Below the pieces are notes generated by a model. That model ran no database searches. It worked only from the letters and a program-made list of their open reading frames with translations, and was not told the DNA's origin. From positions 1,488,001-1,552,000 of the forward strand of contig NZ_CP053344.1 of the NCBI RefSeq assembly GCF_013113715.1: 64,000 nucleotides of DNA, read 5' to 3'. The translations under genes and the position numbers were made by a program. Each line of letters opens with the position of its first letter. Within the stretch, counting starts at the first letter, position 1. Of the stretch, positions 1 through 64,000 are shown piece by piece. The stretch comes from Herbiconiux sp. SALV-R1. GTDB taxonomy: Bacteria; Actinomycetota; Actinomycetes; Actinomycetales; Microbacteriaceae.

Positions 1-1043
1 ATGAGCTCGGTCGTGAGCAGCAGGTAGCCGACGCTCGACGCGCCGGCCCACACCCGGGAGCTGCCGAGCGCGGCGTCGGCCGGAACGGCGACCCGGCCCG
101 ACACGGTGCCACCCGCATCGGCGGTGAGGGTGCCGAGTGCGCGAGCCGGAGCCGACGCCGAGTGCAGGGCCACGGTGACCGTCTCACCCGCCTCGAAGCC
201 TGACGCCGAGACGGCGAGCGAGCCTCCCGGCACCGCGAGACCGTCGGTGTCGAGCTCGAGCGCTGCGATGCCGTTGATCGGCTCGCCCTCGCCCGAGACG
301 AGCAGGTAGCCGCTCTCCGCCCCGGCGGCGACGAGGTCGACCACGTCGGTGGTCGCCCAGCCGTCGGGGAGCGCGACCTCGGCGGTGATGGCGCCCTCGC
401 CGTCGGCGGTGACGGCCACCGGTGCCGCAGCCACGGCGGAGACGTCGCCGTCGCCGCGATAACGGGTCGCATTCACGAGGCTCACCGTGACCGTCTCACC
501 CGGTGCGAATCCGAGCGCGTTCACCACCACCTCGCTGCCGAGGGCGGCACTGCCCGGGGTGTACCAGGTCCACGCGGTGGGGCTGTGGTAGATCGTCGGG
601 GGTGGGGTCGGGCTCACCGTGAGGGGGAGGGCGACCGTGGTCTCCCCGCAGTCGACGGTGAGAGTGCCGCTGACCGGGCCGTCCTGACCGATCGGCAGCG
701 GGTTCTGGTCGCGGTCGACGAAGGCGTAGTCGTGATACACCCAGTACCCCTCACCGAAACCGCTCCGCTCGAGCGGGGTGGTTCCGGTCTCGCTCACGAA
801 GGCGGCATCGCCCGGCGTCGGGCACGTGCCGTCGCCCACGAAGGCCAGCGGCACCCGGCCGCCCGGCTCCACCCACGGCGACGAGAGGTACACCCCCGAC
901 GGCACCGGCGCCGTGACCGCTGCCGCAGCCGGAAGCGCCGTCACGAGACCGCCGCCGACGAGGAGCGCGGTGACCGCTGTCGACGCGAGCACCCTCCCGA
1001 TCGAACGGATGCTCGGTGAGGGGGCTCGAACGGCGCCGTTCAC
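1..1043 (-). CDS. Secreted Ig-like/adhesin-type protein, C-terminus outside window
   Basis: The frame is open from a GTG at 1043 to the window edge (about 347 codons seen). The GTG has a good AAGGAG ribosome site. Residues 1-41 look like a Sec signal peptide: a basic start, a hydrophobic stretch TAVTALLVGGGLVTA, then an Ala-rich cleavage area. The rest is a Thr/Val/Gly-rich extracellular protein with at least two copies of a module containing LGSEVVVNALGFAPGETVTV and GGSLAVSASGFEAGETVTV, as in repeated Ig-like surface proteins. A wall anchor or membrane segment cannot be judged because the 3' end is missing. Its function is unknown; a cell-surface role is inferred from signal peptide and composition. 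Confidence 0.8.
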   Translation of the reverse strand, partial: MNGAVRAPSPSIRSIGRVLASTAVTALLVGGGLVTALPAAAAVTAPVPSGVYLSSPWVEPGGRVPLAFVGDGTCPTPGDAAFVSETGTTPLERSGFGEGYWVYHDYAFVDRDQNPLPIGQDGPVSGTLTVDCGETTVALPLTVSPTPPPTIYHSPTAWTWYTPGSAALGSEVVVNALGFAPGETVTVSLVNATRYRGDGDVSAVAAAPVAVTADGEGAITAEVALPDGWATTDVVDLVAAGAESGYLLVSGEGEPINGIAALELDTDGLAVPGGSLAVSASGFEAGETVTVALHSASAPARALGTLTADAGGTVSGRVAVPADAALGSSRVWAGASSVGYLLLTTEL

Positions 1044-1291
1044 GGTCACTCCTTGTGTGCTGCGGGTCGGCGTGCCCGACCGGCGGCGCCCGATCCGAGT
1101 ATTCCAACGACCCGGCCCCGCCCTCTGCCCCCTGTTGAGGGGTGCTGCGGTGAGCGGAGCCGACCGCGCCCGGCGGCGCCCCGCGGTGCCGAGCAGCGCT
1201 CCGCTGGGCGAAACCCCGTGGTCGCGGTCTCGAGCCTCGGGAAGCGGGGGTGGAGCCGCTAGATTGAGCGCGGCGGAGGAAGGGAGGCGGC

Positions 1292-1675
1292 ATGACCGGC
1301 ATGTTCAGGTGGGTCTACGAAGTCTCGGGCCCGATCGACGGCGCACAGCAGGCGGTCGACGAGGTGCTGACGAGCGAGCAGTACGTGGTCGAGAAGCGCT
1401 CGGCCGGCGAGTGGCACGCCACCCTCGGCACCGAACCGAGCTTCCTGCAGAAGATGTTCACGAACGCCGACGAGCCGGTCATCCTGACCGTGACGTTCAC
1501 CCAGACCGGCGGCGGCGTCGAGGTCGAGCTCAAGCGCCCGACGCTCTACGGCGTGAGCGGCACGGGCCATGGCGAGGTCGCACTCGCCCACCTCGACAAG
1601 AAGTACCGGGCCACCGCTCGAGCCGTTCACGAGCGCCTCGACGGCGCCGGCATCCTGCTCAGCTCGCGCGAATAG
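1292..1675 (+). CDS. Hypothetical 127-aa protein
   Basis: ATG start preceded by GGGAGG at good spacing. The product is a soluble mixed alpha/beta protein without signal peptide, membrane segment or cysteine. I do not recognise the family. The middle (FTQTGGGVEVELKRPTLYG) suggests a beta-sheet core followed by a C-terminal helix (ALAHLDKKYRATARAVHERL). The gene stands alone, convergent with the ArsR-phosphatase gene 6 bp downstream. Coding status rests on frame length, ribosome site and normal codon use. Confidence 0.65.
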   Translation: MTGMFRWVYEVSGPIDGAQQAVDEVLTSEQYVVEKRSAGEWHATLGTEPSFLQKMFTNADEPVILTVTFTQTGGGVEVELKRPTLYGVSGTGHGEVALAHLDKKYRATARAVHERLDGAGILLSSRE

Positions 1676-1681
1676 CGTCGC

Positions 1682-2374
1682 TCAGCCGGTCGGGACGGCG
1701 CCGCGCTCCGACAGGGGGCGGATGCGTGCCGACAGACCGCGCACGCGGCGGGCGATCGTCGCGAAGGCGCTGTCGAACGCCTCCGGGGTGCCGGCGGTGG
1801 CGGGGTCGGGGATCGACCAGTGCAGGTCGTCGCGACCCACCAGCTGCTCGTGGGCGCTGTCGCACACGGTCACCACGAAGTCGTGGGGGTCGAGCACCTC
1901 GTCGACGTGCTGCGGCCGCTTGCCCTCGTCGATGCGCACACCGTGACGCGCGGCGACGGCCACCGCCCCCGGGTTCACCGAGTCGCTAGGAAGAACTCCC
2001 GCCGAGACCGCCGGGATGGGGCTGGTGTCGCGCCAGATGGCCTCGGCCAGCTGCGAGCGCGCGGAGTTCGCGGTGCACACGAACACGACTCGGCCGGGCG
2101 CATCGATATCGCTCGGCATGAGGGTGTCGAAGACCTCGTCGTGCAGCGTGATGTAACTGCGGCGCCGATCGAACTCCGAGCGGATGCGCGTGACGATAGC
2201 CGCCTTCTCCAGCACCTTGAGGTGGTGGGCGACGAGGTTCGAGCGTAGCTTCAGGAGGAGCTCGATCTCCGACGACGACAGGTCGCCGAGGGTGAGCAGG
2301 TCGACGATGCGCAGGCGGTTCGGCTCCGCGAGGGCGGCGAACACCGCGGCACGTCTCTTCAACTCCGCGGGCAT
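1682..2374 (-). CDS. ArsR-type HTH fused to low-molecular-weight phosphatase/arsenate reductase
   Basis: The roughly 230-aa product has two domains. Residues 1-90 are an ArsR-like winged helix (RAAVFAALAEPNRLRIVDLL, then LRSNLVAHHLKVLEKA). Residues about 95-230 are a low-molecular-weight tyrosine phosphatase/arsenate reductase fold with the CX5R loop in VFVCTANSARSQLAEAIW and the catalytic Asp in WSIPDPA. Proteins of this phosphatase family reduce arsenate or dephosphorylate phosphotyrosine; which applies cannot be told. The start at 2374 is preferred over an upstream ATG at 2419 because GGAGGGG sits 5 nt before it. No arsenite pump lies nearby, so an arsenic role is only a possibility. Such fusions occur in actinobacteria. 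Confidence 0.85.
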   Translation of the reverse strand: MPAELKRRAAVFAALAEPNRLRIVDLLTLGDLSSSEIELLLKLRSNLVAHHLKVLEKAAIVTRIRSEFDRRRSYITLHDEVFDTLMPSDIDAPGRVVFVCTANSARSQLAEAIWRDTSPIPAVSAGVLPSDSVNPGAVAVAARHGVRIDEGKRPQHVDEVLDPHDFVVTVCDSAHEQLVGRDDLHWSIPDPATAGTPEAFDSAFATIARRVRGLSARIRPLSERGAVPTG

Positions 2375-2533
2375 CGGACCCCTCCGAAAAATTCGCTCAA
2401 TCGCTCTTGACTCAATCATGGTAGGCAGGATCTCGACCGACCAGACGAGGTCGACGGTCTTCAGCGGATTGTCAGCCGGCGGTCACCGCGGCGAAGCTCT
2501 CGCCGCGACCAACCCGAGTTTGAGGAGCACCCC

Positions 2534-2794
2534 ATGGGTATCGGAACCGGAATCGCTCTCTTCGTGATCGGCGCCATCCTGGCGTTCGCGGTCAATGTCG
2601 ATCTGGGCGGCGTCGTCAATCTCGCCCTCATCGGGTACATCCTGATGGCCGCCGGCGTCGTCGTCTTCCTCATCAGCCTCGTGATGGTGTTCCGCCGCCG
2701 CCAGTCGGTGGCCACCACGCGTTCGGCGGTCGACCCCGCGAGCGGCGAGCAGGTGACCCGCAGCACCCGCGAGTCCGACGGCCCCTTGGTCTGA
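2534..2794 (+). CDS. DUF6458 family small membrane protein
   Basis: An 86-aa protein with two hydrophobic helices (about residues 5-22 and 28-50), a basic RRR stop-transfer cluster, then a short polar tail. The N-terminus GIGTGIALFVIGAILAFAV is characteristic of DUF6458, common in Microbacteriaceae and of unknown function. GAGGAG lies just before the ATG. The kinase gene begins 3 bp after the stop, so the two are probably co-transcribed and translationally linked. Confidence 0.8.
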   Translation: MGIGTGIALFVIGAILAFAVNVDLGGVVNLALIGYILMAAGVVVFLISLVMVFRRRQSVATTRSAVDPASGEQVTRSTRESDGPLV

Positions 2795-2797
2795 TCG

Positions 2798-4240
2798 GTG
2801 TCGATCGCTCTTCCCGAGAGCTCCCCGACCACCGGCGAGCTGCTCGACGGCCGCTACCTCCTCGACTCGCGCATCGGGTCGGGAGGGATGGGCGTGGTGT
2901 ATCGCGCCCGCGACGAGACGCTCGGCCGCACCGTCGCCGTGAAGGTCTTCCGCGAGTCGGCGGTCGAAGACGCGCGCACCACCACCGAGATGCGCTTCCT
3001 CGCCTCGCTCAACCACGCGGCGCTCGTGACGCTGTACGACGCGCAGATGGCGGGTGACCGACCGCACTACCTCGTGATGGAGTGCGTCGAGGGCCCGACG
3101 CTGCGCCAGCGTCTCGAGCGCGGTGCGCTCGGCCGCAAGGAGGCCGCCACCATGGCGCGCGACCTGGCCGAGGCCCTGCACGTCGTGCACCAGTCCGGCA
3201 TCGTGCATCGCGACATCAAGCCGTCGAACGTGCTGCTGCGGCCCTCCCACCTGCCGGGGGAGGAGTACCGGGCGAAGCTCGCCGACTTCGGCATCGCCCT
3301 GCTCGTCGACGCCACGCGGCTCACCGCCCCCGGCACCCTCATCGGTACCGCGGCGTACCTCAGCCCCGAGCAGGTGCGCGGGGCTGCGGCGACCCCCGCA
3401 TCCGACGTGTACTCGCTCGGGCTGGTGCTGCTCGAAGCGCTGACCGGAGAGCGCGCCTTCCCGCAGACGGCGACCCACGAGACCGCCCTGGCGCGGCTGA
3501 GCCGGGACCCGGTGGTTCCCGGGTCGCTCGGCTACGGGTGGAAGTCGCTGCTGTCGGCGATGACGGCGCGCGAGCCCTCTGCACGCCCGTCGGCGCTCGA
3601 CGTGGTGGTCGCTGCGGGCGAACTCATGAGCGGGGTGGAGAGCGACCCGACCGCGACCGGGGCGATCGACCTCGACGCGACGATGGTGCTCGCCGATCCG
3701 ACGGCGCACCAGCCGATCGCGCGCGTCGAACCGGTCGCGGCGGTGCCTGCGCCGGAACCCACGGCGGTGCCGTCGACCCACGTGTCGGAGACTGCGCCCA
3801 AGGGTCGCAAGCGCTGGGTGACGATGACCCTCGCCGCCTCGGCGCTGGTGTTCCTGGCGGTGGTGGGCGTCTCGCTCGCGGCTCTGGGGGCGTCGTCGGC
3901 GCCCTCGGCCCCCGCACAGGTGGAGGGGACCGAGCCCGCACAGCAGCCGGACGCGGTCGTGCCCGTCGATGACGTGCAGCCGGCCGACACGGAACCCGTC
4001 GTCGAAGACGCCCCTGCCGACGACACCCCCGCCGAGGTCGTCGTGCCCGAAGACACCCAGCCGGTGGTCGACGCGCCCGTCGACTCCGGAGACACCGGGC
4101 CTGGTGCCGGCGATGGCGGCGCGAACGAGAACAAGGGCCCGGGCAACAACAACGGCAACGGGAACGGTGGCGGCAACGGGAACGGCAACAGCGGCCCCGG
4201 CAACAACAACGGCAACGGCAACGGCAACGGCAAGAAATAG
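2798..4240 (+). CDS. Membrane Ser/Thr protein kinase (Hanks type) with Asn/Gly-rich outer tail
   Basis: 480 aa. Residues about 20-275 form a complete Hanks kinase: glycine loop GSGGMGVVY (27-35), ATP lysine K49 in VAVK, catalytic loop HRDIKPSN (137-144), DFG (163-165) and an APE-like SPEQ. A TM helix follows at about 342-363. The outer part has no PASTA domain; instead there is an acidic Pro/Val linker (about 370-430) and a tail made almost only of Asn and Gly. It is thus a bitopic kinase with an unusual low-complexity exterior rather than a PknB-type muropeptide sensor. The GTG start 3 bp after the DUF6458 gene has no strong ribosome site, so translational coupling is likely. Confidence 0.92.
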   Translation: MSIALPESSPTTGELLDGRYLLDSRIGSGGMGVVYRARDETLGRTVAVKVFRESAVEDARTTTEMRFLASLNHAALVTLYDAQMAGDRPHYLVMECVEGPTLRQRLERGALGRKEAATMARDLAEALHVVHQSGIVHRDIKPSNVLLRPSHLPGEEYRAKLADFGIALLVDATRLTAPGTLIGTAAYLSPEQVRGAAATPASDVYSLGLVLLEALTGERAFPQTATHETALARLSRDPVVPGSLGYGWKSLLSAMTAREPSARPSALDVVVAAGELMSGVESDPTATGAIDLDATMVLADPTAHQPIARVEPVAAVPAPEPTAVPSTHVSETAPKGRKRWVTMTLAASALVFLAVVGVSLAALGASSAPSAPAQVEGTEPAQQPDAVVPVDDVQPADTEPVVEDAPADDTPAEVVVPEDTQPVVDAPVDSGDTGPGAGDGGANENKGPGNNNGNGNGGGNGNGNSGPGNNNGNGNGNGKK

Positions 4241-4304
4241 GACTTCCGCCCACCAGGCGGCAGGGCGGCCCCCGAGGCCGTCGTATCAATAAAGGAGATG
4301 CACC

Positions 4305-4469
4305 ATGAACATCCTGCTCATCATCATCGCGGTCATCGCGATCGTCCTCCTGTTCACGGGAGGTTTCGTCTCCTCGCTGAACTTCCTGCTCTGGGTGGGG
4401 CTCATCCTGCTCGTGCTGGCGGTGATCGTCTTCCTGGTGCGACTGCTCACCGGAAACCGCCGCGTCTGA
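4305..4469 (+). CDS. 54-aa double-spanning membrane peptide
   Basis: A short gene with a strong AAAGGAG site 7 nt before ATG. It encodes two hydrophobic helices (MNILLIIIAVIAIVLLFTGG and LLWVGLILLVLAVIVFLVRL) joined by a short loop, ending in basic NRRV. It sits between the kinase and an SRPBCC gene on the same strand. The family is not recognised with certainty; the pattern resembles small hydrophobic actinobacterial membrane proteins of unknown function. Confidence 0.75.
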   Translation: MNILLIIIAVIAIVLLFTGGFVSSLNFLLWVGLILLVLAVIVFLVRLLTGNRRV

Positions 4470-4491
4470 CCGACGGGCGAGAGGGTTCCAC

Positions 4492-4971
4492 ATGGCACGC
4501 GCACAGCACTCCGAGACGATCCACGCGCCGATCGCCGCCGTCTACCAGCAATGGCTCGACGTCGAGGCGTTCCCGCGGTTCGTGCTGGCAGTGCGTGAGG
4601 TCTCCGTCACGGCGGAGCTCTACAGCCACTGGACCCTCTCGCTCGCAGGTATCGAGCGCGAGTTCGACATCGAGATCGTCGAACAGGCGCCCGAACGACG
4701 CGTCTCCTGGCGCAGCATCACGGGCGAACCCGCCCATACCGCCGGCGCCGACTTCACCGAAGACGCCGACGACCGCACCACCGTCACCGTCACCCTCGAG
4801 TGGACCCCCGACGGCCCGGCCGAACGCAGCGCCGCGCTGCTGAAGGCCGACACCCACGCCCTGCGCACGGCCCTCCGCGGCTTCAAGCGCTACGTCGAGC
4901 AGCACGGCGGCCCCTCCGGCCACTCCCACGTCGTCGTGCAGCCCCTGGACGCCGACCCCTCGGCGAACTGA
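4492..4971 (+). CDS. SRPBCC (START-like) family protein
   Basis: 159 aa. The start SETIHAPIAAVYQQWLDVEAFPRFV and the later VSWRSITGEP...VTVTLEWTP...LKRYVEQH pattern match the SRPBCC/polyketide-cyclase-like fold, a hydrophobic-cavity binding domain. Such proteins are often called coenzyme Q-binding or cyclase-like without known ligand. No signal peptide; cytoplasmic. It lies 22 bp after the 54-aa membrane peptide, so it may be the last gene of the kinase group. Confidence 0.8.
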   Translation: MARAQHSETIHAPIAAVYQQWLDVEAFPRFVLAVREVSVTAELYSHWTLSLAGIEREFDIEIVEQAPERRVSWRSITGEPAHTAGADFTEDADDRTTVTVTLEWTPDGPAERSAALLKADTHALRTALRGFKRYVEQHGGPSGHSHVVVQPLDADPSAN

Positions 4972-5044
4972 CCCGGCGGTCGATCCACCCCCCGCCGCAT
5001 CCACCCCCGCGCCGGTCGGTGAGACATCGGTCTCTGCGCCCGTC

Positions 5045-5668
5045 TCAGCCCGCGCTGCCGTCCGTCAGCTGCATCGGACACTCGCCCGCCGCGTCTGCGA
5101 TCAGCTCGAAGTGCCAGGGCTCGTTCGTATACACCTGGCAGAGGCCGAACTCGCCGCCGAAGCGGTTGAGCCAGTCCATCGCGTCGGCGGTCTCGAGATC
5201 GACCGCCTCGCCCGTCACGTGCTTCGAGTCGTCGCCGCGCTTCACCCAGCGTGCGGCCTCAGACTCGCTGCCGTACTTCTGCACGGCGAGGCGGAACAGT
5301 TCCTGCTGGTAACGGAGACTCCGCCAGCCGTCGACGAAGGTGAACTGCAGCCCGCGGTCGGCCAGGGCGGCGGCCTCGGCACGCTCGAGCGCGTCGCGCA
5401 GTTCGGGCGCCAGCCCGGTCATGGCCGCGACGTCGTCGCCGAGCGACACCGACTCGCCGAACGGCACCACCCCGTCGTCGGCCCCGAGCTCGCCGTCGGC
5501 GACGCCCTGCCCCGGCTGCGCCTCGACCAGGGGAGCGGATGCGGGCCCCGGCCCCGCGGTCACCGTGCCACTACAGGAGGCCAGCAGCACCGCGACACCG
5601 AGGGCGACCGCCGCAAGCGCGGTGCGCCGGGCGGGTCGGCTGGAAGAACGGGGATGGAGCGGGAACAT
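5045..5668 (-). CDS. Lipoprotein D,D-carboxypeptidase, peptidase M15B (VanY-like)
   Basis: About 207 aa. A lipobox LLASC near residue 32 predicts a lipid-anchored extracellular protein. The catalytic domain shows the M15 zinc-site motifs SKHVTGEAVDL (His and Asp ligands) and EPWHFEL (catalytic Glu region and last His ligand). M15B enzymes remove the terminal D-Ala from peptidoglycan stem peptides. The start at 5668 is chosen because GAAAGGATC precedes it; a longer frame to 5740 lacks one. It lies downstream of the alr-ddl-kinase-regulator operon on the same strand, which suggests a shared job in setting the peptide terminus, as in glycopeptide-resistance loci. Confidence 0.9.
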   Translation of the reverse strand: MFPLHPRSSSRPARRTALAAVALGVAVLLASCSGTVTAGPGPASAPLVEAQPGQGVADGELGADDGVVPFGESVSLGDDVAAMTGLAPELRDALERAEAAALADRGLQFTFVDGWRSLRYQQELFRLAVQKYGSESEAARWVKRGDDSKHVTGEAVDLETADAMDWLNRFGGEFGLCQVYTNEPWHFELIADAAGECPMQLTDGSAG

Positions 5669-5718
5669 GGGGATCCTTTCGGTCCCTTCCAGCCTCGCCA
5701 CCGGGCCGCCCGCGGGGA

Positions 5719-5735
5719 TCGGCACGAGGTGCCGA
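5719..5735 (-). terminator. Perfect hairpin between response regulator and VanY-like gene
   Basis: TCGGCAC-GAG-GTGCCGA: 7-bp perfect arms with a 3-nt loop. It lies in the 126-bp gap after the response regulator stop (5795) and before the carboxypeptidase start. There is no clear T-run, so it may attenuate rather than end transcription, or be an RNA processing or binding site. Confidence 0.45.
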
Positions 5736-5794
5736 CCCACCCGACCGAGGTCCCGGCCGCCTCCACCTCGAGGGCCGGCGAGCGGGGGACCCGG

Positions 5795-6457
5795 CTAGAC
5801 CAGCTCGTGCCGGTGCGCGAACACCACGAGCTGCACCCGGTCGCGCAGTCCGAGCTTGCGCAGCACCGCTCCCACGTGCGTCTTCACCGTCGACTCGCTG
5901 GTGTACAGGCGCGCCGCCACCTCGCTGTTCGACGCGCCGCGGGCGACCGCGTCGAACACCTCCCGCTCCTTGTCGGTGAGCGTGTCGAACTCGGGCGGTG
6001 GGGGAGCCGACTCCCGGAACCCGCTCACCAGCAGCGTCGACAGCGCCTGAGGGGCCAGCACCGCATTGCCGGCGTGCACGGTGCGGATGGCGTCGATCAG
6101 CATCGCAGGGGTCGCATCCTTCACCAGGAAGCCGCTCGCCCCGTGCCGGATCGCGGTCGCTGCGCGGTCGTCGAGATCGAAGGTGGTGAGCACGAGAACC
6201 CGCACCGGCGTCGAGCGTGCCGCCGTGGCCTCGGGGAGGAAGATGCGACGCGTCGCCTCCACGCCGTCGAGTTCGGGCATCCGGATGTCCATCAGCACCA
6301 CGTCGGGCTCGAGCGCGGTAACGCGCTCGACCGCCTCGAACCCGTCGCCGGCGGTGCCGACCACCTCGAGGCCGTCCTGTGCGTCGACGATGACGCGCAT
6401 CCCTTCTCGGAACAGCTCCTGGTCGTCGACGAGGAGCACACGGATCGGCGCGCTCAC
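5795..6457 (-). CDS. NarL/LuxR-family response regulator
   Basis: 220 aa. Receiver domain with acidic pair DDQ near residue 10, phosphoacceptor Asp in LMDIRMPELDG, and conserved Lys in GFLVKDATP. The C-terminus is a LuxR/NarL helix-turn-helix (LTDKEREVFDAVARGASNSEVAARLYTSE region, VKTHVGAVLRKLGLRDRVQ). The GTG start at 6457 overlaps the kinase stop by 4 nt, so this is the cognate partner of that kinase. Target genes are not known; the operon itself (alr, ddl) and the downstream VanY-like gene are the obvious candidates. Confidence 0.93.
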   Translation of the reverse strand: MSAPIRVLLVDDQELFREGMRVIVDAQDGLEVVGTAGDGFEAVERVTALEPDVVLMDIRMPELDGVEATRRIFLPEATAARSTPVRVLVLTTFDLDDRAATAIRHGASGFLVKDATPAMLIDAIRTVHAGNAVLAPQALSTLLVSGFRESAPPPPEFDTLTDKEREVFDAVARGASNSEVAARLYTSESTVKTHVGAVLRKLGLRDRVQLVVFAHRHELV

Positions 6458-7710
6458 ACCCGCACCGCCGGATAGGGGGCGCCCGCGCGCAGCGGCAGCA
6501 CGGCGGTGACGACGAACGACCCGTCGACCCCGGTCGACACCAGCAGCGACCCACCGACCGACTCGACCCTGCGGCGCATGCCGGGCAGGCCCTCGCCTCC
6601 CGGGTGGCCGGCGTCGCCGGGTGCCGGCGCGTCGCCTGGCTGGTTGGTGACCGTGAGCCGCAGCAGGTCGCCCCACTCGCGGTGCACCGCCACCACGGAG
6701 TCGCGGCGCCCGTGCTTCAGCGCGTTGGTGAGCATCTCCTGCAGCACCCGGAACGCGACGGTCGCGAGCTCAGGCGGGAGCGGGCGCACCACCCCCGTGT
6801 CGGCCACCACGATCGACAGCCCGCTCTCGCGGGTGGACGAGATGAGCGCGTCGAGATCGGTCGGATGGCCCGTCGTGCCGTCGGGCGAGGAGAGCACGGC
6901 GCGCACCTCCTGAAGGGAGGATCGCGCCGACCGCGCGATCGTGGCCATCGTGGCCTTCAGCGCCTCCGGCTTCGAGTCGTCGAGGAACTGCGCCGACTCG
7001 GCCTGGGCGAGGATGACGGTGAGCGAGTGCCCCACCACGTCGTGCACGTCTCGGGCGAGCCGCGCCTGGTTCTCGCGCAGGGTCGCGATCTCGGCCATGC
7101 GCTCGCGCTCGACCGCGGCCCGCGCCGCGGCGCTCTCCGCCTCGGCCTGCGACCGCTGCGAGCGACGGGCGGCACCCCAGTAGCGCGTGACCAGGCCCGC
7201 GAGCCAGGGCAGCGCGAGCACGCTCAGGATGAGCGGCAGCACGAACACCGGCCAGGCGATGCCCGCATCGACGAGCGGCACGATGAGGTTGCGGGCGATG
7301 CGCGTCTGCCAGAGCGTGTAGGCGAGGGAGTTGATGTAGAGGAACGAGATGACGGCGGCGATCGGGATGGAGATGCCCGACACCCAGAGCAGCACCGTCG
7401 ACCCCCAGCGGGCGATGCCGAAGGCCACGCCGACCACGGCGATCTGCACCAGCAGCACGTCGGTCGTGGTCGCCGCCTGCAGGATGAGCAGGGCCCAGAG
7501 CACGCCGAACGACAGCCACGGGGCGCGGCGCATCGCCGCGACGGCCGTCGCGGTTCCCAGCACCGCCACCGCCTGCACAAGCGCGGGTCCCGAGCCGTAG
7601 CCCGAGAGGTTCGTCGACACCGCCTCGATGCCGCCGACGACGAGCACCCCGACCGCCACGAGCAGTTCGGGAGCCCGGGCGAGGTGGCTCGGCTGCACTC
7701 TCATCGTCAC
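6454..7710 (-). CDS. HisKA_3-type membrane sensor histidine kinase
   Basis: About 418 aa. The N-terminal half has five or six hydrophobic helices with very short loops, so the signal is probably sensed in or near the membrane. A coiled region rich in Ala/Glu/Arg follows, then the HisKA_3 motif ARDVHDVVGHSLTVILAQAE with the phosphorylated His, and an ATPase domain (LQEMLTNALKHGR, GEGLPGMRRRV). This architecture is typical of NarL-family kinases such as DesK or LiaS types. The GTG at 7710 has GGAG 5 nt upstream; ATG at 7704 is the alternative. The gene starts 1 bp after the ddl stop. Confidence 0.9.
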   Translation of the reverse strand: MTMRVQPSHLARAPELLVAVGVLVVGGIEAVSTNLSGYGSGPALVQAVAVLGTATAVAAMRRAPWLSFGVLWALLILQAATTTDVLLVQIAVVGVAFGIARWGSTVLLWVSGISIPIAAVISFLYINSLAYTLWQTRIARNLIVPLVDAGIAWPVFVLPLILSVLALPWLAGLVTRYWGAARRSQRSQAEAESAAARAAVERERMAEIATLRENQARLARDVHDVVGHSLTVILAQAESAQFLDDSKPEALKATMATIARSARSSLQEVRAVLSSPDGTTGHPTDLDALISSTRESGLSIVVADTGVVRPLPPELATVAFRVLQEMLTNALKHGRRDSVVAVHREWGDLLRLTVTNQPGDAPAPGDAGHPGGEGLPGMRRRVESVGGSLLVSTGVDGSFVVTAVLPLRAGAPYPAVRV

Positions 7711-7711
7711 A

Positions 7712-8707
7712 TTATCTCCGTCCGGCATTGCTCACCGCCGGGTGCGAGGCGAGCGCCTCAGTGATCACCAGGTCGACGAGCGCGGGGTAGCCGACACCGG
7801 CGGCGGCGAACATGCGCGGCACCTGCGAGTGAGGGGTGAACCCGGGCGTGGTGTTGATCTCGTTGAGCAGCACCCCGTCGGGGGTCACGAAGAAGTCGAG
7901 CCGCGCGATGCCGGCGCAGCCGATCGCGTCGTAGGCGAGCAGGGCGGCGCGCTCGAGCGCTGCCTGCTCGCCGTTCTCGAGCGGCGCCGGAACGATGAAC
8001 CGCGCCTCGCCGCCGTACTTCGTCTCGTAGTCGAACACGCCGTCGACCACGATCTCGAGCGGCGGCGGGATGATCACCTGGCCGTCGGCGCGCCTCAGCA
8101 CGGCGACGTCGATCTCGCGCGCGCTCACGTACGGCTCGATCAGCACGCGCTCGTCGACGGCGAAGGCGGTGGTGAGCGCCGAGGCGAATTCCTGCGCGGT
8201 GGCGGCGGCCGAGACGCCCACGCTAGAACCCGCCGACACCGGCTTCACCACCACGGGCCCGCCGTCGAAGCTCCGGATGCGCGACTCGGCGGTCGTACGC
8301 TCCAGCACCTCGCCGGGGGCCGTCGCGACCCCGGCCGCTGCGGCGAGCAGCTTCGTGGCGTGCTTGTCGAGGCCCACGGCGCCGGCCGCCACCCCCGATC
8401 CGGCATACGGCACGCCGACCAGCTCGCAGAGCGCGGCGAGTGAACCGTCTTCACCGTGGCGGCCGTGCACGGCGGGGATGACGACGTCGACGCGCTGCAG
8501 CAGGTCGAGCGCCGCGGGGAAGCCGATCGGCGCGGAGGCGCGGTGGTCTGTGGGGTCGTACCAGCATCCGTCTCGGCCGATGGTGAGAGGCACCGGGCGG
8601 TAGCGGTCGGGGTCGAGGGCGGCGACGACGGCCGCCGCCGACGCGAGGGAGACCTCGTGCTCGGCGTTGCGGCCGCCGCCGACCACGGCGACGCGGAGGC
8701 GGCTCAT
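7712..8707 (-). CDS. ddl: D-alanine-D-alanine (or D-Ala-D-X) ligase
   Basis: 331 aa, ATP-grasp enzyme that joins two D-amino acids for peptidoglycan precursors in the cytoplasm. Visible motifs: VVGGGRNAEHEVSLASA (N-terminal signature), PVVVKPVSAGSSVGV (ATP-binding lysine and Gly/Ser loop), the omega-loop FDYETKYGGEA and the metal-site LNEINTTPGFT. The KY of the omega loop is kept, as in D-Ala-D-Ala ligases, and there is no HQEVEP-type loop as in D-Ala-D-Lac ligases. The start overlaps the alr stop by 4 nt (ATGA). Fusion to racemase and kinase genes in one operon is unusual for a housekeeping ddl and hints at a regulated, second ligase. Confidence 0.93.
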   Translation of the reverse strand: MSRLRVAVVGGGRNAEHEVSLASAAAVVAALDPDRYRPVPLTIGRDGCWYDPTDHRASAPIGFPAALDLLQRVDVVIPAVHGRHGEDGSLAALCELVGVPYAGSGVAAGAVGLDKHATKLLAAAAGVATAPGEVLERTTAESRIRSFDGGPVVVKPVSAGSSVGVSAAATAQEFASALTTAFAVDERVLIEPYVSAREIDVAVLRRADGQVIIPPPLEIVVDGVFDYETKYGGEARFIVPAPLENGEQAALERAALLAYDAIGCAGIARLDFFVTPDGVLLNEINTTPGFTPHSQVPRMFAAAGVGYPALVDLVITEALASHPAVSNAGRR

Positions 8708-9951
8708 GAGGCGGCTCCGATCGGGCCGGTCTCGACGACGGGGGTCCGGGGCGGCCCGCCGGGGGAGCCGGCGGCGGGCCCGCGCGGCGCGGGTCGGCCG
8801 TGCACGACGTCGCGTCGCAGCCGGGAGCCGAGGCGGGTGACGAGCTCGTGCTCGATGGTGTCCGACCAGGTGGCCCAGTCGCGCAGGGTCGGTTCGCCGC
8901 CGCTGCCGCTGGCTCCGCCGTCGCCGCCGTCGCCTGGGCCGAAGACAGTGACGGTGTCGCCGACCGCCGCCGTGGCGCCGACGCTCGTTCCCGTGCGCGG
9001 GGAGTCGCCCAGGTCGACGACGAACTGATCCATCGAGATGCGGCCCACCACGGGCGCCCGGCGGCCGCGCACGAGCACCTCGGCGCTGCCCGAAGCGGCC
9101 CGGGGGAGTCCGTCGGCGTAGCCGAGGCCGACCAGCCCGAGTCGCGTGGGCCGCTCGCTCCGCCATTCCTGCCCGTAGCCGACGGGGGTGTTGGCGGGCA
9201 CGTCGCGGATTCCCACGAGCGGTGCGGTGAGGGTCATCGGCTGCCGCAGACGCGTGGTGCGGGAGAGGTCGATGCCCACGAGTCCCGCGCCCACCCGCGC
9301 GGCGGTGAACCGGGTCGAGGGCAAGGTGAGCACGGCCGAAGTGGCGGCGAGGTGCAGCAGGGTCGGCCGGAGGCCGCTGTGCGCGGCGATGTCGGCACCC
9401 CACTCGAACAATGCCCGGCCCAGGGTGTTGCTGGGGGCGAGCGGAGCATCCGCTTCGCTGAGGTGGCCCATGAGGCCGACGACGCGCACGTCGCCGCGCA
9501 GCTCGGCCGCGCGCGCTGCGACGCAGAGGTTCACCAGGTCGACCGGGGCGACACCGTCGCGGGCGAGCCCCGTGTCGAGGTGCAGGTGCACCCGCGCCAG
9601 GCCGCGGGTCGCCGCGGCGAGCTCGAGCTGGCGCAGACCCGGCACCGCGAGATCGATCTGCTGGTCGACCGCGTGCTGGAAGAGCTCGGGGTCGGGCTCG
9701 TTGAGCCAGCTGAGCAGGGGAGCCGTGATGCCGGCCTCACGCAGGGCGAAGGCCTCGTCGAGGCGGGCGACTCCGAGCATCCCCGCCCCCGCGGCGAGCG
9801 CCGCCCGGGCCACGGCGACGGCCCCGTGGCCGTAGCCGTCGGCCTTCACGACGGCGATGAGGAGCCCCGCCGACCGCTCGCGGAACAGCCGCGTGTTCTG
9901 CGCCACGGCGTCGAGGTCGATGCTGAGCCGGGCTCCCGTCGGATGCGTCAT
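8704..9951 (-). CDS. alr: Alanine racemase (PLP)
   Basis: 415 aa. It interconverts L- and D-alanine and so feeds the ligase next door. PLP lysine K36 in VVKADGYGHG, catalytic Tyr in PVGYGQEW, and GRISMDQFVVDLG of the C-terminal beta domain are all present. There is no membrane domain as in VanT serine racemases. The last 40 residues are an extra Pro/Gly-rich tail (about 415 aa against roughly 370 usual). First gene of the alr-ddl-kinase-regulator operon. It could be the sole Alr of the cell or a paralogue. Confidence 0.93.
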   Translation of the reverse strand: MTHPTGARLSIDLDAVAQNTRLFRERSAGLLIAVVKADGYGHGAVAVARAALAAGAGMLGVARLDEAFALREAGITAPLLSWLNEPDPELFQHAVDQQIDLAVPGLRQLELAAATRGLARVHLHLDTGLARDGVAPVDLVNLCVAARAAELRGDVRVVGLMGHLSEADAPLAPSNTLGRALFEWGADIAAHSGLRPTLLHLAATSAVLTLPSTRFTAARVGAGLVGIDLSRTTRLRQPMTLTAPLVGIRDVPANTPVGYGQEWRSERPTRLGLVGLGYADGLPRAASGSAEVLVRGRRAPVVGRISMDQFVVDLGDSPRTGTSVGATAAVGDTVTVFGPGDGGDGGASGSGGEPTLRDWATWSDTIEHELVTRLGSRLRRDVVHGRPAPRGPAAGSPGGPPRTPVVETGPIGAAS

Positions 9952-10035
9952 ACCTCGACGCTAGGAACCCCACCGTGCCCTCCGCCTCCGTCGCAGGTGC
10001 CGTTCGGCTGCCCGCAGGGTGGAGGGCGGCGCGGG

Positions 10036-10500
10036 TCAGTGCTCGCTCTTGATGGTGAAGTAGGAGCCGCGGATGGTGCCGGCGAGCTTCGACTTCTGGC
10101 GGGCGAACTTGAAGCGCTCGGCGAGTTCGGCGGGAACCTCCATGCCGTCGGAGAGCTTGAAGCCGACAGCGCGCTTTCCGGCGTCATCGAGGGTGTACAT
10201 GACGTTGATCGACAGGCCGCTCTCGTAGAACAGGTAGGCCATGCGGATGCCCGCCACCTCGAACTCCGTCGCCTCGAGCACCGGCGACTCGATGACGATG
10301 TCGCGTTCGCTCTTCAGGATGTCGGTGACCCACGCCACCGTGTCGGGCGCCTCGGCCGCCGGGTGCACCACGAAGGTGTGGTCGTACTTGTTCTTGAAGT
10401 AGCGCGCCTCGTTCGCCCGAAGCCCGGCGAGCGCGTCGGCCACCGGCGACGACTCGAGCCCGGTGGTGGAGACAGTGGTGAAGTCGACGGTGTACGACAT
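10036..10500 (-). CDS. Hypothetical 154-aa protein
   Basis: GGAGGG lies 10 nt before the ATG at 10500. The product is a soluble alpha/beta protein (NEARYFKNKYDHTFVVHPAAEAP, DTVAWVTDILKSERDIVIESP, later SGLSINVMYTLDDAGKRAVGF) with no signal peptide or membrane part. I do not recognise a family. It stands alone upstream of, and on the same strand as, alr, separated by about 85 bp. Confidence 0.7.
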   Translation of the reverse strand: MSYTVDFTTVSTTGLESSPVADALAGLRANEARYFKNKYDHTFVVHPAAEAPDTVAWVTDILKSERDIVIESPVLEATEFEVAGIRMAYLFYESGLSINVMYTLDDAGKRAVGFKLSDGMEVPAELAERFKFARQKSKLAGTIRGSYFTIKSEH

Positions 10501-10719
10501 TCTGGCGGTTCCCTCCGCATCCCTCGCCCGCATCCGCGAGCCTTCGACCCATTACAGCACGCCGCGCCCCGCGTCGGCGCGGTACTGAGGCGGGTGGCGG
10601 AGCGGGGCGGGTATGGCGCGTGGAACGGATGATGTCAACGCCCTGTGGATGGAGCGTGCAACGGATAGGGTCGTGCTCCGGCGGCCGTGGTGGGCGCCGT
10701 GTCGAGAGGAACAGGATCC

Positions 10720-11058
10720 ATGCCGTTTCGAAGCAGAGCCACCCTCGAACTCTGGTTGCGGGAGTTCGAGGGTCAGGGGCACGACATCACGGGCGCCATC
10801 GAGGTGATCGTGCAGAACGGCTTCGACGAGGGTGACACCGGCCTCGTCGTGGTGCGACTGCGGTACGTGCCGATCGACGTCTACATGGCGCCGCTCGCCC
10901 CGGGCGACCCGCGTTGGGCGACCACCTTCACGCGGCGCGACTCCGAGGTGTCGCTCACCGCCGTCGAGCTCAGAGGGCTCGCCGACGAACTCGCCCTCGC
11001 CGCCGAGGTCTGCGAGTTCCTCGAGGCCGCGTCGGCCGAGCACATCCGCACCCACTGA
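10720..11058 (+). CDS. Hypothetical 112-aa protein
   Basis: ATG at 10720 has AGAGGAACAGGA before it, so it is preferred over an upstream GTG. The small soluble protein begins MPFRSRATLELWLREFEGQG and has a short beta-rich middle (TGLVVVRLRYVPIDVYMAPL) and a C-terminal helix. Family not recognised. No clear operon partner. Confidence 0.6.
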   Translation: MPFRSRATLELWLREFEGQGHDITGAIEVIVQNGFDEGDTGLVVVRLRYVPIDVYMAPLAPGDPRWATTFTRRDSEVSLTAVELRGLADELALAAEVCEFLEAASAEHIRTH

Positions 11059-11133
11059 GACGAGCGACGCTTCTCGCGAGCACGCTGGTGCGACTTAGGG
11101 CTGACGACGGGGGAGAGTGTTCGATCCGTCGGC

Positions 11134-11265
11134 CTACGACCTGAGCGCTCGGCCGTCCGATGCGGCGTCGGGGGAGTAGTCGACTCCGAACTCAAGGCTC
11201 CAGAGAATGGCGTCTTCGGTGGGGTCGGTGTGGCTGTCGTCGAGGGGTCTGCCGGTGTGCTGCAT
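11134..11265 (-). CDS. Small 43-aa acidic protein
   Basis: An open frame with a very strong AGGAGGA site before ATG at 11265. The peptide starts MQHTGRPLDDSHTDPTED and ends SDGRALRS; it is acidic, with one short hydrophobic patch (AILWSLEFGV). No known family. The strong ribosome site is the main reason to accept it; conservation cannot be checked here. Confidence 0.5.
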   Translation of the reverse strand: MQHTGRPLDDSHTDPTEDAILWSLEFGVDYSPDAASDGRALRS

Positions 11266-11404
11266 GTCGTTCGTCCTCCTGGGTGTGGAGTGGGGTGGCA
11301 TCGACCTTCCCATACATCTGCACCGATCGTGATCCGCATTCCGTCGTCGTCATCCGATGCGCGAGCGAGATGCGGCGTCAGGCGAGGCGTGCGGCCGACC
11401 GTCG

Positions 11405-11755
11405 CTACCCCGGCAGCTCCCACAGCTCGAGGGGCAGGCCTTCGGGGTCGTGGAGGCGCACGAAGCGCCCGTAGTCGGTCTCCCAGTCGGCGCGGCGCTC
11501 GACCTCGATGCCGGCCGCTTCGAGCCGTTCGACGAGGGCGTCGAGCTCGGTGACGCGGAGGTTCAGCATGAACGACTGCTCGGCCGGGAAGTAGTCGCTG
11601 TCGGCGGGGAACGGCGCGAACACGGTCATCCCAGCCTCCTGGTTCCACACCGCCTCACCGCCCGACTCGATGCCGAGATGCTCGCGATACCAGGCGGCCC
11701 GGGCCTCCGGATCGCGACTGCGGAAGAACACCCCACCGATTCCCGTGACCGTCAT
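11405..11755 (-). CDS. VOC (glyoxalase/bleomycin-resistance fold) protein
   Basis: 116 aa. The paired beta-alpha-beta-beta-beta modules of the vicinal oxygen chelate fold are visible: VTGIGGVFFRSRDPEARAAWY at the start, and GRFVRLHDPEGLPLELWEL at the end with the usual metal-site Glu. A single-copy protein of this size normally dimerises. Substrate unknown; family members include glyoxalases, dioxygenases and drug-binding proteins. The gene diverges from the large adhesin gene. Confidence 0.85.
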   Translation of the reverse strand: MTVTGIGGVFFRSRDPEARAAWYREHLGIESGGEAVWNQEAGMTVFAPFPADSDYFPAEQSFMLNLRVTELDALVERLEAAGIEVERRADWETDYGRFVRLHDPEGLPLELWELPG

Positions 11756-11846
11756 GCCGCCATCTTAGACAGCCGGCAGCCGGCCCGAGGAGAGAGGAAG
11801 ACCGAATATCACATCGTTCTTCCGCCATGCCAGACAGCGGTCGAAG

Positions 11847-11879
11847 TCGACACTACTGAACTTTTCAGACACGTGTCGA
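11847..11879. promoter_or_regulatory. Nested inverted repeat upstream of pilus operon
   Basis: Outer arms TCGACAC (11847-11853) and GTGTCGA (11873-11879) enclose a second inverted pair CTGAA-CTT-TTCAG (11856-11868). It lies about 30 bp upstream of the candidate promoter. It could be an operator or a cruciform/terminator-like hairpin. Confidence 0.45.
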
Positions 11880-11909
11880 AATTCGATCCGGATCTCAGTA
11901 GTCGGGATC

Positions 11910-11938
11910 TTGTCCCATCGGTGAGCCTCTTTTATCTT
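11910..11938 (+). promoter_or_regulatory. Candidate promoter for the pilus operon
   Basis: TTGTCC at 11910-11915 and TATCTT at 11933-11938 with a 17-bp spacer, about 130 bp before the adhesin start. Each hexamer matches the vegetative consensus at only four positions. Inferred from sequence alone. Confidence 0.35.
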
Positions 11939-12068
11939 TGTGAAGTCAGCCCTGTTGGGGGGGTGTCGACACCGGGGTTCGGGGTCATCGTTTTCGTGCT
12001 GCACAGGCGTCACTGCTGTGCCGGACGGCTGACGCACGCCTGGCCGCCTCTTCTGCACTGCGAGAACC

Positions 12069-15000
12069 ATGAGCTCCATCGTCAGCCTCCTCCGGCGTCA
12101 CCGCCCCAGGAGAACGAAGGCGTCGCTGCGGGTCGCCGTGACCGGAGCAGTCGCCGTCGTGCTGGTGGGCACCTTGCTCTCACCGGGCGCGGTGCAGCCG
12201 TCGGCCGCCTCACCGTCCGTCCCGCCGCACGACGAGGTGGTCGGCACCGCCGTCGCACCCGAGCCCGAGACCGGCACCGAACCTGAGACCGGCACCGAAC
12301 CCGAGACCGGCACCGAACCCGAGACCGGCACCGAACCCGAGACCGGCACCGAGCCCGCGCCCGGCACGGAGCCCGACGCCGAACCCGAGACCGGTGTCGA
12401 GCCGGGGGGAGAGGCCGCCCCCGAGACGGATGCGGTGCCCGCCCCCGAGACCGACCCGACCGATTCGCCCTCCGACCAGCCCGACTCCGACCTGCCCACG
12501 ACCGCACCGCCCACCCCTCCTGCCGACACGCCCGCGCCCGCCGAACCCACCGAGACCGACGCCCCGGTGCCGCCCGTCGAGCCCTCCGCGAACGACCCGC
12601 CCGAAGCATCCGCGCGCCAGTCCGACGACCTCTCGACCTTTGCCGCCGGTACCGCCGAAGCCCCTGTGCAGGTCTTCATCGAGACCTTCGAACAGGGCGT
12701 CGCCACCACCCCCGTGCGGGTCGACCAGTACGCCACGAACCGCTACACCGGCTCGGCGTTCTGGCTCAACGTGAACAACTGCAACGGCGTCGTGGTGAAC
12801 TACAACGCCACCTTCCCCGCCACCCCCTTCTGCACCCTCGGCGAAGCCACCGCCGCCCGCTTCAAGGTCGCCCGCATGGCCGACGTGCTGGGCCAGGTGC
12901 AGACCAACGCCGCAGCCGGCGCCGTGAACCCCGGCGGCGCGACCGACACCACGCCGGTGAACGGGTCGACCGCCACCACTCGCGCGAACCACTCGGTGAC
13001 CGCGATGACGAGCGCCGCCCAGGGCACCCAGGCCGCCAACCAGGTGGTGCTCGAGTCGGTGGCCGCCGTCGGCGTGACACCCACCCCGTCGACGGCTCGC
13101 TACTACTCGATGTCGATCGACGTCTCCGAAGACTCCTGCGCTCTGCGCCCGGGCGGTCTCAACAACAACTCCCGGCTCGACCTCAGTCTGGTCACGGGCA
13201 CGACGGCGCGGCCGCTCACCGCCGCTCCGATCGTCGCTTGCAACGTCACCAACGGCCGGTACACCTCGAACGTCTTCCCGGCAGACAACCAGACCGACCC
13301 CTGGGGCACCGGCAGCCCCTCCACCCGTGCCGGCCGCTTCTTCACCGACACCGCGGTGCTGCTCACGCCGGCCGAGGCCGCGTCGGCCCGGGTGCGGCTG
13401 GTGAACCAGAAGTCGGAGACCGCGGGCAACGACTTCTCCTTCGACAACCTCCGTCTGCTCGACGCCACCCCGAGCCTCGACCAGCAGTTCAGCCCCACCA
13501 CCGTCGCCGCCGGCGTGCCGTCGACCCTCACGTTCACCGTCACGAACACCTCCGAGCTCGCCGCCAAGAGCGACTGGAGCTTCACCGAGACCCTGCCGAG
13601 CGGCCTCGTCGTCGCCGCCACCCCGGCCGTCGGCGGCACCTGCGTGAACTCCACGGGCACCGCCTACGCGGTCACCGCCGCCGCCGGGGCGAGCACGATC
13701 GCCGTGGTCGGCGGCGACCTCGCCGCGGGCGCCACGAGCTGCACCGTGACGGTGAACGTGGTGTCGAGCACCGGGGGCACCTACACCGCGGGCCCCTCCA
13801 CCGTCAGCACCGTGCTGAACGCCCCCGAGACCGCGAGCCTCACCGTCGAGCCGCCCACCACCGTCACCGTGCGCACGAACGTGGTGAGCCGGGCGCAGCC
13901 CGCCGACCAGTTCCGTCTCGCGCTCCTCTCGGGGTCGACCGAGGTGGCGAGCGCCACCACGACGGGCTCGGCGCTCGGCGTGCAGACCCAGCAGGTGGGC
14001 CCCGTCTCGGTCACCCGGGGCGCCACGTACACGGTCGCCGAGTCGGTGGTGACGTCGGCCCAGCTGCGCACCTACACCTCCACCTACGAGTGCACGCGGG
14101 GCACGACGGTGATCGCCCGGGGCACCTCCGTCTCCGGCTCCCTCACCATCCCCGACGAGGCGGGGGTGAGCATCGTCTGCACCTTCACGAACACGGCGCA
14201 GGCGGTGCCGAGCCTCTACTGCGACGGCGCCTACCTCTACGGTGTGCGGTCGGATGGCGCGCTCACGCAGACCAACGTCCTCAGCTCGCCCTCGGCCATT
14301 ACCGCCACGGTCATCGCCGCGGGCCCGGCGGGCGTGACCAACACGAACTCCCTCGCCATCGACGTCGAGGGCCGCACCGCCTACGCCATCACCCGCAGCA
14401 GCGCGACGAACACCAACACGGCGACGGGCGTCATCATCTACAGCATCTCCGCGTCGGGTACCCTCTCGGCGACGCGCACCGCCTTCGCCACGGCGCAGTC
14501 ACTCGGCGTGCCCGCCTCCATCACGATGGGCGCCTTCGACCCCGTGGCTCGCGCCTACGTGGTGGGCACCACCAGCGTGGTCAACAACGTCGGCCGCATC
14601 AACCTCTGGCGCTTCAACGGGGCCACGGCGAACCCGATCTTCACGCTGCTCGGCTACGTGAACACCGGCGCGAACTCGGCCGGCAACGGCGACATGGCGT
14701 TCGACGCGAAGGGCAACCTGCACATCCTCCGCAGCGACGGCACGGATGCGCAGTTCTTCAGCGTGGCCGGCCCGGTTCTCGCGGCGGCACCCGCCGGCAG
14801 CGAGATCGCCGCCACCGCGTCGACGCAGCGCACCCTGAGCGGCATCGGCGCCGGCCCCCTGAACGGCCTCGCCTTCTCGCCGCGGGGCACCGCCTTCGTC
14901 GGCACCGGCACCAACGGTTACCAGTTCGACCCCACCACCTGGACGGCGATCGCCGGAACCCCGACGGTCATCCTCGGCACCGACGCCGTGCCGAGCACCG

Positions 15001-16616
15001 ACCTCGCCACCTGCGCGTCGCCCTCCACCTTCTCGCTCAGCAAGTCGGTGCTCAGCCGGGTGACAGGTCAGGCGCACAACTTCCGGGTGGCGGCGTCGGT
15101 CGGCGGCTCGGAGGTCGCGTCGGCGCTCACGGGAACCACCGGCACCACGGCGAGCGTCGGCCCGGTTCCGCTTCCCGTCAACACCATCGTCACCATCTCG
15201 GAGCTGCTGCAGACGACGCTGGGCACGACCACCGCGGTGCCGGCCACCTACACGGTCATCTACGAGTGCTGGGCCGACGGGGTGCGCCTCGTGTCGAGCC
15301 GCATGGACTCGACGCGCACCGCCACCGTCACCATCCCGAACCAGGTGAGCGTGGGGGTCGCCTGCACCATCTACAACACGGCCCAACCCGTGGCCGAGGT
15401 GACGGTGAGGAAGAGCCTCGTCGACGGCCTGGGCGCCAACCCGCAGCCGGGCGCCGGGTGGACGGTGGGGGCGGCCGTGACCTCCGCCGGCGCGGGCACC
15501 GTCGTGCTCCCCATCGACCCGTCGAGCACCGGCACCGCGGCCGGGCGCTCGGAGGGCGTCACGGGGGCCACCGGTTCGGCCTCGTTCTTCGTCATCTTCA
15601 GCTCGGCGACGGGCGCCGCGAACCTCTCGGTGCTCGAACGCCAGCTCACCGGGTTCAGGCTCGACAGCCTGAGCTGCACGGTGACCCGCGGCACGGCGGT
15701 GAGCACGACGACGGATGCGAGTGCTGCGCTCGACTCGAGCGGTTACGCCGTGCGCGCGGTGACCGGCACGATCGCCCCTGGCAACACCGTCGACTGCACC
15801 TTCACCAACCGCGCCGTTGCGACGCTCAGCCTGGTGAAGACGGTCTCGTACGGAACGGCCGCACCGTCGTCGTGGCAGCTGCAGGCCACCCGCAGCACGA
15901 CCGCTGCGCTCGCCGGCCCCACCGGCGCGGGCGGCAGCGGCACCCTGAGTGCCGTGCAGGTCTCGGCCGAGACGCCGTACCGGCTGAGCGAAACGGGTGG
16001 CCCCGCCACCTACGTGCAGGTCGGGGAGTGGGCCTGCGTCACCGCGACCGGCGGCACCGTTCCCGTGTCGGCGGCGGGCGACGTGTCACTCGCCCGCGGA
16101 ACCGCCGTCACCTGCACCGTGACGAACGCCACAGCATCCGTCACCCTGCTGAAGAACGTGCAGAACCCCTCGACGGGTTTCCAGCCCTCGACCTGGAACC
16201 TCACCGCCACCCCCGCCACCCTCGCGGGGCTGACGGCGAGGACCGTCGCGGGTGCCGACTACCTGCCTGCCGGCAACCCGGCCAGCACCTTCGACGTGCG
16301 CCCCGGGCACAGCTACACGCTGAGCGAAGCGCTGGCCCAGTCGGGAACCCGCCTCGCCTACCGCCAGGTGCGGCTGGAACTGCGGCAGGCCGACGGGTCG
16401 TGGGCGCCGGTGACGAACGCCACCGTCACCGCGCCCGCCGCCGGCCAGACCGCGATCTACCGCTTCGTGAACGCGCCCGTCGCCCCCACCGCCCTGCCCC
16501 TCACGGGCGGACCGAGCACCGACGCGTACCTCGTCTCGGGGTTCGCCGTGCTCGCCCTCGCACTCGCCCTTGCCGTCTGGCACAGGCGTCGCCGAGCACG
16601 AAGGAGCACCGCCTGA
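12069..16616 (+). CDS. LPxTG-anchored large adhesin / probable pilus tip protein
   Basis: 1515 aa. A basic N-terminus plus a hydrophobic stretch (about 24-45) forms the signal peptide. A Pro/Glu/Thr spacer with PETGTE hexapeptide repeats follows (about 65-100), then an Asp/Pro-rich linker to about 190. The body has a jellyroll-like region, a DUF11-like repeat (about 475-590), a propeller-like middle (about 715-975, LYGVRSDGALTQTN onward) and several repeats ending in CTFTNT-like strands, typical of actinobacterial surface proteins. The C-terminus is a sorting signal: LPLTGG, a TM helix and RRRRARR. It lies directly ahead of a backbone pilin and class C sortase, so it is probably the tip or accessory pilin. 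No von Willebrand A domain was seen. Confidence 0.9.
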   Translation: MSSIVSLLRRHRPRRTKASLRVAVTGAVAVVLVGTLLSPGAVQPSAASPSVPPHDEVVGTAVAPEPETGTEPETGTEPETGTEPETGTEPETGTEPAPGTEPDAEPETGVEPGGEAAPETDAVPAPETDPTDSPSDQPDSDLPTTAPPTPPADTPAPAEPTETDAPVPPVEPSANDPPEASARQSDDLSTFAAGTAEAPVQVFIETFEQGVATTPVRVDQYATNRYTGSAFWLNVNNCNGVVVNYNATFPATPFCTLGEATAARFKVARMADVLGQVQTNAAAGAVNPGGATDTTPVNGSTATTRANHSVTAMTSAAQGTQAANQVVLESVAAVGVTPTPSTARYYSMSIDVSEDSCALRPGGLNNNSRLDLSLVTGTTARPLTAAPIVACNVTNGRYTSNVFPADNQTDPWGTGSPSTRAGRFFTDTAVLLTPAEAASARVRLVNQKSETAGNDFSFDNLRLLDATPSLDQQFSPTTVAAGVPSTLTFTVTNTSELAAKSDWSFTETLPSGLVVAATPAVGGTCVNSTGTAYAVTAAAGASTIAVVGGDLAAGATSCTVTVNVVSSTGGTYTAGPSTVSTVLNAPETASLTVEPPTTVTVRTNVVSRAQPADQFRLALLSGSTEVASATTTGSALGVQTQQVGPVSVTRGATYTVAESVVTSAQLRTYTSTYECTRGTTVIARGTSVSGSLTIPDEAGVSIVCTFTNTAQAVPSLYCDGAYLYGVRSDGALTQTNVLSSPSAITATVIAAGPAGVTNTNSLAIDVEGRTAYAITRSSATNTNTATGVIIYSISASGTLSATRTAFATAQSLGVPASITMGAFDPVARAYVVGTTSVVNNVGRINLWRFNGATANPIFTLLGYVNTGANSAGNGDMAFDAKGNLHILRSDGTDAQFFSVAGPVLAAAPAGSEIAATASTQRTLSGIGAGPLNGLAFSPRGTAFVGTGTNGYQFDPTTWTAIAGTPTVILGTDAVPSTDLATCASPSTFSLSKSVLSRVTGQAHNFRVAASVGGSEVASALTGTTGTTASVGPVPLPVNTIVTISELLQTTLGTTTAVPATYTVIYECWADGVRLVSSRMDSTRTATVTIPNQVSVGVACTIYNTAQPVAEVTVRKSLVDGLGANPQPGAGWTVGAAVTSAGAGTVVLPIDPSSTGTAAGRSEGVTGATGSASFFVIFSSATGAANLSVLERQLTGFRLDSLSCTVTRGTAVSTTTDASAALDSSGYAVRAVTGTIAPGNTVDCTFTNRAVATLSLVKTVSYGTAAPSSWQLQATRSTTAALAGPTGAGGSGTLSAVQVSAETPYRLSETGGPATYVQVGEWACVTATGGTVPVSAAGDVSLARGTAVTCTVTNATASVTLLKNVQNPSTGFQPSTWNLTATPATLAGLTARTVAGADYLPAGNPASTFDVRPGHSYTLSEALAQSGTRLAYRQVRLELRQADGSWAPVTNATVTAPAAGQTAIYRFVNAPVAPTALPLTGGPSTDAYLVSGFAVLALALALAVWHRRRRARRSTA
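12264..12371 (+). repeat. 18-bp tandem repeat coding for PETGTE units
   Basis: Five near-identical 18-bp units (CCCGAGACCGGCACCGAA and single-base variants) lie head to tail, followed by a degraded sixth. They are in frame and encode PETGTE spacers at the start of the adhesin. Copy number is likely to vary by slippage or recombination, changing the length of the wall-spanning stalk. Confidence 0.9.
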
Positions 16617-16693
16617 AGCGCCTCATCGTGACCGGACCCATGTTCCACCAACCAGCAGTGTCATCACCCCTCTTCACCGAACGGAGAAACCTC

Positions 16694-18220
16694 ATGTCCT
16701 CACCCGCATTCAGGCGGATCACCGCCGCGATCGGGGCCGTCGTGCTTGCCGCCGGCGCGGCGATCGTATCCGTCGCGCCTGCCCAAGCCGTCATCCTCCC
16801 CGGAAACATCGACTCCACGCAGCAGCGCACGCTCACCGTGCACAAGTTCGCCCTCGGCCCGGGCAACGGGGCGGTGGCCGGAACCGGCCAGCAGCTGCCC
16901 TCCACCACCAACCTCGGCACCCCGCTGCCGGGTGCGGTGTTCACCGCGACGCAGGTGGCCGGCGTCGACCTCACCACGCCGGAAGGCTGGACGATCGCCA
17001 CCAACCTCACGCCGGCGACGGCGGCGAACCGGCTGAGCACCACGTCGTTCACCTCGACCCCGTCGGCCGCCAACGGCACGGCGAACTTCACGGTCGACCC
17101 GGCGACGTACCCGACCGGCATGCCGATCGGTCTGTACTACGTGCAGGAGACCGTGCTCCCGGCCGACGCCACCAACCCGACCGCGCCGTTCCTGGTGTCG
17201 CTGCCGCTGCCCACGGGCCCCGTCGGCGCCCCGGCGAACCAGTGGATCTACGACGTGCACGTCTACCCGAAGAACGCGGTCACCGAGCTGACGAAGACGC
17301 GGGTTCCCGCACCGGCGAACTCCGCCGAGGCGCGCAACCCCGACCTCATCCGTTGGGCCATCGCGTCGAGCATCCCGACCCTCGCCGCCGGTGACACCAT
17401 CACGAACTTCTCGCTCGCCGACTCGGTGCCCACCGATCTCGAGTTTGTGGAGACGCCGCCCGCCGGTGTGTCGCCGACGACCGTGACGGTCACGAGCGCC
17501 GCGGGAATCGCGCAGAACTTCGTGCTCGGCACCGACTACACCATCACCACGACGGCGTCGACCTCGACGCTCACCTTCACCCCGGGCGGTCTGACGCGCC
17601 TCACCACCCTGCAGGGCGGCGTGGTGTCGTTCAACGTGCTCACCCGCGCGGTGACCATCCCGGCCAACGGCCTCATCGTCAACAGCGCCACCGCCACCAT
17701 CAACGGCGCGACCGAGACCGTGACGGGCACCACCCCGATCGGCCAGCTGACGGTGCTCGCCTACGAGAGCAACAACGGCAGCCCGCGCGTGCCGCTGGCC
17801 GGCGCCGTCTACCAGGTGTACCTCACCCAGAACGACGCCAACCTGCAGCAGAACCCGATCTTCATCGCGGGTCAGCAGAACTGGACCACGGGCGCCAACG
17901 GTCTGGTCGTCATCCCGATCGTCACGCCGGGCAACTACTACGTGCGTGAGATCACCCCGCCGGCCGGCTTCAACCTGCCGCAGTCGAACCCGATCCAGGC
18001 CGTCGTGGTCGCGGGCCCGACTTCGACGGTGCCGCCTGTGCAGAACTACGTGGAGTTCAACCACACCCAGGTGTCGGGAGCGAACTTCCTGCTGCCGCTC
18101 ACCGGTGGTGACGGCGGGCTCTGGTTCGGTCTCGGGGGTGGAGCGCTGCTCGTGCTCGCCCTGGGCTCCGCGGTCGTCGTCTCGCGCAAGCGGGCAGCCG
18201 CGGCGCGCGAGCTCGCGTAG
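16694..18220 (+). CDS. SpaA-type backbone pilin, LPxTG-anchored
   Basis: 508 aa. Signal peptide at about 1-32 (AAIGAVVLAAGAAIVSVAPAQA). The pilin motif with the cross-linking lysine is WIYDVHVYPKN (about 190-200). The N-terminal domain LTVHKFALGPGNG, a middle isopeptide-type domain and a C-terminal CnaB-like domain with E-box YYVREITPPAGF follow. The sorting signal is LLPLTGGDGG, a TM helix and SRKRAAAAREL. These are hallmarks of Gram-positive backbone pilins polymerised by class C sortase. The start at 16694 follows ACGGAG; an in-frame ATG at 16640 lacks one. The gene follows the adhesin by 77 bp and precedes the sortase by 13 bp. Confidence 0.95.
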   Translation: MSSPAFRRITAAIGAVVLAAGAAIVSVAPAQAVILPGNIDSTQQRTLTVHKFALGPGNGAVAGTGQQLPSTTNLGTPLPGAVFTATQVAGVDLTTPEGWTIATNLTPATAANRLSTTSFTSTPSAANGTANFTVDPATYPTGMPIGLYYVQETVLPADATNPTAPFLVSLPLPTGPVGAPANQWIYDVHVYPKNAVTELTKTRVPAPANSAEARNPDLIRWAIASSIPTLAAGDTITNFSLADSVPTDLEFVETPPAGVSPTTVTVTSAAGIAQNFVLGTDYTITTTASTSTLTFTPGGLTRLTTLQGGVVSFNVLTRAVTIPANGLIVNSATATINGATETVTGTTPIGQLTVLAYESNNGSPRVPLAGAVYQVYLTQNDANLQQNPIFIAGQQNWTTGANGLVVIPIVTPGNYYVREITPPAGFNLPQSNPIQAVVVAGPTSTVPPVQNYVEFNHTQVSGANFLLPLTGGDGGLWFGLGGGALLVLALGSAVVVSRKRAAAARELA

Positions 18221-18233
18221 CTAGGCTGAGGAC

Positions 18234-19232
18234 ATGACAGCGGAGGTGGGGCGTCGTGACGGCGTCCCACCTCCGCCGCGTGCGGGAGAAGACGTCGTCA
18301 CCCGGAGAGCACTCCGGCGGAGCCGGCGCTGGCGCCTGCCGAAGGTGCCGCTCGCCATCGCCGTGGTGACCGTCATCGGGGCGGGTCTGCTCCTATTCCC
18401 CACGATCGTCTCCTGGTTCAGCCAGTACGAGCAGTCGCAGCGCATCACCGAGCTGAGCGACGACGTGGCCGACCTCAGCGTCGAGACCCTCCGCCAGCGA
18501 CTCGACGAGGCGCGCGCCTACAACGCCCAGCTCACCGGCGACGGTGCCAACGTCGCCGCGGACGAACGCCTCCCGCTGGCCGAGCAGCCGGAGCAGGGCG
18601 GCGACTACGCCGCCATCCTGCACGCCGACGAGAACGGTCTGATGGCGCGGCTGAAGATCCCCTCCATCGCCGTCGACCTGCCCATCTACCACGGCACGAG
18701 CGACGACGTGCTCGACCACGGCGTGGGCCACCTCGAGGGCACCGCCGTGCCCGTCGGCGGGCGCACCACGCACTCGATCCTCACGGCCCACCGGGGCCTC
18801 GCGACCTCCGAGCTGTTCACCCACCTCGACCGCGTCGCGCTCGACGACACCTTCACTATCGAGGTGTTCGGGGAGGTGCTGACCTACCGGGTCGTCGACA
18901 CCCGGGTCGTCGAACCCACCCAGACGGAGACGCTCGTGCCCGTGGTCGGCGAAGACCTCATCACGCTGGTCACCTGCACGCCCCTCGGGGTCAACAGCCA
19001 TCGCATCCTGGTGACCGGGGAGCGGGTCATCCCGACCCCGCAGAGCGATCTCGACGGCGCGGGCGAGCGCCCCGAGATCCCGACCTTCCCGTGGTGGGCG
19101 CTCATCGCCGCCGGGGTGCTCGCCGTGGCGTCGCTCTACGTCTGGTGGTCGGGCCGCCCTCCGGCGCCGCGCCCGACCTCGGGTCGGCCGGGCACGGAGG
19201 GAGCGGCCGACTCAGTGGAAGGGGCAGCGTGA
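18234..19232 (+). CDS. Class C sortase (pilus polymerase)
   Basis: 332 aa with an N-terminal TM helix (about 37-58), the sortase barrel, and a second TM helix near 290-306, the two-anchor layout of class C enzymes. Catalytic His186 in LTAHRG, Cys248 in TLVTCTPLG and Arg257 in NSHRIL are present. Class C sortases join pilin subunits through the YPK lysine and LPxTG threonine. I could not see the usual DPW/DPF lid motif in the region before the barrel, where the sequence is Asp/Gln/Gly-rich. Its 3' end overlaps the convergent P450 gene by 21 bp. Confidence 0.94.
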   Translation: MTAEVGRRDGVPPPPRAGEDVVTRRALRRSRRWRLPKVPLAIAVVTVIGAGLLLFPTIVSWFSQYEQSQRITELSDDVADLSVETLRQRLDEARAYNAQLTGDGANVAADERLPLAEQPEQGGDYAAILHADENGLMARLKIPSIAVDLPIYHGTSDDVLDHGVGHLEGTAVPVGGRTTHSILTAHRGLATSELFTHLDRVALDDTFTIEVFGEVLTYRVVDTRVVEPTQTETLVPVVGEDLITLVTCTPLGVNSHRILVTGERVIPTPQSDLDGAGERPEIPTFPWWALIAAGVLAVASLYVWWSGRPPAPRPTSGRPGTEGAADSVEGAA

Positions 19233-20504
19233 CGGCGGACCGGATGCGCGCACACGGCCCCCTGAGGCGGGCTTCGTGGGCAGGCGGCGGCGGTTCACCC
19301 GCAGCCCCTCGTCGAGCACGGTGACCCGCGGGTCGCTCAGTGCGGCGACCGCGGAGGCGAGGCCGGCGATGGCGAGCTTCTCGCCGGGGCAGCGGTGGCC
19401 GGTGGGCACCTCCGCCCCGCCGTGGGGGATGAAGACCGGGATGGCCTCGTAGTCGTCGACGCCGACGAACCGCTCGGGGTCGAACGCGGTGGCGGCCTCC
19501 CACGAGCTCTCGTCGGTGTTCGTGCCGAGGATGTCGAGCAGGAGGCGCCCGCCGCGCGGCAGCCGCTGCCCGTCGACCTCGAGGTCGGCGAGCGCCCAGC
19601 CCGGCAGCAGCGGCACGAACGGCGCCGTGCGCCGGATCTCCTGCGCGAACGCGGTGGCGAGCGGCCCGCCCACCAGGGCGCCGCGCTCGGCAGTCTCGTG
19701 GGCGATGCGCTCGCGCCACTCGGGTCGGTCGTGCAGCTCCTTGGCCGCGAAGGCGACGAAGCGGGCGACCGCGATCAGCGGCCGGACGCTGTTCTGCAGC
19801 TCGACGCCCGCGAGACGCGCCTCGAGGAGGTCGCCTCGGCGATCGCGGTGCCATGCCCAGGCGTGCAGCGCGGTGCCCTCCGCGGGGTGCAGGGCGCCGG
19901 TGCGCACGGCCTCGACGAGGTGCTTCGCGTGCGTGTCCGACCACAGCCGGTTGCCGTAGGCCAGCAGGTACTCGGGGGAGTACGGCGCTCCGAAGCCGTC
20001 GACGATCTGGGCGAGCCGCGTCGCCCAGCGGGTCTTCGCGGCCGGCGTTCCCGGCAGGCCCGCCCAGCGCATCCCGGCCCGGCCGAACACACCCACCGCC
20101 GCGTCGTAGGCACTGCGGTCGCCGCCGCGCTCCCAGTCGTCGAGCTCGACCCGCCACTCCGTCTCGAACAGCGGGGTCAGCCTTGCGACCTGCTCGTCTT
20201 CGTAGGCGACGTCGACGAAGGTCGCCTTGCGGTGCCGGTGCTCGTCGCCGTCGAGGCTGTGCACCGACCCGCGGCCGAACAGCGTCTCCTGCACGAGGGC
20301 CGGCATGGCGCCGTGGCGGGCGACGCGTGACTCGTCGTAGAACAGCTCGACCGCGTCGGCGCCGCGCACCAGGAGGGCGTCGTCCCCGAGCAGACGCATG
20401 GGTGCAGCGCGTGCTCCGGGGCGCACCCGCGACCACACGCGCGAGCCGAGGCCGTAGCCGTGGAGCATCAGCCGCACGGAGTCGTCGAGGAGGGGACGGC
20501 TCAT
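19212..20504 (-). CDS. CYP152-type cytochrome P450 peroxygenase
   Basis: 430 aa. The haem-binding loop is FIPHGGAEVPTGHRCPGE with the thiolate Cys. The helix I region reads VELQNSVRPLIAVARFVAFAA, where Arg-Pro replaces the acid-alcohol pair of normal P450s; this is the mark of CYP152 enzymes, which use hydrogen peroxide and bind the fatty acid carboxylate through that Arg. Family products are alpha- or beta-hydroxy acids or terminal alkenes. QEIRRTAPFVPLLPG and GTNTDESSWEAATAFDPERF also fit. The start overlaps the stop of a small 74-aa gene by 4 nt (ATGA), and the 3' end overlaps the sortase gene. Confidence 0.92.
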   Translation of the reverse strand: MSRPLLDDSVRLMLHGYGLGSRVWSRVRPGARAAPMRLLGDDALLVRGADAVELFYDESRVARHGAMPALVQETLFGRGSVHSLDGDEHRHRKATFVDVAYEDEQVARLTPLFETEWRVELDDWERGGDRSAYDAAVGVFGRAGMRWAGLPGTPAAKTRWATRLAQIVDGFGAPYSPEYLLAYGNRLWSDTHAKHLVEAVRTGALHPAEGTALHAWAWHRDRRGDLLEARLAGVELQNSVRPLIAVARFVAFAAKELHDRPEWRERIAHETAERGALVGGPLATAFAQEIRRTAPFVPLLPGWALADLEVDGQRLPRGGRLLLDILGTNTDESSWEAATAFDPERFVGVDDYEAIPVFIPHGGAEVPTGHRCPGEKLAIAGLASAVAALSDPRVTVLDEGLRVNRRRLPTKPASGGRVRASGPPSRCPFH

Positions 20505-20725
20505 CGCTTGTAGGCTCCCGGGCGGGGCGGGAAGGTCATGCGGCGCCTCGCGGAGTCGGTGAGCTCGGTACCCCCGCCGCCTGCTGCCGCTCCGCCGTCG
20601 CCGCTGGCGTCGCCCGGCGCGCCCGTCGTCACGTCGTCGAGCGTGAGCAGCCCGTCGGGGTCGCGGTGGTCGCGCTCGCCGTTCAGGCGGGCGCCCAGCT
20701 GGGCCTTGTCGTCGTCTCGTGCCAT
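20501..20725 (-). CDS. Small 74-aa hydrophilic protein coupled to the P450
   Basis: The product starts MARDDDKAQLGARLNGERDH, has a Gly/Ala-rich middle and ends in basic RPGAYKR. It has no cysteine, signal peptide or membrane segment and looks largely disordered. GAAAGGAGCC lies before the ATG. The ATGA overlap with the P450 gene implies translational coupling. Function unknown; a P450 partner or a short regulator are both guesses. Confidence 0.65.
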   Translation of the reverse strand: MARDDDKAQLGARLNGERDHRDPDGLLTLDDVTTGAPGDASGDGGAAAGGGGTELTDSARRRMTFPPRPGAYKR

Positions 20726-20855
20726 GTCTCACGGCTCCTTTCGCGAGCCCACGACCGTGGGTGCCGGGGCTGCTGACCAGCCCACTCCCGCATCCGTGCA
20801 CCGCAAGGGGACTGCCAGGGCACTCCCGGTTCTGCTAAAGGACGGGAGGAGCCGA

Positions 20856-21311
20856 CTAGGGGGCCCGATGCCCGATGGCCGAGCTCAGCGCGTGCAGGAA
20901 ACGGATGCCCGACTCGCGTTCGGCCTCACCCATCCGCTTCAGCACACCGACGAAATCGGTGCCGGGGCCGCGTGCCGACTCCACCAGCGACGCGCCCTCC
21001 TGGGTGGGGTGCAGGGACAGCGCTCGGCGGTCGGAGGGGCTCACCGCGCGGGTGACGAGTCCCCGTCGTTCGAGGCGGTCGATGAGCACCGTGATCGACG
21101 CGCTGGTGATGCCGATGCCGGCCGCGAGCGACTTGGGGCTCACTCCTTCGCCGGCCCGCGAGGCGTCGACGATGTGCTCGAGCGCCTGTTCGTCGTTCGC
21201 CGAGAGACCCGTGCGCTCGGTGATCTCGCGGCGCCGCTGCACCTCGGCGTTCCAGAGTTCGGTGAGGGCGTCGACGAGGTCGTCTGCGGAGTGCTGGAGT
21301 GAGGAGTTCAC
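20856..21311 (-). CDS. MarR-family transcriptional regulator
   Basis: 151 aa. Winged-helix pattern: LSANDEQALEHIVDASRAGEGV, then recognition helix region SPKSLAAGIGITSASITVLIDRLERRGLVTRAVSPSDRRALSLHPT (wing with the conserved DRR). The C-terminal helix (MGEAERESGIRFLHALSSAIG) would dimerise. The GTG start at 21311 fits the usual family length; the frame continues upstream without a good start. It is upstream of the P450 pair on the same strand (about 130 bp gap), so it may control it. Confidence 0.9.
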   Translation of the reverse strand: MNSSLQHSADDLVDALTELWNAEVQRRREITERTGLSANDEQALEHIVDASRAGEGVSPKSLAAGIGITSASITVLIDRLERRGLVTRAVSPSDRRALSLHPTQEGASLVESARGPGTDFVGVLKRMGEAERESGIRFLHALSSAIGHRAP

Positions 21312-21459
21312 TGGGCTGCTTTCTCGTCGTTGCGTCAAGTGAACACCCGAGTCGCCTCGGCCGCCGCCCCGAATCGCGTTCGAGACCCGATCGACACCTT
21401 TTGGCCCCGCGCGGCGCCCGCCTGGCGCCCGCCCGGCGCTCGCCAGGATGGCGCGTTGC

Positions 21460-22032
21460 TCAGGCGGGCGGGCACGTGACGGTGAACGAGGAGATCGCGT
21501 CGACCTGGGGTGCGCCCGACATGTCGTAGTCGCCGATCGCCGGGGCGGCGGGGTCGCGGGGAAGAACGGATGCTCGTCCTTCGGCCCCGACGACGGTGTA
21601 GGTCGTCGACCCGTCCGAGCCCTCTTCGGCTTGCACCGATCCCTCACCCGAGAACTGGGCGACCAGGTCGTCGCCGACGACCCAGCTGTAGACGTCGGGA
21701 CCGCCGTCGGTCGCGAAGGTCGCACCCAGGCCGGGGGCGGGCGACGTGTTCGCGACGGTCGCCAGATCGCCGGAGCAGGAGAGCAGGCCCCCGGGCTCGA
21801 AGGTGCCGATCAGGGTGGTCGCGGTGCCGTCGAGCTCGAACTCGATGGCGGCGACGGGGCCGGTGCCCTCCTCCCACGGCACCTCGGCTGCCGGGCTCTG
21901 CTCGCTCGGCGCCGTTTCTTCGGTAGCGGGTGCGCCCGCGTTCGCAGAGCATCCGCTCAGGGCGATGGAGACGGAGACGGCGAAGGCGCAGGCGAGAACG
22001 GACAGGGGACGGGCGACGATCGTGCGGTTCAC
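21460..22032 (-). CDS. Putative lipoprotein, function unknown
   Basis: 190 aa with a lipobox ALSGC after a hydrophobic signal segment, then a Pro/Glu/Ala linker and a beta-rich domain (VAAIEFELDGTATTLIGTFEPGG to the end) with a conserved-looking pair of Cys (LLSCSG and TVTCPP) that could form a disulphide. No enzymatic motif. It lies outside the membrane and is preceded by the oxidoreductase gene on the same strand. Confidence 0.8.
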   Translation of the reverse strand: MNRTIVARPLSVLACAFAVSVSIALSGCSANAGAPATEETAPSEQSPAAEVPWEEGTGPVAAIEFELDGTATTLIGTFEPGGLLSCSGDLATVANTSPAPGLGATFATDGGPDVYSWVVGDDLVAQFSGEGSVQAEEGSDGSTTYTVVGAEGRASVLPRDPAAPAIGDYDMSGAPQVDAISSFTVTCPPA

Positions 22033-22084
22033 CCCGCCGACCCTATCCGGGGCGCCCGGTCGGCGCCCGCCGCTCCTCCCGCGG

Positions 22085-23200
22085 TCAGAGCACGACGACG
22101 AGCTTCTTCGCCGAGACTCCGGCGCGCAGGCGGTCGAGGGCCGTCTGGATCGACTCGAGCCCCTCGCCGACCACCTCGGCCTCCGGAGCGGGGCGGTGCG
22201 TGCCGTCGGCGAGCGCTCGGGGCAGGTGGTCGTGCCACAGCATCCGGCCCACCTCGTTCGTCATGAGCGCGCTGCCCCACACGAAGCGGGCGCTGATGCC
22301 GTGCCGCCGCGCGGTGAGCTGGGTGAGGGCGGTCGAGGCGCCCAGGCGCGTCATCGTGAGCGCGGCGGTGACGCTGGGGCCGCCGCGCCGGGGGAGTGAC
22401 GCGAACGAGACGGCCGGGCTCGCGAGGGCGACCCGACGGGCGCCCGTCGCCGCGGCGAGGGCGACAGCGGCTGCGCCCGACCCGGTGCCCACGGCCAGCA
22501 CGCCCACGACCTCGTCGCCCCGCAACGCCTCGCTCAGCCGGTCGACGGCCGTGCTGTCGCGATAGTCGACGACGAGATCGGCGCCAAGGTCGCGCATCCG
22601 CTCGTGATTGCGCGGTGAGGCCGTGGTCACGACCCGGTGGCCGGATGCGACGGCCAGCTGGATCGCATTGCTCCCGACGCTCGTCGACCCGCCCCAGACC
22701 ACGACGGTGCCCCGGCCGCCCACCGGTGCGGGTGTCGGGTGTGGGAGAGCGAGGTGATCGCGCTGGAACAGGGCGGTCGCCGCCGTGGAGACGGCGAGCG
22801 GGAGCACGACGGCGTCGTGGAAGGCCAGCGTGTCGGGGAGGGGCGCGGTGAGGCCCTCGCGCACGACCACGAACGACTGGAACCCTCCTTCGGCGCGGTG
22901 CCTCGTGCCGCGCTCCATGCCCACGGCGTAGGCGACGACGCGGTCGCCGGGAGCGAACCGCGTGACGTCGGGGCCCACCGCGGCCACCTCACCCGCGACG
23001 TCTTCGCCGAGCACGGCGGGGTAGGGGAGCCAGCGGTACATGAGGTTCCCCGTCCACTGCTTGACGTCGTCGAGCGGGTTCACGGCCACCGCGCGGGTGC
23101 GCACGAGCAATTCGCCCGGGCCCGGCACGGGCATCTCGGCGGGGCCGACCACGACGTCGGAGCGGGCCTCGGGCAGCCAGGCGGCGGAGTTCGTCGACAC
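22085..23200 (-). CDS. Zinc-type/quinone-oxidoreductase-like MDR dehydrogenase
   Basis: 371 aa of the medium-chain dehydrogenase/reductase superfamily. GroES-like N-terminus (VAVNPLDDVKQWTG, LGEDVAGEVAAVGPDV) and Rossmann motif VVVWGGSTSVGSNAIQLAVASGH for NADP(H). The catalytic and structural zinc Cys clusters are missing, so it belongs with zinc-free enoyl/quinone reductases. The GTG start at 23200 has GGAAGGAATCCCC before it; the frame extends to 23272 across the operators, which argues against the longer form. Divergent from a TetR gene across two operator copies, so it is the likely target of that repressor. Substrate unknown. Confidence 0.88.
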   Translation of the reverse strand: MSTNSAAWLPEARSDVVVGPAEMPVPGPGELLVRTRAVAVNPLDDVKQWTGNLMYRWLPYPAVLGEDVAGEVAAVGPDVTRFAPGDRVVAYAVGMERGTRHRAEGGFQSFVVVREGLTAPLPDTLAFHDAVVLPLAVSTAATALFQRDHLALPHPTPAPVGGRGTVVVWGGSTSVGSNAIQLAVASGHRVVTTASPRNHERMRDLGADLVVDYRDSTAVDRLSEALRGDEVVGVLAVGTGSGAAAVALAAATGARRVALASPAVSFASLPRRGGPSVTAALTMTRLGASTALTQLTARRHGISARFVWGSALMTNEVGRMLWHDHLPRALADGTHRPAPEAEVVGEGLESIQTALDRLRAGVSAKKLVVVL

Positions 23201-23224
23201 GGGGATTCCTTCCACGGATGCTCT

Positions 23225-23273
23225 GATGACATCTCGTGCCATCACGATAGCACTGATGACACGTCGTGCCATC
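23225..23273. promoter_or_regulatory. Twin TetR-type operators in the divergent promoter
   Basis: Two 19-bp near-palindromes of the form GATGNCACGNCGTGNCATC: copy one at 23225-23243 (GATGACATCTCGTGCCATC, one arm mismatch) and copy two at 23255-23273 (GATGACACGTCGTGCCATC, arms perfect). Centres are 30 bp apart, close to three helical turns, so two dimers could bind the same face. The second ends 15 bp before the TetR start. Autorepression plus control of the oxidoreductase gene is the simple reading. Confidence 0.75.
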
Positions 23274-23288
23274 GGCTATGGTTGAGCC

Positions 23289-23861
23289 ATGCCTCGCTGG
23301 GCCCCCGACGCCGCTCTGCGCCTCGAGCGCGCCGCCATGGAGCTGTTCGCCGAGAAGGGTTACGAGCAGACCACGGTGCCCGAGATCGCCTCTCGCGCCG
23401 GCCTCACCACACGCACCTTCTTCCGGCACTTCGCCGACAAGCGCGACGTGCTCTTCCTGCGCGAACGCGAACTGCCCACGGTCGTCGCCGGGGTGCTCGA
23501 GGGCGCGCCGACGGGTCTCGCGCCGATGGCACTCGCCCTGTACGGGCTCGAGACGGTGGCGAGCGGCGACCTCGAAGACTGGAAGCGCGACGTGCGCGCC
23601 CGCCGCGCCGTCGTCGACTCGGAGCCCAAGCTGCGCGAGCGCGAACGCCTGAAGTCGGCGGTGCTGACCGACGCGATCGACCGGGCGCTGCGCACCCGAG
23701 GCGCTTCGCCCGAGGAGGCGGCGCTGACGGCGGCGGTCGCCGCCGCGCTCTTCGACACGTCGCTCGCGCTCTGGCTGGCGGGCGGCGACGACGTTCCGCT
23801 CATCGACGTGCTGCGGCGTCAGCGGGCGCTGCTCGGGCGGCTCGTCATCCCCGGCTCCTAA
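23289..23861 (+). CDS. TetR-family repressor
   Basis: 190 aa. N-terminal HTH: RLERAAMELFAEKGYEQTTVPEIASRAGLTTRTFFRHFADKRDVLF, a textbook TetR DNA-binding domain. The C-terminal ligand domain is helical and of no recognised subgroup. It starts just after two operator copies and diverges from the MDR oxidoreductase gene. It probably represses both genes and is released by a small molecule that the oxidoreductase handles. Confidence 0.93.
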   Translation: MPRWAPDAALRLERAAMELFAEKGYEQTTVPEIASRAGLTTRTFFRHFADKRDVLFLRERELPTVVAGVLEGAPTGLAPMALALYGLETVASGDLEDWKRDVRARRAVVDSEPKLRERERLKSAVLTDAIDRALRTRGASPEEAALTAAVAAALFDTSLALWLAGGDDVPLIDVLRRQRALLGRLVIPGS

Positions 23862-23868
23862 AGCCGGG
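23850..23868. terminator. Hairpin spanning the TetR stop codon
   Basis: CCCGGCT-CCTAA-AGCCGGG: 7-bp perfect arms, 5-nt loop that contains the TetR TAA stop. It lies between convergent TetR and kinase genes (gap 21 bp) and could serve both strands as a terminator, although no T-run follows. Confidence 0.5.
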
Positions 23869-23882
23869 CCCCGCCCGCCCTG

Positions 23883-24986
23883 TCACGGCGACGTGCCGCT
23901 GCTCCATCGCTCCTCCGCGGCGCGCAGAAGGAGTTCGGCGGTCTCGAGGGAGCCGTGGAGGCGGGCTGCCGCGTAGGCCGCGCGTGCGCCGGTGAGCCGC
24001 GAGGTCCAGACGGCGGCATTGGTGGCGAGCCTGGCGGCAGCGAGGGGGAGCACCACCGCGTCTTCCTCGGCGGAGATCGGGTAGCTCTCCGCCCACCCAC
24101 GCAGGACGGTCGAGACGGCAGCGACCGGGTCGTCGGTATTGCGCGCCGCGTAGGCGGCAGCGATCACCGGCTCGGAGATGCGGATGCTCGTGAGCATGTC
24201 GCCGAAATCGAGGATGCCCGTGATCTCGTGCGGGGAGGAGCGGTCGACGAGCAGATTGGAGTCGTGCAGATCGTGGTGCACCACCGCGCGGGGGATCGCA
24301 CCCAGGCGTGGCTCGACCTCTGCCTGCATCAGGTCGATCACGCGTTCCGCCACGCGCTCCAGCCGCTCGGCCGGAGCGGAGAGCGGTGGTGCGCTCTGCG
24401 ACAGCATTCGGCGCGCTCGGATGCGCTCCATCGAACGCTCGATCGTCGTGGCCGCGGCCGTGATCTCCCAATCGTGACCGACGAGGCCTGTGGGTGCCTG
24501 CTCACGGCCGAGCGCCGTCTGTAGCCGGGCGGCCGTGCGCCCCACGCTCCGCAGCAGCTCCTTGCTGAACGGCACCTCCTCCAGGGGTGCGCCGGTCAGC
24601 CACTCCGAGACCTGCACCAGAACCGATCGACTCCTCGTGGCACCCTCGGCGGTGAGGGAATCAGCCCGCGACCGCTTCGGGCGGGCCACGGGTAGGCCCT
24701 GCCTCGACAGTCGGTCGACCACCTCGTGCTGCCACCGGGCCGCCGCGCCCGTCGGGTCGTCGGCCCAGAAGACTTTGACGGCCAGGGAGCCCCCGTCGCG
24801 CTCGTCGACCCGGCACACCGCGGAACTCTCTGCGCCCAGGGGTGTGACGCGGGCGCCGCGCACGCCGTAGAGGTCTTCGACAAGATCACCGACCTCGGCC
24901 GCGGTGAGGTTCACGGCTTCGTGAGACGCCACCGTCTGCTCCGGTGGGAGCGCGCTCTGCTGCGGTGTGAGTGATGAGGAGGCCAC
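23883..24986 (-). CDS. APH/choline-kinase-fold phosphotransferase
   Basis: 367 aa. Kinase-like fold of the aminoglycoside phosphotransferase family: SAVCRVDERDGGSLAVKVFW holds the ATP lysine, VVHHDLHDSNLLVD the catalytic Asp and Asn, and ITGILDFGDM the metal-binding Asp. Family members phosphorylate antibiotics or small alcohols such as choline, homoserine or hydroxylysine. It diverges from a class III PLP enzyme over a double palindrome, and the two families are paired in hydroxylysine and ethanolamine phosphate metabolism. An amino-alcohol kinase is therefore more likely than drug resistance. GTG start at 24986 without clear ribosome site. Confidence 0.85.
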   Translation of the reverse strand: MASSSLTPQQSALPPEQTVASHEAVNLTAAEVGDLVEDLYGVRGARVTPLGAESSAVCRVDERDGGSLAVKVFWADDPTGAAARWQHEVVDRLSRQGLPVARPKRSRADSLTAEGATRSRSVLVQVSEWLTGAPLEEVPFSKELLRSVGRTAARLQTALGREQAPTGLVGHDWEITAAATTIERSMERIRARRMLSQSAPPLSAPAERLERVAERVIDLMQAEVEPRLGAIPRAVVHHDLHDSNLLVDRSSPHEITGILDFGDMLTSIRISEPVIAAAYAARNTDDPVAAVSTVLRGWAESYPISAEEDAVVLPLAAARLATNAAVWTSRLTGARAAYAAARLHGSLETAELLLRAAEERWSSGTSP

Positions 24987-25005
24987 GTTCGTCAGGGTAT
25001 CGGAT

Positions 25006-25038
25006 ATTGGTCACCAATCGCTATGATTGGTGACCAAT
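25006..25038. promoter_or_regulatory. Double palindromic operator ATTGGTNACCAAT
   Basis: Two 13-bp palindromes, ATTGGTCACCAAT (25006-25018) and ATTGGTGACCAAT (25026-25038), 20 bp apart centre to centre; together they also form one large inverted repeat. The TGGT-N-ACCA core resembles sites of GntR/FadR-type regulators. It lies between the divergent kinase (start 24986) and PLP enzyme (start 25053) genes, only 14 bp before the latter. A FadR/FCD-like GntR is encoded at 35652-36302 and is a candidate binder. Confidence 0.75.
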
Positions 25039-25052
25039 ACGAGGAGGATGCG

Positions 25053-26405
25053 GTGGCGGCAGCGAGAACGATGCACATGGTGAACAGCTACGACCCGTCT
25101 GCCGGGGTGCCCTTGGGGCCCCAGACGGCGGCCTTGATCGCACGACGCCAGAAGGTGCTCGGAGCCCCTTACCGCTTGTTCTACCAGCGGCCGGTCGAGC
25201 TGAGCCGGGGCGAAGGAGCGCTGCTCTTCGACCCCGAAGGTGCCGACTATCTCGACGCTTACAACAACGTGCCGGCCGTCGGCCACTCCAATGCGCGGGT
25301 GCAGGAGGCGGTCGCAGCACAGCTCGGCAGGCTGAACACGCACACCCGTTACCTCACCGACTCGGTCGTCGACTACAGCGAGCGGCTGCTCGATCTCTTC
25401 CCCGACCACCTCGAGCAGGTCATCTACGCCTGCACCGGCAGCGAGGCGGTCGACCTGGCGCTGCGCGTCGCCGCGCACGTGACGGGTGCGCACGGCGTCG
25501 TCATCACCTCGAACGCCTACCACGGCACCACCCAGGCATCGGCGGCGATCTCTCCGAGCCTCGGCCCCCACAACGTGCTGCCCCCGCATGTGGTCACCGT
25601 CATGGCACCCGACCCTCTGCGCGATCCGAGCGGCGAGGGTGAGGCGGCCGCCCTGTTCGCGAGTCGGGTGGGGGAGGGCATCGCCGAGCTCGAGCGACGG
25701 GGCATCCGGTTCTCGGCCCTCATCGTCGATTCGGTGCTGTCGAGCGACGGCCTGGTCACCCACCCGGCCGGAGTGCTCGCTCCTGCGGTCGAGGTGGCCC
25801 GACGGCACGGCGGTCTCTACATCGCCGATGAGGTGCAACCCGGCTTCGGCAGGCTCGGCTCGGCGTGGTGGGGCTTCGCGCGTCACGGGGTCGAACCCGA
25901 CCTGGTGGTGCTCGGCAAACCGATGGGCAACGGCATCCCCATCTCGGCGGTGGTCGGTCGCTCCCGCATCTTCGACGCCTTCGGGCGCGACGTGCGCTAC
26001 TTCAACACCTTCGGCGGCAACCCCGTGAGCATCGCCGCGGCGCAGGCCGTGCTCGACGAGATCGACCAGCGCGATCTGCGCGGGAACGCCGAGCTCAGCG
26101 GCTCCGCGCTGAAGCAGGGTCTCGACGAGCTCGCGCGACAGGACGCGCGCCTCGGTCAGGTGCGCGGGGAGGGCTTGTTCCTCGCCGTCGAGCTGGTCGA
26201 CCCCGACGTCGGCAACGGCCACGACCCCCACCCGGCGCTCGCCAACGCCATCGTCAACGGGTTGCGGGGCAAGCGTGTGCTGGTCAGCGCATCCGGCCGC
26301 TACGACAACGTGCTGAAGATCCGCCCGCCGCTCGTGTTCGAGCCGCAGCACGCCGCCCGGCTGCTCACGGCGCTGGACGAGGTGCTCGACGAACTGCCGC
26401 ACTGA
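25053..26405 (+). CDS. Class III PLP aminotransferase (possible phospholyase)
   Basis: About 450 aa. Fold type I class III enzyme: YLDAYNNVPAVGHSN, ACTGSEAVDLALRVA (phosphate-binding), LYIADEVQPGFGRLG (ring-nitrogen Asp) and VVLGKPMGNGIPISAVV (PLP lysine). NVPAVGH and DEVQPGFGR are close to the AGXT2L/ethanolamine-phosphate phospholyase branch, though assignment by eye is not firm. The GTG at 25053 follows GAGGAGG at 5 nt; an upstream ATG (25023) lies inside the operator and is less likely. Paired with the divergent kinase, it may transaminate or eliminate phosphate from a phosphorylated amino alcohol. Confidence 0.88.
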   Translation: MAAARTMHMVNSYDPSAGVPLGPQTAALIARRQKVLGAPYRLFYQRPVELSRGEGALLFDPEGADYLDAYNNVPAVGHSNARVQEAVAAQLGRLNTHTRYLTDSVVDYSERLLDLFPDHLEQVIYACTGSEAVDLALRVAAHVTGAHGVVITSNAYHGTTQASAAISPSLGPHNVLPPHVVTVMAPDPLRDPSGEGEAAALFASRVGEGIAELERRGIRFSALIVDSVLSSDGLVTHPAGVLAPAVEVARRHGGLYIADEVQPGFGRLGSAWWGFARHGVEPDLVVLGKPMGNGIPISAVVGRSRIFDAFGRDVRYFNTFGGNPVSIAAAQAVLDEIDQRDLRGNAELSGSALKQGLDELARQDARLGQVRGEGLFLAVELVDPDVGNGHDPHPALANAIVNGLRGKRVLVSASGRYDNVLKIRPPLVFEPQHAARLLTALDEVLDELPH

Positions 26406-26429
26406 TGTGGCTCACCGGCTCCACGGCGC

Positions 26430-27614
26430 TCACACCTCGAAGCCGCGATACTCCAGCGCGAGGATGAACGCCGCCGCATCGCGCGGCACCGACAGGTCGT
26501 GCTCGGTGAGCTCCCGGATGCGGTTCAGCCGGTTCACCACGGTGTTGCGGTGGCAGAACAGGGTCTTCGCCGTGTCACCCACCGACCCGGTGCGGAGATA
26601 GACCCGCGCCGTCTCGACGTGCACCTCGCGCTCGGCCTCGGGCAGCTCGAGCAGCGCGCTCAGCACCTCGTCGGCGAACATCTCGCCGATACGGCCCATC
26701 CCCGACACGAGCACCCGCGGCCAGCCCAGAGTCATGCCGTAGGAGCCCGAGGCGGTGTGCGGCCGCACGTCGGCGAGCGCGCGCCCGAACTCGATGGCGG
26801 CGGGGAGCTGGGAGACACCGTGCGCCACGGGGCTCACCGAACAATCGAGCTGGTTGACCGCGCGGATCGCGGCGAAGTCGCGAGACTCGTCGGTGACGAC
26901 GACGAGCAGCACGGCCACCTCGTCGAAGCGGTGCGAGATGGCGCGGATGCCCTGGCGTTCGAGCTGCTGCCCCAGCCGGAGCACTTCGCCGTCGCGCCCC
27001 GGACGCGCGTGCACGACCCTGAACTGGGCGCCGGGGTCGACCCCGAGCGAGGCGCTCAGTCGTCGCACCGCGTCACGATCGCCGCCGCCGCTCAGCATGA
27101 GCAGTCGGAACAGGTCGTCGCGCAGTTGGGCCGAATTGCGGCCGCGCGCGTTCGCCTCGTCGAGGTAGGAGGCCTGCACGTCTTCGACGTAGAGGTCGAG
27201 TGTCTTCCAGAACTCGGCGGAGTAGGTGAGGAAGAGCTCGTCGGCGGGAAGGTTGTGGGCCATGATGTAGCGCCACAGCACGCTGAAGTTGAGCCGCACC
27301 GCCCGGCTCAGCGCGTTGAACGGAACACCCTGCCTGGCGCGCTTGCGGCCGAGCTGGATGGGGAAGTCGACGAGGTCGGCCGGCATGCTCGCGTGCAGCA
27401 GGGTGCGGATGAGGTATTCCACCGCACGATGATTGCTCTCGCGCAGGTCGACCTCCCCGACGATCGCCGACTCGTAGCCCTGCAGATTGTGGAACTCGCG
27501 GATGAACTCGTCGACGAGCACGCTCGGGTCTTCGAGCAGGGGGAGGAGCGTCGGGCGCAACGCCTCCGCCATTCCGCGGCCCGTCTCGGTGTCGAGTTCA
27601 TTGTGCAAGTGCAT
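26430..27614 (-). CDS. PucR/CdaR-family transcriptional regulator
   Basis: 394 aa. The N-terminal region is an all-helical sensor-like part (LGRKRARQGVPFNALSRAVRL is typical of actinobacterial PucR proteins), followed by a GGDEF-like fold and the C-terminal PucR HTH: ARVYLRTGSVGDTAKTLFCHRNTVVNRLNRIRELT. Family members usually activate nitrogen-compound catabolism. GAAGG precedes the ATG. Divergent from the aldehyde dehydrogenase operon and convergent with the PLP enzyme (24-bp gap). Confidence 0.92.
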   Translation of the reverse strand: MHLHNELDTETGRGMAEALRPTLLPLLEDPSVLVDEFIREFHNLQGYESAIVGEVDLRESNHRAVEYLIRTLLHASMPADLVDFPIQLGRKRARQGVPFNALSRAVRLNFSVLWRYIMAHNLPADELFLTYSAEFWKTLDLYVEDVQASYLDEANARGRNSAQLRDDLFRLLMLSGGGDRDAVRRLSASLGVDPGAQFRVVHARPGRDGEVLRLGQQLERQGIRAISHRFDEVAVLLVVVTDESRDFAAIRAVNQLDCSVSPVAHGVSQLPAAIEFGRALADVRPHTASGSYGMTLGWPRVLVSGMGRIGEMFADEVLSALLELPEAEREVHVETARVYLRTGSVGDTAKTLFCHRNTVVNRLNRIRELTEHDLSVPRDAAAFILALEYRGFEV

Positions 27615-27720
27615 ATCGTGCCTTCGGTAAATCGCACGGATGGTCTATTGATGCCCTCCGCAGCTGGATTCTATTCTCATCGAATACTCGCGTGACGAGC
27701 AGAGACGATAAGGAGAACCC

Positions 27721-29142
27721 GTGGACCTCACTGTGGGAAACGTGATCGATGGCGTCGTGCGCCCGATTGGGCAACTGACCACCGATCTCGTGAACCCCGC
27801 CACGGGGGAGCGGGTCGGTTCGGCGACGCTCAGCCGCTCGGCGGAGGTCGATGAGGCCATGGAGGCCGCCGCCGCCGCGTGGCAGAGCTGGCGCCGCACG
27901 ACCCCGCGCGAGCGCCAGGAGCGTCTCCTGCACCTAGCCTCGCTGATCGAGGAGAACATCGACCGCATCCTCGAGGCCGAGGTGCTGCTCACCGGCAAGC
28001 CCCGGCAGGCCACGCTCGACTTCGAGCTCCGTCGCGCGGTCGACAACATCCGCTTCTTCGCCGGCGCCCTCCGGGTCGTGCCGGGAGCCGCTCAGAACGA
28101 GTACGCGGTGGGTCTCACCTCCTCGATCCGCCGTGAGCCCATCGGCGTGATCGCCCAGATCACTCCCTGGAACTTCCCGTTCATGATGGCCGTGTGGAAG
28201 ATCGTGCCGGCGATCGCCGCGGGCAACACGGTCGTGCTGAAGCCGGCCGAGACCACCCCGACCTCATCGGTCATCCTCGCCGAGCTGGCCCACATCGCCC
28301 TGCCGTCCGGTGTCATGAACGTCGTGCTCGGCGACCGCGACACCGGCCGGCTGATGGTGGAGCACAACCGACCCGCCATGGTGTCGCTCACCGGAAGCAC
28401 CCGCGCCGGGTCGGACGTGATGCGCTCTGCGGCACCCACCGTGAAGCGGCTCCACCTGGAACTCGGGGGCAAGGCGCCTGCCGTCGTGTTCGCCGACGCC
28501 GACATCGACTACGCTGCTCGCCAGATCGCCGAGGGTGCGTTCTGGAACGGCGGCCAGTCGTGCACCGCCGAGGCGCGTGTGCTCGTCGATGCCACGGTCA
28601 AAGATCGTTTCGTCGACGCCCTGCTCGCGGCCACGAAGCAGCTGCGCACCGGCGGCCCCGACGACACCACCGCCTTCTACGGCCCGGTGGCGAGCCAGAC
28701 CCAACTCGACCGCGTGCTGCGATTCTTCGAACGGCTGCCGAGGCACGCCCGCATCCTCACCGGGGGCACGAGTTCGGGGCCTGGCTTCTTCGTCGACCCG
28801 ACGGTGATCGACGGTGTGAACGACGACGACGAGATCGTGCGCGAGGAGGTGTTCGGGCCGGTGCTCACCGTGCAGAGCTTCACCAGCGAGGAAGAGGCGG
28901 TGCGGCTGGCCAACTCCACGCCCTACGGCCTCGCCGCGAGCGTGTGGACCGCAGACCAGGGCCGCTCGGCCCGTCTGTCGATCGAGATCGATGCCGGAAC
29001 GGTCTGGGTCAACTGCACCCAGAACATCCCCTCCGAGACCCCTCATGGCGGATTCAAGTCGTCGGGGGTGGGGAAGGACCTGTCGGTCTACTCGCTCGAC
29101 GACTACTCCAACATCAAGCACGTGCTGACCGCACACCGCTGA
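27721..29142 (+). CDS. NAD(P)-dependent aldehyde dehydrogenase (aminoaldehyde type)
   Basis: 473 aa. Motifs: GVIAQITPWNFPFMMAVWKI (cofactor and substrate channel), LELGGKAPAVVF (general base Glu), GGQSCTAEARV (catalytic Cys), EEVFGPVLTV and PHGGFKSSGVGKDLS. Closest in look to gamma-aminobutyraldehyde/betaine aldehyde dehydrogenases; oxidises an aldehyde to acid in the cytosol. GTG start with AAGGAG before it. First gene of a run that continues with alcohol dehydrogenase, transporter, amidohydrolase and GntR, and divergent from PucR, its likely regulator. Confidence 0.92.
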   Translation: MDLTVGNVIDGVVRPIGQLTTDLVNPATGERVGSATLSRSAEVDEAMEAAAAAWQSWRRTTPRERQERLLHLASLIEENIDRILEAEVLLTGKPRQATLDFELRRAVDNIRFFAGALRVVPGAAQNEYAVGLTSSIRREPIGVIAQITPWNFPFMMAVWKIVPAIAAGNTVVLKPAETTPTSSVILAELAHIALPSGVMNVVLGDRDTGRLMVEHNRPAMVSLTGSTRAGSDVMRSAAPTVKRLHLELGGKAPAVVFADADIDYAARQIAEGAFWNGGQSCTAEARVLVDATVKDRFVDALLAATKQLRTGGPDDTTAFYGPVASQTQLDRVLRFFERLPRHARILTGGTSSGPGFFVDPTVIDGVNDDDEIVREEVFGPVLTVQSFTSEEEAVRLANSTPYGLAASVWTADQGRSARLSIEIDAGTVWVNCTQNIPSETPHGGFKSSGVGKDLSVYSLDDYSNIKHVLTAHR

Positions 29143-29178
29143 ACCCCGACGCCTCCCGACCGAGAGAAGGACCTCCCG

Positions 29179-30291
29179 ATGAGCACCACGAGCTACTCCG
29201 CCATCCTGTTCGACGACGCCGAGACCGGGCCCGTCGTCACCGAGGTGACGGTGCGCGAACCCGCTGGCCGCGAGGTGCTGGTGCGCATGGAAGCCTCCGG
29301 CCTCTGCCACTCCGATCTGCACGTGGTGCTCGGCGAGTGGCCGTTCGACTACCGCATCGTGCTCGGCCACGAGGGCGCCGGTCGCGTGGAGGCGGTCGGC
29401 CCCGACGTCGACGACCTCGCGGTCGGCCAGCGCGTGATCGTGAACTGGTACGCCTCCTGCGGCAGCTGCCGGGAGTGCGACGCGGGCAAGCCGTATCTCT
29501 GCGTGAGCACCTCGGCCATCGACAACGTGCTGCCCGACGGCACGACGCCGATCACTGCACCCGACGGCATCGAGGTACGGCCGCTGCTCGGTGTCGGCAC
29601 GCACGCCGAGTACTCGCTGATGACCCGCGAAGCCGTGGTGCCGGTGCCCGACGAGGTGCCCGCCGACGTGGCGGCGATCATCGGCTGCGCCGTGACCACC
29701 GGCGTCGGCGCCGTGCTGAACACCGCACAGGTGCAGGCCGGCCAATCGGCAGTCGTGGTGGGGGCCGGAGGCGTCGGACAGTCGATCATCATGGGCTTGA
29801 AGCTCGCGGGCGCGCATCCGATCGTCGCCGTCGACCTCAGCGACGACCGGCTCGAGGCGGCGCGGGAGTTCGGTGCCACCGCCGTGTTCCGCGGCGACGA
29901 CCCCGAGCTGAACTTGAAGGTCGCCGAGCTCACCGAGGGCGGAGCCGACTTCGCCTTCGACGCCATCGGGCACCCGAGCACCTCGGCGAACCTGCCGAAC
30001 CTCATCCGCAACGGCGGCGCCGCCGTCATCGTCGGCATGCCCGCGCGCGACGCCGAGGTCCCCTTCCTCACCTGGCCCCTGGTGGCGGCGAACAAGCGCA
30101 TCCTCGGCTGCAACTACGGCTCGTCGAACCCCGCAGTCGACTTCCCCAAGATCGCCGGGCTGTACCTCGCCGGCAAGCTCCCGCTCGATCGTCTGATCGA
30201 CGGTCACATCCCTCTCGGCGACTATCCCGCCGAGATCCGCGCCCTCGCACAGGCCAAGGGGCGCAAGAAGGTCGTCGACTACTCGCTCTGA
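29179..30291 (+). CDS. Zinc-dependent alcohol dehydrogenase (class III-like MDR)
   Basis: 370 aa. Catalytic zinc site GLCHSDLH and GHEGAGRVEAVG; structural zinc lobe with four Cys in CGSCRECDAGKPYLC; Rossmann motif VVVGAGGVGQSIIMGLKLAG with the acidic VDLS following for NAD. The extended loop DNVLPDGTTPI and later KGRKKVVDYSL fit NDMA- or mycothiol-type actinobacterial enzymes. It lies 36 bp after the aldehyde dehydrogenase, so the two likely perform sequential alcohol to aldehyde to acid oxidation. Confidence 0.92.
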   Translation: MSTTSYSAILFDDAETGPVVTEVTVREPAGREVLVRMEASGLCHSDLHVVLGEWPFDYRIVLGHEGAGRVEAVGPDVDDLAVGQRVIVNWYASCGSCRECDAGKPYLCVSTSAIDNVLPDGTTPITAPDGIEVRPLLGVGTHAEYSLMTREAVVPVPDEVPADVAAIIGCAVTTGVGAVLNTAQVQAGQSAVVVGAGGVGQSIIMGLKLAGAHPIVAVDLSDDRLEAAREFGATAVFRGDDPELNLKVAELTEGGADFAFDAIGHPSTSANLPNLIRNGGAAVIVGMPARDAEVPFLTWPLVAANKRILGCNYGSSNPAVDFPKIAGLYLAGKLPLDRLIDGHIPLGDYPAEIRALAQAKGRKKVVDYSL

Positions 30292-30433
30292 CCCGAGCCC
30301 GAGAGCCGTCGCGACCTTCGCGGAACACCCGTAACACCTCATCACCCTGCACCACAGAAGATCGATCCCGCGCACGCCCGTGCCCGGGCAGACCGGCGCG
30401 CCCGGCGCAGCCGAACGACCCCTGGAGAATCAC

Positions 30434-31414
30434 ATGCAGATCAGAAGAATCCTCGCCGCGACCACCGCGGTCGCCCTGCTGGGCACCCTCGCCGCGTGCA
30501 GCTCGTCGTCTGACGCGGAGGGGGGTTCCTCCACCGACGCGGGCGGCAAGGGGGCCGTCGCGATGAGCTTCGCCGGCATGGACATCACCATCTGGAACGA
30601 CGAGCTGAAGTTCATGCGGCCGATCGTCGAAGACGCCGGCTACGAGTTCCTCACCGACGACCCGCAGTGGCAGGTGCAGAAGCAGGTGAACGACTGGGAC
30701 AGCTGGATCACCCGCGGCGACGTGAAGGCGATCATGGGCTTCCCGGTGCAGACCGACGCGATCGTACCCGTCACCCAGCGAGCGCAGGAGGCGGGCATCC
30801 CCGTGCTCGCCTACGCGGCCCCTTGGGAAGGTGTCACCGCGGGCGTGCTCGTCGACGGCTACGCCGACGGTGTGACCGTGGGTGAGGCCGCCGGCGAGTG
30901 GATCAACGAGAACTACGCCGATGCCGCCGAGGTGCCGGTGGGCATCGTCGCCGACATGACGAGCGACTTCGGCAAGCAGAAGGCCGACGGTCTGAAAGAC
31001 GGGCTGGAGCAGACCGCGAAGAACGTGAAGGTCTACAACCTCCCCGGCGTCTCGCGCGACGAGGGCTACGCCGCGGCGACCGCGCAGCTCACCGCCCACC
31101 CCGACACCAAGGTGTGGCTCGGCACGAGCAACGACAACATGACCGGTGCCTACCAAGCGCTGCTCGACTCGGGCGTGGCGAAAGACGACCCCGGCTACGC
31201 GGTCGGGTCGCCCGACGCGACGAACGAGACCCTCGACATCATCGGCATCCCCGACAGCATCTGGCGCATCGGCTTCATCGTCTCGGCCAAGGAGCTGGGC
31301 GAGGCGAACGCGAACATGCTCGTCGCGGCGGCGAACGGAGACGACGTGAAGGACGTGACGATCTCGGCCCAGCGGGTGACGCCGGAGAACATCGACGGCT
31401 TCTACGTGAAGTAG
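30434..31414 (+). CDS. Ribose-type ABC transporter substrate-binding lipoprotein
   Basis: 326 aa. Lipobox LAAC near residue 22, a Ser/Gly linker, then a two-lobe periplasmic-binding-protein fold of the RbsB/Peripla_BP_4 type (AVAMSFAGMDITIWND; DAIVPVTQRAQEAGIPVLAYAA; VKVYNLPGVSRDEGYAAATAQL). Start at 30434 follows TGGAGAA. It delivers a small solute to the ATPase and permease encoded next. The ligand is not known; the gene context suggests an alcohol, polyol or amine rather than a simple sugar. Confidence 0.92.
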   Translation: MQIRRILAATTAVALLGTLAACSSSSDAEGGSSTDAGGKGAVAMSFAGMDITIWNDELKFMRPIVEDAGYEFLTDDPQWQVQKQVNDWDSWITRGDVKAIMGFPVQTDAIVPVTQRAQEAGIPVLAYAAPWEGVTAGVLVDGYADGVTVGEAAGEWINENYADAAEVPVGIVADMTSDFGKQKADGLKDGLEQTAKNVKVYNLPGVSRDEGYAAATAQLTAHPDTKVWLGTSNDNMTGAYQALLDSGVAKDDPGYAVGSPDATNETLDIIGIPDSIWRIGFIVSAKELGEANANMLVAAANGDDVKDVTISAQRVTPENIDGFYVK

Positions 31415-31464
31415 TCGACTCCCCACGTGACAGCCCCGGTCGCCACCATCCCAGAGGACACCCG

Positions 31465-32934
31465 ATGACCCCACCACCCGACACCGCCCGGCTCGCCTTC
31501 GACGAGGTCGAGGTGAGATTCGGCCCCGTCACCGTGCTGAGCGAGATCTCGGTGGAGTTCGGGGCGGGCGAGATCATCGGCCTGCTCGGCCACAACGGCG
31601 CGGGCAAATCGACCCTCATCAACGTGGCGACCGGGGCCCTGCGCTCCTACGGGGGGCGGATCGTCGTCGACGGCACGCCCCTCGCCGCCGGCAGCACCCC
31701 CAAGTCGATCGCCGCCGAGGGGGTCGCCGTCATCCACCAGGAGCCGGCGCTCGCGCCCAACCTCAGCGTGCTCGACAATCTGCACCTCGCCCGAGACAGT
31801 GCCAAGACCGGCCGCAAGGAGCGCCAGGCGGCGGCCCGCGCCGCCCTCGACTCGCTGGGCGCCGAGCAGATCGCACTCGACCAACCGGTGGAGACGCTCT
31901 CCCTCGGCGAGCGGCAGATGGTCGACCTCGCCCGTTCGGTGATGCTCGGCGACATCAAGGTGCTCTTCCTCGATGAGCCCACGGCGGCGCTCGGTGAGGC
32001 CGAGACCCGGAGCCTCCACGAGATCATCCGCCGGCTCGCCGCCCAGGGCACCACCATCGTCTACGTCTCACACCGACTGCCCGACATCATCGACGTCTGC
32101 ACGCGCATCGTGGCGCTGCGCGAGGGCCGCCTCACCCTCGACGCCCCCGTCGGCAGCTTCACCAACGAGTCGCTGTCGGCCGCTCTCGCGGGCGACAAGT
32201 CCCTCCTCGACGACGAGGTGCGTCAGCCGGTCACCGGGCCGGTGCTGCTGTCGGTCTCGCACGAGGTCGAGCTCGAGTTCCGCCCGGGCGAGATCGTCGG
32301 CCTGTTCGGCATGGCGGCCGGCACACAGTTCGGCGTGCTGCAGACCCTCTACGGAATCGGCGCCACGCGCGGAGCCGCCCGCCTCCGGGAATCGGCCATC
32401 GCCGTGAGCGGCCCTCGCGGAGCCATCCGGCAGGGCGTGCACCTCGTGCCGGGCGATCGCGAACGCGACGGCCTGGTGGCCGGCATGAGCGCCTTCGACA
32501 ATGTCTTCCTGCCCTGGCTGCACGACTCGAAGCTCTCGTCGAAGCGCACCAGGGAACAGCTCTACGACTCCCTGCGTGAGGCCCTCGCCATCCAGGGCCC
32601 CGACGGCCGAGCCCCCATCTCCACCTTCAGCGGCGGTAATCGCCAGAAGCACCTGCTGGCGCGGTGGATCTTCCCCAAGCGCCCCGCCGTGCTGTTGCTC
32701 GAGCAGCCGACGCAGGGCGTCGACGTCGGCGCCAAGGCCGACATCCGCCGCTGCCTCCGGGAGGTCGCGGCGGAAGGCACGACCATCGTGGTCGCCTCGG
32801 CCGAGACCGACGAGATCGCCTCGCTCTGCGACCGCGCCTATGTGCTGAGCGGCTCCCGCTCGCGCAGCGTGGCGAAGTCGCCGCAGTTCCAGTCCGAGCT
32901 CCTCAGCACCCTCTTCGACATCACCGCCCGTTAG
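31465..32934 (+). CDS. Ribose-type ABC transporter, dual ATPase
   Basis: 489 aa with two fused nucleotide-binding domains, as in RbsA. Domain 1 is canonical: Walker A GHNGAGKST, Q-loop IHQEP, signature LSLGERQM, Walker B VLFLDEPT and H-loop SHR. Domain 2 has a degenerate Walker A (GLFGMAAGTQFGVLQ) but keeps FSGGNRQK and VLLLEQPTQGVD; its H-loop His is replaced (ASAETDE). This asymmetry is normal in the family. Located 50 bp after the binding protein and 7 bp before the permease. Confidence 0.94.
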   Translation: MTPPPDTARLAFDEVEVRFGPVTVLSEISVEFGAGEIIGLLGHNGAGKSTLINVATGALRSYGGRIVVDGTPLAAGSTPKSIAAEGVAVIHQEPALAPNLSVLDNLHLARDSAKTGRKERQAAARAALDSLGAEQIALDQPVETLSLGERQMVDLARSVMLGDIKVLFLDEPTAALGEAETRSLHEIIRRLAAQGTTIVYVSHRLPDIIDVCTRIVALREGRLTLDAPVGSFTNESLSAALAGDKSLLDDEVRQPVTGPVLLSVSHEVELEFRPGEIVGLFGMAAGTQFGVLQTLYGIGATRGAARLRESAIAVSGPRGAIRQGVHLVPGDRERDGLVAGMSAFDNVFLPWLHDSKLSSKRTREQLYDSLREALAIQGPDGRAPISTFSGGNRQKHLLARWIFPKRPAVLLLEQPTQGVDVGAKADIRRCLREVAAEGTTIVVASAETDEIASLCDRAYVLSGSRSRSVAKSPQFQSELLSTLFDITAR

Positions 32935-32941
32935 GACCAGC

Positions 32942-33931
32942 ATGTTCACCAAAGAACGCTTCACCGTCTTGCTCGCTCAGAACGGCATCTTCGTCGCGCT
33001 GATCGCGCTGATCGCCTTCTTCGGCATCGTGAACCCGCGGTTCCTGTCGTGGCAGAACGGCCAGTCGATCCTGCAGCAGATCTCCGACCTCGGGCTCGTC
33101 GCGCTGCCGCTCGCGCTCATCATCATGGCCGGCTCGATCGACCTCTCCGTCGGCTCCGTCGCCTCCGTCTCGGCGATCATCGCCGCCTCCACCATGAACG
33201 CCACCGGCAACTGGCCGCTCGGCTTCGCCGCGGGGCTGCTCTTCGGCGTGTTCGCCGGGGCGATCAACGGCGCGCTCATCGCCTTCCTCAAACTCAACCC
33301 GTTGGTCGTCACCCTCGGCTTCCTCAGCGTGTGGGGCGGGCTCGCGCTGTTCCTGGTCGACGGCGCCACCGTGGCCGGCCTGCCGGAGGGCTTCCGGGCC
33401 CTCGGCTCGTTCAAGGTGGTCGGAGTGCCGATCCAGATCATCATCCTCATCGTCGTCATCGTCCTGTGCTGGTTCCTGCTGAACAAGCGGCCGTTCGGCC
33501 GGGAGCTGCTCGCCGTGGGCGGCAACGAGCGGGCGTCCTTCCTCATGGGCGTGAAGGTGAAGACGGTGCGCATGCGCCTGTTCATGCTCTCCGGCTTCTT
33601 CGCCGCCCTCGCCGGCATCATGCTCGCGGCGAAGCTGCAGGCCGCCGCTCCCACCGCCGGCCTCGGCATGGAGGTGCAGGCGCTCACCGTGGTGCTGCTC
33701 GGCGGCGTGGCGTTCGAGGGCGGCATCGGTCGCATCAGCGGTGTCGTGCTGGGCCTGCTCTTCGTCGGGGTGCTGCGGAACGGGCTCATCATCGCCGGCG
33801 TCTCGCAGTTCCTGCAGACCATCCTCATCGGTCTCACCCTGGTGGTCGCGGTGGCGCTCGACAGCAGCATCCAGCGGCTCGTGCGCAGCAACTGGAACCG
33901 CATCGTGAAGAAGCGTCAGGCAGTCGCGTGA
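32942..33931 (+). CDS. Ribose-type ABC transporter permease
   Basis: 329 aa with eight to ten TM helices, as in RbsC. Diagnostic stretches: MAGSIDLSVGSVASVSAI, LVVTLGFLSVWGGLALFL, and AVGGNERASFLMGVKVKTVRMRLFMLSG, the coupling region to the ATPase. The stop overlaps the next gene by 4 nt (GTGA), so the amidohydrolase is made together with the transporter and probably acts on the imported compound. Confidence 0.94.
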   Translation: MFTKERFTVLLAQNGIFVALIALIAFFGIVNPRFLSWQNGQSILQQISDLGLVALPLALIIMAGSIDLSVGSVASVSAIIAASTMNATGNWPLGFAAGLLFGVFAGAINGALIAFLKLNPLVVTLGFLSVWGGLALFLVDGATVAGLPEGFRALGSFKVVGVPIQIIILIVVIVLCWFLLNKRPFGRELLAVGGNERASFLMGVKVKTVRMRLFMLSGFFAALAGIMLAAKLQAAAPTAGLGMEVQALTVVLLGGVAFEGGIGRISGVVLGLLFVGVLRNGLIIAGVSQFLQTILIGLTLVVAVALDSSIQRLVRSNWNRIVKKRQAVA

Positions 33932-35595
33932 AGCTCGACGTCGTGATGCGGAACGGCCGCATCCACACCGGAGACCGCGCGCGCCCCGAGGCGCACACCA
34001 TCGGCATCCTGAACGGCCGGGTCGTCGGCTTCGACGACGAGCTCCACGGGATGCACGGAATCGTCGAGCACGACCTCGACGGGCAGAACGTGGTGCCCGG
34101 GTTCCACGACGCGCACCAGCATCTCAGCTACCTCGGGCTCCGCCAGCTGCAGCTCGACGCCCACCACTCGAAGGTGCGCACGCTCGACGAGCTTTACGCC
34201 GCCATCGAGCGGCTGGCGAGCACCCTCGGCCCCGACGAGTGGATCCTCGGCGGCGGCTTCGACCAGACCCGCCTCGGCGCGTTCCCGCACATCGACGGTC
34301 TCGACCGTGCAGCGGGCGGGCGACCGCTCTGGCTCACCCACACCTCGGAGCACATGGGCGTGGTGAACTCGGAGGGTCTGCGCCGGGTGGGATTCGCCGA
34401 TGGCTCGGAGCTTCCCGAGGTTCCCGGCGGCATAGTCGACCGCGACGCCTCGGGCCGCTTCACGGGCCTGCTCCAGGAGCAGGCCAAAGACCTCGTCGCG
34501 TCGCACCTCAAGCCGCCGCCCGCGGAGTACCTCATCCGTGCCCTCGAGGCCGGCACCACCCTCGGGCTCTCGCAGGGCCTGACCAGCATCACCGAGCCCG
34601 GCATCGGCAGCGTCACCGGACTCGGCAACGGCCCCGCCGACCTGCACTGGTTCCAATCGGCGAAGGAGCAGGGGCGTCTGGGCCTTCGGGTCTGCGTCAT
34701 GCCCTACATCACCCAGGTGCACGACCTCGGCATGATCGAACCCGGGCTGCGGGGTCAGGGCCTCGACCTCGGGCTGCGCTCGGGCTTCGGCGACGAGTTC
34801 CTGCACATCGGCGCCGTGAAGGTGCTCTCCGACGGAGCCCTGTTCGGGAGGTCGGCGGCGATGTCGTGCGACTTCCACGACACCCCGGGCAACCGCGGAC
34901 TCTTCCAGTTCGACCCGGGCGAACTGCGGGAGACCGTGATCGGCCTGAACCGGGCCGGCTGGCAGGTGGCGATGCACGCCGTCGGCGACCTCGCCGTGGC
35001 CGAGGCGATCGAGACGTACGCGCTCGCGGCACTCGACCATCCGAGAGCGGATGCCCGTCACCGCATCGAGCACTGCACCGTCACGAGTCCCGCCGACGTC
35101 GCCCGCATCGCCGAGCTCGGCATCGTGCCGGTGCCGCAGGGCACCCACCTCTCCGAGGGCGGGGAGAGCATCCTCGCCGGTCTCGGGCCCGAGCTCGCGC
35201 ACTCGGCCTACCGCATGCGCAGCTTCGTCGACGCCGGCGTGGTGCTGCCGGGCAGTACCGACGCCCCCGTCGTCGGCGGCGCGCCCATCCGCTCGATCCA
35301 CGACATGGTGAACCGGATGGCGCCGTCGGGCGTCGTCGTCGGCCCCGACGAGCGCCTCACCGTCGAGCAGGCGGTGCGGGCCTACACCCACGGCTCGGCC
35401 TACGCCGACCATCGCGAGCACGAGAAGGGGACGCTGTCGCTGGGCAAGCTCGCCGACCTGGTGGTGCTCTCCGACGACATCTTCAGCGTGCCGGCCGACC
35501 GCATCTGCGATGTCGAGGTGGGCGCGACGATCGTCGGCGGCGAGGTGCGGTTCGACGCGGGAGCGCTCCGCTCGGGGGTGCTGCAGCCGAGCTGA
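33928..35595 (+). CDS. YtcJ-like amidohydrolase (Amidohydro_3)
   Basis: 555 aa. Metal-dependent TIM-barrel hydrolase: VVPGFHDAHQHLSYLGL gives the HxH pair; AVKVLSDGALFGRSAAM carries the strand-4 region; VAMHAVGDLAVAEAIETY, ARHRIEHC and PGSTDAPVV supply further His and Asp ligands. YtcJ-type enzymes hydrolyse N-substituted formamides and related amides. The GTG start overlaps the permease stop. No signal peptide. Its position after the transporter suggests it opens an imported amide or N-formyl amine. Confidence 0.9.
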   Translation: MKLDVVMRNGRIHTGDRARPEAHTIGILNGRVVGFDDELHGMHGIVEHDLDGQNVVPGFHDAHQHLSYLGLRQLQLDAHHSKVRTLDELYAAIERLASTLGPDEWILGGGFDQTRLGAFPHIDGLDRAAGGRPLWLTHTSEHMGVVNSEGLRRVGFADGSELPEVPGGIVDRDASGRFTGLLQEQAKDLVASHLKPPPAEYLIRALEAGTTLGLSQGLTSITEPGIGSVTGLGNGPADLHWFQSAKEQGRLGLRVCVMPYITQVHDLGMIEPGLRGQGLDLGLRSGFGDEFLHIGAVKVLSDGALFGRSAAMSCDFHDTPGNRGLFQFDPGELRETVIGLNRAGWQVAMHAVGDLAVAEAIETYALAALDHPRADARHRIEHCTVTSPADVARIAELGIVPVPQGTHLSEGGESILAGLGPELAHSAYRMRSFVDAGVVLPGSTDAPVVGGAPIRSIHDMVNRMAPSGVVVGPDERLTVEQAVRAYTHGSAYADHREHEKGTLSLGKLADLVVLSDDIFSVPADRICDVEVGATIVGGEVRFDAGALRSGVLQPS

Positions 35596-35651
35596 GCGGG
35601 CTCCCGATACGATTGCCGAGAGGTGCGGTCGAGCACGATCGGAGGCGCGCC

Positions 35652-36302
35652 ATGGTGACACCGTCGTCGATCGCCGGAGACCTGCGCGACGACATCCTGG
35701 AGATGCGGGTCGACCAAGACCAGCCCCTGCGCGAGATCGCGATCGCGGAGCGCTTCGGGGCCTCGCGCCGCTCGGTGCGGGAGGCGTTGCTCGCCCTCGC
35801 CCAGGAGGGCGTCGTCGTGCACGAACGGCACCGCGGGGCCCGGGTGCGGCGCTTCACGACCGACGACGTGCGCGACCTCTATGCGGCCCGCACCGTGCTC
35901 GAGGAGGCCGGAGCGCGTGCCTGCCCGGCTGCGCCCGACGCTGCGATCGACGCGGTGCAGCTGGCCCTCGCCGAGCTGCGCCGGGCGGCGGAGGAGGGGC
36001 AGGACACCTCTCGGCACGCCGCGGCCGACACCGCCTTCCATGCGGCGGTGATCGCCCTGGCGGGGAGTCCCCGGCTCGACGGCTTCTTCCTCGGCATCCG
36101 CACCGAGATGACCTACGCCATCAGGCTGCTGCAGCGCCGCGAGGTGGCGAGTGGATGGGGCGACGCCGAAGCCCTCCACGACCACGAGCTGATCGCCTCC
36201 GCCGTCGCGGAGCGCGACGCCGACCGTGCGGTGACGGCCGTGCTCGATCACATCCGGGTCAACGAAGAGCGGCTCCGGCGCATCGCCAACGACATCGCCT
36301 GA
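35652..36302 (+). CDS. GntR-family regulator, FCD type
   Basis: 216 aa. N-terminal winged helix (LREIAIAERFGASRRSVREALLALAQEGVVVHE, then wing HRGARVRRF) and an all-helical C-terminal FCD ligand domain (DLYAARTVLEEAGAR, HAAADTAFHAAVIALAGSPRL, HDHELIASAVAERDADRAVTA) with the Asp/His metal-site pattern. GGAGG precedes the ATG by 6 nt. Last gene of the transport/amidohydrolase run. FCD-type GntR proteins favour TGGT-N-ACCA-like sites, which makes the double palindrome near 25,020 a candidate target. Confidence 0.92.
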   Translation: MVTPSSIAGDLRDDILEMRVDQDQPLREIAIAERFGASRRSVREALLALAQEGVVVHERHRGARVRRFTTDDVRDLYAARTVLEEAGARACPAAPDAAIDAVQLALAELRRAAEEGQDTSRHAAADTAFHAAVIALAGSPRLDGFFLGIRTEMTYAIRLLQRREVASGWGDAEALHDHELIASAVAERDADRAVTAVLDHIRVNEERLRRIANDIA

Positions 36303-36347
36303 CTAGAGTGGGCGTGTGATGCCCGGCCCGCCGGGACGGGAGGTCGG

Positions 36348-36428
36348 ATGCGCATCCTGCTGGTCGAAGACGAGCTCGAGATGCAGGGGCTGCTCGTCGA
36401 CGGGCTCCGGCGCGAGCTGGGCACATGA
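36348..36428 (+). pseudogene. Truncated response-regulator receiver start (26 codons)
   Basis: A reading frame ATG to TGA with GGGAGG before it encodes MRILLVEDELEMQGLLVDGL and six more residues. This is the exact opening of an OmpR-type receiver domain (strand beta-1, acidic pocket ED, helix alpha-1) and stops where the rest should follow. The TGA overlaps the ATG of the GH26 gene (ATGA). It looks like a regulator gene deleted to its first 26 codons, now acting at most as a leader peptide for GH26. Confidence 0.75.
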
Positions 36429-37360
36429 CCACACGCAGGCATCGCCCACCGTTCCTCGCTCTCACCGTGCTCGGGATGCTCACCGCCGCAGCGCTCTGCG
36501 GCTGCACGTCGGCCCCGCCGCCCGAGTCGTCGGCCTTCGCAGGCGTGCCGCTGGTGCCCGAGGAGGGCGTCTACCTAGGGGCCTTCCACGGCGAGGAGGC
36601 CCCCGCCGCCGCTTCTTCGCCACTCCCGGCCATCGACCTCACCTACGTCGGCTGGGCGGACGCGTGGGCGACCGATCCCTTTCTCGCCGACGACCGCGAC
36701 CGCGGCCAGATCTCCCTGGTGAACTGGGAGCCGTTCGACGTCGACTTCGCCGACATCGTCGCTGGGCGGTACGACGACATGCTCACGCAGCGCGGTGCCG
36801 AGGCCGCCCGGCTTCCCGGCCCCGTCTTCGTCGACTTCGCCGCCGAGATGAACGAGGAGGAGGGGTGGGGCGGGCACGACCCCGAGCTCTACGTCGCTGC
36901 CTATCGTCACGTGCACGACCTGGTCTCGGCCGAGGCCGACGGGAAGGTGGTGTGGGTGTGGGCGCCGAACAACGTCGACAGCGACGGCGCACCGCCCGCG
37001 CTCGACTACTACCCGGGCGACGACTACGTCGACTGGACCGGCATGGACGGGTACAACTGGGGCACGAGCGAGCCGGGGTTCGCGTGGCAGAGCTTCGAGG
37101 AGGTCTTCGCCGACCTGTACGACGAGCTGCACACGCTGGGCAAGCCCATCATCGTCGCCGAGACCGCGTCGGCCGAGGAGGGCGGGTCGAAAGCGAACTG
37201 GATCCGCTCGATCCCCGACACCCTGCGCGAGCGTTTCCCCGACATCAAGGCCGTGGTCTGGTTCGACATCGACAAGGAGCGTGACTGGCGCATCCGTTCC
37301 TCCGAGGAGTCGGCCGCTGCCTTCGAGACGCTCGCAGCGGAGTCGATCGTCGCGGGGTGA
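36425..37360 (+). CDS. GH26-like glycoside hydrolase lipoprotein
   Basis: 311 aa. Lipobox ALCGC near residue 27 predicts an anchored extracellular enzyme. The TIM-barrel shows VFVDFAAEMNEEEGWGGHD (family acid/base Glu after strand 4), VVWVWAPNNVDSDGAPP, DYVDWTGMDGYNWGTS and PIIVAETASAEEGG with the nucleophile Glu. GH26 enzymes act on beta-mannan or mixed beta-glucan. The gene may have come under control of a decayed response-regulator start just ahead of it. Alternatively it is a wall- or exopolysaccharide-processing enzyme. Confidence 0.85.
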   Translation: MTTRRHRPPFLALTVLGMLTAAALCGCTSAPPPESSAFAGVPLVPEEGVYLGAFHGEEAPAAASSPLPAIDLTYVGWADAWATDPFLADDRDRGQISLVNWEPFDVDFADIVAGRYDDMLTQRGAEAARLPGPVFVDFAAEMNEEEGWGGHDPELYVAAYRHVHDLVSAEADGKVVWVWAPNNVDSDGAPPALDYYPGDDYVDWTGMDGYNWGTSEPGFAWQSFEEVFADLYDELHTLGKPIIVAETASAEEGGSKANWIRSIPDTLRERFPDIKAVVWFDIDKERDWRIRSSEESAAAFETLAAESIVAG

Positions 37361-37409
37361 CGCGGCCGGGCGGCGTGCCCGGTCGGCGGCGTCGCGCCAG
37401 GATGGACGG

Positions 37410-37916
37410 ATGAGCGACAACGCCTTCGCGATCGGTACGACGGTACGGTTCCACGAGATCGAGTCGGCGCGGGGGCCGGGGGAGGCTCAGGATGCGATGC
37501 TCGCCGCCCTGGCCGCCGACGGTTTCCGGGTGTCGCCCGACACCTTCGGCGACGGCGCGTGGTCGCTGCGGTACGCGGAGATCGGCGACGACGGCAGGTC
37601 GAACTGGAGCGACTGGGCCCTCGAGGTGGTGCCGCTGCTCTCGCTCGTGGGAGTGCGACGGCATTTCGCGCGGTGCGCCGTGCCGGTGGTGGTGACGCCC
37701 ACCGCCGCCGGGTCGCGCCTGCTGGTCTCGACGGTGTGGGGCTTCCACGGCGACGGCGGCACGGTGGGGCTCGTCGCCCGCCGCGTCGGGCAAGCGGCCG
37801 AAGCCGCCGCCGCGGTGCTCGGGGGCGAGCTGCGGTCGCAGCGCACCCCCGTCGACGCCTCGGCGCCGCTCGACCGCAAGAGCTTCGAGCGGCTCACCGA
37901 CTGGCGAAAGCGGTGA
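37410..37916 (+). CDS. Hypothetical 168-aa protein
   Basis: Soluble protein with no signal peptide or TM segment. It starts MSDNAFAIGTTVRFHEIES and contains a beta-rich stretch (VVPLLSLVGVRRHFARCAVPVVVTPT, then LLVSTVWGFHGDGGTVG) before a basic C-terminus. Family not recognised. The ATG at 37410 follows GGATGG; the upstream frame overlaps the GH26 3' end and is less likely. It ends 20 bp before a tandem repeat and is convergent with the mmsA-type gene. Confidence 0.65.
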   Translation: MSDNAFAIGTTVRFHEIESARGPGEAQDAMLAALAADGFRVSPDTFGDGAWSLRYAEIGDDGRSNWSDWALEVVPLLSLVGVRRHFARCAVPVVVTPTAAGSRLLVSTVWGFHGDGGTVGLVARRVGQAAEAAAAVLGGELRSQRTPVDASAPLDRKSFERLTDWRKR

Positions 37917-37935
37917 GCACTCGAGCATCCTGAGC

Positions 37936-37975
37936 CGCCCCGCGACTCAGTTCTGCGCCCCGCGACTCAGTTCTG
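37936..37975. repeat. Perfect 20-bp tandem duplication at the mmsA 3' end
   Basis: CGCCCCGCGACTCAGTTCTG occurs twice with no spacer (37936-37955 and 37956-37975). The second copy contains the stop codon and last codons of the semialdehyde dehydrogenase gene (minus strand); the first is a copy of it beyond the stop. Probably a recent slippage or short duplication; no known role. Confidence 0.95.
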
Positions 37976-39466
37976 AGGGAACCCGAGGTTGATGCCGCCG
38001 TGCGACGGGTCGAGCCAGCGCGAGGTGACTGCCTTCTCCTGGGTGAAGAAGTCGAACCCCTGCATGCCGTAGGCCTTCGAATCGCCGAACAGCGACTTCT
38101 TCCAGCCGCCGAACGAGTGGTACGCCACCGGCACGGGGATGGGCACGTTGATGCCGATCATCCCGACCTGCACCTCGTTCTGGAAGCGGCGTGCCGCCCC
38201 GCCGTCGTTGGTGAAGATCGCGGTGCCGTTGCCGAACATGCCGGAGTCGATGAGCGCCAGACCCTCCTCGTAGCTCGCGACGCGCACGATCGAGAGCACC
38301 GGGCCGAAGATCTCCTCGGTGTAGGCGCGCGACGACGTGGGCACCGCGTCGAGCAGCGTGGGGCCGAGCCAGAAGCCGTCAGCCTCGCCGTCGACCTCGA
38401 TGCCGCGACCGTCGACGACCACGCGGGCGCCGTCCTGCTCGGCGATGTCGATGTAGGAGGCGACCTTGTCGCGGTGCACCTCGGTGATGAGCGGGCCCAT
38501 GTCGGTGCCGCGACGCCCGTCTCCGATGCGGAGCGTGCGCATCCGTTCGCTGATCTTCTCGACCAGCGCGTCGGCGACGGGTTCGACGGCGAGCACGACC
38601 GAGATGGCCATGCAGCGCTCGCCCGCCGAGCCGAAACCGGCGTTGATGGCGGAGTCGGCGACCAGGTCGAGGTCGGCGTCGGGCAGCACCAGCATGTGGT
38701 TCTTCGCGCCACCGAGCGCCTGCACGCGCTTGCCGTTCTTCGAGGCGGTCTCGTAGATGTACTGGGCGATGGGAGTCGACCCGACGAACGAGATCGACGC
38801 CACGTCAGGATGCTCGAGCAGGCCGTCGACGGCCACCTTGTCTCCGTTCAGCACCGTGAAGACACCGTCGGGGAGCCCCGCCTCCTTCCACAGTGCGGCG
38901 AGCCAGAGGGCCGCGCTCGGGTCTTTCTCGCTCGGCTTCAGCACCACCGTGTTGCCGGCGGCGATGGCGATGGGGAAGAACCACATCGGCACCATGGCCG
39001 GGAAGTTGAACGGTGAGATGATGCCCACCACGCCGAGCGGCTGCTTCAGCGAGTACACGTCGACCCCGGTCGACACGTTCTCGGAGTACGCCCCCTTCAG
39101 CAGGTGCGGGAACCCGGTCGCCAGTTCGACCACCTCGAGACCGCGCGCGATCTCGCCGCCCGCGTCGGAGAGCACCTTGCCGTGCTCGCTCGTGATGATC
39201 TCGGCGAGTTCGCCCTTGCGCTCGTTGAGCAGTTCGCGGAAGCGGAACAGCACCGTCTGCCGCTTGGCCAGGCTGGTGTCGCGCCAGGCCGGGAAGGCGG
39301 CCTTCGCGCTGGCGACGGCACGGGCGACGTCGGCGGTGTCGGCGAGCACGACGTTCGCCGTGACGACGCCGCGGGCCGGGTCGTACACGGGAGCGGTGCG
39401 GTCGCCGGCCCCGGGGTCGTGGGCGCCGTCGATCCAGTGCGGGATGGTGCGGGGGGAGTCGGTCAT
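37967..39466 (-). CDS. mmsA: CoA-acylating (methyl)malonate-semialdehyde dehydrogenase
   Basis: 499 aa. Aldehyde dehydrogenase fold with PLGVVGIISPFNFPAMVPMWF, QALGGAKNHMLVLPDADLD, and the catalytic Cys in GSAGERCMAISVV; NHMLVLPDAD and ERCMA are characteristic of the MmsA/IolA group, which turns malonate or methylmalonate semialdehyde into acetyl- or propionyl-CoA. The start at 39466 has GAGGA before it; a longer form to 39490 does not. Directly downstream of a class III aminotransferase on the same strand: together they fit beta-alanine or 3-aminoisobutyrate breakdown. Confidence 0.93.
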   Translation of the reverse strand: MTDSPRTIPHWIDGAHDPGAGDRTAPVYDPARGVVTANVVLADTADVARAVASAKAAFPAWRDTSLAKRQTVLFRFRELLNERKGELAEIITSEHGKVLSDAGGEIARGLEVVELATGFPHLLKGAYSENVSTGVDVYSLKQPLGVVGIISPFNFPAMVPMWFFPIAIAAGNTVVLKPSEKDPSAALWLAALWKEAGLPDGVFTVLNGDKVAVDGLLEHPDVASISFVGSTPIAQYIYETASKNGKRVQALGGAKNHMLVLPDADLDLVADSAINAGFGSAGERCMAISVVLAVEPVADALVEKISERMRTLRIGDGRRGTDMGPLITEVHRDKVASYIDIAEQDGARVVVDGRGIEVDGEADGFWLGPTLLDAVPTSSRAYTEEIFGPVLSIVRVASYEEGLALIDSGMFGNGTAIFTNDGGAARRFQNEVQVGMIGINVPIPVPVAYHSFGGWKKSLFGDSKAYGMQGFDFFTQEKAVTSRWLDPSHGGINLGFPQN

Positions 39467-39550
39467 GGGTTCGTTCCTCGGTATCGGCATCGGTATCGGT
39501 CTCGGGGAGGGGGTGACGGTGGGGCGGGCGATGGTCTCGGGGAGGGGCTG

Positions 39551-40888
39551 TCAGGAGAGGGTGGAGAGCGCCGCGTCGAGGGCGGCGACGCCCCGGCGCA
39601 CCTCGTCGGGGGTGACGACGGCAGGAGGCACGACGTGGATGCGGTTGTCCTGCACGAACGGCAGCACGCCGTTCTCGAGCAGCGCGGCCTTGACCGCCCC
39701 CATCGAGGCGGCGGCCAGCGGTTCACGGGTGTCGCGGTCGGCCACCAGCTCGACCGCCCAGAACACGCCGCTGCCGCGCACCTCGCCGACGACATCATGC
39801 GTCTCGGCGAGAGTATGCAGGGCGGGGCCGAGGTGATCGGAGCCGATACGGGCGGCGTTGCCGACGACATCCTCCGCGCGCATGGCGTCGATCGTCGCGA
39901 CGATGGAGGCCGAGGCGAGCGGGTGCCCCGAGTAGGTGAGCCCGCCCGGGAAGACGCGCTCGTCGAAGAACCGTGCGACGCGGTCGGAGATGATGACGCC
40001 GCCTACCGGCACGTAGCCCGAGTTGACACCCTTGGCGAAGGTGATGAGGTCGGGCACGACGTCGTAGGCGTCGAGCGCGAACCAGTGGCCGGTGCGCCCG
40101 AAGCCCGCCATCACCTCGTCGAGGATGAGCAGGATGCCGTAGCGGTCGGCGATGGCCCGCACGCCTTCGAGGTAACCGGGAGGCGGCATCAGGATGCCGG
40201 CGGTGCCGGGCACGGTCTCGAGCAGGATGGCCGCGATCGAGTCGGGCCCTTCGGCCTGCACGGTGCGCTCGAGGTGGCGGAGGGCGCGCGCGCTCTCCTC
40301 CTCCGGGGTCTGCGCCCAGAACTCGGAGCGGTAGAGGTAGGGGCCGAAGACGTGCACGTGCCCGCGCGAATACTCGTTCGGGATGCGCCGCCAGTCGCCC
40401 GTGGCGACGACCGCCGCGCCGGTGTTGCCGTGGTAGCTGCGGTAGAGCGACACCACCTTGTCGCGGCCGGTCACCTGCCTGGCCATGCGGATGGCGTTCT
40501 CGTTGGCGTCGGCACCGCCGTTGGTGAAGAAGACCTTCTCGAAGCCCTCGGGGGCGAGCTCGGTGATGCGCTTGGCCGCCTCGTTGCGGGTGGCGTTGGC
40601 GTGGGCGGGCGCAACGGTCGTGAGGAGGCTCGCCTGTTCCGTGATCGCCTCGACGACGCGCGGATGCTGGTGACCGATGTTGACGTTCACCAGCTGGCTC
40701 GAGAAATCGAGGTACTCACGGCCGTCGTGGTCCCACACGGTCGAGCCGAGGCCCCCGGCGATGACGAACGGGCTCAGGGCACCCTGGGCCGACCAGGAGT
40801 GGAAGACGTGGGCGCGGTCGGCGGCGCGGACGTCGTCGTTGCTGCGCGGGCCGTCGGTGGCGACGCGGGGCGGGGAGGTGAGGGTCAC
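39551..40888 (-). CDS. Class III omega-aminotransferase (beta-alanine/pyruvate type)
   Basis: 445 aa. PLP fold type I: FTNGGADANENAIRMARQVTG (phosphate-binding), LYRSYHGNTGAAVVATGD, LILDEVMAGFGRTG (Asp to PLP ring) and DLITFAKGVNSGYVPVGG (PLP lysine). Class III omega-aminotransferases move the distal amino group of beta-alanine, GABA or taurine to pyruvate or 2-oxoglutarate. The product of beta-alanine would be malonate semialdehyde, substrate of the adjacent mmsA product. Starts 101 bp after the PucR gene, which may control it. Confidence 0.93.
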   Translation of the reverse strand: MTLTSPPRVATDGPRSNDDVRAADRAHVFHSWSAQGALSPFVIAGGLGSTVWDHDGREYLDFSSQLVNVNIGHQHPRVVEAITEQASLLTTVAPAHANATRNEAAKRITELAPEGFEKVFFTNGGADANENAIRMARQVTGRDKVVSLYRSYHGNTGAAVVATGDWRRIPNEYSRGHVHVFGPYLYRSEFWAQTPEEESARALRHLERTVQAEGPDSIAAILLETVPGTAGILMPPPGYLEGVRAIADRYGILLILDEVMAGFGRTGHWFALDAYDVVPDLITFAKGVNSGYVPVGGVIISDRVARFFDERVFPGGLTYSGHPLASASIVATIDAMRAEDVVGNAARIGSDHLGPALHTLAETHDVVGEVRGSGVFWAVELVADRDTREPLAAASMGAVKAALLENGVLPFVQDNRIHVVPPAVVTPDEVRRGVAALDAALSTLS

Positions 40889-40989
40889 GGGCGGCCTTTC
40901 GATCGGTTGATCCGATCTTGGCGGCTGCTACCCGTCGGGGTGCTCGCCAGAGTGTCGAGCCTTTTCGCTCCGACTCGACATTTCAGCCA

Positions 40990-42510
40990 CTATTGGTCGC
41001 CGATGAGCTCCAGGGCCGACCAGATCTCCGCCCGCACGGCGAAGTCGCCCAGGTTGACCCCGAGCATCCGTTCGACCGTCTCCACCCGGCTCTTCACGGT
41101 GTGCCGGTGCACGTGCAGGGCTCGCGCTGCCGGATCCCACGCGCCGTGGTTCTCGAGCCACACCCGCACCGTCTCGAGCAGCACGGTGCGCTCCGGTTCG
41201 CGCACCTGCAGCACGGGGGCGAGCAGGGTGCGCGCGACACTCTCGCCACCGGCGACGCGGAGCAGTCCGTGCAAGCCGCGCTCGGCGAGGCTCTCGTAGT
41301 CGACGACGGGGTCGCTGGGGCTCGCCGCACGCGCGGCGTGCGCCGCCTCGGAGACCCCGACCCGCAGATCGGCCCACGACACGCGGCTCGAGGTGCCGGC
41401 CGTCATGCCGTGCCGCGCGATGAGGGAGCGGAGCTCGGGCGGGGTGGTCGCGCCGGCGACGAGCAGCACGTCGCCGTTGCGTTCGGCGTAGAAGAAGCCG
41501 CGGTCGTTCCGCACCGCTTCGAGCTCGAGCTCGTCGAGCGCCGAGGGGCTGAGGCCGTCGCCCGCGATCAGCGTGACGACGATCGGCTCGGCCGGCAGGC
41601 TGCCCCAGACCGACGCGGCGGTGCGGCTCGCCACCTCCCACTCGCCGGCCATGAGGAGTTCCAGAAGGCCGGTGCGCAGCTGGCGGCGCGCAGCATCCAG
41701 TTCGCGTCGTTGCTCCAGCACGATGCTGGCGATCCCGATGACGCTCTCGACGACCTCGTGGCCCGCAGGGTCGAGCGGGCCGGAGGTTCCGACCGCCAGC
41801 ACACCGCGCAGCCGCCCGCGCTGCCCGATGGTCTGCAGAGATATGCCGACATCGGAATGGATGATGCTGAGGCCCGCCCGGGTGCCCTTCATGAGGGTCT
41901 CGTACGCCGCCGCCTCGACGGCCGGTCGCACGTCTGCGGGTGGCCCCGACAGCCCCGGAACGTGAAGCGGTGCCCCGGTCGAGTCGAAGAGCGCGACCCA
42001 GCAGTCGAGCTGGGCCGAGAGCTCGATGAGGATGGCGCCGAGCCCGTCGGACGACAGGGCCGCGCGCGCGATCGACCGGTGCGCGTCGAGCGACCACTGC
42101 ACGCGCGCCCGGCTCTCGGCGGCGAGCTCGCTCGCGACGAACCTGATGATCGAGATGAAGAGGGTCTCCCGCTCGATCTCGATGAGGGCCAGACCCTGCT
42201 CGGCGCACGCGTCGATGAGGGCGGGGGGTATGGCGGGGTGGATGACGCGGATGGCGAAGCCGAGGGCGTGGATGTCGCGCTCCACGAGCCGGCGCACGTA
42301 CTCAGCGGCGAACCGCTCGTCGACGCCCGCGAACTGCGCGCCGTCGGTCAGTAGCAGCTGCCCCGACTCGAGCCAGGGCGTCGGATCGGCCAGATCGGAG
42401 CTGTGCGCCCACGACAGCGACACCTCGCTCGCGTCCCGCGCCCCGTCGGGCACGACCAACCGGGCACGGAACTCCGGATGCTGGAGCAACGACTGCAGAC
42501 GGGCGGGCAC
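40990..42510 (-). CDS. PucR-family regulator
   Basis: 506 aa. N-terminal PucR domain (ASEVSLSWAHSSDLADPTPWLESGQLLLTDGA region, the purine-catabolism-like sensor), a GGDEF-like middle part, and the C-terminal HTH: TVRVWLENHGAWDPAARALHVHRHTVKSRVETVERML. GTG start. Same strand and just upstream of the aminotransferase-mmsA pair, so it is the likely activator of that pair. Differs in domain layout from the PucR protein at 26430-27614. Confidence 0.93.
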   Translation of the reverse strand: MPARLQSLLQHPEFRARLVVPDGARDASEVSLSWAHSSDLADPTPWLESGQLLLTDGAQFAGVDERFAAEYVRRLVERDIHALGFAIRVIHPAIPPALIDACAEQGLALIEIERETLFISIIRFVASELAAESRARVQWSLDAHRSIARAALSSDGLGAILIELSAQLDCWVALFDSTGAPLHVPGLSGPPADVRPAVEAAAYETLMKGTRAGLSIIHSDVGISLQTIGQRGRLRGVLAVGTSGPLDPAGHEVVESVIGIASIVLEQRRELDAARRQLRTGLLELLMAGEWEVASRTAASVWGSLPAEPIVVTLIAGDGLSPSALDELELEAVRNDRGFFYAERNGDVLLVAGATTPPELRSLIARHGMTAGTSSRVSWADLRVGVSEAAHAARAASPSDPVVDYESLAERGLHGLLRVAGGESVARTLLAPVLQVREPERTVLLETVRVWLENHGAWDPAARALHVHRHTVKSRVETVERMLGVNLGDFAVRAEIWSALELIGDQ

Positions 42511-42569
42511 CCTGCATTTCTACAACATCGAGCGCCCGACCTCGGCGGTCCCGGCTTCACCGGGCGCGT

Positions 42570-42839
42570 TCACCGGTCGCCGCGGAGGGTCAGCGCGAGG
42601 CGCGGGCAGAGCGCCACGGCGTCGCGAGCGGCCGGCATCTCCTCGGGCGGGACAGGGACGTCGGTTCGAGCACCGGCCGGTGCGGCGGCCAGGGGATAGC
42701 CGTCGTCGTCGGCCCGCAGGAGCGCGGGGAGCAGTTCGAGGCAGGCTCCCCGGGCCTGGCATCGCGTCCAGTCGATGTGGAGGGTGGCCGCAGGTCGCCG
42801 ACGGGAGAGCGCGGGTGAGGTCGCTTCTGCGCGGGTCAT
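42570..42839 (-). CDS. Small single-cluster ferredoxin
   Basis: 89 aa. Cysteines at 27 and 33 (RCQARGACLELLP) and 78 (ALCPRLAL) give three ligands in the CxxxxxC...CP pattern of actinobacterial 3Fe-4S ferredoxins. HIDWTRCQARGAC is the usual N-terminal strand and cluster loop. A Pro/Ala-rich insert separates the halves. The ATG overlaps the stop of the NuoF-like gene by 4 nt, so it is the final gene of the electron-transfer operon and likely exchanges electrons with that flavoprotein. Confidence 0.85.
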   Translation of the reverse strand: MTRAEATSPALSRRRPAATLHIDWTRCQARGACLELLPALLRADDDGYPLAAAPAGARTDVPVPPEEMPAARDAVALCPRLALTLRGDR

Positions 42840-44062
42840 GAGCGGGCCCTTTCGCAGCAGATGCCCGCCCGGTGCCGCTCCAGCTCGCCGGAGAAGACCT
42901 GGAGCGCCGAGCGCGCGAGAGCAACGGTGCCATCGGGGTGATGGCAGGCACCGCGGCCGGGAATCGTCTCGAGGAGATGCCCGATCGCGCCCGGGTCGCG
43001 CTCGCGACCGGAGGCGTAGGCGGAGAACCGCTGTGCAAGCCGGGGGAGGCCGAGCACGCACGGCCCGCACTGTCCGGCGCTCTCGGCCGCGAGGTAGTCG
43101 AGGATGGACGCGTTGACCCTGAGCCCGCAGCTCGCGGTTCCCAGCACCAGGACGACGCCGGCACCGGCCGCGACAGCATCGGTGCCCTCGGCCGGCCGGG
43201 CGGTGAGCCGCCGGTTCAGTTCGTGGGCCGGAACCCAGCGCCCGTGATAACCGCCGACCAGCACGGCCTGGACGCGTGAGTGGTCTGCGCCGACCGACGC
43301 CAGCACCTCGGCGATCGGGAGGCCGCCGGGCACCTCCACGACCCGGTCGGAGACACCGTCGCCGCTCACGCTGACCAGACGCGTACCGGGATCGTCGAGA
43401 GTGCCGCTGCCGCGGAACCAGACGGCACCGTACCGGGCGATGAGCGCGATGTGTGCGAGCGTCTCCACGTTGAACAGGAGGGTAGGCCGACGGCCCGCCC
43501 CGCGCTCGGTGAGATGCACGGGATGGTCGCTCGGGACAGCGGATGCTCCGGCCAGGCCGGACACCACGGCCGTCGCCTCACCCGCGACGAACCGGTCTTC
43601 AGCCACCCGCACCTCGATGTGCCGACCGTCGGTGCGATCGAGGAGGGCTCGTCGAAGCGACTCGGCCCCGTCTCGATGAGCCACGATCACGAGTCGCGCG
43701 CGGGGGTTCAGCGCTGCGGCCAGGAGCACGAGGCCGTCGACGACGAGATGGGGTGCGTGCCGCAGCAGGGTGGCGTCTTTGCGGCTGAGGGGTTCCCCTT
43801 CCGAACCGTTCCCGATGATCGTGCCGGGAGGGCCGGCGAGCGAGTCGACTTTCCTCGACACGGGGAAGGCACCGCCGCCGCGGCCGGTGAGCCCGGAGGC
43901 GCGGAGCTCGGCGACGAGACCCGATGCCGCCGGCACCGGTCCGAACCGGGCGGTGTGAGCGGCCGACCCGGCATCCGGCCCCGCGGCGAAGAGTCGAGAC
44001 GGCAGCGCGCCGGCCGGGGTCACGGGGAGCGCTGTGGGCGGCACGGCGTTCGTGGTGGTCAT
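42836..44062 (-). CDS. NuoF-like NADH-binding flavo-iron-sulfur protein
   Basis: 408 aa. GLTGRGGGAFPVSRKVDSL and GTIIGNGSEGEPLSRKD match the FMN/NAD site of complex I subunit F; an SLBB region (VVEVPGGLPIAEVL) and a C-terminal iron-sulfur domain follow. In NuoF the cluster loop is ESCGKCTPC; here it reads ESAGQCGPC, so the first Cys ligand is Ala, with a further Cys in RGACHHPDG. No NuoE or NuoG is nearby, so it is not part of complex I. Overlaps the cytochrome gene upstream and the ferredoxin gene downstream by 4 nt each. It probably feeds NAD(P)H electrons into the membrane module. Confidence 0.88.
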   Translation of the reverse strand: MTTTNAVPPTALPVTPAGALPSRLFAAGPDAGSAAHTARFGPVPAASGLVAELRASGLTGRGGGAFPVSRKVDSLAGPPGTIIGNGSEGEPLSRKDATLLRHAPHLVVDGLVLLAAALNPRARLVIVAHRDGAESLRRALLDRTDGRHIEVRVAEDRFVAGEATAVVSGLAGASAVPSDHPVHLTERGAGRRPTLLFNVETLAHIALIARYGAVWFRGSGTLDDPGTRLVSVSGDGVSDRVVEVPGGLPIAEVLASVGADHSRVQAVLVGGYHGRWVPAHELNRRLTARPAEGTDAVAAGAGVVLVLGTASCGLRVNASILDYLAAESAGQCGPCVLGLPRLAQRFSAYASGRERDPGAIGHLLETIPGRGACHHPDGTVALARSALQVFSGELERHRAGICCERARS

Positions 44063-44634
44063 CCGTGCATCCTCTCGGTCACTCGTTCGGCACGTTCGAT
44101 CGGCGTCGAGCGGAAGCGGGTCGACGCGACCCGCCAGATCAGCGCGGCGACCACGGAGACGGCGGTCAGCACCGCCAGCGCGTCGAACCACAGGCTGCCG
44201 CCGTCGGTGCCGTTGCCGAGGGAGTGCAGGAGCGCGACCGGCCACATCAGGTAGACCGACCAGTGCACCAGCCGGAACACCCGCGCCGGCAGCCGGTGCC
44301 GGAGCAACGCCGTGATGACGACCGCGACGACGAGGTCGGATGCGACGGTGCCGAGCCCCTGCCAGAACGGCTGAACGGAGCCGAGGAACGGGATGACGAT
44401 GTCGATCAGGGAGAGCTTCGCATAGCTGTCTCCGAGAAGCGTCAGCACGTGGAGCACGAGGAAGACCGCTGCGAGCAGCGAGACGTTGCGGTGCAGGAGC
44501 ACGATTCCGAACCGGGGCAGGCCGGGCAACGGCTTGCCCGCCCGGGTGAGGATGCCGAGCAGCACGGATGCCGTGAACAGCACCAGCGACAGCACCCCGC
44601 TCATGCGACCGATCGCCCAGAGCACCTCAGACAC
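44059..44634 (-). CDS. Ferric-reductase-like transmembrane cytochrome b
   Basis: 191 aa with about six TM helices and no cytoplasmic flavin domain. His residues inside helices (LLHRNVSLLAAVFLVLHVLTLLG; RVFRLVHWSVYLMWPVALLHSLG) are spaced as in bis-haem ferric reductase-like proteins (MsrQ/FRE superfamily). It should carry electrons across the membrane. The NAD(P)H side is likely supplied by the NuoF-like protein and ferredoxin encoded next in the operon, the outer side by a flavinylated or haem partner. Confidence 0.88.
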   Translation of the reverse strand: MSEVLWAIGRMSGVLSLVLFTASVLLGILTRAGKPLPGLPRFGIVLLHRNVSLLAAVFLVLHVLTLLGDSYAKLSLIDIVIPFLGSVQPFWQGLGTVASDLVVAVVITALLRHRLPARVFRLVHWSVYLMWPVALLHSLGNGTDGGSLWFDALAVLTAVSVVAALIWRVASTRFRSTPIERAERVTERMHG

Positions 44635-45526
44635 GGGCTGCCTCCTTGTGGGTGGGCCACGCGCCGGTGGTGCTGACGGTGTACTGCTGATCGACGAATC
44701 GCGCCGGCACGTCGCGAGCGGCGAGCCAGGGGAGAGCCTCGTGGCCGAGGATCACGGCGGCGGTGGAATAGGCGTTCGCCTCGACACAGCTCACCGCGGC
44801 GCAGGTGACGGTGCGCCAGGGACTCTGCACCGGCTGCAACGACCGGGGGTCGAGGATGTGGTTCACGAGCTCGGCCCCGACCCGGTGGCGCCGGTGCTGC
44901 GTGCTCGAGGTGGCGATCGCCGCACCCGCCGTGAGAGCCACGCGTTCGGCGGGATCACCGGCCCGGTCTTGAACCGAGACCTGCCAACCGCCGTCCGGGT
45001 GCTCCACTGTCGAGGCGAGGTCGCCGCCGATGCCGACGAGGGCTCCGGCGTCGGGGCCGAGCGTTCGCGTGATCGCTCTGACGACCTGCTCGCAGGCGGA
45101 GGCCTTGCCGATCGCGCCGAGATCGAACCCGGTGCCGGGAGGCGCCGTGAGCACGCCGTCCTCCAGCGTGACGTCAGCCCAGCGGACGGGACGGGAGAGC
45201 GATGTCGGCACGCCGAGCGGTGGGCCGTCGAGCCGGGAGAGCTGGTGGCCGAGGGTCGGGTCGACGAGTCCGTCGGTCAGCTCGGCCGCGGCGAGCGCGT
45301 CGCCGAGGAGCTCGGCCAGCTGCGGGGACACTCGGGTGGAGGAGGCGCCCGACCGGGTGAACAGGGAGAGCTCCGAGTCGGGACGGTAGCGGCTGCAGGC
45401 GGCGTCGACCGACGCCATCACCTCGACGCAGAGGCGGGTCGCCTCGTCGAGCAGGGCGGGGGCGGTGACGGTCAGCTCCACGTCGGTGCTCCAGGCCCGC
45501 CAGCGGGCGGTCGCTGTCGCGGTCAT
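44627..45526 (-). CDS. apbE: FAD:protein FMN transferase (ApbE family)
   Basis: 299 aa. ApbE enzymes attach FMN covalently to a Thr or Ser of an exported redox protein. Visible signatures: MASVDAACSRYRPDSELSLF (N-terminal FAD site), GFDLGAIGKASACEQVV, GALVGIGGDLAS and AAVSCVEANAYSTAAVILG (metal-site Asp/Thr region altered but recognisable). No signal peptide, so a cytoplasmic form as in several actinobacteria. It lies 1 bp after the Ser-rich membrane protein and overlaps the cytochrome gene by 8 bp. Its usual target, an FMN-binding domain protein, is not encoded in this operon. Confidence 0.9.
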   Translation of the reverse strand: MTATATARWRAWSTDVELTVTAPALLDEATRLCVEVMASVDAACSRYRPDSELSLFTRSGASSTRVSPQLAELLGDALAAAELTDGLVDPTLGHQLSRLDGPPLGVPTSLSRPVRWADVTLEDGVLTAPPGTGFDLGAIGKASACEQVVRAITRTLGPDAGALVGIGGDLASTVEHPDGGWQVSVQDRAGDPAERVALTAGAAIATSSTQHRRHRVGAELVNHILDPRSLQPVQSPWRTVTCAAVSCVEANAYSTAAVILGHEALPWLAARDVPARFVDQQYTVSTTGAWPTHKEAARV

Positions 45527-45527
45527 C

Positions 45528-45839
45528 TCACGACCCCCGCGTCGTTCCGTGGCTTGTGCTGCCGCGCGAGGGCGAGACCAGCCCGCCCGAGCCCGACGAC
45601 GACCCGCTCGAGCCCGACGACGACCCGGTCGAGCCGGACGACGAGCCCGACGATGAGCCGCTCGAACTCGACGACGACCCGCTGCCGGAGGAGGCCGGCG
45701 CCTCCGCTGCCGAGGCTTTCGACGCGGTCGTGTCGTGCCAGAGTGCGGCGGCGCCCACCCCTCCGCCGACGATGGTGGATGCGGCGAGCACACCGGTCAG
45801 CACCCGGGCGGCGCGGCGGCCTCTGTCGCGAGCGTTCAT
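45528..45839 (-). CDS. Ser/Gly-rich membrane-anchored small protein
   Basis: 103 aa. One hydrophobic segment (RVLTGVLAASTIVGGGVGAAAL, residues about 12-33) and then a long Ser/Gly repeat ending SRGSTSHGTTRGS. It looks like the membrane anchor and flexible linker of exported FMN-binding proteins, but without the FMN-binding domain. AAAGGAG precedes the ATG. It is the first gene of the electron-transfer operon and starts 39 bp after the tandem 11-bp repeats. I cannot say whether it is a flavinylation target, a spacer protein, or a shortened relic. Confidence 0.75.
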   Translation of the reverse strand: MNARDRGRRAARVLTGVLAASTIVGGGVGAAALWHDTTASKASAAEAPASSGSGSSSSSSGSSSGSSSGSTGSSSGSSGSSSGSGGLVSPSRGSTSHGTTRGS

Positions 45840-45877
45840 GGGTCACTCCTTTCGGTCGGTGACACCAGCATCCGCTC

Positions 45878-45899
45878 GGTTTCTTCCAGGATTCTTCCA
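45878..45899 (-). promoter_or_regulatory. Tandem 11-bp response-regulator box, electron-transfer operon
   Basis: On the minus strand TGGAAGAATCC is followed directly by TGGAAGAAACC, two head-to-tail 11-mers. An 11-bp direct repeat is the classic binding pattern of OmpR/PhoB-type regulators. The same 11-mer pair lies at 47819-47840. Both flank the two-component genes. Confidence 0.75.
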
Positions 45900-45915
45900 A
45901 CGGGCACCCAGCGGG

Positions 45916-47094
45916 TCACGGGCGCGGCAGTGTCGCCTCCACCACCCCACCGGGGAGTTCCTTCACGACCCGGGCCGAACCGCCGTAGCGGTTCACCACG
46001 TCGGCCACCAGCGCGAGGCCCAGCCCGTAATGGGCGGGGCCGGCGCCGGGCGTGCGGTCGGACGCGAAGCGTTCGAACGGCCGATCGCCGTCTCGGAAGC
46101 CCTGCCCGTCGTCGGCGACCCGGATGCGGACGGTCTTCGCCTCCTGACCCACCTCGACGGTCACCGAGGAACGGGCGTGATCGAGGGCGTTGGAGATGAG
46201 GGAGAAGAGCACCCGGCGAAGCGGTGCCTCCGCCGCGGCGGCCACGGCAGCCGCCGACGTGTGGAGGGTGAGCTCGATCCCCGCCGCCTCGGCCTCCGCG
46301 CCCGCTGCCGTCACCACCTCCCGCGCGATCGCCGATACGTCGACGGCGCCGACGGATGCGGGCCGGTCGTCGGCGGCGATCAGCAGGTCTTCGAGAATGG
46401 CGGTGAGGCCCGCCGCGTCGGCGACCACCGCATCCGCTTCCGACTGCAGCCGGGCGGGGGAGGTGTCGCCCTGGATGCGGCGGCGGAGCAGCTGCACCCG
46501 TGTGCTCAGCAGTGTGAGCGGAGTACGGAGCTCGTGGCTGGCGTCGGCGACGAATCGACGCTGCTTGGCCAGAGCATCGGTCAGCGGCCGCATCGCCCTC
46601 CGCGACAGCAGGTACCCGCCTGCGGCAGCAGCCACCACGCCCACGGCCCCGGCTCCGACGAGCGACCAGGCGAGCCTGCCGAGCTCTTCGTTCGACTCGT
46701 GCTGGTCGATGGCGACCTGCACGAGGGTGTTCTCGTCGAGGCGGGTGCGCACCGCGTAGCTGCGCCCGTCGGCGGAGACCGTCGAGTCGACCACCTGTGC
46801 CCCCTGCTGAACTCGCTCCAAGGCCGCGGTGTCGGGCAGGCCCTCGGGGAGCGGTTTCGACGACTGGGCGCGACCGCTGCGCACCGTGATCACCCAGGTG
46901 TCGGCCGGGGCCTCGTCACCTCGCAGGTCTTGCCCGCTGATCGAGAGCGCGCGGTCGGTCGACTCCGCGACCGACGCGCTGACGAGAGCGTAGGCCAGAA
47001 CGCCCACGACAGCGATGATGACGGCGATCACAGCGGAGAACTGCAGCGCGAGCCGCCGGGCGGTTCGTCGCAGGGCGAGGTCTTCGGCCGTCAC
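45916..47094 (-). CDS. OmpR-type sensor histidine kinase
   Basis: 392 aa. TM helix at about 16-38, an outer sensing region of about 90 residues (DTWVITVRSGRAQSSK, AVRTRLDENTLVQVAIDQHE), a second TM at about 140-162, then HisKA with QRRFVADASHELRTPLTLLSTR (phosphorylated His) and an ATPase domain (LFSLISNALDHA, VADDGQGF, HYGLGLALVADVVNRYGG). GTG start overlapping the regulator stop by 4 nt. The signal is unknown; redox state or metal is plausible given the neighbouring electron-transfer operon. Confidence 0.93.
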   Translation of the reverse strand: MTAEDLALRRTARRLALQFSAVIAVIIAVVGVLAYALVSASVAESTDRALSISGQDLRGDEAPADTWVITVRSGRAQSSKPLPEGLPDTAALERVQQGAQVVDSTVSADGRSYAVRTRLDENTLVQVAIDQHESNEELGRLAWSLVGAGAVGVVAAAAGGYLLSRRAMRPLTDALAKQRRFVADASHELRTPLTLLSTRVQLLRRRIQGDTSPARLQSEADAVVADAAGLTAILEDLLIAADDRPASVGAVDVSAIAREVVTAAGAEAEAAGIELTLHTSAAAVAAAAEAPLRRVLFSLISNALDHARSSVTVEVGQEAKTVRIRVADDGQGFRDGDRPFERFASDRTPGAGPAHYGLGLALVADVVNRYGGSARVVKELPGGVVEATLPRP

Positions 47095-47759
47095 GGTGCA
47101 CCGAGCCGGTAGCCGATGCCGCGCACCGTGTCGACCACCCCGCGGCCGAGCTTGCGACGCAGGTAGTGCACGTAGGTGTCGACCACGCCGAGTTCTTCCG
47201 CCACGGGGAAGGCCAGCCGCAGCAGGGTCGCCCTCTCGAACACCTGGCTTCGGTCTCTGGCCAGCACTTCGAGCAGCGTCGACTCGCGTTCGGAGAGCGC
47301 GACGGTCTCGCCCGAGCCCCGCACCACCAGCCGGGTGGACGGGGTGAACACGCCCCCGTCGCAGAGGGGCAACGTGGCCGCCGTCGTCTCGTGGCGCCGC
47401 AGCAGGGCGCGCACCCGGGCGAGGAGCTCGTCGATGTCGAAGGGCTTGCTGAGGTAGTCCTCGGCCCCGCTGTCGAGCCCCTCCACCCGGTCGGCCGGGT
47501 TGCCGAGGGCGGAGAGCACCAGAACGGGAACGCCCACCCCAAAGCGCCGCCACCGGGTGAGCACGTCGAGACCCTCGAGGAGCGGAAGGCCGCGATCGAG
47601 CACGATGGCATCGAAGTCCTGCGTCAGCGCCAGATGCAGCGCCCGCTGGCCGTCGTGCGCGAGGGTCACCGCGTACCCCTCCTCGGCGAAGAGCTCGTCG
47701 AGCATCGCCGACAGGGAGCGGTCGTCTTCGACGATCAGGATGCGCGGGCCGTCCGACAT
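47091..47759 (-). CDS. OmpR-family response regulator
   Basis: 222 aa. Receiver domain with ILIVEDDRSL, phosphoacceptor Asp in DAIVLDRGLPLLEG and Lys in DYLSKPFDIDEL; the C-terminal winged helix has LSERESTLLEVLARDRSQVFERATLL and VVDTYVHYLRRKLG. The start MSDGPRIL at 47759 is preferred over an ATG at 47807 because the shorter form matches the family and leaves room for the divergent promoter. It probably binds the 11-bp tandem repeats at 45878-45899 and 47819-47840. Confidence 0.93.
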   Translation of the reverse strand: MSDGPRILIVEDDRSLSAMLDELFAEEGYAVTLAHDGQRALHLALTQDFDAIVLDRGLPLLEGLDVLTRWRRFGVGVPVLVLSALGNPADRVEGLDSGAEDYLSKPFDIDELLARVRALLRRHETTAATLPLCDGGVFTPSTRLVVRGSGETVALSERESTLLEVLARDRSQVFERATLLRLAFPVAEELGVVDTYVHYLRRKLGRGVVDTVRGIGYRLGAP

Positions 47760-47818
47760 GGCGAGAAGTCTAGAGCCGGGCGCTGTCAGACCGCGCTGTG
47801 CGCGCATCCGTCTCGCTG

Positions 47819-47840
47819 TCTAAGAATCTTGGAAGAATCT
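47819..47840 (+). promoter_or_regulatory. Tandem 11-bp response-regulator box, DUF2231-like gene
   Basis: TCTAAGAATCT and TGGAAGAATCT lie head to tail, matching the pair upstream of the Ser-rich protein gene. The box ends only 9 bp before the ATG of the DUF2231-like gene and 59 bp from the response regulator start on the other strand. It could repress the former or activate the latter. Confidence 0.7.
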
Positions 47841-47849
47841 GCCGAGACG

Positions 47850-48392
47850 ATGAGCGACATGTTCGACACCTTCTTCGGTCTGCCGCTGCACCCGTTCATC
47901 GTCCACGCCACCGAAGTGATCGTGCCGGCCGCCGCCGTGCTCGTCGTGCTCACCGCGGTGTGGCCGAGGTGCCGGCGATGGGCGGGCTACCTTCCGCTCG
48001 CATTGGCGCTGGTCGCGCTCATCCTGGTTCCGATCTCGACCGAATCGGGCGAGCGGCTGGAGGGCAGGGTGGGGGAGAACGACCTGATCGAACGCCACGC
48101 CGAACTCGCCGACGGACTGCTGCCCTGGGTGATCGGGCTGGTCGTCGTGGCGGGGCTGCTGCTGGCATGGACACTGTTCGAGAAGCGGTCGACTCGCGCG
48201 CAGGCGGAGACGGCCGACGTGGCGCAGCCGGCCAGGCGACGCCTGCGGTGGATTCCCGCGGCACTCATCGTGCTGGCGCTGGTCGCGGCGTCGGGTACGA
48301 CCGTGCAGGCCGTGCTGATCGGCCACAGCGGGGCGACCGCGGTCTGGCAGGAGGACATGGGCACACCGCCGTCGTCCGACTCAAACGAGTAG
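47850..48392 (+). CDS. DUF2231-like membrane protein
   Basis: 180 aa with four TM helices (about 14-30, 44-62, 88-108, 132-155). The opening FFGLPLHPFIVHATEVIVPAAAVLVVL is the signature of DUF2231, where the two His in a helix may bind haem or metal. A charged loop joins helices two and three, and the C-terminus is acidic. Function unknown. Divergent from the two-component system and preceded by its probable binding box, so it likely belongs to the same regulon as the ApbE/cytochrome operon. Confidence 0.8.
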   Translation: MSDMFDTFFGLPLHPFIVHATEVIVPAAAVLVVLTAVWPRCRRWAGYLPLALALVALILVPISTESGERLEGRVGENDLIERHAELADGLLPWVIGLVVVAGLLLAWTLFEKRSTRAQAETADVAQPARRRLRWIPAALIVLALVAASGTTVQAVLIGHSGATAVWQEDMGTPPSSDSNE

Positions 48393-48407
48393 GGGCCGGG
48401 TCGGCGG

Positions 48408-49706
48408 TCAGCCGGTGGGGGTGCCCGTCGACACGGAGAACCGCTCCGGCCGGGTCGAGGCGCGGGCGGCATTCTCCAGCGAATCCGTTCCCGTGTCGAG
48501 ATAGCCGAACGACCGCATGTGCTGCTGGTAGAGCCGGTCGCGCTCGGCGGCATCGCCGTACTTCGTCCAGGCCTTGCTGGTCGGGTCGTCGTTGTAGGGG
48601 GAGTGGAGCACGGGCTCGTGCCCCGTCACTCCCGCGAGCCCTCGCGACGCATCGCCGTCGGTGCCGATGACGGTGGCGCCGAATGACGGGGTGCGCGGGT
48701 CGATGCGGGCCACGCGCCCCAGGAAGGCCTTGTCGTCGGTGGCCGCCTCGCCCGCGTAGACGTGGGCGGCGCTCAGAGCACCGGCGGTGCCGACGCGATA
48801 CTCCACGCCCGCCGAGCCGAGCATGACGAAGGAGAACACGTCGAGCTCGCTTCCCGCCAGCGCGTTCGCCGCCGTCGTGGTGCCGTAGGAGTGCGCGATC
48901 ACGCTGACGGTGTCGAGCCCCGTCCCCTTCCGTGCCGCCCTCAACGCGGCGATGTCGGAGCTCAACCGGGGCGCGCCGCGCGCGGCGTACGACCCCACGG
49001 TCGCGTCGAGGCCGGGCGGGGGTACCTCGTAGCCGATCCACGCGATCACGGCCCGGTCGGCCGGGGCGTCGGCGCGGCCCTGCGCGCGGAAGATGTTCTC
49101 CGCGGCCACCGTCCACAGCTGCATGTCGGTGCTGTAGGTGCCCATACCGGGCACGGCGAAGGTGACCTGATACGCGGTGTCGAGGTCGCCCACGGCGACG
49201 GAGGCGAGCGGCGGCACGTCTTCGGTGAGCTGCACGAGGTGGCGCTCCGGGTCGCGGGTGCCCTTGACCGCACCGTGGATCGCGGAGAGCGCGGCGAACA
49301 GCAGCGCCGCCTCCGTGTCGTCCGGATGCGCGGCCACCGTCTTGCCCGCGGCATCGAGCCGGTCGTCGAGACGTGCGCGGTTCGCCTCGTCGCGCGACGC
49401 GTAGTCGATGCCGTGCAGGTTGCCGAGCACCGCGGGGTCGGATGCGATCAACGCCGATCGCGCATCCTCGTCCAGATCGGCCCACCACTCGGCGATGTCG
49501 TCGGGATGCTCGTTGAGCACCGTGAGCAGCACGCCTTCGTGTGCGTCGAGGAAGTCGTCGACCTCGTCGTCGGGCAGGCTCAGAAAGGTCGCCAGATCGG
49601 GGTCGACGGGCTGCGCGTCGATGCCGGGACCGGCGACGACGGCCACACAACCGACGGCCAGCCCCACGATCGCGGCGATCACCCGCCTCCAGCGCCAGCG
49701 CCCCAT
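48408..49706 (-). CDS. DUF1023 alpha/beta hydrolase, exported
   Basis: 432 aa. N-terminal signal segment RVIAAIVGLAVGCVAVVAGPG, then a helical region and a DUF1023 alpha/beta-hydrolase domain with the nucleophile elbow VSVIAHSYGTTTAANAL. Members are common in actinobacteria, and their substrates are unknown. The start at 49706 follows GAGGGG; the longer frame has none. The C-terminal part (SPYNDDPTSKAWTKYGDAAERDR) is typical of the family. Convergent with the DUF2231-like gene. Confidence 0.85.
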   Translation of the reverse strand: MGRWRWRRVIAAIVGLAVGCVAVVAGPGIDAQPVDPDLATFLSLPDDEVDDFLDAHEGVLLTVLNEHPDDIAEWWADLDEDARSALIASDPAVLGNLHGIDYASRDEANRARLDDRLDAAGKTVAAHPDDTEAALLFAALSAIHGAVKGTRDPERHLVQLTEDVPPLASVAVGDLDTAYQVTFAVPGMGTYSTDMQLWTVAAENIFRAQGRADAPADRAVIAWIGYEVPPPGLDATVGSYAARGAPRLSSDIAALRAARKGTGLDTVSVIAHSYGTTTAANALAGSELDVFSFVMLGSAGVEYRVGTAGALSAAHVYAGEAATDDKAFLGRVARIDPRTPSFGATVIGTDGDASRGLAGVTGHEPVLHSPYNDDPTSKAWTKYGDAAERDRLYQQHMRSFGYLDTGTDSLENAARASTRPERFSVSTGTPTG

Positions 49707-49815
49707 CCGCCCCTCCTGCGTCCATTCAACCAGCGCGCGGGGGCGCCTCCCGACCACTCCATCGTGCCCGTTCCGGCCCTGGTGCCGCCGCCTGCTGACG
49801 CCTAGGCTCGGCGGC

Positions 49816-50703
49816 ATGACCGACCAGACCATGCTCACCCGCTTCGAGACGGGCCGCGGCTTCATCGCCGCCCTCGACCAGAGCGGCGGCAGCACGCCGA
49901 AGGCCCTGCAGCTCTACGGCATCGAGCCCTCCGAGTACTCGGGCGACGAGCAGATGTTCGACCTCATCCATGCCGAGCGCCTGCGCATCATGACCGATCC
50001 CGCGTTCACCTCGGAGCGCATCCTCGCCGCCATCCTGTTCGAAGACACCCTCGGCCGCGAGGTGGAGGGCAGGGGAGTGGCGGACTGGTTGTGGAACACG
50101 AAGGGCATCGTGCCCTTCCTCAAGATCGACAAGGGCCTGCGCGACGAAGCCGACGGCGTGCAGCTCATGCGCGACATCCCCGAGCTCGACGCCCTGCTCG
50201 GCCGGGCGAAGGATGCGGGTGTGCTCGGCACGAAGGAGCGCTCGGTCATCCACGCCGCCGACGAGAGCGGCATCGCGCAGATCGTCGCCCAGCAGTTCGA
50301 CCTCGCGCACCGGGTGCTCGACGCGGGGCTGCTCCCCATCCTCGAGCCGGAGGTCGACATCCACGCCCCCGACAAGGAGGCGGCCGAGACCCTGCTGAAG
50401 GCGACCATCGTCGAGCACCTCGCGGGGCTCGGCGAGCGCAAGGTCGCGGTCAAAATCACCATACCCTCGGTCGACGACTTCTACGCCGACCTCATCGCGC
50501 ATCCGAACATCGCCCGGGTCGTGGCGCTCTCAGGCGGCTACAGCCGAGCGGATGCTGTTGCACGCCTCGCCCGCAACCACGGCCTCATCGCCAGCTTCAG
50601 CCGCGCCCTCCTCGACGGCCTCTCCGCCCACCAGAGCGACGCCGACTTCCACACCACCCTCGACTCGTCGATCACCGCCATCTACGACGCGTCACTCACC
50701 TGA
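49816..50703 (+). CDS. fda: Class I fructose-bisphosphate aldolase
   Basis: 295 aa. Schiff-base TIM-barrel aldolase: GRGFIAALDQSGGSTPKAL (phosphate/entry loop), VPFLKIDKGL, PILEPEVDI and the catalytic lysine in KVAVKITIPS. Length and motifs match the bacterial class I enzyme of Staphylococcus FdaB type. It splits fructose 1,6-bisphosphate to triose phosphates in the cytoplasm. Divergent from the DUF1023 gene, with a 109-bp gap. Confidence 0.93.
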   Translation: MTDQTMLTRFETGRGFIAALDQSGGSTPKALQLYGIEPSEYSGDEQMFDLIHAERLRIMTDPAFTSERILAAILFEDTLGREVEGRGVADWLWNTKGIVPFLKIDKGLRDEADGVQLMRDIPELDALLGRAKDAGVLGTKERSVIHAADESGIAQIVAQQFDLAHRVLDAGLLPILEPEVDIHAPDKEAAETLLKATIVEHLAGLGERKVAVKITIPSVDDFYADLIAHPNIARVVALSGGYSRADAVARLARNHGLIASFSRALLDGLSAHQSDADFHTTLDSSITAIYDASLT

Positions 50704-50816
50704 CCTGACCGACATGGCTCGCGATCGGGTCGAGGTTTGTGACCTTCGCGGTTTCCGAGACATCTCTGAGGTGAGGGGGTGTTCGTGAAGCTGACTCTGG
50801 CCGAACTGCCGCGTGC

Positions 50817-51257
50817 TTATCCGACCCGCTCCGCGAGGGCGACTATGAGGCCCTCGGGGCCGCGGACGTAAGCCATGCGCCAGATGTCTTCGAACTGGCC
50901 GAGGCCGCCGACGAGGCCGTAGCCGTCGCGAGCCAGGGATGCGAGCACGGCGTCGAGGTCGTCGACCTCGAACGCGACGCTGCGCAACCCGAGTTCGTTC
51001 GCCATCGCGGAGGGTGAACCGGGCTCCGGGTCGGGGCGCACGAATCGCGACAACTCGACTGTCGTGCCACCGCCCGGGGCGGCGAGCATGACGATCTCGG
51101 TGCGGGAGTCGGGGATGCCGATGACGGTGTCGAGGAAAGCGCCCTCGATGGGCATTCGGCCCTGAACCTCCAGGCCCAGCCCGACGAAGAAGTCGGTGAC
51201 GAGGTCGAGGTCACGAACGGTAATGCCGATGTGATCGAACCGCAGGATGCGCGCCAT
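50817..51257 (-). CDS. VOC (glyoxalase-fold) protein
   Basis: 146 aa. LRFDHIGITVRDLDLVTDFF at the start (metal-site His), LRSVAFEVDDLDAVLASLARDG in the second module and RMAYVRGPEGLIVALAERV with the terminal Glu. This is a single VOC pair, like many glyoxalase I or dioxygenase-type proteins; substrate unknown. It starts 4 bp after the stop of the large surface protein gene, so both are likely on one transcript. Confidence 0.88.
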   Translation of the reverse strand: MARILRFDHIGITVRDLDLVTDFFVGLGLEVQGRMPIEGAFLDTVIGIPDSRTEIVMLAAPGGGTTVELSRFVRPDPEPGSPSAMANELGLRSVAFEVDDLDAVLASLARDGYGLVGGLGQFEDIWRMAYVRGPEGLIVALAERVG

Positions 51258-51261
51258 GCGT

Positions 51262-52719
51262 TCAGGGAGCCGTGGAGGGGGCGGTCGACTTGGTCTGGGG
51301 GCGGAGCTCGGGGGCCGCGGGCTTCTCGGGCAGGGCAGCGGCTTCCGGATCCGCCTGGGCCTGAGGCGAGAACGAGGGAGCGACGGGCGCCGCGCCGCGA
51401 GCCGTGGAGGAGGTGCCCCGTTCGGCATCCGTCTTGTGCTCCTCGACCACGATCGGGTGCTCGGTGGCGTAGCTGTCCTGGCGGATTCCCGTCACCTGCC
51501 ACGACACCTTGATGTTCGGCTTGTCGGTGGCGATGTCGAAGCTGCCCTTGGCCACCTCGCGCGCCACCATCACCTGGGCGAAGGCGCCGATGACCGTGAG
51601 CTGGTAGCGGAAGTCGCGGTTCAGCGCCTCGAAATAGGAGGGGAGCGTGACCGTGGCCTTGCCCTTCGCATCCGTCGTGACGTTGCCGTTGTAGACGTTC
51701 ATCATGTCGGGCGACTCGACGAAGGAGTGCGACAGCCACTGGTTCTGAGGGTCCAGCGGGTGGTCGATCTTGAACGACCCGGCCGACTTCGAGAGGGTGC
51801 CGGCGACGTGCATCCGGCCGTTGGCCCAGATGGCGTAGCCGTCGGGGCTCGCGGTCTCGCCGAAGACGCCGTAGACCTGGCCGCTCGTGGCCGTCGACTT
51901 GCCGTAGGTGCCGTAGGTGGAGCCCTCACCCCAGGTGCCCACGTAGGTGGAGTCGCCGCGCACGCCGGCCGTACCCCCGCCGACGCCGCGCACGCCGTAC
52001 TGGCCCCCGCTGCCGTAGATGGCACTGCTCGCCGTGTTCGACGTCGAACCGTACACGCCGTAGGTCGAACCCGACGCGAAGACACCGAAACTACCGCTCG
52101 CGTAGATGCCGTAGGAGTTCCCGGTCGCGACCGCTCCGTACCCCGCACCGGTGAAGTATCCGCCGTAGCCGCCGCTGGCGGTTCCTTCGCCGTAGACGCC
52201 GAAGGTGCCGCCCTTGGCGTAGCACCCGGTGTAGCCGCCGGTGCCGAACAGACCGATGTAGCTCTTCGACTGTCCCTCGACGCCGTAGCCGCTCGGCGCC
52301 GAGCCCTGCACCCCGCGGCCGTCGCTGCCCGTCGAGGTGCTCGTACCTTTTACGCCGATGCTGCTGCTGGTCGCGTCGACGCGGGCCGCCGGTGCGGTCA
52401 CACCGAGCCCCAGTCGGCCCTGCGGCGTCAATCGCATCTTCTCCGAGACGGTCGAGGTGGAGTTGGCCTTCGTCTTGAAGATGAGCGCTGCGCCGGCCGT
52501 CGTCGGGCCGAGGAAGTTGCTCGTCGTCACGCCCGAGTTGCCCCCGAGCATCCAGGGGGTGGTGGCGGATGCCGCGGCAGCCGGCTCGGCTGCTCCCGAC
52601 GTGGCGGCGACGGCGACACCGGCGGCTGCGGTGGCCGCGCCGGCAAAGAGGAGGCGCCGCGGGAACCGCCGCTCCAGCTCGGGTGATTCGAGATCGGATG
52701 GGCGCTTCGATGCGGACAC
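51262..52719 (-). CDS. Tat-exported surface protein with YGVYG repeats
   Basis: 485 aa. A twin-arginine type signal (RRFPRRLLFAGAATAAAGVA, about 17-36) is followed by a head with a phage-fibre-like phrase (MRLTPQGRLGLGVTAPAARV). A repeat zone of short Gly/Tyr units (YGVYG, YGIYASG, YGVRG; about 140-300) probably forms a beta-helix stalk. The C-terminal domain (SFKIDHPLDPQNQWLSHSFVESPDMMNVY to VSWQVTGIRQD) is a conserved domain seen in secreted bacterial proteins without known function. A Pro/Ala tail closes it. No LPxTG or TM anchor. Confidence 0.82.
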   Translation of the reverse strand: MSASKRPSDLESPELERRFPRRLLFAGAATAAAGVAVAATSGAAEPAAAASATTPWMLGGNSGVTTSNFLGPTTAGAALIFKTKANSTSTVSEKMRLTPQGRLGLGVTAPAARVDATSSSIGVKGTSTSTGSDGRGVQGSAPSGYGVEGQSKSYIGLFGTGGYTGCYAKGGTFGVYGEGTASGGYGGYFTGAGYGAVATGNSYGIYASGSFGVFASGSTYGVYGSTSNTASSAIYGSGGQYGVRGVGGGTAGVRGDSTYVGTWGEGSTYGTYGKSTATSGQVYGVFGETASPDGYAIWANGRMHVAGTLSKSAGSFKIDHPLDPQNQWLSHSFVESPDMMNVYNGNVTTDAKGKATVTLPSYFEALNRDFRYQLTVIGAFAQVMVAREVAKGSFDIATDKPNIKVSWQVTGIRQDSYATEHPIVVEEHKTDAERGTSSTARGAAPVAPSFSPQAQADPEAAALPEKPAAPELRPQTKSTAPSTAP

Positions 52720-52892
52720 GACAGACTCCGGAATGTGAGGGATGTGAGGCAGGGGAGTGGTGCGATGCCCGAGAGTGTAGACCCGCGCACGATCCCACGT
52801 ACAGAGTCGATCGGGGTTCCTTCGCGGCGTCTACACTTGTCGTGGCGACGGGCCGTGGGGCTCTGTCGCGGCAACCCGGAGGGGGAGTGGGT

Positions 52893-53348
52893 ATGGCTGA
52901 CCTCGAACGACGCACGGTGCTTCGTGCAGGAGCCTGGAGTGCGCCCGTGATCGCGGTCGCCATCGCGGCACCGACGGCTGCCGCGAGCGTCGCCACGCTC
53001 ACCTACACCTGGCTGCCCGGCGCCACCCCGCCACCCGCGGTGCCGGGGACGTGGACGACCTTCTCGGTGACCAACTCCAGCGATCAGGCCGTTGCCGTCG
53101 AGTTCCGAGCCGTGCGGCAGCAGGGCGATCTGCTCCTCGGATCGGTGACCTACGCCAGCGGCTGGACGGCGGCGACCGTCCCGGTCGGGACCTTCGGGCG
53201 TGACACGGTGATCGGGCCGGGTGCCACCGCATCGATGGCCCTCGGCTTCTCGGGCCCGGCCGGCACCACCGCCGGCTTCGTCGCGACCGTGACGCCGTCG
53301 TCGGGTCCTGTCCTCACGCCCGTCGTCACCGTGAGCATCCCGGCCTGA
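52893..53348 (+). CDS. Tat-signal secreted beta-sandwich protein
   Basis: 151 aa. ERRTVLRAGAWSAPVIAVAIAAPTAAAS is a clear Tat signal (RRTVLR plus hydrophobic core and Ala cleavage site). The mature part of about 120 residues is beta-rich (WTTFSVTNSSDQAVAVEF; VTVSIPA at the end) with no cysteine, like an Ig-type domain. GGAGGGGGAG precedes the start. Function unknown. Divergent from the surface protein above. Confidence 0.8.
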   Translation: MADLERRTVLRAGAWSAPVIAVAIAAPTAAASVATLTYTWLPGATPPPAVPGTWTTFSVTNSSDQAVAVEFRAVRQQGDLLLGSVTYASGWTAATVPVGTFGRDTVIGPGATASMALGFSGPAGTTAGFVATVTPSSGPVLTPVVTVSIPA

Positions 53349-53405
53349 CAACCCGTGCCGTGGCTCGCCGTCGCCGACCACGGCGCACCGCCGCGCAGCA
53401 CGGCT

Positions 53406-53687
53406 TCAGAGAACAGTGCCACGCAGACTGTCGATGGGTTGTTCGTCCCACGTAGTGAAGGGGTCGTCACCGACCTCGGACATCAGCGCCGACCGTGCCG
53501 CCGCAGCGGAGTCGAGCGAATCCCACACGGCGATGCCGACGAGCCGTCCGCTGTCGTCGTCGACGATCCCGGTCCACATCAGGCCGGGCTGACTTCGGGC
53601 GACGCTGCTGTACCGCGACATCGAGTCGATCACCGCCTGTCGGTGCTCGGGCTTCGGCGAGTGGACGGAGACGACTGCGTACGACAT
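53406..53687 (-). CDS. Antibiotic biosynthesis monooxygenase (ABM)-like protein
   Basis: About 93 aa. MSYAVVSVHSPKPEHRQAVIDSMSRYSSVARSQPGLMWTGIVDDDSGRLVGIAVWDS fits the dimeric alpha/beta-barrel (ABM) fold of small monooxygenases and haem-degrading enzymes. Family members act as dimers, often on quinones or haem. The first codon is uncertain (ATG at 53687 or 53699). It lies at the left flank of the candidate mobile element. Confidence 0.75.
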   Translation of the reverse strand: MSYAVVSVHSPKPEHRQAVIDSMSRYSSVARSQPGLMWTGIVDDDSGRLVGIAVWDSLDSAAAARSALMSEVGDDPFTTWDEQPIDSLRGTVL

Positions 53688-53858
53688 GCTCCATTCCATC
53701 ACCGCCACGCGCCAGCACTCACCGTCTGTCCATCCCGATCGCTCCGGAGGAGGAGTCGGAGCAGTTATGTGGTGCCCCGGCGGATTCGTGACCGGCGAAT
53801 TCTGTTCGTTTGGGCGTCCTTTGGGGCAGCTGACAGAGTTGCGGTGACCCCGAAGCCC

Positions 53859-54536
53859 TCAGTGGTGGTGGCCTTCGTCTTTGTGGTCGTCGTCCTCGAG
53901 GAGCATGCCGACTGAGGTGGCGCAAGCATCGCCCTTCCAGGCTTGGATGCCCTCGCGGATCGCAAAGATGACGATCACGAGAGCGGCGATCGGGTCGGCC
54001 CACCACCATCCGAAGAGCGTGTTCAGGAGGAGGCCGATGAGGACGGCGGCCGAGAGGTAGGTGCAGATCAGCGTCTGCTTCGAGTCGGCGATTGCTGTCG
54101 CGGAGCCGAGTTCGCGTCCGGTGCGTCGTTCCGCGAGCGAGAGGAACGGCATGATGACGACGCTGAGAGCGGTGAGGACAATCCCGACGGTGCTGTGCTC
54201 GATGTCGACCGCTTGGGTGAGGGTCAGGATGGCGTTGGCGCCGACGTAGAGGGCGAGAGCGAAGAACGCGAGAGCGATGACGCGGAGGGTGCCCTTCTCC
54301 CAGCGCTCGGGGTCTTTGCGGGTGAACTGCCAAGCAACGGCTGCAGCGGAGAGCACTTCGATTGTGGAGTCGAGGCCGAAACCGATCAGGGCTCCGGATG
54401 AGGCTGCGGTGCCGGCCGCGATCGCGATGATCGCCTCGATCAGGTTGTAGCCGATCGTGATGGCGACGATCAGGCGGATGCGCTTCTGCAGCACCGCCTT
54501 TCGGTCATGGTTTGGGCGTTCGGTTGTGGTGGTCAC
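53859..54536 (-). CDS. Cation diffusion facilitator (Cd/Zn efflux)
   Basis: 225 aa with six TM helices. SGALIGFGLDSTIEVLSAAAVAW and LLNTLFGWWWADPIAALVIVIFA hold the Asp residues expected at CDF metal sites. It lacks the usual cytoplasmic C-terminal domain and ends in an acidic/His tail DDDHKDEGHHH that may bind metal. GTG start overlapping the cmtR stop by 4 nt, so sensor and pump are co-translated. Export of cadmium, lead or zinc is inferred from the neighbouring CmtR. Confidence 0.88.
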   Translation of the reverse strand: MTTTTERPNHDRKAVLQKRIRLIVAITIGYNLIEAIIAIAAGTAASSGALIGFGLDSTIEVLSAAAVAWQFTRKDPERWEKGTLRVIALAFFALALYVGANAILTLTQAVDIEHSTVGIVLTALSVVIMPFLSLAERRTGRELGSATAIADSKQTLICTYLSAAVLIGLLLNTLFGWWWADPIAALVIVIFAIREGIQAWKGDACATSVGMLLEDDDHKDEGHHH

Positions 54537-54886
54537 AGGGTGACCTCGCAGCAGCCGGGGACGGTGCAGGCTTCGTCGTTGCAGGGGGCGGAGGCGTCGA
54601 CGGCGAGCACGACTCCGACGAGGTTGTTGAGTGCTTTCGCGAGGTGGGCGTCGGCGATCTCGTAACGGTGCTGCCGGCCTTCGGGTTCGGCGACGACGAT
54701 GCCGCAGTCGCGGAGGCAGGTGAGGTGGTTGGAGACGTTCTGACGGGTGAGTTCGAGCTGCTGGGCGATCTCCGCGGGGTAGGCCGGCTGGTCCAGCAGG
54801 AGCATCAGGATGCGCGATCTGGTCGGGTCGGCCATGGCGCGGCCGAGCCTGTTCATGACGTCGAGGCGCGTGCTGATCGTGAGCAT
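54533..54886 (-). CDS. cmtR: CmtR-type Cd(II)/Pb(II)-sensing ArsR/SmtB repressor
   Basis: 117 aa. ArsR winged helix with recognition helix LTRQNVSNHLTCLRDCG. Cys57 and Cys61 in that helix, plus Cys102 in the tail (APCNDEACTVPGCC), fall exactly at the positions known as Cd/Pb ligands in Mycobacterium tuberculosis CmtR; the tail has three more Cys. Metal binding at the recognition helix would release DNA. An inverted repeat covers its own promoter immediately upstream. Start at 54886 fits leaderless translation. Confidence 0.93.
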   Translation of the reverse strand: MLTISTRLDVMNRLGRAMADPTRSRILMLLLDQPAYPAEIAQQLELTRQNVSNHLTCLRDCGIVVAEPEGRQHRYEIADAHLAKALNNLVGVVLAVDASAPCNDEACTVPGCCEVTL

Positions 54887-54893
54887 GAGCCCA

Positions 54894-54917
54894 TTAATAC
54901 AGTGTCTGCTGTATTAA
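54894..54917 (-). promoter_or_regulatory. CmtR operator over a leaderless promoter
   Basis: Perfect inverted repeat TTAATACAG-N6-CTGTATTAA. On the minus strand a -35-like TTGATT (54916-54921) and -10 TATTAA (54894-54899) are 16 bp apart, and the -10 ends 7 bp before the cmtR ATG. Transcription would then start at the ATG itself, giving a leaderless mRNA, and the operator lies right across the promoter. It also abuts the stop codon of the upstream recombinase gene. Confidence 0.8.
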
Positions 54918-56396
54918 TCAAGCGGTGCTGGTGCTGGTGCCGGTGTTGGGGGAGGGGCGTCTGGAGACGTAGTCCGCGAATGTGGCTCCGGTGTTCTGAC
55001 GGTGCTTGTCGGTGACTTGGTAGCTGTAGTTGAGGGAGTCGGCGACGACGGGTGCGGGCAGTTCGAGGACGAGGGCTCGAAGGGAGGCGTTGCGGGCGCC
55101 GCGGAGGTCGACCCCGGCGTTGCGGAGCTTGTTCATCAGGGTGCCCTGGTGGAGGTGTTGGCCGGGTCGGCCGCCGGGGAAAAGCCACTGGTTGTCGCGG
55201 TGGGCGGATGTTGTCTGATGGGGCAGCGCGGCGAGGTGTTCTCGGATGACACGGTCGAACGGTGACGGAATGGTGAGGACGTCGCCGGTGAACGCGACGA
55301 TGATCGCCGTTTCGGTGGCCGTGAGCTGGTGCAGCCGCATTTGCGCGATGCGGACGAGTGGCTGCCCATAGAGCAGGAGGAGCAGGGCTGCGGCGCGCTC
55401 GTCCGGGTCGAGGGCGTTGGTGGGGGAGAGGAGCCGGGTGATGTGGTCGAGTCGTTGTTGCTGGGTGATGATCGGCTCCGCCTTCGCGACTCGGTAGGGA
55501 AACTCGAGCGAGGGGAGGTGGCGGTGGCTGACGGACCAGCGGACGAAGCCGCGGGCAAGACTTCGGGTGGTGGGGCCTATGAGCCAGTCGTCGATGTCGG
55601 TCTGGGTGCAGGTCGCGGGGGAGTGGCCGCGGTCTCGGATGTGGCGCAGGAACTCGAGGGCGACGGTCGTTGATTGTTTGGCGGAGAGGAAGGTGCCCTT
55701 CTTCAGCTGGCCCGTGGTGGCGAGGTGGTGCATGCGGTTGAGGTGGACCCAGCGGGCGTATTGCCTCAGCAGGCGTGCGTCGTCAGGTTCGGCGCCGGCG
55801 AGTTTGCTGTCGAGCCAGGTCTGGAATCGTTCGATGTCGAGGTGGACAGGGTCGAGGAGGCCGTGTTCGACGCAGAGTTCCCGGAGGAACGCGACCTTGC
55901 TCGGATGGCTGTGTCCGGTGAAGGTGGCGTGCTCGAGTGGCGCGACGCCGCGGGAGAGATCTCGGATGAGTGCCTTCGTGTGCGGGTTGACGATCAACCA
56001 GACCCGGGCGCTGCGGGCGTGCGCCTGCTGCGTCAGAGCGGTGAACAGCGGCAGCATCGTGGGGTTGATGTGCCCGTGGGTGTCGGTGAAGAGGTCAGTG
56101 AGGTCGTCGGTGAGGCAGCAGTGGGCGCAGAGTCCGATGCGGACGGGTTCGTCTTCGCGGCCGCAACGGGCGCAGTGGAAGTCTTTGGGGATTCCGGCGC
56201 AATCGACGCAGCACGGTTCCTCGGCGAGCAGTCCGGGAAGCAGACGATTGACGTGGCAGCCCGGGCAGGTGCCGTGGAGGCGGGTGGCGCGTTGGTAGCA
56301 GCGTCGACAGATGCGCCCCTCAGGCCACGTGGTGGCGAACCGAACCCCCGTGCGGCCGCAGCGGACGCATTCGGCAGGGGAGCGGGGCCGGCTCAT
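54918..56396 (-). CDS. Zinc-ribbon tyrosine-recombinase-like protein of the trio
   Basis: 492 aa. The first 90 residues hold a run of CxxC pairs (CVRCG, CRRCY, CPGCH, CCVDC, CARCG, CAHCC), enough for three zinc ribbons. The remainder resembles a phage-type integrase: an arm/core region and a C-terminal part with YGQPLVRIAQMRLHQL (first Arg) and NASLRALVLELPAPVVADSLNYS...FADYV. In the usual HxxR...LGH...Y plan, the first His is Asn-like and LGH is LNY, so catalysis may be altered or it may be an accessory subunit. Start overlaps the XRE stop by 4 nt. Confidence 0.8.
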   Translation of the reverse strand: MSRPRSPAECVRCGRTGVRFATTWPEGRICRRCYQRATRLHGTCPGCHVNRLLPGLLAEEPCCVDCAGIPKDFHCARCGREDEPVRIGLCAHCCLTDDLTDLFTDTHGHINPTMLPLFTALTQQAHARSARVWLIVNPHTKALIRDLSRGVAPLEHATFTGHSHPSKVAFLRELCVEHGLLDPVHLDIERFQTWLDSKLAGAEPDDARLLRQYARWVHLNRMHHLATTGQLKKGTFLSAKQSTTVALEFLRHIRDRGHSPATCTQTDIDDWLIGPTTRSLARGFVRWSVSHRHLPSLEFPYRVAKAEPIITQQQRLDHITRLLSPTNALDPDERAAALLLLLYGQPLVRIAQMRLHQLTATETAIIVAFTGDVLTIPSPFDRVIREHLAALPHQTTSAHRDNQWLFPGGRPGQHLHQGTLMNKLRNAGVDLRGARNASLRALVLELPAPVVADSLNYSYQVTDKHRQNTGATFADYVSRRPSPNTGTSTSTA

Positions 56397-56719
56397 TCAG
56401 GTCGGTGGACCCGTGCTCGAGCGGGACGGAACGCGTCCTTCGTCGCCGAGGCGTCGACCGTTCCGGTGGCGCGGTCGGGAACGGCCTGGACGGTGATCGG
56501 GCAGAGCTCCTCGAAGGTGCAGTCGAGGGTGTCGAGGATCGCGCCGAGCAGTGCCAGGTTCATGCGTTCGGGCGTGCCGCCGACGAGGCGATAGATCTGC
56601 GAGTCCGAGAGGTGGATGCCCCGATCGGAGAGGTGCGGGATGAGGTCGGAGATGGTGTTCATTCCTCGGGCGGCCATCAGCTCCCGAAGCCGCCAGCCGT
56701 GTTCGATTCGTCGTTGCAT
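56393..56719 (-). CDS. XRE-family HTH protein of the recombinase trio
   Basis: 108 aa. RLRELMAARGMNTISDLIPHLSDRGIHLSDSQIYRLVGGTPERMNLALLGAILDTLDCTFEELCPI is a Cro/CI-type helix-turn-helix that resembles the form used in actinobacterial mobile elements. A short disordered basic tail follows. It lies between two recombinase genes with a 2-nt gap and a 4-nt overlap. Likely a regulator or excision factor of the element. Confidence 0.88.
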   Translation of the reverse strand: MQRRIEHGWRLRELMAARGMNTISDLIPHLSDRGIHLSDSQIYRLVGGTPERMNLALLGAILDTLDCTFEELCPITVQAVPDRATGTVDASATKDAFRPARARVHRPE

Positions 56720-56721
56720 GG

Positions 56722-57843
56722 TCAGGTTTCCTTCGTGGTGAGCTGGGTGGCCATCCGGGCGATCGCGTCATCGACGACGCGGGCGCGGTAATCGGGGGAC
56801 AGGCCGGTATAGATAGAGGTCGTGGAGGCGTGTTCGTGGCCGACTTGCTGCTGGATGAAGAAGGCGTCGTAACCGTCCTCGACCAGGTGCGTAACGTAAG
56901 AGCGGCGCAGCGAATGGAAGTCGAGATCCTCGACCAAGCCCGCCTCGCGGCGGACCTCGTTGAAGGCCCGGCTCACGGAGTCAGCGGCGACCATGCCGCT
57001 GCGTTCGCTCGGCCAAAGCGCAGTCGACCCGGGTGGCGCGAACAGCGGCCGGACATCGGTTCTCCATTCGCGTATGCACTCGACGATCCAGTCGAACTCC
57101 GGCAGCGTCAGAACCGTGCGGCGCTTCGGGGGAGAGCCGCGCATCGCCTTCCCGAACCGGACATAGATGATCCCGACATCACCGAACTGGCGTGCCCTAG
57201 GGTTTGAGGCGAGATCGACGAGATCGAGTTGACGGACCTCGTTGCGGCGCAGACCCCAGGCGTAGGCGGCCTTCATCATCGTCGCGATCCGGAACGCCGG
57301 AATCCAGCCCTTCGACCCGGAGCGGCGGATGCGGAGCACCCGGTCGTCCGCGCAATCGAACAGGTCCTGGATCTCGTCGCGGGTGTAAGGCCGCTTTCCG
57401 GGGGTGCCGATCGCGGCCTGCGCGTGACGGGCGGTGTTCCACTCGTGGAAGACCTGAGCGGGGTGGTCACCGAACCGGTCCCAGCAGTGCTCGCTCCAGC
57501 CGTAAGCCGGATCGGTCAGATACTCCAGGAACATCCGCAACGCGTTCTGGTAACCCAGCAGGGTCGCGTGGGACGCGCCCTTCAAACCGCGGAGCTCGAG
57601 GAAGAACTCATCGACCATCGACGCCGTCCACGACCACGGATAGCAGCCAGCGAACGCCAGGAACCGCACCGCGATCGAACGGCGCTTCTCGATCGTCGAC
57701 GCCGACAGAAGCCGAGTGACCTGCTGTGCAGCCCACCCGTCGAGCATCGCCACCCAGACGCTTTCCTCGGCGTTCAGGATGGCGATACCAGCGCGCAGAT
57801 GGACAGGAACCGCTCCTGGTTGACCCGGCTCATCCATCCGCAT
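56722..57843 (-). CDS. Tyrosine recombinase/integrase
   Basis: 373 aa. N-terminal SAM-like core-binding domain (SASTIEKRRSIAVRFLAFAGCYPWSW; HATLLGYQNALRMFLEYLTD) and a catalytic domain with AAYAWGLRRNEVRQLDL (first Arg), HSLRRSYVTHLVEDG (HxxR), QQQVGHEHAST (third His) and the nucleophile Tyr in SIYTGLS. All catalytic residues are in place. ATG at 57843; a TATTAT box ends so close to it that a leaderless start at the third codon (ATG) is possible. First gene of the trio. Confidence 0.93.
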   Translation of the reverse strand: MRMDEPGQPGAVPVHLRAGIAILNAEESVWVAMLDGWAAQQVTRLLSASTIEKRRSIAVRFLAFAGCYPWSWTASMVDEFFLELRGLKGASHATLLGYQNALRMFLEYLTDPAYGWSEHCWDRFGDHPAQVFHEWNTARHAQAAIGTPGKRPYTRDEIQDLFDCADDRVLRIRRSGSKGWIPAFRIATMMKAAYAWGLRRNEVRQLDLVDLASNPRARQFGDVGIIYVRFGKAMRGSPPKRRTVLTLPEFDWIVECIREWRTDVRPLFAPPGSTALWPSERSGMVAADSVSRAFNEVRREAGLVEDLDFHSLRRSYVTHLVEDGYDAFFIQQQVGHEHASTTSIYTGLSPDYRARVVDDAIARMATQLTTKET

Positions 57844-57846
57844 AAT

Positions 57847-57863
57847 ATGCGAAATGTTCGCAT
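57847..57863. promoter_or_regulatory. ATGCGAA-ATG-TTCGCAT palindrome at the integrase start
   Basis: 7-bp perfect arms around a 3-bp centre, followed by another GCGAA at 57869-57873, so pentamer GCGAA/TTCGC occurs three times in 24 bp. It overlaps the integrase promoter region. Either an XRE operator or part of a recombination site. Confidence 0.55.
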
Positions 57864-58115
57864 TAACCGCGAATGTGCGTCAAGCGTGTCAAAGAAACGT
57901 CCGATCAGCGGTCATTTACTAACAAGGGCGTCGAAGCGATTTCCATGCAGTCCACTCGTTCTTGGCGTCCAGGCGGGCTCTGGTTCCTTGCAATGTGAGG
58001 GAGGTCGAGGGGACCGGCCAGTTCGAATCACGTGCGAAGATGCCGTCTTCGTCTTGACATAATGTGCATTATCGGCGGCTTAGAAAAGAAGGAGTGGGGG
58101 TCGTAGCCTCGGGCC
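57864..58115. other. Non-coding right flank of the element
   Basis: No gene is visible between the integrase and the DHFR-like gene. It has a TTGACA box at 58054-58059, an inverted repeat ATAATG-TG-CATTAT at 58059-58072, and an AAGGAG at 58087-58092, which is too far from the next ATG to be its ribosome site. The region is likely to contain the right end of the element. Confidence 0.5.
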
Positions 58116-58718
58116 ATGAGTGCGTTGGTGGTGTCGGTGTTGGTGTCGTTGGATGGGCGGTATCAGGGCCCGGGTGGCGACTTGAGCGTTTTGCCGTTGG
58201 AGGATGCGTTCAACGACCACAACCTGCGATTGTTGCGCGGCGCCGACACGATGGTCTACGGCGCGACCTGGTTTCGGCTCAATCTCGAGACCTCGTCGGC
58301 CATGGCCGCCGACGAGAACGCCGCTGAGCGGGATCGTGCGATCGCCGACGTAGTGCTGAGAGTCGACAATCTCGTCGTGAGCGACGCCGTCGAGCTCGAC
58401 GAGCGCGATCCGTGGTTCGACTCCATCCAAGTCGTCAGCCGCTCCGAGGCGGTCGACGAGGTGCGCCGCCGGAAGGAAGAAGGTGAACGGATGCTCATGT
58501 TCGGCAGCTCGACGACCTGGCGCCCCTTCCTCGAGGCGGGTCTCGTCGACGAGCTGTTCGTTCTGGTGGACGCCGGGATGGCCGGGTCGGGAACCGCGCT
58601 CTACGACGGGCCGACCGTGCAGGGCCTGGCGCTGCTCGACGCCACGGTGCTGCCGGGATCGCAGCTCGTCGCTCTCCACTACGACTGCACGGCCCCCGAG
58701 ATCTCCGCGGCCGTCTGA
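58116..58718 (+). CDS. Dihydrofolate-reductase-like (RibD C-terminal) protein
   Basis: 200 aa. LVVSVLVSLDGRYQGPGGD, LRGADTMVYGATWFRLN and MLMFGSSTTWRPFLEAGLVDELFVLVDAGMAGSGTALYDG match the RibD_C/DHFR-like fold that binds NADPH. Members are often annotated as dihydrofolate reductase family without a shown activity. It is the first gene to the right of the candidate element. Confidence 0.87.
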   Translation: MSALVVSVLVSLDGRYQGPGGDLSVLPLEDAFNDHNLRLLRGADTMVYGATWFRLNLETSSAMAADENAAERDRAIADVVLRVDNLVVSDAVELDERDPWFDSIQVVSRSEAVDEVRRRKEEGERMLMFGSSTTWRPFLEAGLVDELFVLVDAGMAGSGTALYDGPTVQGLALLDATVLPGSQLVALHYDCTAPEISAAV

Positions 58719-58745
58719 CCGCGCAGGACGGGCGCAGATGACCGG

Positions 58746-59774
58746 CTACTCCCCCACGCGCACCGCGCGCGAAGCGGGGGTGCTGAGGTGCTCGACGAGG
58801 GGCATGTGGGAGGCGGAGAAACCGGCGCGCCGGTGCAGCAGCACGAAGGCCATGAGGGCGAGGAACCCGGTGAGCAGCTTGTCGAGCACCGACGTGAGGA
58901 TGTTCGACGAGAAAGCGGCGGCGATCAGCGGCACGCCCGTCGTGACGATCGACTCCGTGACGGTGTCGGAGCCGTGGCCGCTGAGGCCTCCGAACAGGAG
59001 AACGCCGAGCGGCGCGCCGACGAGCGAGCACGCCGTGGCGGCGAGCAGGTTGAGCGCGAAGAACCTGACGAAGTCGTCGCCCAGGCGGAAGCGCCGCACC
59101 CCGTACCCCCAGACGAGCGCTCCGGCGAGATTCACGAGCGCGAACGGAGCGGCACCGGGCGCCCCGACGGCGAAGCCGAGGAGGTTGCTCGACACCGCGA
59201 CGAGCGCACCCTGCCACGGCCCGAGCACGATCGAGGCGACCGCCGTGCCCGTCATGTCGAGGTAGATGGGAAGGTGCAGCGCCTGCACGACGACGATCCC
59301 GAGCAGGTTGGCGATCGTGCAGCCGAGGAGAAGGGCCGGGATGCTCCACCAGCGCCGCGACGCCGAGGCGGCAACCGCAAGCGGCGCGGGACGCACCACC
59401 GGAACGGGATCCGCTGCAACCTCGGGCACCGCCCCCGCCCTCTGCCGCGCTCCCGGTTCCCCGCCCCTCCGCAGCTGCCGCGCCCGCTCGACCCACCCCT
59501 CGGCCTCGCCCTGGCTCGCCCCGAGCGCGCACACGATGTCGCGCAGCAGCTCCGGGTCGAGCCGCGTGCGCCCCGGCCGGAAGGCGTCGTACACGGTGCT
59601 CCGCGGCGGGAACGCCGCCGACTCCGCCGCCCCGCGCGCGAGGCGCAGCTCCCCCACCCGGCGCCCGATCTCGGCGTACGACATCGGGTTCCGCTCCTTG
59701 AGCGCGAGCAGATCGGCGGCGATGCGATCGAGCGAATCGGCCCCCGGCTCGCTCGACGTCGCCTCCCCCTTCAC
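58746..59774 (-). CDS. HTH domain fused to an ECF-transporter S-component-like membrane domain
   Basis: 342 aa. Residues about 12-95 form an XRE-like helix-turn-helix (SYAEIGRRVGELRLARG..., RSTVYDAFRPGRTRLDPELLRDIVCALGAS), as in actinobacterial AfsR-like starts. After a Pro/Ala linker, residues about 145-320 carry six TM helices with the S-component phrase LPIYLDMTGTAVASIVLGPWQGALVAVSSNLL. S components bind vitamins or small ligands for ECF importers. No EcfA or EcfT genes are near. GTG start. Possibly a membrane-bound ligand-sensing regulator; this is inference. Confidence 0.85.
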   Translation of the reverse strand: MKGEATSSEPGADSLDRIAADLLALKERNPMSYAEIGRRVGELRLARGAAESAAFPPRSTVYDAFRPGRTRLDPELLRDIVCALGASQGEAEGWVERARQLRRGGEPGARQRAGAVPEVAADPVPVVRPAPLAVAASASRRWWSIPALLLGCTIANLLGIVVVQALHLPIYLDMTGTAVASIVLGPWQGALVAVSSNLLGFAVGAPGAAPFALVNLAGALVWGYGVRRFRLGDDFVRFFALNLLAATACSLVGAPLGVLLFGGLSGHGSDTVTESIVTTGVPLIAAAFSSNILTSVLDKLLTGFLALMAFVLLHRRAGFSASHMPLVEHLSTPASRAVRVGE

Positions 59775-59834
59775 GACCTCAGCCTAGCGGGGGCGCCTCC
59801 CGCGCATCCGTCGCCGAGCGAGCCGGATGCGGTG

Positions 59835-60455
59835 TCACGGTCGGAAGAACGTCGGCGAGCCAAGCCCCTGGAAGAACCACATGCGGTCGCGGGTGTAGTC
59901 GTCGCCCGTGACCGCCTCGTACGAGGTCGACGTGCCGAACGGGGCGGCGGGGGTCGGGGTCCACGCCGGGCAGATCATCACCATGCTCCCGGGGTACTCC
60001 GGGTGCCACGCGGTGCCGAGCAGGCAGCCGTCGGGGGCCCCGGTCTGCTGCATCACGAAGCGGTTGTTGCCGGTTCCGGTGCCGTAGTCGAAGATCTCGA
60101 TGCAGTCGCCGCTCTCGGGGCACCAGGTGCCGTTGATCGACTTCCACGAGAACACGTCGGGGATGACCTGGTCGCTCGTCGTCTCGGGAATGACCCCCTG
60201 CTGCTCCCCCGGCGCGGGCGCGCCGGGGGCGGCGGGTGCGGCGACCTCCGGGGTCGCCGACGGCGTGGGTGCCTCAGTGGGCGTCGTGGTGGCGGTGGGC
60301 GCCGGTGTGCGGGTCGGCGCCGGCGAGACGGATGCTTCGGCCCCCTGCTTCTCGGCCGCCAGCCCCTCCGTACCGCCGGCCGAGCATCCGGTCAGCACCG
60401 CGACCGTCAGTGTCGTGATGACCCCGGCGATGGTCGCCGTTCCCCGAACCCGCAT
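59835..60455 (-). CDS. Putative lipoprotein with Pro/Thr stalk
   Basis: 206 aa. Lipobox VLTGC near residue 24, then a Pro/Thr/Ala-rich linker (about 40-90) and a small C-terminal domain with two Cys pairs (GTWCPESGDCIEIFDYG and DGCLLG...VMICPAW) that may form disulphides; it ends RDRMWFFQGLGSPTFFRP. GGGAGAG precedes the ATG. Extracellular; function unknown. Confidence 0.78.
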   Translation of the reverse strand: MRVRGTATIAGVITTLTVAVLTGCSAGGTEGLAAEKQGAEASVSPAPTRTPAPTATTTPTEAPTPSATPEVAAPAAPGAPAPGEQQGVIPETTSDQVIPDVFSWKSINGTWCPESGDCIEIFDYGTGTGNNRFVMQQTGAPDGCLLGTAWHPEYPGSMVMICPAWTPTPAAPFGTSTSYEAVTGDDYTRDRMWFFQGLGSPTFFRP

Positions 60456-60612
60456 GTCGTTCTCTCCCTGGTTCCCGGCGCGCGCATGCTCCGGCGGCCG
60501 ACTCGTGTGCGACCGCGATCGGGCCGCCGCGTCAAGGCTGGCAGCCGTGTCGAGCCGCGCGGGGCCGGAACGGCGCCTCTCCCCCAGGTGCGCACAAGTC
60601 CGCACAGCGGCG

Positions 60613-61095
60613 TCAGCCGCGCCGCACGGCCTCCAGCACCACCTCGTCGGTGCACCCACGGGCGAAACCCCGGATGCGCCGGTCGATGTCTCGCTGCAGC
60701 ACCAGGGCGCCGAGGCGCTCGGCCAGCGGTGCCAGCCAGCGCGGCCGGCAGGTGAAGTTGTAGCGCCACACGGCGAGGGTGCTGCCCGGATCGCCCTCGA
60801 CCGGGTCGAACCGCCACCCGCCGGCGAGCCGCTCGAAGAACCAGGAGCCCTTCGTCATGCGCATGCCCACGTTCGACGGCGGGCGGTAGGAGACGTACTC
60901 GCTCACCATGCGCAGGCCGAAGCGCTGCACGGTGAAGGTCCGCACGCCCTTCGCCGGCGCCGTCGCCCCGTCGAGGAAGTACTGCCGACGGATGAACGGA
61001 TCCCATCGCATCCGGATCTCCCCCGTCGTCTGAGACACCGCGAACGCGATCTCGGGGCTCACCGGCACGACGCAGCGGGACTCGATGACGGGCAC
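60613..61095 (-). CDS. SRPBCC family protein
   Basis: About 160 aa. VPVIESRCVVPVSPEIAFAVSQTTGEIRMRWDPFIRRQYFL at the N-terminus, a beta-rich middle and the long C-terminal helix (LAPLAERLGALVLQRDIDRRIRGF) fit a START-like ligand-binding fold. The GTG at 61095 is a tentative start; the ribosome site is not in an ideal place and the frame continues upstream. Function unknown. Confidence 0.75.
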   Translation of the reverse strand: MPVIESRCVVPVSPEIAFAVSQTTGEIRMRWDPFIRRQYFLDGATAPAKGVRTFTVQRFGLRMVSEYVSYRPPSNVGMRMTKGSWFFERLAGGWRFDPVEGDPGSTLAVWRYNFTCRPRWLAPLAERLGALVLQRDIDRRIRGFARGCTDEVVLEAVRRG

Positions 61096-61125
61096 CCTCC
61101 CACCCTGGCACGGCCGGCCCAGAGC

Positions 61126-61507
61126 ATGGCGGGCATGACGGAGATCTCGCGGCGCACCGCTCTCACGGCTGCCGCCTGACCACCGGCAGGGTGGGGGTGT
61201 CGGCCAGTTCTGCGCCGAGGTGCCGCTGCCCGAGGCGCAGCTCGCCGCCGCGACCCAGCGGGCGATCCGCGACGCCGCTCTCGGCGAGGGGCTCCCGTCG
61301 GAGACCCCCGCCTGGAAGACCCTGCCGTCGTGGCACATCTTCGGCACCGCCGACAAGGACATCCCCCCGGCGGCCATGCGCTTCATGGCCGAGCGCGCCG
61401 GCTCCCTCAAGACCGTCGAGCTCGAGGGGGCGTCGCACTCGAGCATGGTGTCGAATCCGGATGCGGTGGCGGGGCTCATCCTCGAAGCACTGTCGTCGAC
61501 CGACTGA
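61126..61507 (+). pseudogene. Decayed Tat-exported alpha/beta hydrolase
   Basis: An N-terminal fragment at 61126-61179 encodes MAGMTEISRRTALTAAA and stops; SRRTALTAAA is the start of a Tat signal. From about 61200 to 61507, in another frame, the sequence reads FCAEVPLPEAQLAAATQRAI... HIFGTADKDIPPAAMRFMAERAG...GASHSSMVSNPDAV, the C-terminal end of an alpha/beta hydrolase (acid Asp and catalytic His). About 130-170 residues with the nucleophile Ser are missing. A large internal deletion plus frame change has destroyed the gene. Confidence 0.8.
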
Positions 61508-61588
61508 CGCTGCGCGGCGTGCCGGAGCTTCGATCACCAGAGGCTCCGGCCCTGTGCGACGGGCCCCGACCGCAGTAGCGTCGGCCGC

Positions 61589-62101
61589 ATGACCGACGAC
61601 ACCACTGCATCCACCCGCCCCGGCTCCGACGACGACTCGGTGGCGAAGCTCGCCGAGCTGCTCGGAGACTTCCGCTTCGCCATGCTCACCACCATCGATT
61701 CCATCGGCAAGCTCACCGCGCATCCGCTCACCGTGCAGGAGACGGAGTTCGACGGCGACCTCTGGTTCCTCGTCTCCCGCAGCTCGTCGGCGGTCGCCGA
61801 CCTCACGGCCGAGCCGCGCGCCGGCGTCTCCCTCAGCTCGAACGACTCCTGGGTGTCGCTCTCGGGCCGCGCGTGGCTCGTCGACGACACCGCGAAGGTG
61901 CGCGAGCTGTGGAGCCCGGTCGTCGAGGCCTGGTTCCAGAACGGGCCCGACGACCCCGACGTGGGGTTGCTGAAGTTCGAGGCCGAGTCGGCCGAGTACT
62001 GGAACACTCCGGGCGGCCGAGTCGCCTCGCTGCTCAGCTTCGTGAAGGCCAAGGTCACGGGCGAGCCCTACGAGGGCGAGAACGCGAAGGTCGATCTCTG
62101 A
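61589..62101 (+). CDS. PNPOx-like general stress protein
   Basis: 170 aa. KLAELLGDFRFAMLTTIDSIGKLTAHPLTVQETEFDGDLWFLVSRSSSAVADL is the split-barrel flavin-binding fold of the pyridoxamine 5'-phosphate oxidase family, in the form called general stress protein 26. LWSPVVEAWFQNGPDDPDVGLLKFEAESAEYWNTPGG is typical of that branch. Probably binds FMN or FAD; no defined substrate. The membrane protein gene follows 16 bp later. Confidence 0.9.
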   Translation: MTDDTTASTRPGSDDDSVAKLAELLGDFRFAMLTTIDSIGKLTAHPLTVQETEFDGDLWFLVSRSSSAVADLTAEPRAGVSLSSNDSWVSLSGRAWLVDDTAKVRELWSPVVEAWFQNGPDDPDVGLLKFEAESAEYWNTPGGRVASLLSFVKAKVTGEPYEGENAKVDL

Positions 62102-62117
62102 CGAGGAGACGAGCACG

Positions 62118-62615
62118 ATGCAGCGACCCGCTCCCGAGCAGCGGCCGGCCTCGCGCCGGCGCGCCCTCCCCTCCCCGAGCGCCGGACTGATCGCGGCGGT
62201 GGTGCTCGCCGCGATCGGGTATCTCCTGCCGTGGTTCAAGGGCGCGCGCGCCGAGTGGTGGTACTCGGGGTGGCGCTACCTCACGCAGAGCGACGGCGGG
62301 TGGACGACGATCACCCTGGTGCTGCTCGCCGCGGCTCTGGTGGCCGCGGTGTGGGCGGGAGAGGGCGACCTGCCCGCCGTGCTCGCACTGACGACGCTGG
62401 TCGCCGCCCTCGTCGTCGCCGTGCTGGTGGTGGCCGCGAGCATCGCGGCGATCGGGAGCATCGAGGGGTCGGACAGCGTCGCCGAGCTCGACTTCGGCAT
62501 CGGCGTGCCCGTCATGGCGGTCGGGTTCGGGCTGGGGGTCGCCACCGGATGCCACGCGATCGCCTCGGCGGTCGCCGCCGACACCGAGGCGCGCATCCGG
62601 GCCCGTCTCGGCTGA
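62118..62615 (+). CDS. Four-TM membrane protein, function unknown
   Basis: 165 aa with a basic N-terminus and hydrophobic helices at about 22-40, 63-80, 86-112 and 128-150. The first loop has Trp-rich LLPWFKGARAEWWYSGWRYL. No family recognised with confidence. It lies 16 bp after the PNPOx-like gene and may share its transcript. Confidence 0.7.
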   Translation: MQRPAPEQRPASRRRALPSPSAGLIAAVVLAAIGYLLPWFKGARAEWWYSGWRYLTQSDGGWTTITLVLLAAALVAAVWAGEGDLPAVLALTTLVAALVVAVLVVAASIAAIGSIEGSDSVAELDFGIGVPVMAVGFGLGVATGCHAIASAVAADTEARIRARLG

Positions 62616-62678
62616 GCGCGTCGACCCGCGGCCCCGTCTCGGCGGAGCTGCCCCGCCTCGGGGAGGTACCCTGATCGG

Positions 62679-64000
62679 ATGCCGCGCACGTCCCGCCTCA
62701 CCGAGTGGGTGGCGTTCGCAGTCGTCATGGCGTGGGGGCTCTACCAGTGCTTCTGGAACCTCGCCGGGCCGAACGTCTCGGCCGACGAACCCATCTACGT
62801 CGATGCCGGGTGGGACTATCTGCACGGCGACATCGCCGACAACCAGGAGCATCCGCCCTTCGCCAAGTACCTGATGGGTCTCGGTCAGCTGGCGTTCGGC
62901 CAGGGCCTGCTCACCGGGCGGTCGATCGCGGCACTGGCGGCCTTCGCGACCGGTGTGGTGCTCTACTTCTGGCTGCGCCGCGAGATCGGATGGGTGGGCG
63001 CCCTCGCCGCCGCGGGCTTCTGGCTCCTCCTCCCCCACGGCGTCATCACGAACGTGCGGCTCGACCGCTTGGCGCTGCTCGAGCCGTTCATGGTGCTGTT
63101 CGCCGTCGTCGCGTTCGCGGCGGTGTGGCAGTGGTTCCGGGGGCGCCCGTGGTGGTGGCTCGTCGTCGCCGGCACCTCGATGGCGTTCTCGGTCACCTCG
63201 AAGGTGTCGAGCGCGGTGCTCATCCCCGTGCTGCTCGTGTTCGTCGCGCTGCGCCGACCCTGGCGGAGGGGCCTCGCCGGTCTCGCGCTGTTCTGCGGGG
63301 TCGGTGCCGTCGTGGGGCTCCTCGTCTACCTGCCGGTGGGGCTGTTCGACTCGGTGCGGTACATGCTCGACTTCCAGTCGCAGCACGACGCCACGGGGCA
63401 CCTCATCGCGGTGGCCGGGGTGGCCTACACCTTCCCGCCCTGGTGGTCGAACCTCTGGTTCTGGTTCGACGGCATGGGCGTCGTCCCGGTGCTGGTGGTG
63501 CTCGTCGGCACCGTCGCATCCGTGTTCTCCCGCCGTTGGGCACTGCTCGGGATGCTCGGGTCGGCGATCGCGCTGCTGCTGGTGTTCTATCTGCTGGTGT
63601 CGGATGTGGCGCTCGGGCACTACTACTACGCCTGGGTGTGGCTGTTCTGCGCCGCGGCCGGTGTGGGGGTCGCGGAGCTGCTGCGGCCGAAGACAAGCAG
63701 GGTGCTGCTCAGCGTCACGAGGATCGGCGCGGTGCTGCTGCTCGCGGTGGCGGTGGTGTGCGGGGTGTGGACGTCGGCGGTGATCGCGGGGCAGCGGGCG
63801 TCGGGCATGGCGCTGGTGCTGCCCGAGCTGGAGTCGCTCGGCATCGACGAGGGCGACATCTACGTGGCGGGCATGGCGCCGTGGGAGTTCGTCTACCCCA
63901 TCGAGGGGCGGTGGACGACCGAGCTCGACGACCCCGACATCGTGGCTTTCGCGCTCAAAGACCAGGTGAGGTTCCCGCTCGATGCGGCGCTCACGGCGGA
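62679..64000 (+). CDS. GT39/ArnT-like membrane glycosyltransferase, C-terminus outside window
   Basis: The first 440 residues are visible, with about ten TM helices. The outer loop after helix 1 reads SADEPIYVDAGWDYLHGDI, with Asp-Glu at the place of the catalytic acid in GT-C enzymes, followed by NQEHPPFAKYLMGLGQLAFG, the classic second motif of GT39/dolichyl-phosphate-mannose-type transferases. Such enzymes move a sugar from a lipid carrier to a protein or wall polymer on the outer face. ATG at 62679 with GGAGG upstream. The gene runs off the right edge. Confidence 0.88.
   Translation, partial: MPRTSRLTEWVAFAVVMAWGLYQCFWNLAGPNVSADEPIYVDAGWDYLHGDIADNQEHPPFAKYLMGLGQLAFGQGLLTGRSIAALAAFATGVVLYFWLRREIGWVGALAAAGFWLLLPHGVITNVRLDRLALLEPFMVLFAVVAFAAVWQWFRGRPWWWLVVAGTSMAFSVTSKVSSAVLIPVLLVFVALRRPWRRGLAGLALFCGVGAVVGLLVYLPVGLFDSVRYMLDFQSQHDATGHLIAVAGVAYTFPPWWSNLWFWFDGMGVVPVLVVLVGTVASVFSRRWALLGMLGSAIALLLVFYLLVSDVALGHYYYAWVWLFCAAAGVGVAELLRPKTSRVLLSVTRIGAVLLLAVAVVCGVWTSAVIAGQRASGMALVLPELESLGIDEGDIYVAGMAPWEFVYPIEGRWTTELDDPDIVAFALKDQVRFPLDAALTA

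Follow-up and report, generated by a model that had tools for sequence, protein, structure and literature searches.

An operon of Herbiconiux sp. SALV-R1 probably encodes a transmembrane electron conduit, which would lead from NADH inside the cell to an FMN held outside it at the end of a disordered leash; we put the probability of this reading at about 0.58. The operon lies in a stretch of 64,000 nucleotides, referred to here as the window. A preliminary description of this DNA had called its Ser-rich protein an anchor. That protein, here termed the tail protein, is better read from its sequence as the outer flavin carrier, since a C-terminal tag is conserved in 96 of 105 related clusters. 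The kind of system has been partly described already; what is new is the tail protein as putative flavin carrier.

The locus and its relatives

The locus comprises the following features:

47091..47759, minus strand: OmpR-type response regulator, 222 aa (PF00072, E 3.8e-26; PF00486, E 9.7e-14)
45916..47094, minus strand: membrane histidine kinase, 392 aa (PF00512 and PF02518)
45528..45839, minus strand: Ser-rich tail protein, 103 aa, proposed flavin carrier, without a significant Pfam or NCBIfam family
45531..45551, minus strand: codons of the last seven tail residues, HGTTRGS, which are proposed as the ApbE tag, with FMN on the terminal Ser
44627..45526, minus strand: ApbE family protein of the Asn type, 299 aa (PF02424, E 4e-42)
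44059..44634, minus strand: PF01794 (MsrQ/ferric-reductase-like) transmembrane cytochrome, 191 aa (E 1.1e-9), with four invariant His
42836..44062, minus strand: NuoF-like flavoprotein, 408 aa (PF01512, E 7.4e-26; PF10589, E 2e-13)
42570..42839, minus strand: three-Cys ferredoxin, 89 aa (PF13459, E 2.7e-13)
47850..48392, plus strand: divergent DUF2231 membrane protein, 180 aa (PF09990, E 1.9e-7), sharing the promoter; accessory
47821..47837, plus strand: possible operator TAAGAATCTTGGAAGAA, in the divergent regulator/DUF2231 promoter, 0 mismatches
45881..45897, minus strand: possible second copy of the operator, GAAGAATCCTGGAAGAA, upstream of the tail gene, 1 mismatch

On the minus strand, the genes are transcribed in the order response regulator, histidine kinase, tail, ApbE, cytochrome, NuoF-like flavoprotein and ferredoxin. 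From the tail gene through the ferredoxin gene, neighbours overlap or abut, with gaps of a few bases, and the histidine kinase and response regulator genes overlap by 4 bases. These coordinates, together with the Pfam matches, confirm the five packed genes and the two-component pair of the preliminary description.

We collected 118 unique clusters, 105 with a tail-like open reading frame (ORF) and 13 without; one of the 105 ORFs, that in L037, is spurious, the true tail lying further upstream. The collection includes 40 of 46 places from the initial search, fetched with wide flanks, a later sample of 80 of 576 relatives, and 5 of 158 plasmid records, where the one from Streptomyces (L075) had neither ApbE nor tail. 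ApbE, PF01794 cytochrome, NuoF-like protein and ferredoxin are all kept in 94 of the 105 clusters with a tail-like gene, and the order of the genes is conserved as well. The arrangement is therefore not due to chance; the gene set is widespread in actinobacteria, and the conserved co-occurrence of the five families, which the preliminary description proposed as a check, is borne out. The feature by which MsrQ-like flavinylation clusters are recognised, a cytochrome encoded together with apbE, is present in the window, and ApbE is found in 95 of the 105 tail-bearing loci. Among the 13 clusters scored as tail-less, L124 and L130 do have a tail by eye, L125 and L142 are cut by a contig end, L097 is broken, the loci L070, L082, L135 and L146 have no cytochrome, and no ApbE lies in L075 or L133. 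The remaining two, L044 and L108, count as genuine misses: their core is whole, and no tail could be recognised. Two estimates of prevalence were left unused: one over the class from the NuoF alignment (148/394 at E <= 1e-80), some of whose matches we ascribed to true complex I NuoF, and one over the family from the cytochrome alignment (48/199 at E <= 1e-20), some of whose matches we ascribed to cytochromes of other reductases.

The two-component pair was considered as a fixed part of the set and rejected, as both genes lie near the cluster in only 22 of 105 loci; the pair is accessory. A DUF2231-like neighbour, named by eye, occurs in 5 of 104 clusters. In four mycobacterial genomes the only ApbE is found with the ferredoxin and two-component genes, and the tail, cytochrome and NuoF genes lie elsewhere. 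A direct-repeat operator pattern drawn from the locus has two sites in the genome at up to 2 mismatches, both in the locus, compared with 1 for a reversed control pattern. From the position of these sites, the two-component system would control the operon through the direct repeat. Related repeats occur upstream of the tails in L033, L034, L035, L038 and L081. As a general mark of such clusters the operator was discarded: 15/19 matches are reached in just 4 of the 22 pair-bearing loci, including the window, and in 4 of the 83 others. The claim that the set has its own regulon thus stands in part, in that a private regulon is suggested for this locus, but the pair is not constant among its relatives.

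The C-terminal tag and the Asn-type ApbE

The tail protein has a basic N-terminus, one membrane helix, a variable, low-complexity Ser/Gly-rich tail and a C-terminal tag, and it has no significant match in Pfam or NCBIfam. In all 105 tail ORFs the C-terminus is predicted to lie outside by the positive-inside rule. The C-terminus reads [ST]x[GA]S in 96 of the 105 clusters, where 4.2 would be predicted from the individual tails themselves, which rules out the pattern as a chance product of Ser/Gly-rich sequence. That null ignores relatedness, and so the count was repeated on 55 representatives with less than 65% NuoF identity, of which 49 keep the motif. The final residue is Ser in 100 of 105 tails. 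Pairwise identity over 101 tails is 46% in the last seven residues and 17-25% in the next five blocks; that is, the C-terminus is the best conserved of the last six seven-residue blocks, and the idea of a mere anchor was rejected. Motif-departing tails are those of L071, L093, L113, L129, L149 and L154. A scan of 12,382 ORFs with the seven-residue tag pattern gave 18 further matches: 12 were copies of already counted tails in loci present more than once, and 6 were additional tail-like ORFs, of which one was present twice; since the pattern was drawn from the tails themselves, this clean scan shows specificity rather than independent proof. A PepSY domain, our first impression of the tagged protein in L059, received no support from Pfam. 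The shortness and low complexity of the tail genes may explain their having gone unnoticed.

A minimal ApbE motif, D-x-x-[ST]-G-A-[ST], is described as most effective at a terminus (PMC12052999). Exactly this motif ends 11 of the 105 tails, and 12 end in [ST]GA[ST]; one streptomycete tail, for example, has the ending DSTSGAS; in the L134 and L157 tails, TGAS is located 3 to 23 residues before the end. The window tag, HGTTRGS, keeps only the Thr at -4 and the final Ser, and lacks the Asp and the Gly-Ala.

The window ApbE, with its PF02424 domain, keeps the conserved Ser and His and has Asn in place of the conserved catalytic Asp. It has no N-terminal membrane segment by hydropathy and no obvious signal peptide. 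Among 95 tail-cluster ApbE entries, His and Ser are present in 94, with 1 gap, and Asn occupies the catalytic Asp position (Asp285 in V. cholerae ApbE) in 91, with 2 Glu and 2 gaps; the change is invariant in 47 aligned ApbEs. None of 14 Asp-type ApbEs examined belongs to a tail cluster, and 12 of them adjoin a PF04205 match. A further 27 entries with Asn include 13 second copies of counted clusters. For six further Asn-type ApbEs, the fetched stretch contains a tail in L168, L181 and L184, and none in L173, L178 and L187. In an ApbE tree, a supported branch (100/92) separates off 118 rows, which are Asn-type except at unread positions; the tree says little on Asp types, as only three non-tail rows passed the length filter. 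The type label needed two changes on this tree, not one, as L071 and L157, both with Glu, clustered with L186. Judged by these residues, the cluster ApbE is a separate type. Because Asn replaces the conserved catalytic Asp, it may differ from ordinary FMN transferases, and the Asn may alter its chemistry.

The proposed conduit and its alternatives

Comparison of the related clusters establishes the tag and its link with ApbE; that the tail is flavinylated we infer. Four His of the cytochrome (H48, H62, H124 and H137), which would make two pairs of haem-ligand His, are invariant in 62 aligned of 101 sequences, which upholds the earlier term bis-haem-like. In the NuoF-like protein, G60, G63, K71, N85, E90, K95 and D96 are invariant in 46 aligned of 104, and its FMN/NADH residues align with those of two solved chains (NuoF/HydB). 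All 101 ferredoxin homologues share exactly three invariant Cys, in agreement with the earlier assignment as 3Fe-4S. The window gene is the sole NuoF-like match in the genome at E <= 1e-20, and PF00346, the one other complex I subunit searched, is absent from the 4.52 Mb genome, as expected from the statement that other such subunits are missing.

Going by the families, the NuoF-like protein would oxidise NAD(P)H and pass the electrons via FMN and an Fe-S cluster to the [3Fe-4S] ferredoxin. The ferredoxin would reduce the inner haem of the cytochrome, and electrons would move from there to the outer haem. The outer haem would in turn reduce an FMN that the dedicated, cytosolic-looking Asn-type ApbE would have placed on the Ser/Thr tag at the C-terminus of the tail. 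As this ApbE has no visible export signal, flavinylation probably precedes passage of the unfolded tail through the membrane. Held by its one-helix anchor with the C-terminus outside, the tail would give the flavin freedom to swing about in the cell wall and to pass electrons to an outside acceptor. The NAD(P)H-to-membrane chain put forward earlier is thus the natural reading of the families, in a gene set that co-occurs widely.

The direction of electron flow and the final acceptor we likewise infer. VIT-like and metal-transport genes occur sporadically near the clusters, and from these iron or another metal appears the most likely acceptor; no recurrent terminal acceptor gene was recognised among the cluster neighbours. 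We counted several observations against the conduit, namely the non-canonical window tag and the Asn-for-Asp change, the demand for flavinylation before export made by a signal-less ApbE and a tail end predicted outside, the tail-less full cores L044 and L108, the further Asn-type ApbEs L173, L178 and L187 without a tail in the fetched stretch, the tails off the motif, the cluster L099, and the lack of a recognised recurrent acceptor.

A different role for the tag would be that of a docking or recognition peptide, for an Asn-type ApbE that has lost transfer and acts as an FAD-binding or FAD-splitting helper, the outer carrier being something else, such as free FMN. The Asp-to-Asn change, invariant in the 47 aligned ApbEs and nearly so over all tail-cluster ApbEs, would suit such a role, as would the tags, most of which are non-canonical, with the [ST]GA[ST] ending in only 12 of 105. 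However, the catalytic Ser and His are kept, and a docking peptide would hardly come by chance to end in the exact ApbE tag, as 11 of 105 tails do, or to have TGAS close to its end, as in L134 and L157; we regard this explanation as unlikely. We give still less weight to an inward wire, in which the tail flavin would be reduced by an outside electron donor, and NAD+ by the NuoF-like protein. The NuoF homologues of NAD-reducing hydrogenases and formate dehydrogenases, which were named among the solved-chain matches, do run toward NAD reduction, but no recurrent outer dehydrogenase gene was recognised near the clusters, and the potentials of FMN and b-haem favour NADH as the donor.

Equally improbable, in our view, is ordinary MsrQ-like flavinylation, in which the substrate of ApbE would be an FMN_bind protein from another locus, with the Ser-rich protein no more than a spacer in the wall or membrane. 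There is no FMN_bind match in the eight proteins of the locus, and a profile search with PF04205 gave none in the whole genome. We withdrew the conclusion that this genome has no FMN_bind protein, as a second ApbE locus encodes an FMN_bind-like lipoprotein that PF04205 misses. Its presence would suit a spacer, but that locus carries its own Asp-type ApbE. PF04205 proteins in 9 of 20 genomes tested point the same way as the lipoprotein, and so does the tail cluster L099, which is without an ApbE of its own; an equally long contig of that genome (C23) holds an FMN_bind gene with an Asp-type ApbE, at coordinates that would fall about 3 kb from the L099 tail. Moreover, an FMN-binding gene is typical of MsrQ-like clusters according to Meheust et al. 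2021 (PMC8238504). Against a spacer, 8 of the 20 genomes have tail and ApbE without PF04205, and in these eight neither DUF2271 nor a homologue of the lipoprotein was found; nor would a spacer need a conserved C-terminus.

Relation to known flavin carriers

A system from 2018, which Meheust et al. cite, reportedly also passes electrons from NADH through the membrane to an ApbE-flavinylated outer carrier; its Ndh2/quinone route, folded FMN_bind carrier and secreted ApbE set it apart from the proposed conduit. With NuoF of complex I, HydB and HoxF, the NuoF-like protein shares the FMN and NADH site and the Fe-S domain. It differs in keeping three of four cluster Cys, the first being Ala in nearly all sequences, in its ferredoxin and cytochrome neighbours, and in a genome without PF00346.

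Among MsrQ-like flavinylation clusters, which are mainly from Actinobacteria, Meheust et al. report 31 of 1797 with a PF10589 NuoF-like protein and propose NAD(P)H as donor (PMC8238504). The operon resembles these clusters in its PF01794 cytochrome, apbE, NuoF-like protein and proposed donor. It differs in that the gene for an FMN-binding domain, described there as typical (PMC8238504), was not found and a domain-free tail stands instead, and also in its Asn-type ApbE and in the 3Fe-4S ferredoxin as part of the set. The earlier label "uncharacterised" therefore holds only in part: such clusters are listed, but this flavin carrier is unnamed and the gene set untested in the available text of that study (PMC8238504).

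The literature searched contained no flavin carrier of this kind, with the flavin at the end of a flexible tail. FMN_red proteins are flavinylated on an unstructured C-terminal extension, as supported by co-expression with the cognate ApbE (PMC11334425, mSystems 2024), and in this the tail proteins would be like them; however, the FMN_red proteins have a folded flavin-binding domain for the tethered FMN, whereas no domain was recognised in the tail proteins. In the engineered Flavin-tag (Tong et al. 2021, via PMC12052999), the seven residues D-x-x-[ST]-G-A-[ST] at a terminus suffice for ApbE; the same kind of tag seems natural in the tail proteins, with that of the window a variant. More generally, natural ApbE substrates hold the flavin in or beside a folded domain, as far as described in three ApbE papers (PMC8238504, PMC11334425 and PMC12052999).

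More tentatively than the conduit itself, at somewhat below even odds, the tails may represent a domain-free class of carriers in Actinomycetota: a disordered arm with no redox group other than an FMN, bound by an ester link to the last residue of the chain. A dedicated Asn-type ApbE would load this arm in the cytosol, and it would then be threaded through the membrane unfolded, already carrying its flavin. A flavin-loaded tail could cross the membrane unfolded because it has no domain to fold.

Tail and ApbE would make a two-protein system that is easily tested, and the Asn-type ApbE, whose active site is a natural variant, deserves study for its own sake. Genomes with an orphan apbE whose substrate is unknown make up 4% of genomes in Meheust et al. 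(PMC8238504). If our reading is true, an ApbE substrate would be named for genomes without FMN_bind proteins, and a domain-free arm would explain part of the remaining orphan-ApbE genomes. Such an arm would be the flavin counterpart of the swinging arms known for lipoyl and biotin, and an electron carrier in the Gram-positive wall could then consist of a bare flavin on its leash.

Conservation of the gene set

The genes named in the preliminary description are all present in the window, and Pfam assigns them to Fer4_15 (ferredoxin), Complex1_51K with NADH_4Fe-4S, Ferric_reduct, ApbE, HisKA/HATPase_c and Response_reg/Trans_reg_C; a DUF2231 gene lies divergently at the same locus. Neither Pfam nor a family search gave a significant match for the Ser-rich window protein, hereafter the tail protein. 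The 49 kDa subunit of complex I was not found in the 4.52 Mb of the Herbiconiux genome (two contigs). Directly downstream of the operon are two apparently unrelated genes, named by eye:
40990-42510 (-), PucR/CdaR-like regulator
39551-40888 (-), class III aminotransferase-like gene

Of 299 genomes sampled in the family, 43 have a NuoF-like homologue (E <= 1e-20), with the Herbiconiux genome counted in, and an alignment scan of named genomes confirmed at least 576 relatives. The best 80 of these are mostly from Actinomycetota, i.e., Streptomyces, Arthrobacter, Nocardia, Rhodococcus, mycobacteria, Kribbella, Jiangella, actinoplanetes and others. With profiles built for this analysis, the order ApbE, cytochrome, NuoF-like protein, ferredoxin was found to recur, including in four of five plasmid records examined (Cnuibacter, Rhodococcus, Arthrobacter and Gordonia); the fifth, from Streptomyces, is without it. 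On Gordonia polyisoprenivorans plasmid p174 (L077) the cluster follows an MpaB-family oxygenase gene, with about 0.5 kb between them; this family is that of latex-clearing proteins. The tail of the cluster ends in VHTAAS.

We assembled 118 clusters, each with a distinct NuoF-like protein. A tail-like ORF lies upstream in 105 (one of these, L037, is spurious), and all four core genes are present within the fetched stretch in 94 of these 105, which bears out the conserved co-occurrence that had been proposed for checking. In mycobacterial genomes (L159, L160, L161 and L162, with L096, L113, L124 and L129) the genes are split over two places. In four mycobacterial genomes the only ApbE is grouped with the ferredoxin and with a kinase and regulator that are missing from the NuoF cluster; the other locus holds the tail, the cytochrome and the NuoF-like protein. 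It is the same system, divided between two loci. The set had been thought to be without an assigned function. It is real and conserved, but was already described in part: Meheust et al. 2021 (PMC8238504) report MsrQ-like clusters, 31 of them with a NuoF-like protein.

The tail protein and its C-terminal tag

The gene preceding ApbE in transcription order encodes a small protein with a basic start, one membrane helix and a low-complexity stretch of 22-143 residues (median 72). Lys and Arg average 4.70 in the 20 residues preceding the helix vs 0.42 following it, with an excess on the N-terminal side in 105/105 tail ORFs; the tail should thus lie on the outside. Its composition is variable: many tails are rich in Ser, Thr, Gly and Asp, those of L038, L051 and L099 in Pro and Ala, that of L121 in Gln and Tyr, and the mycobacterial ones in Pro, Tyr and Thr. 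The tail gene of the Cnuibacter plasmid (L073:5095-5487, +) is missing from the PLSDB gene table, in which its neighbours are listed. Short low-complexity genes of this kind may be overlooked by annotation; the table itself is incomplete.

The end of the protein is far more constant. The final residue is Ser in 100 of the 105 tails, position -2 is Gly or Ala in 101, position -4 Ser or Thr in 99, and position -7 His, Gln or Asp in 79. The strict terminus [ST]x[GA]S is found in 96, vs 4.2 expected if positions were drawn at random from the tail of each protein. That null takes no account of relatedness; of 55 representatives with less than 65% NuoF identity, 49 have this terminus. When 101 tails were cut into end-anchored blocks of seven residues, the last block was 46% identical vs 17-25% in the next five.

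The terminus resembles a site of flavin attachment. According to PMC12052999, ApbE recognizes D-x-x-[S/T]-G-A-[S/T] and places FMN on the final residue; seven residues suffice as a tag, which performs best at the N- or C-terminus. The exact published motif forms the terminus (DSTSGAS) of 11/105 tails, from streptomycete-type clusters, and [ST]GA[ST] that of 12. The majority of the other tags, such as HATTSGS, QVTSGGS and HARSSGS, are near variants, as is HGTTRGS in the window. The fit is poorer in L093, L113, L129 and L154, and in L157 and L134 TGAS stands 3 to 23 residues short of the end.

A seven-residue pattern derived from the tails themselves was run against 12,382 ORFs from 136 loci. 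Besides the counted tails it matched 18 ORFs, each of which has a hydrophobic segment and ends in low-complexity sequence: 12 copies of counted tails from repeated loci and six others, which take in extra tails in L041, L058 and L060/L106 and a larger protein in L059.

Extra tail proteins and the larger tagged protein
L041:5104-5673 (-), extra tail protein
L058:4293-5021 (+), extra tail protein
L060:9544-9801 (-), extra tail protein
L091:817-1179 (+), extra tail protein, ahead of a regulator gene
L157:409-801 and 782-1333 (+), extra tail proteins
L059:9907-10590 (-), larger, exported-looking tagged protein ending AQGQTSGS, two genes ahead of ApbE

Some extra tails are rich in Pro/Ala or Ala/Lys, and the L090 counterpart of the L091 protein ends SSSS. 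The middle part of the L059 protein is not of low complexity, and no Pfam family was found for it; from this case, the tag may be transferable between proteins.

A distinct ApbE as the probable partner of the tail

In the ApbEs encoded by these clusters, the Ser and His conserved in solved ApbEs are retained, but Asn replaces the conserved Asp (a Ser-His-Asp set is described in PMC12052999). Asn is present in 91 of 95 tail-cluster entries (Glu in two, gaps in two) and in another 27 entries, of which 13 are second copies. The comparison set consists of 14 Asp-type ApbEs from 10 genomes, that of Herbiconiux among them. These score at most 106 bits against the cluster-ApbE profile; tail-cluster entries mostly exceed 240. 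By coordinates, 12 of the 14 adjoin a match to PF04205 (FMN_bind); the remaining two are L179 and that of Herbiconiux, which adjoins an FMN_bind-like gene. No PF04205 match adjoins an Asn-type ApbE in the genomes searched for ApbE and PF04205.

The Asp-type enzyme of Herbiconiux belongs to a second flavinylation locus:
L078:6253-9250, C1 near 4,392,250-4,395,250, second flavinylation locus

It comprises an FMN_bind-like lipoprotein (motif VAGSSLTSGG) missed by PF04205, the ApbE, and a reductase of 506 aa that contains NAD_binding_1 and is hydrophobic in its N-terminal half. The ApbE is also without an obvious signal peptide, though its probable substrate is exported.

Eight of 20 genomes tested have a tail and ApbE but no PF04205 (their completeness was not given). 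DUF2271 is absent from these eight and from Herbiconiux (0/9), and the eight have no homologue of its FMN_bind-like lipoprotein. In the analysis of Meheust et al. (PMC8238504), 4% of genomes are left with an orphan apbE. Where a tail cluster is without ApbE, one is found elsewhere in 7/8 tail-bearing genomes tested, the sole exception being L093, an assembly of 2.8 Mb from a metagenome. The genomes of L038 and L051 each hold a second cluster, with ApbE. A less clear case is the L099 cluster, which has none of its own: in its genome a contig of matching length (57,005 bases, L182) carries an FMN_bind gene with an Asp-type ApbE, which seem to lie about 3 kb from the L099 tail, and both kinds of flavin carrier may function there together. 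An Asn-type ApbE with a tail (L181) is found elsewhere in that genome.

Hydropathy gave no convincing N-terminal membrane segment among 94 ApbEs (two reach 1.6, and 12 reach 1.3). This is puzzling. Cytosolic ApbEs are known (PMC12052999). FMN could be attached to the tail ahead of export, as a domain-free tail would allow; alternatively, ApbE would exit the cell by another route.

A proposed electron chain and its regulation

The cytochrome, described beforehand as bis-haem-like, has four invariant His in 62 aligned sequences, as expected for two bis-His haems. The NuoF-like protein (42836-44062) keeps its FMN/NADH residues but has only three of the usual four cluster Cys (C332, C335 and C373); the first of the four is replaced, nearly always by Ala. 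Since C312, C402 and H375 are also invariant in 43 sequences (plasmid ones left out), one of them may provide an unusual fourth ligand. All 101 ferredoxin sequences share exactly three invariant Cys, in agreement with the predicted 3Fe-4S cluster. Given these conserved residues, a chain is plausible in which electrons would pass from NADH to FMN/Fe-S, the 3Fe-4S cluster, one haem, the other haem and the tail FMN; we infer each transfer.

A two-component regulon of the kind proposed earlier is suggested. The window has the pair and candidate repeats of TAAGAATCnTGGAAGAA, a pattern drawn from the locus itself, one ahead of the tail gene and the other in the promoter shared by the regulator and DUF2231 genes. 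With up to two mismatches these are its two places in the Herbiconiux genome; the reversed control pattern gave one site, so about one chance site is expected. Similar repeats (16-18/19 matches) precede the tails of L033, L034, L035, L038 and L081, and none of 440 shuffles of the pair-bearing set exceeded 14/19. However, only 4/22 loci with kinase and regulator (window included) and 4/83 without reach 15/19; the operator is therefore not general.

When the neighbours of 104 clusters were read by eye, no recurrent terminal reductase was recognised; VIT-like genes were seen in seven and DUF2231-like genes in five, and the Cnuibacter and Rhodococcus records have annotated VIT, DUF2231 and metal-transport genes nearby. 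These neighbours are a weak hint that iron or some other metal is the acceptor or cue.

PMC11334425 (mSystems 2024) describes FMN_red proteins flavinylated on an unstructured C-terminal extension. In the open-licence literature searched, we found no domain-free tail described as a substrate of ApbE. What is new in this system is the tail protein, with the tag at its C-terminus, and the Asn-type ApbE that goes with it. That the system as a whole would carry electrons from NADH through the membrane cytochrome to FMN on the tag is a reading we moderately favor, at a probability of roughly 0.58.
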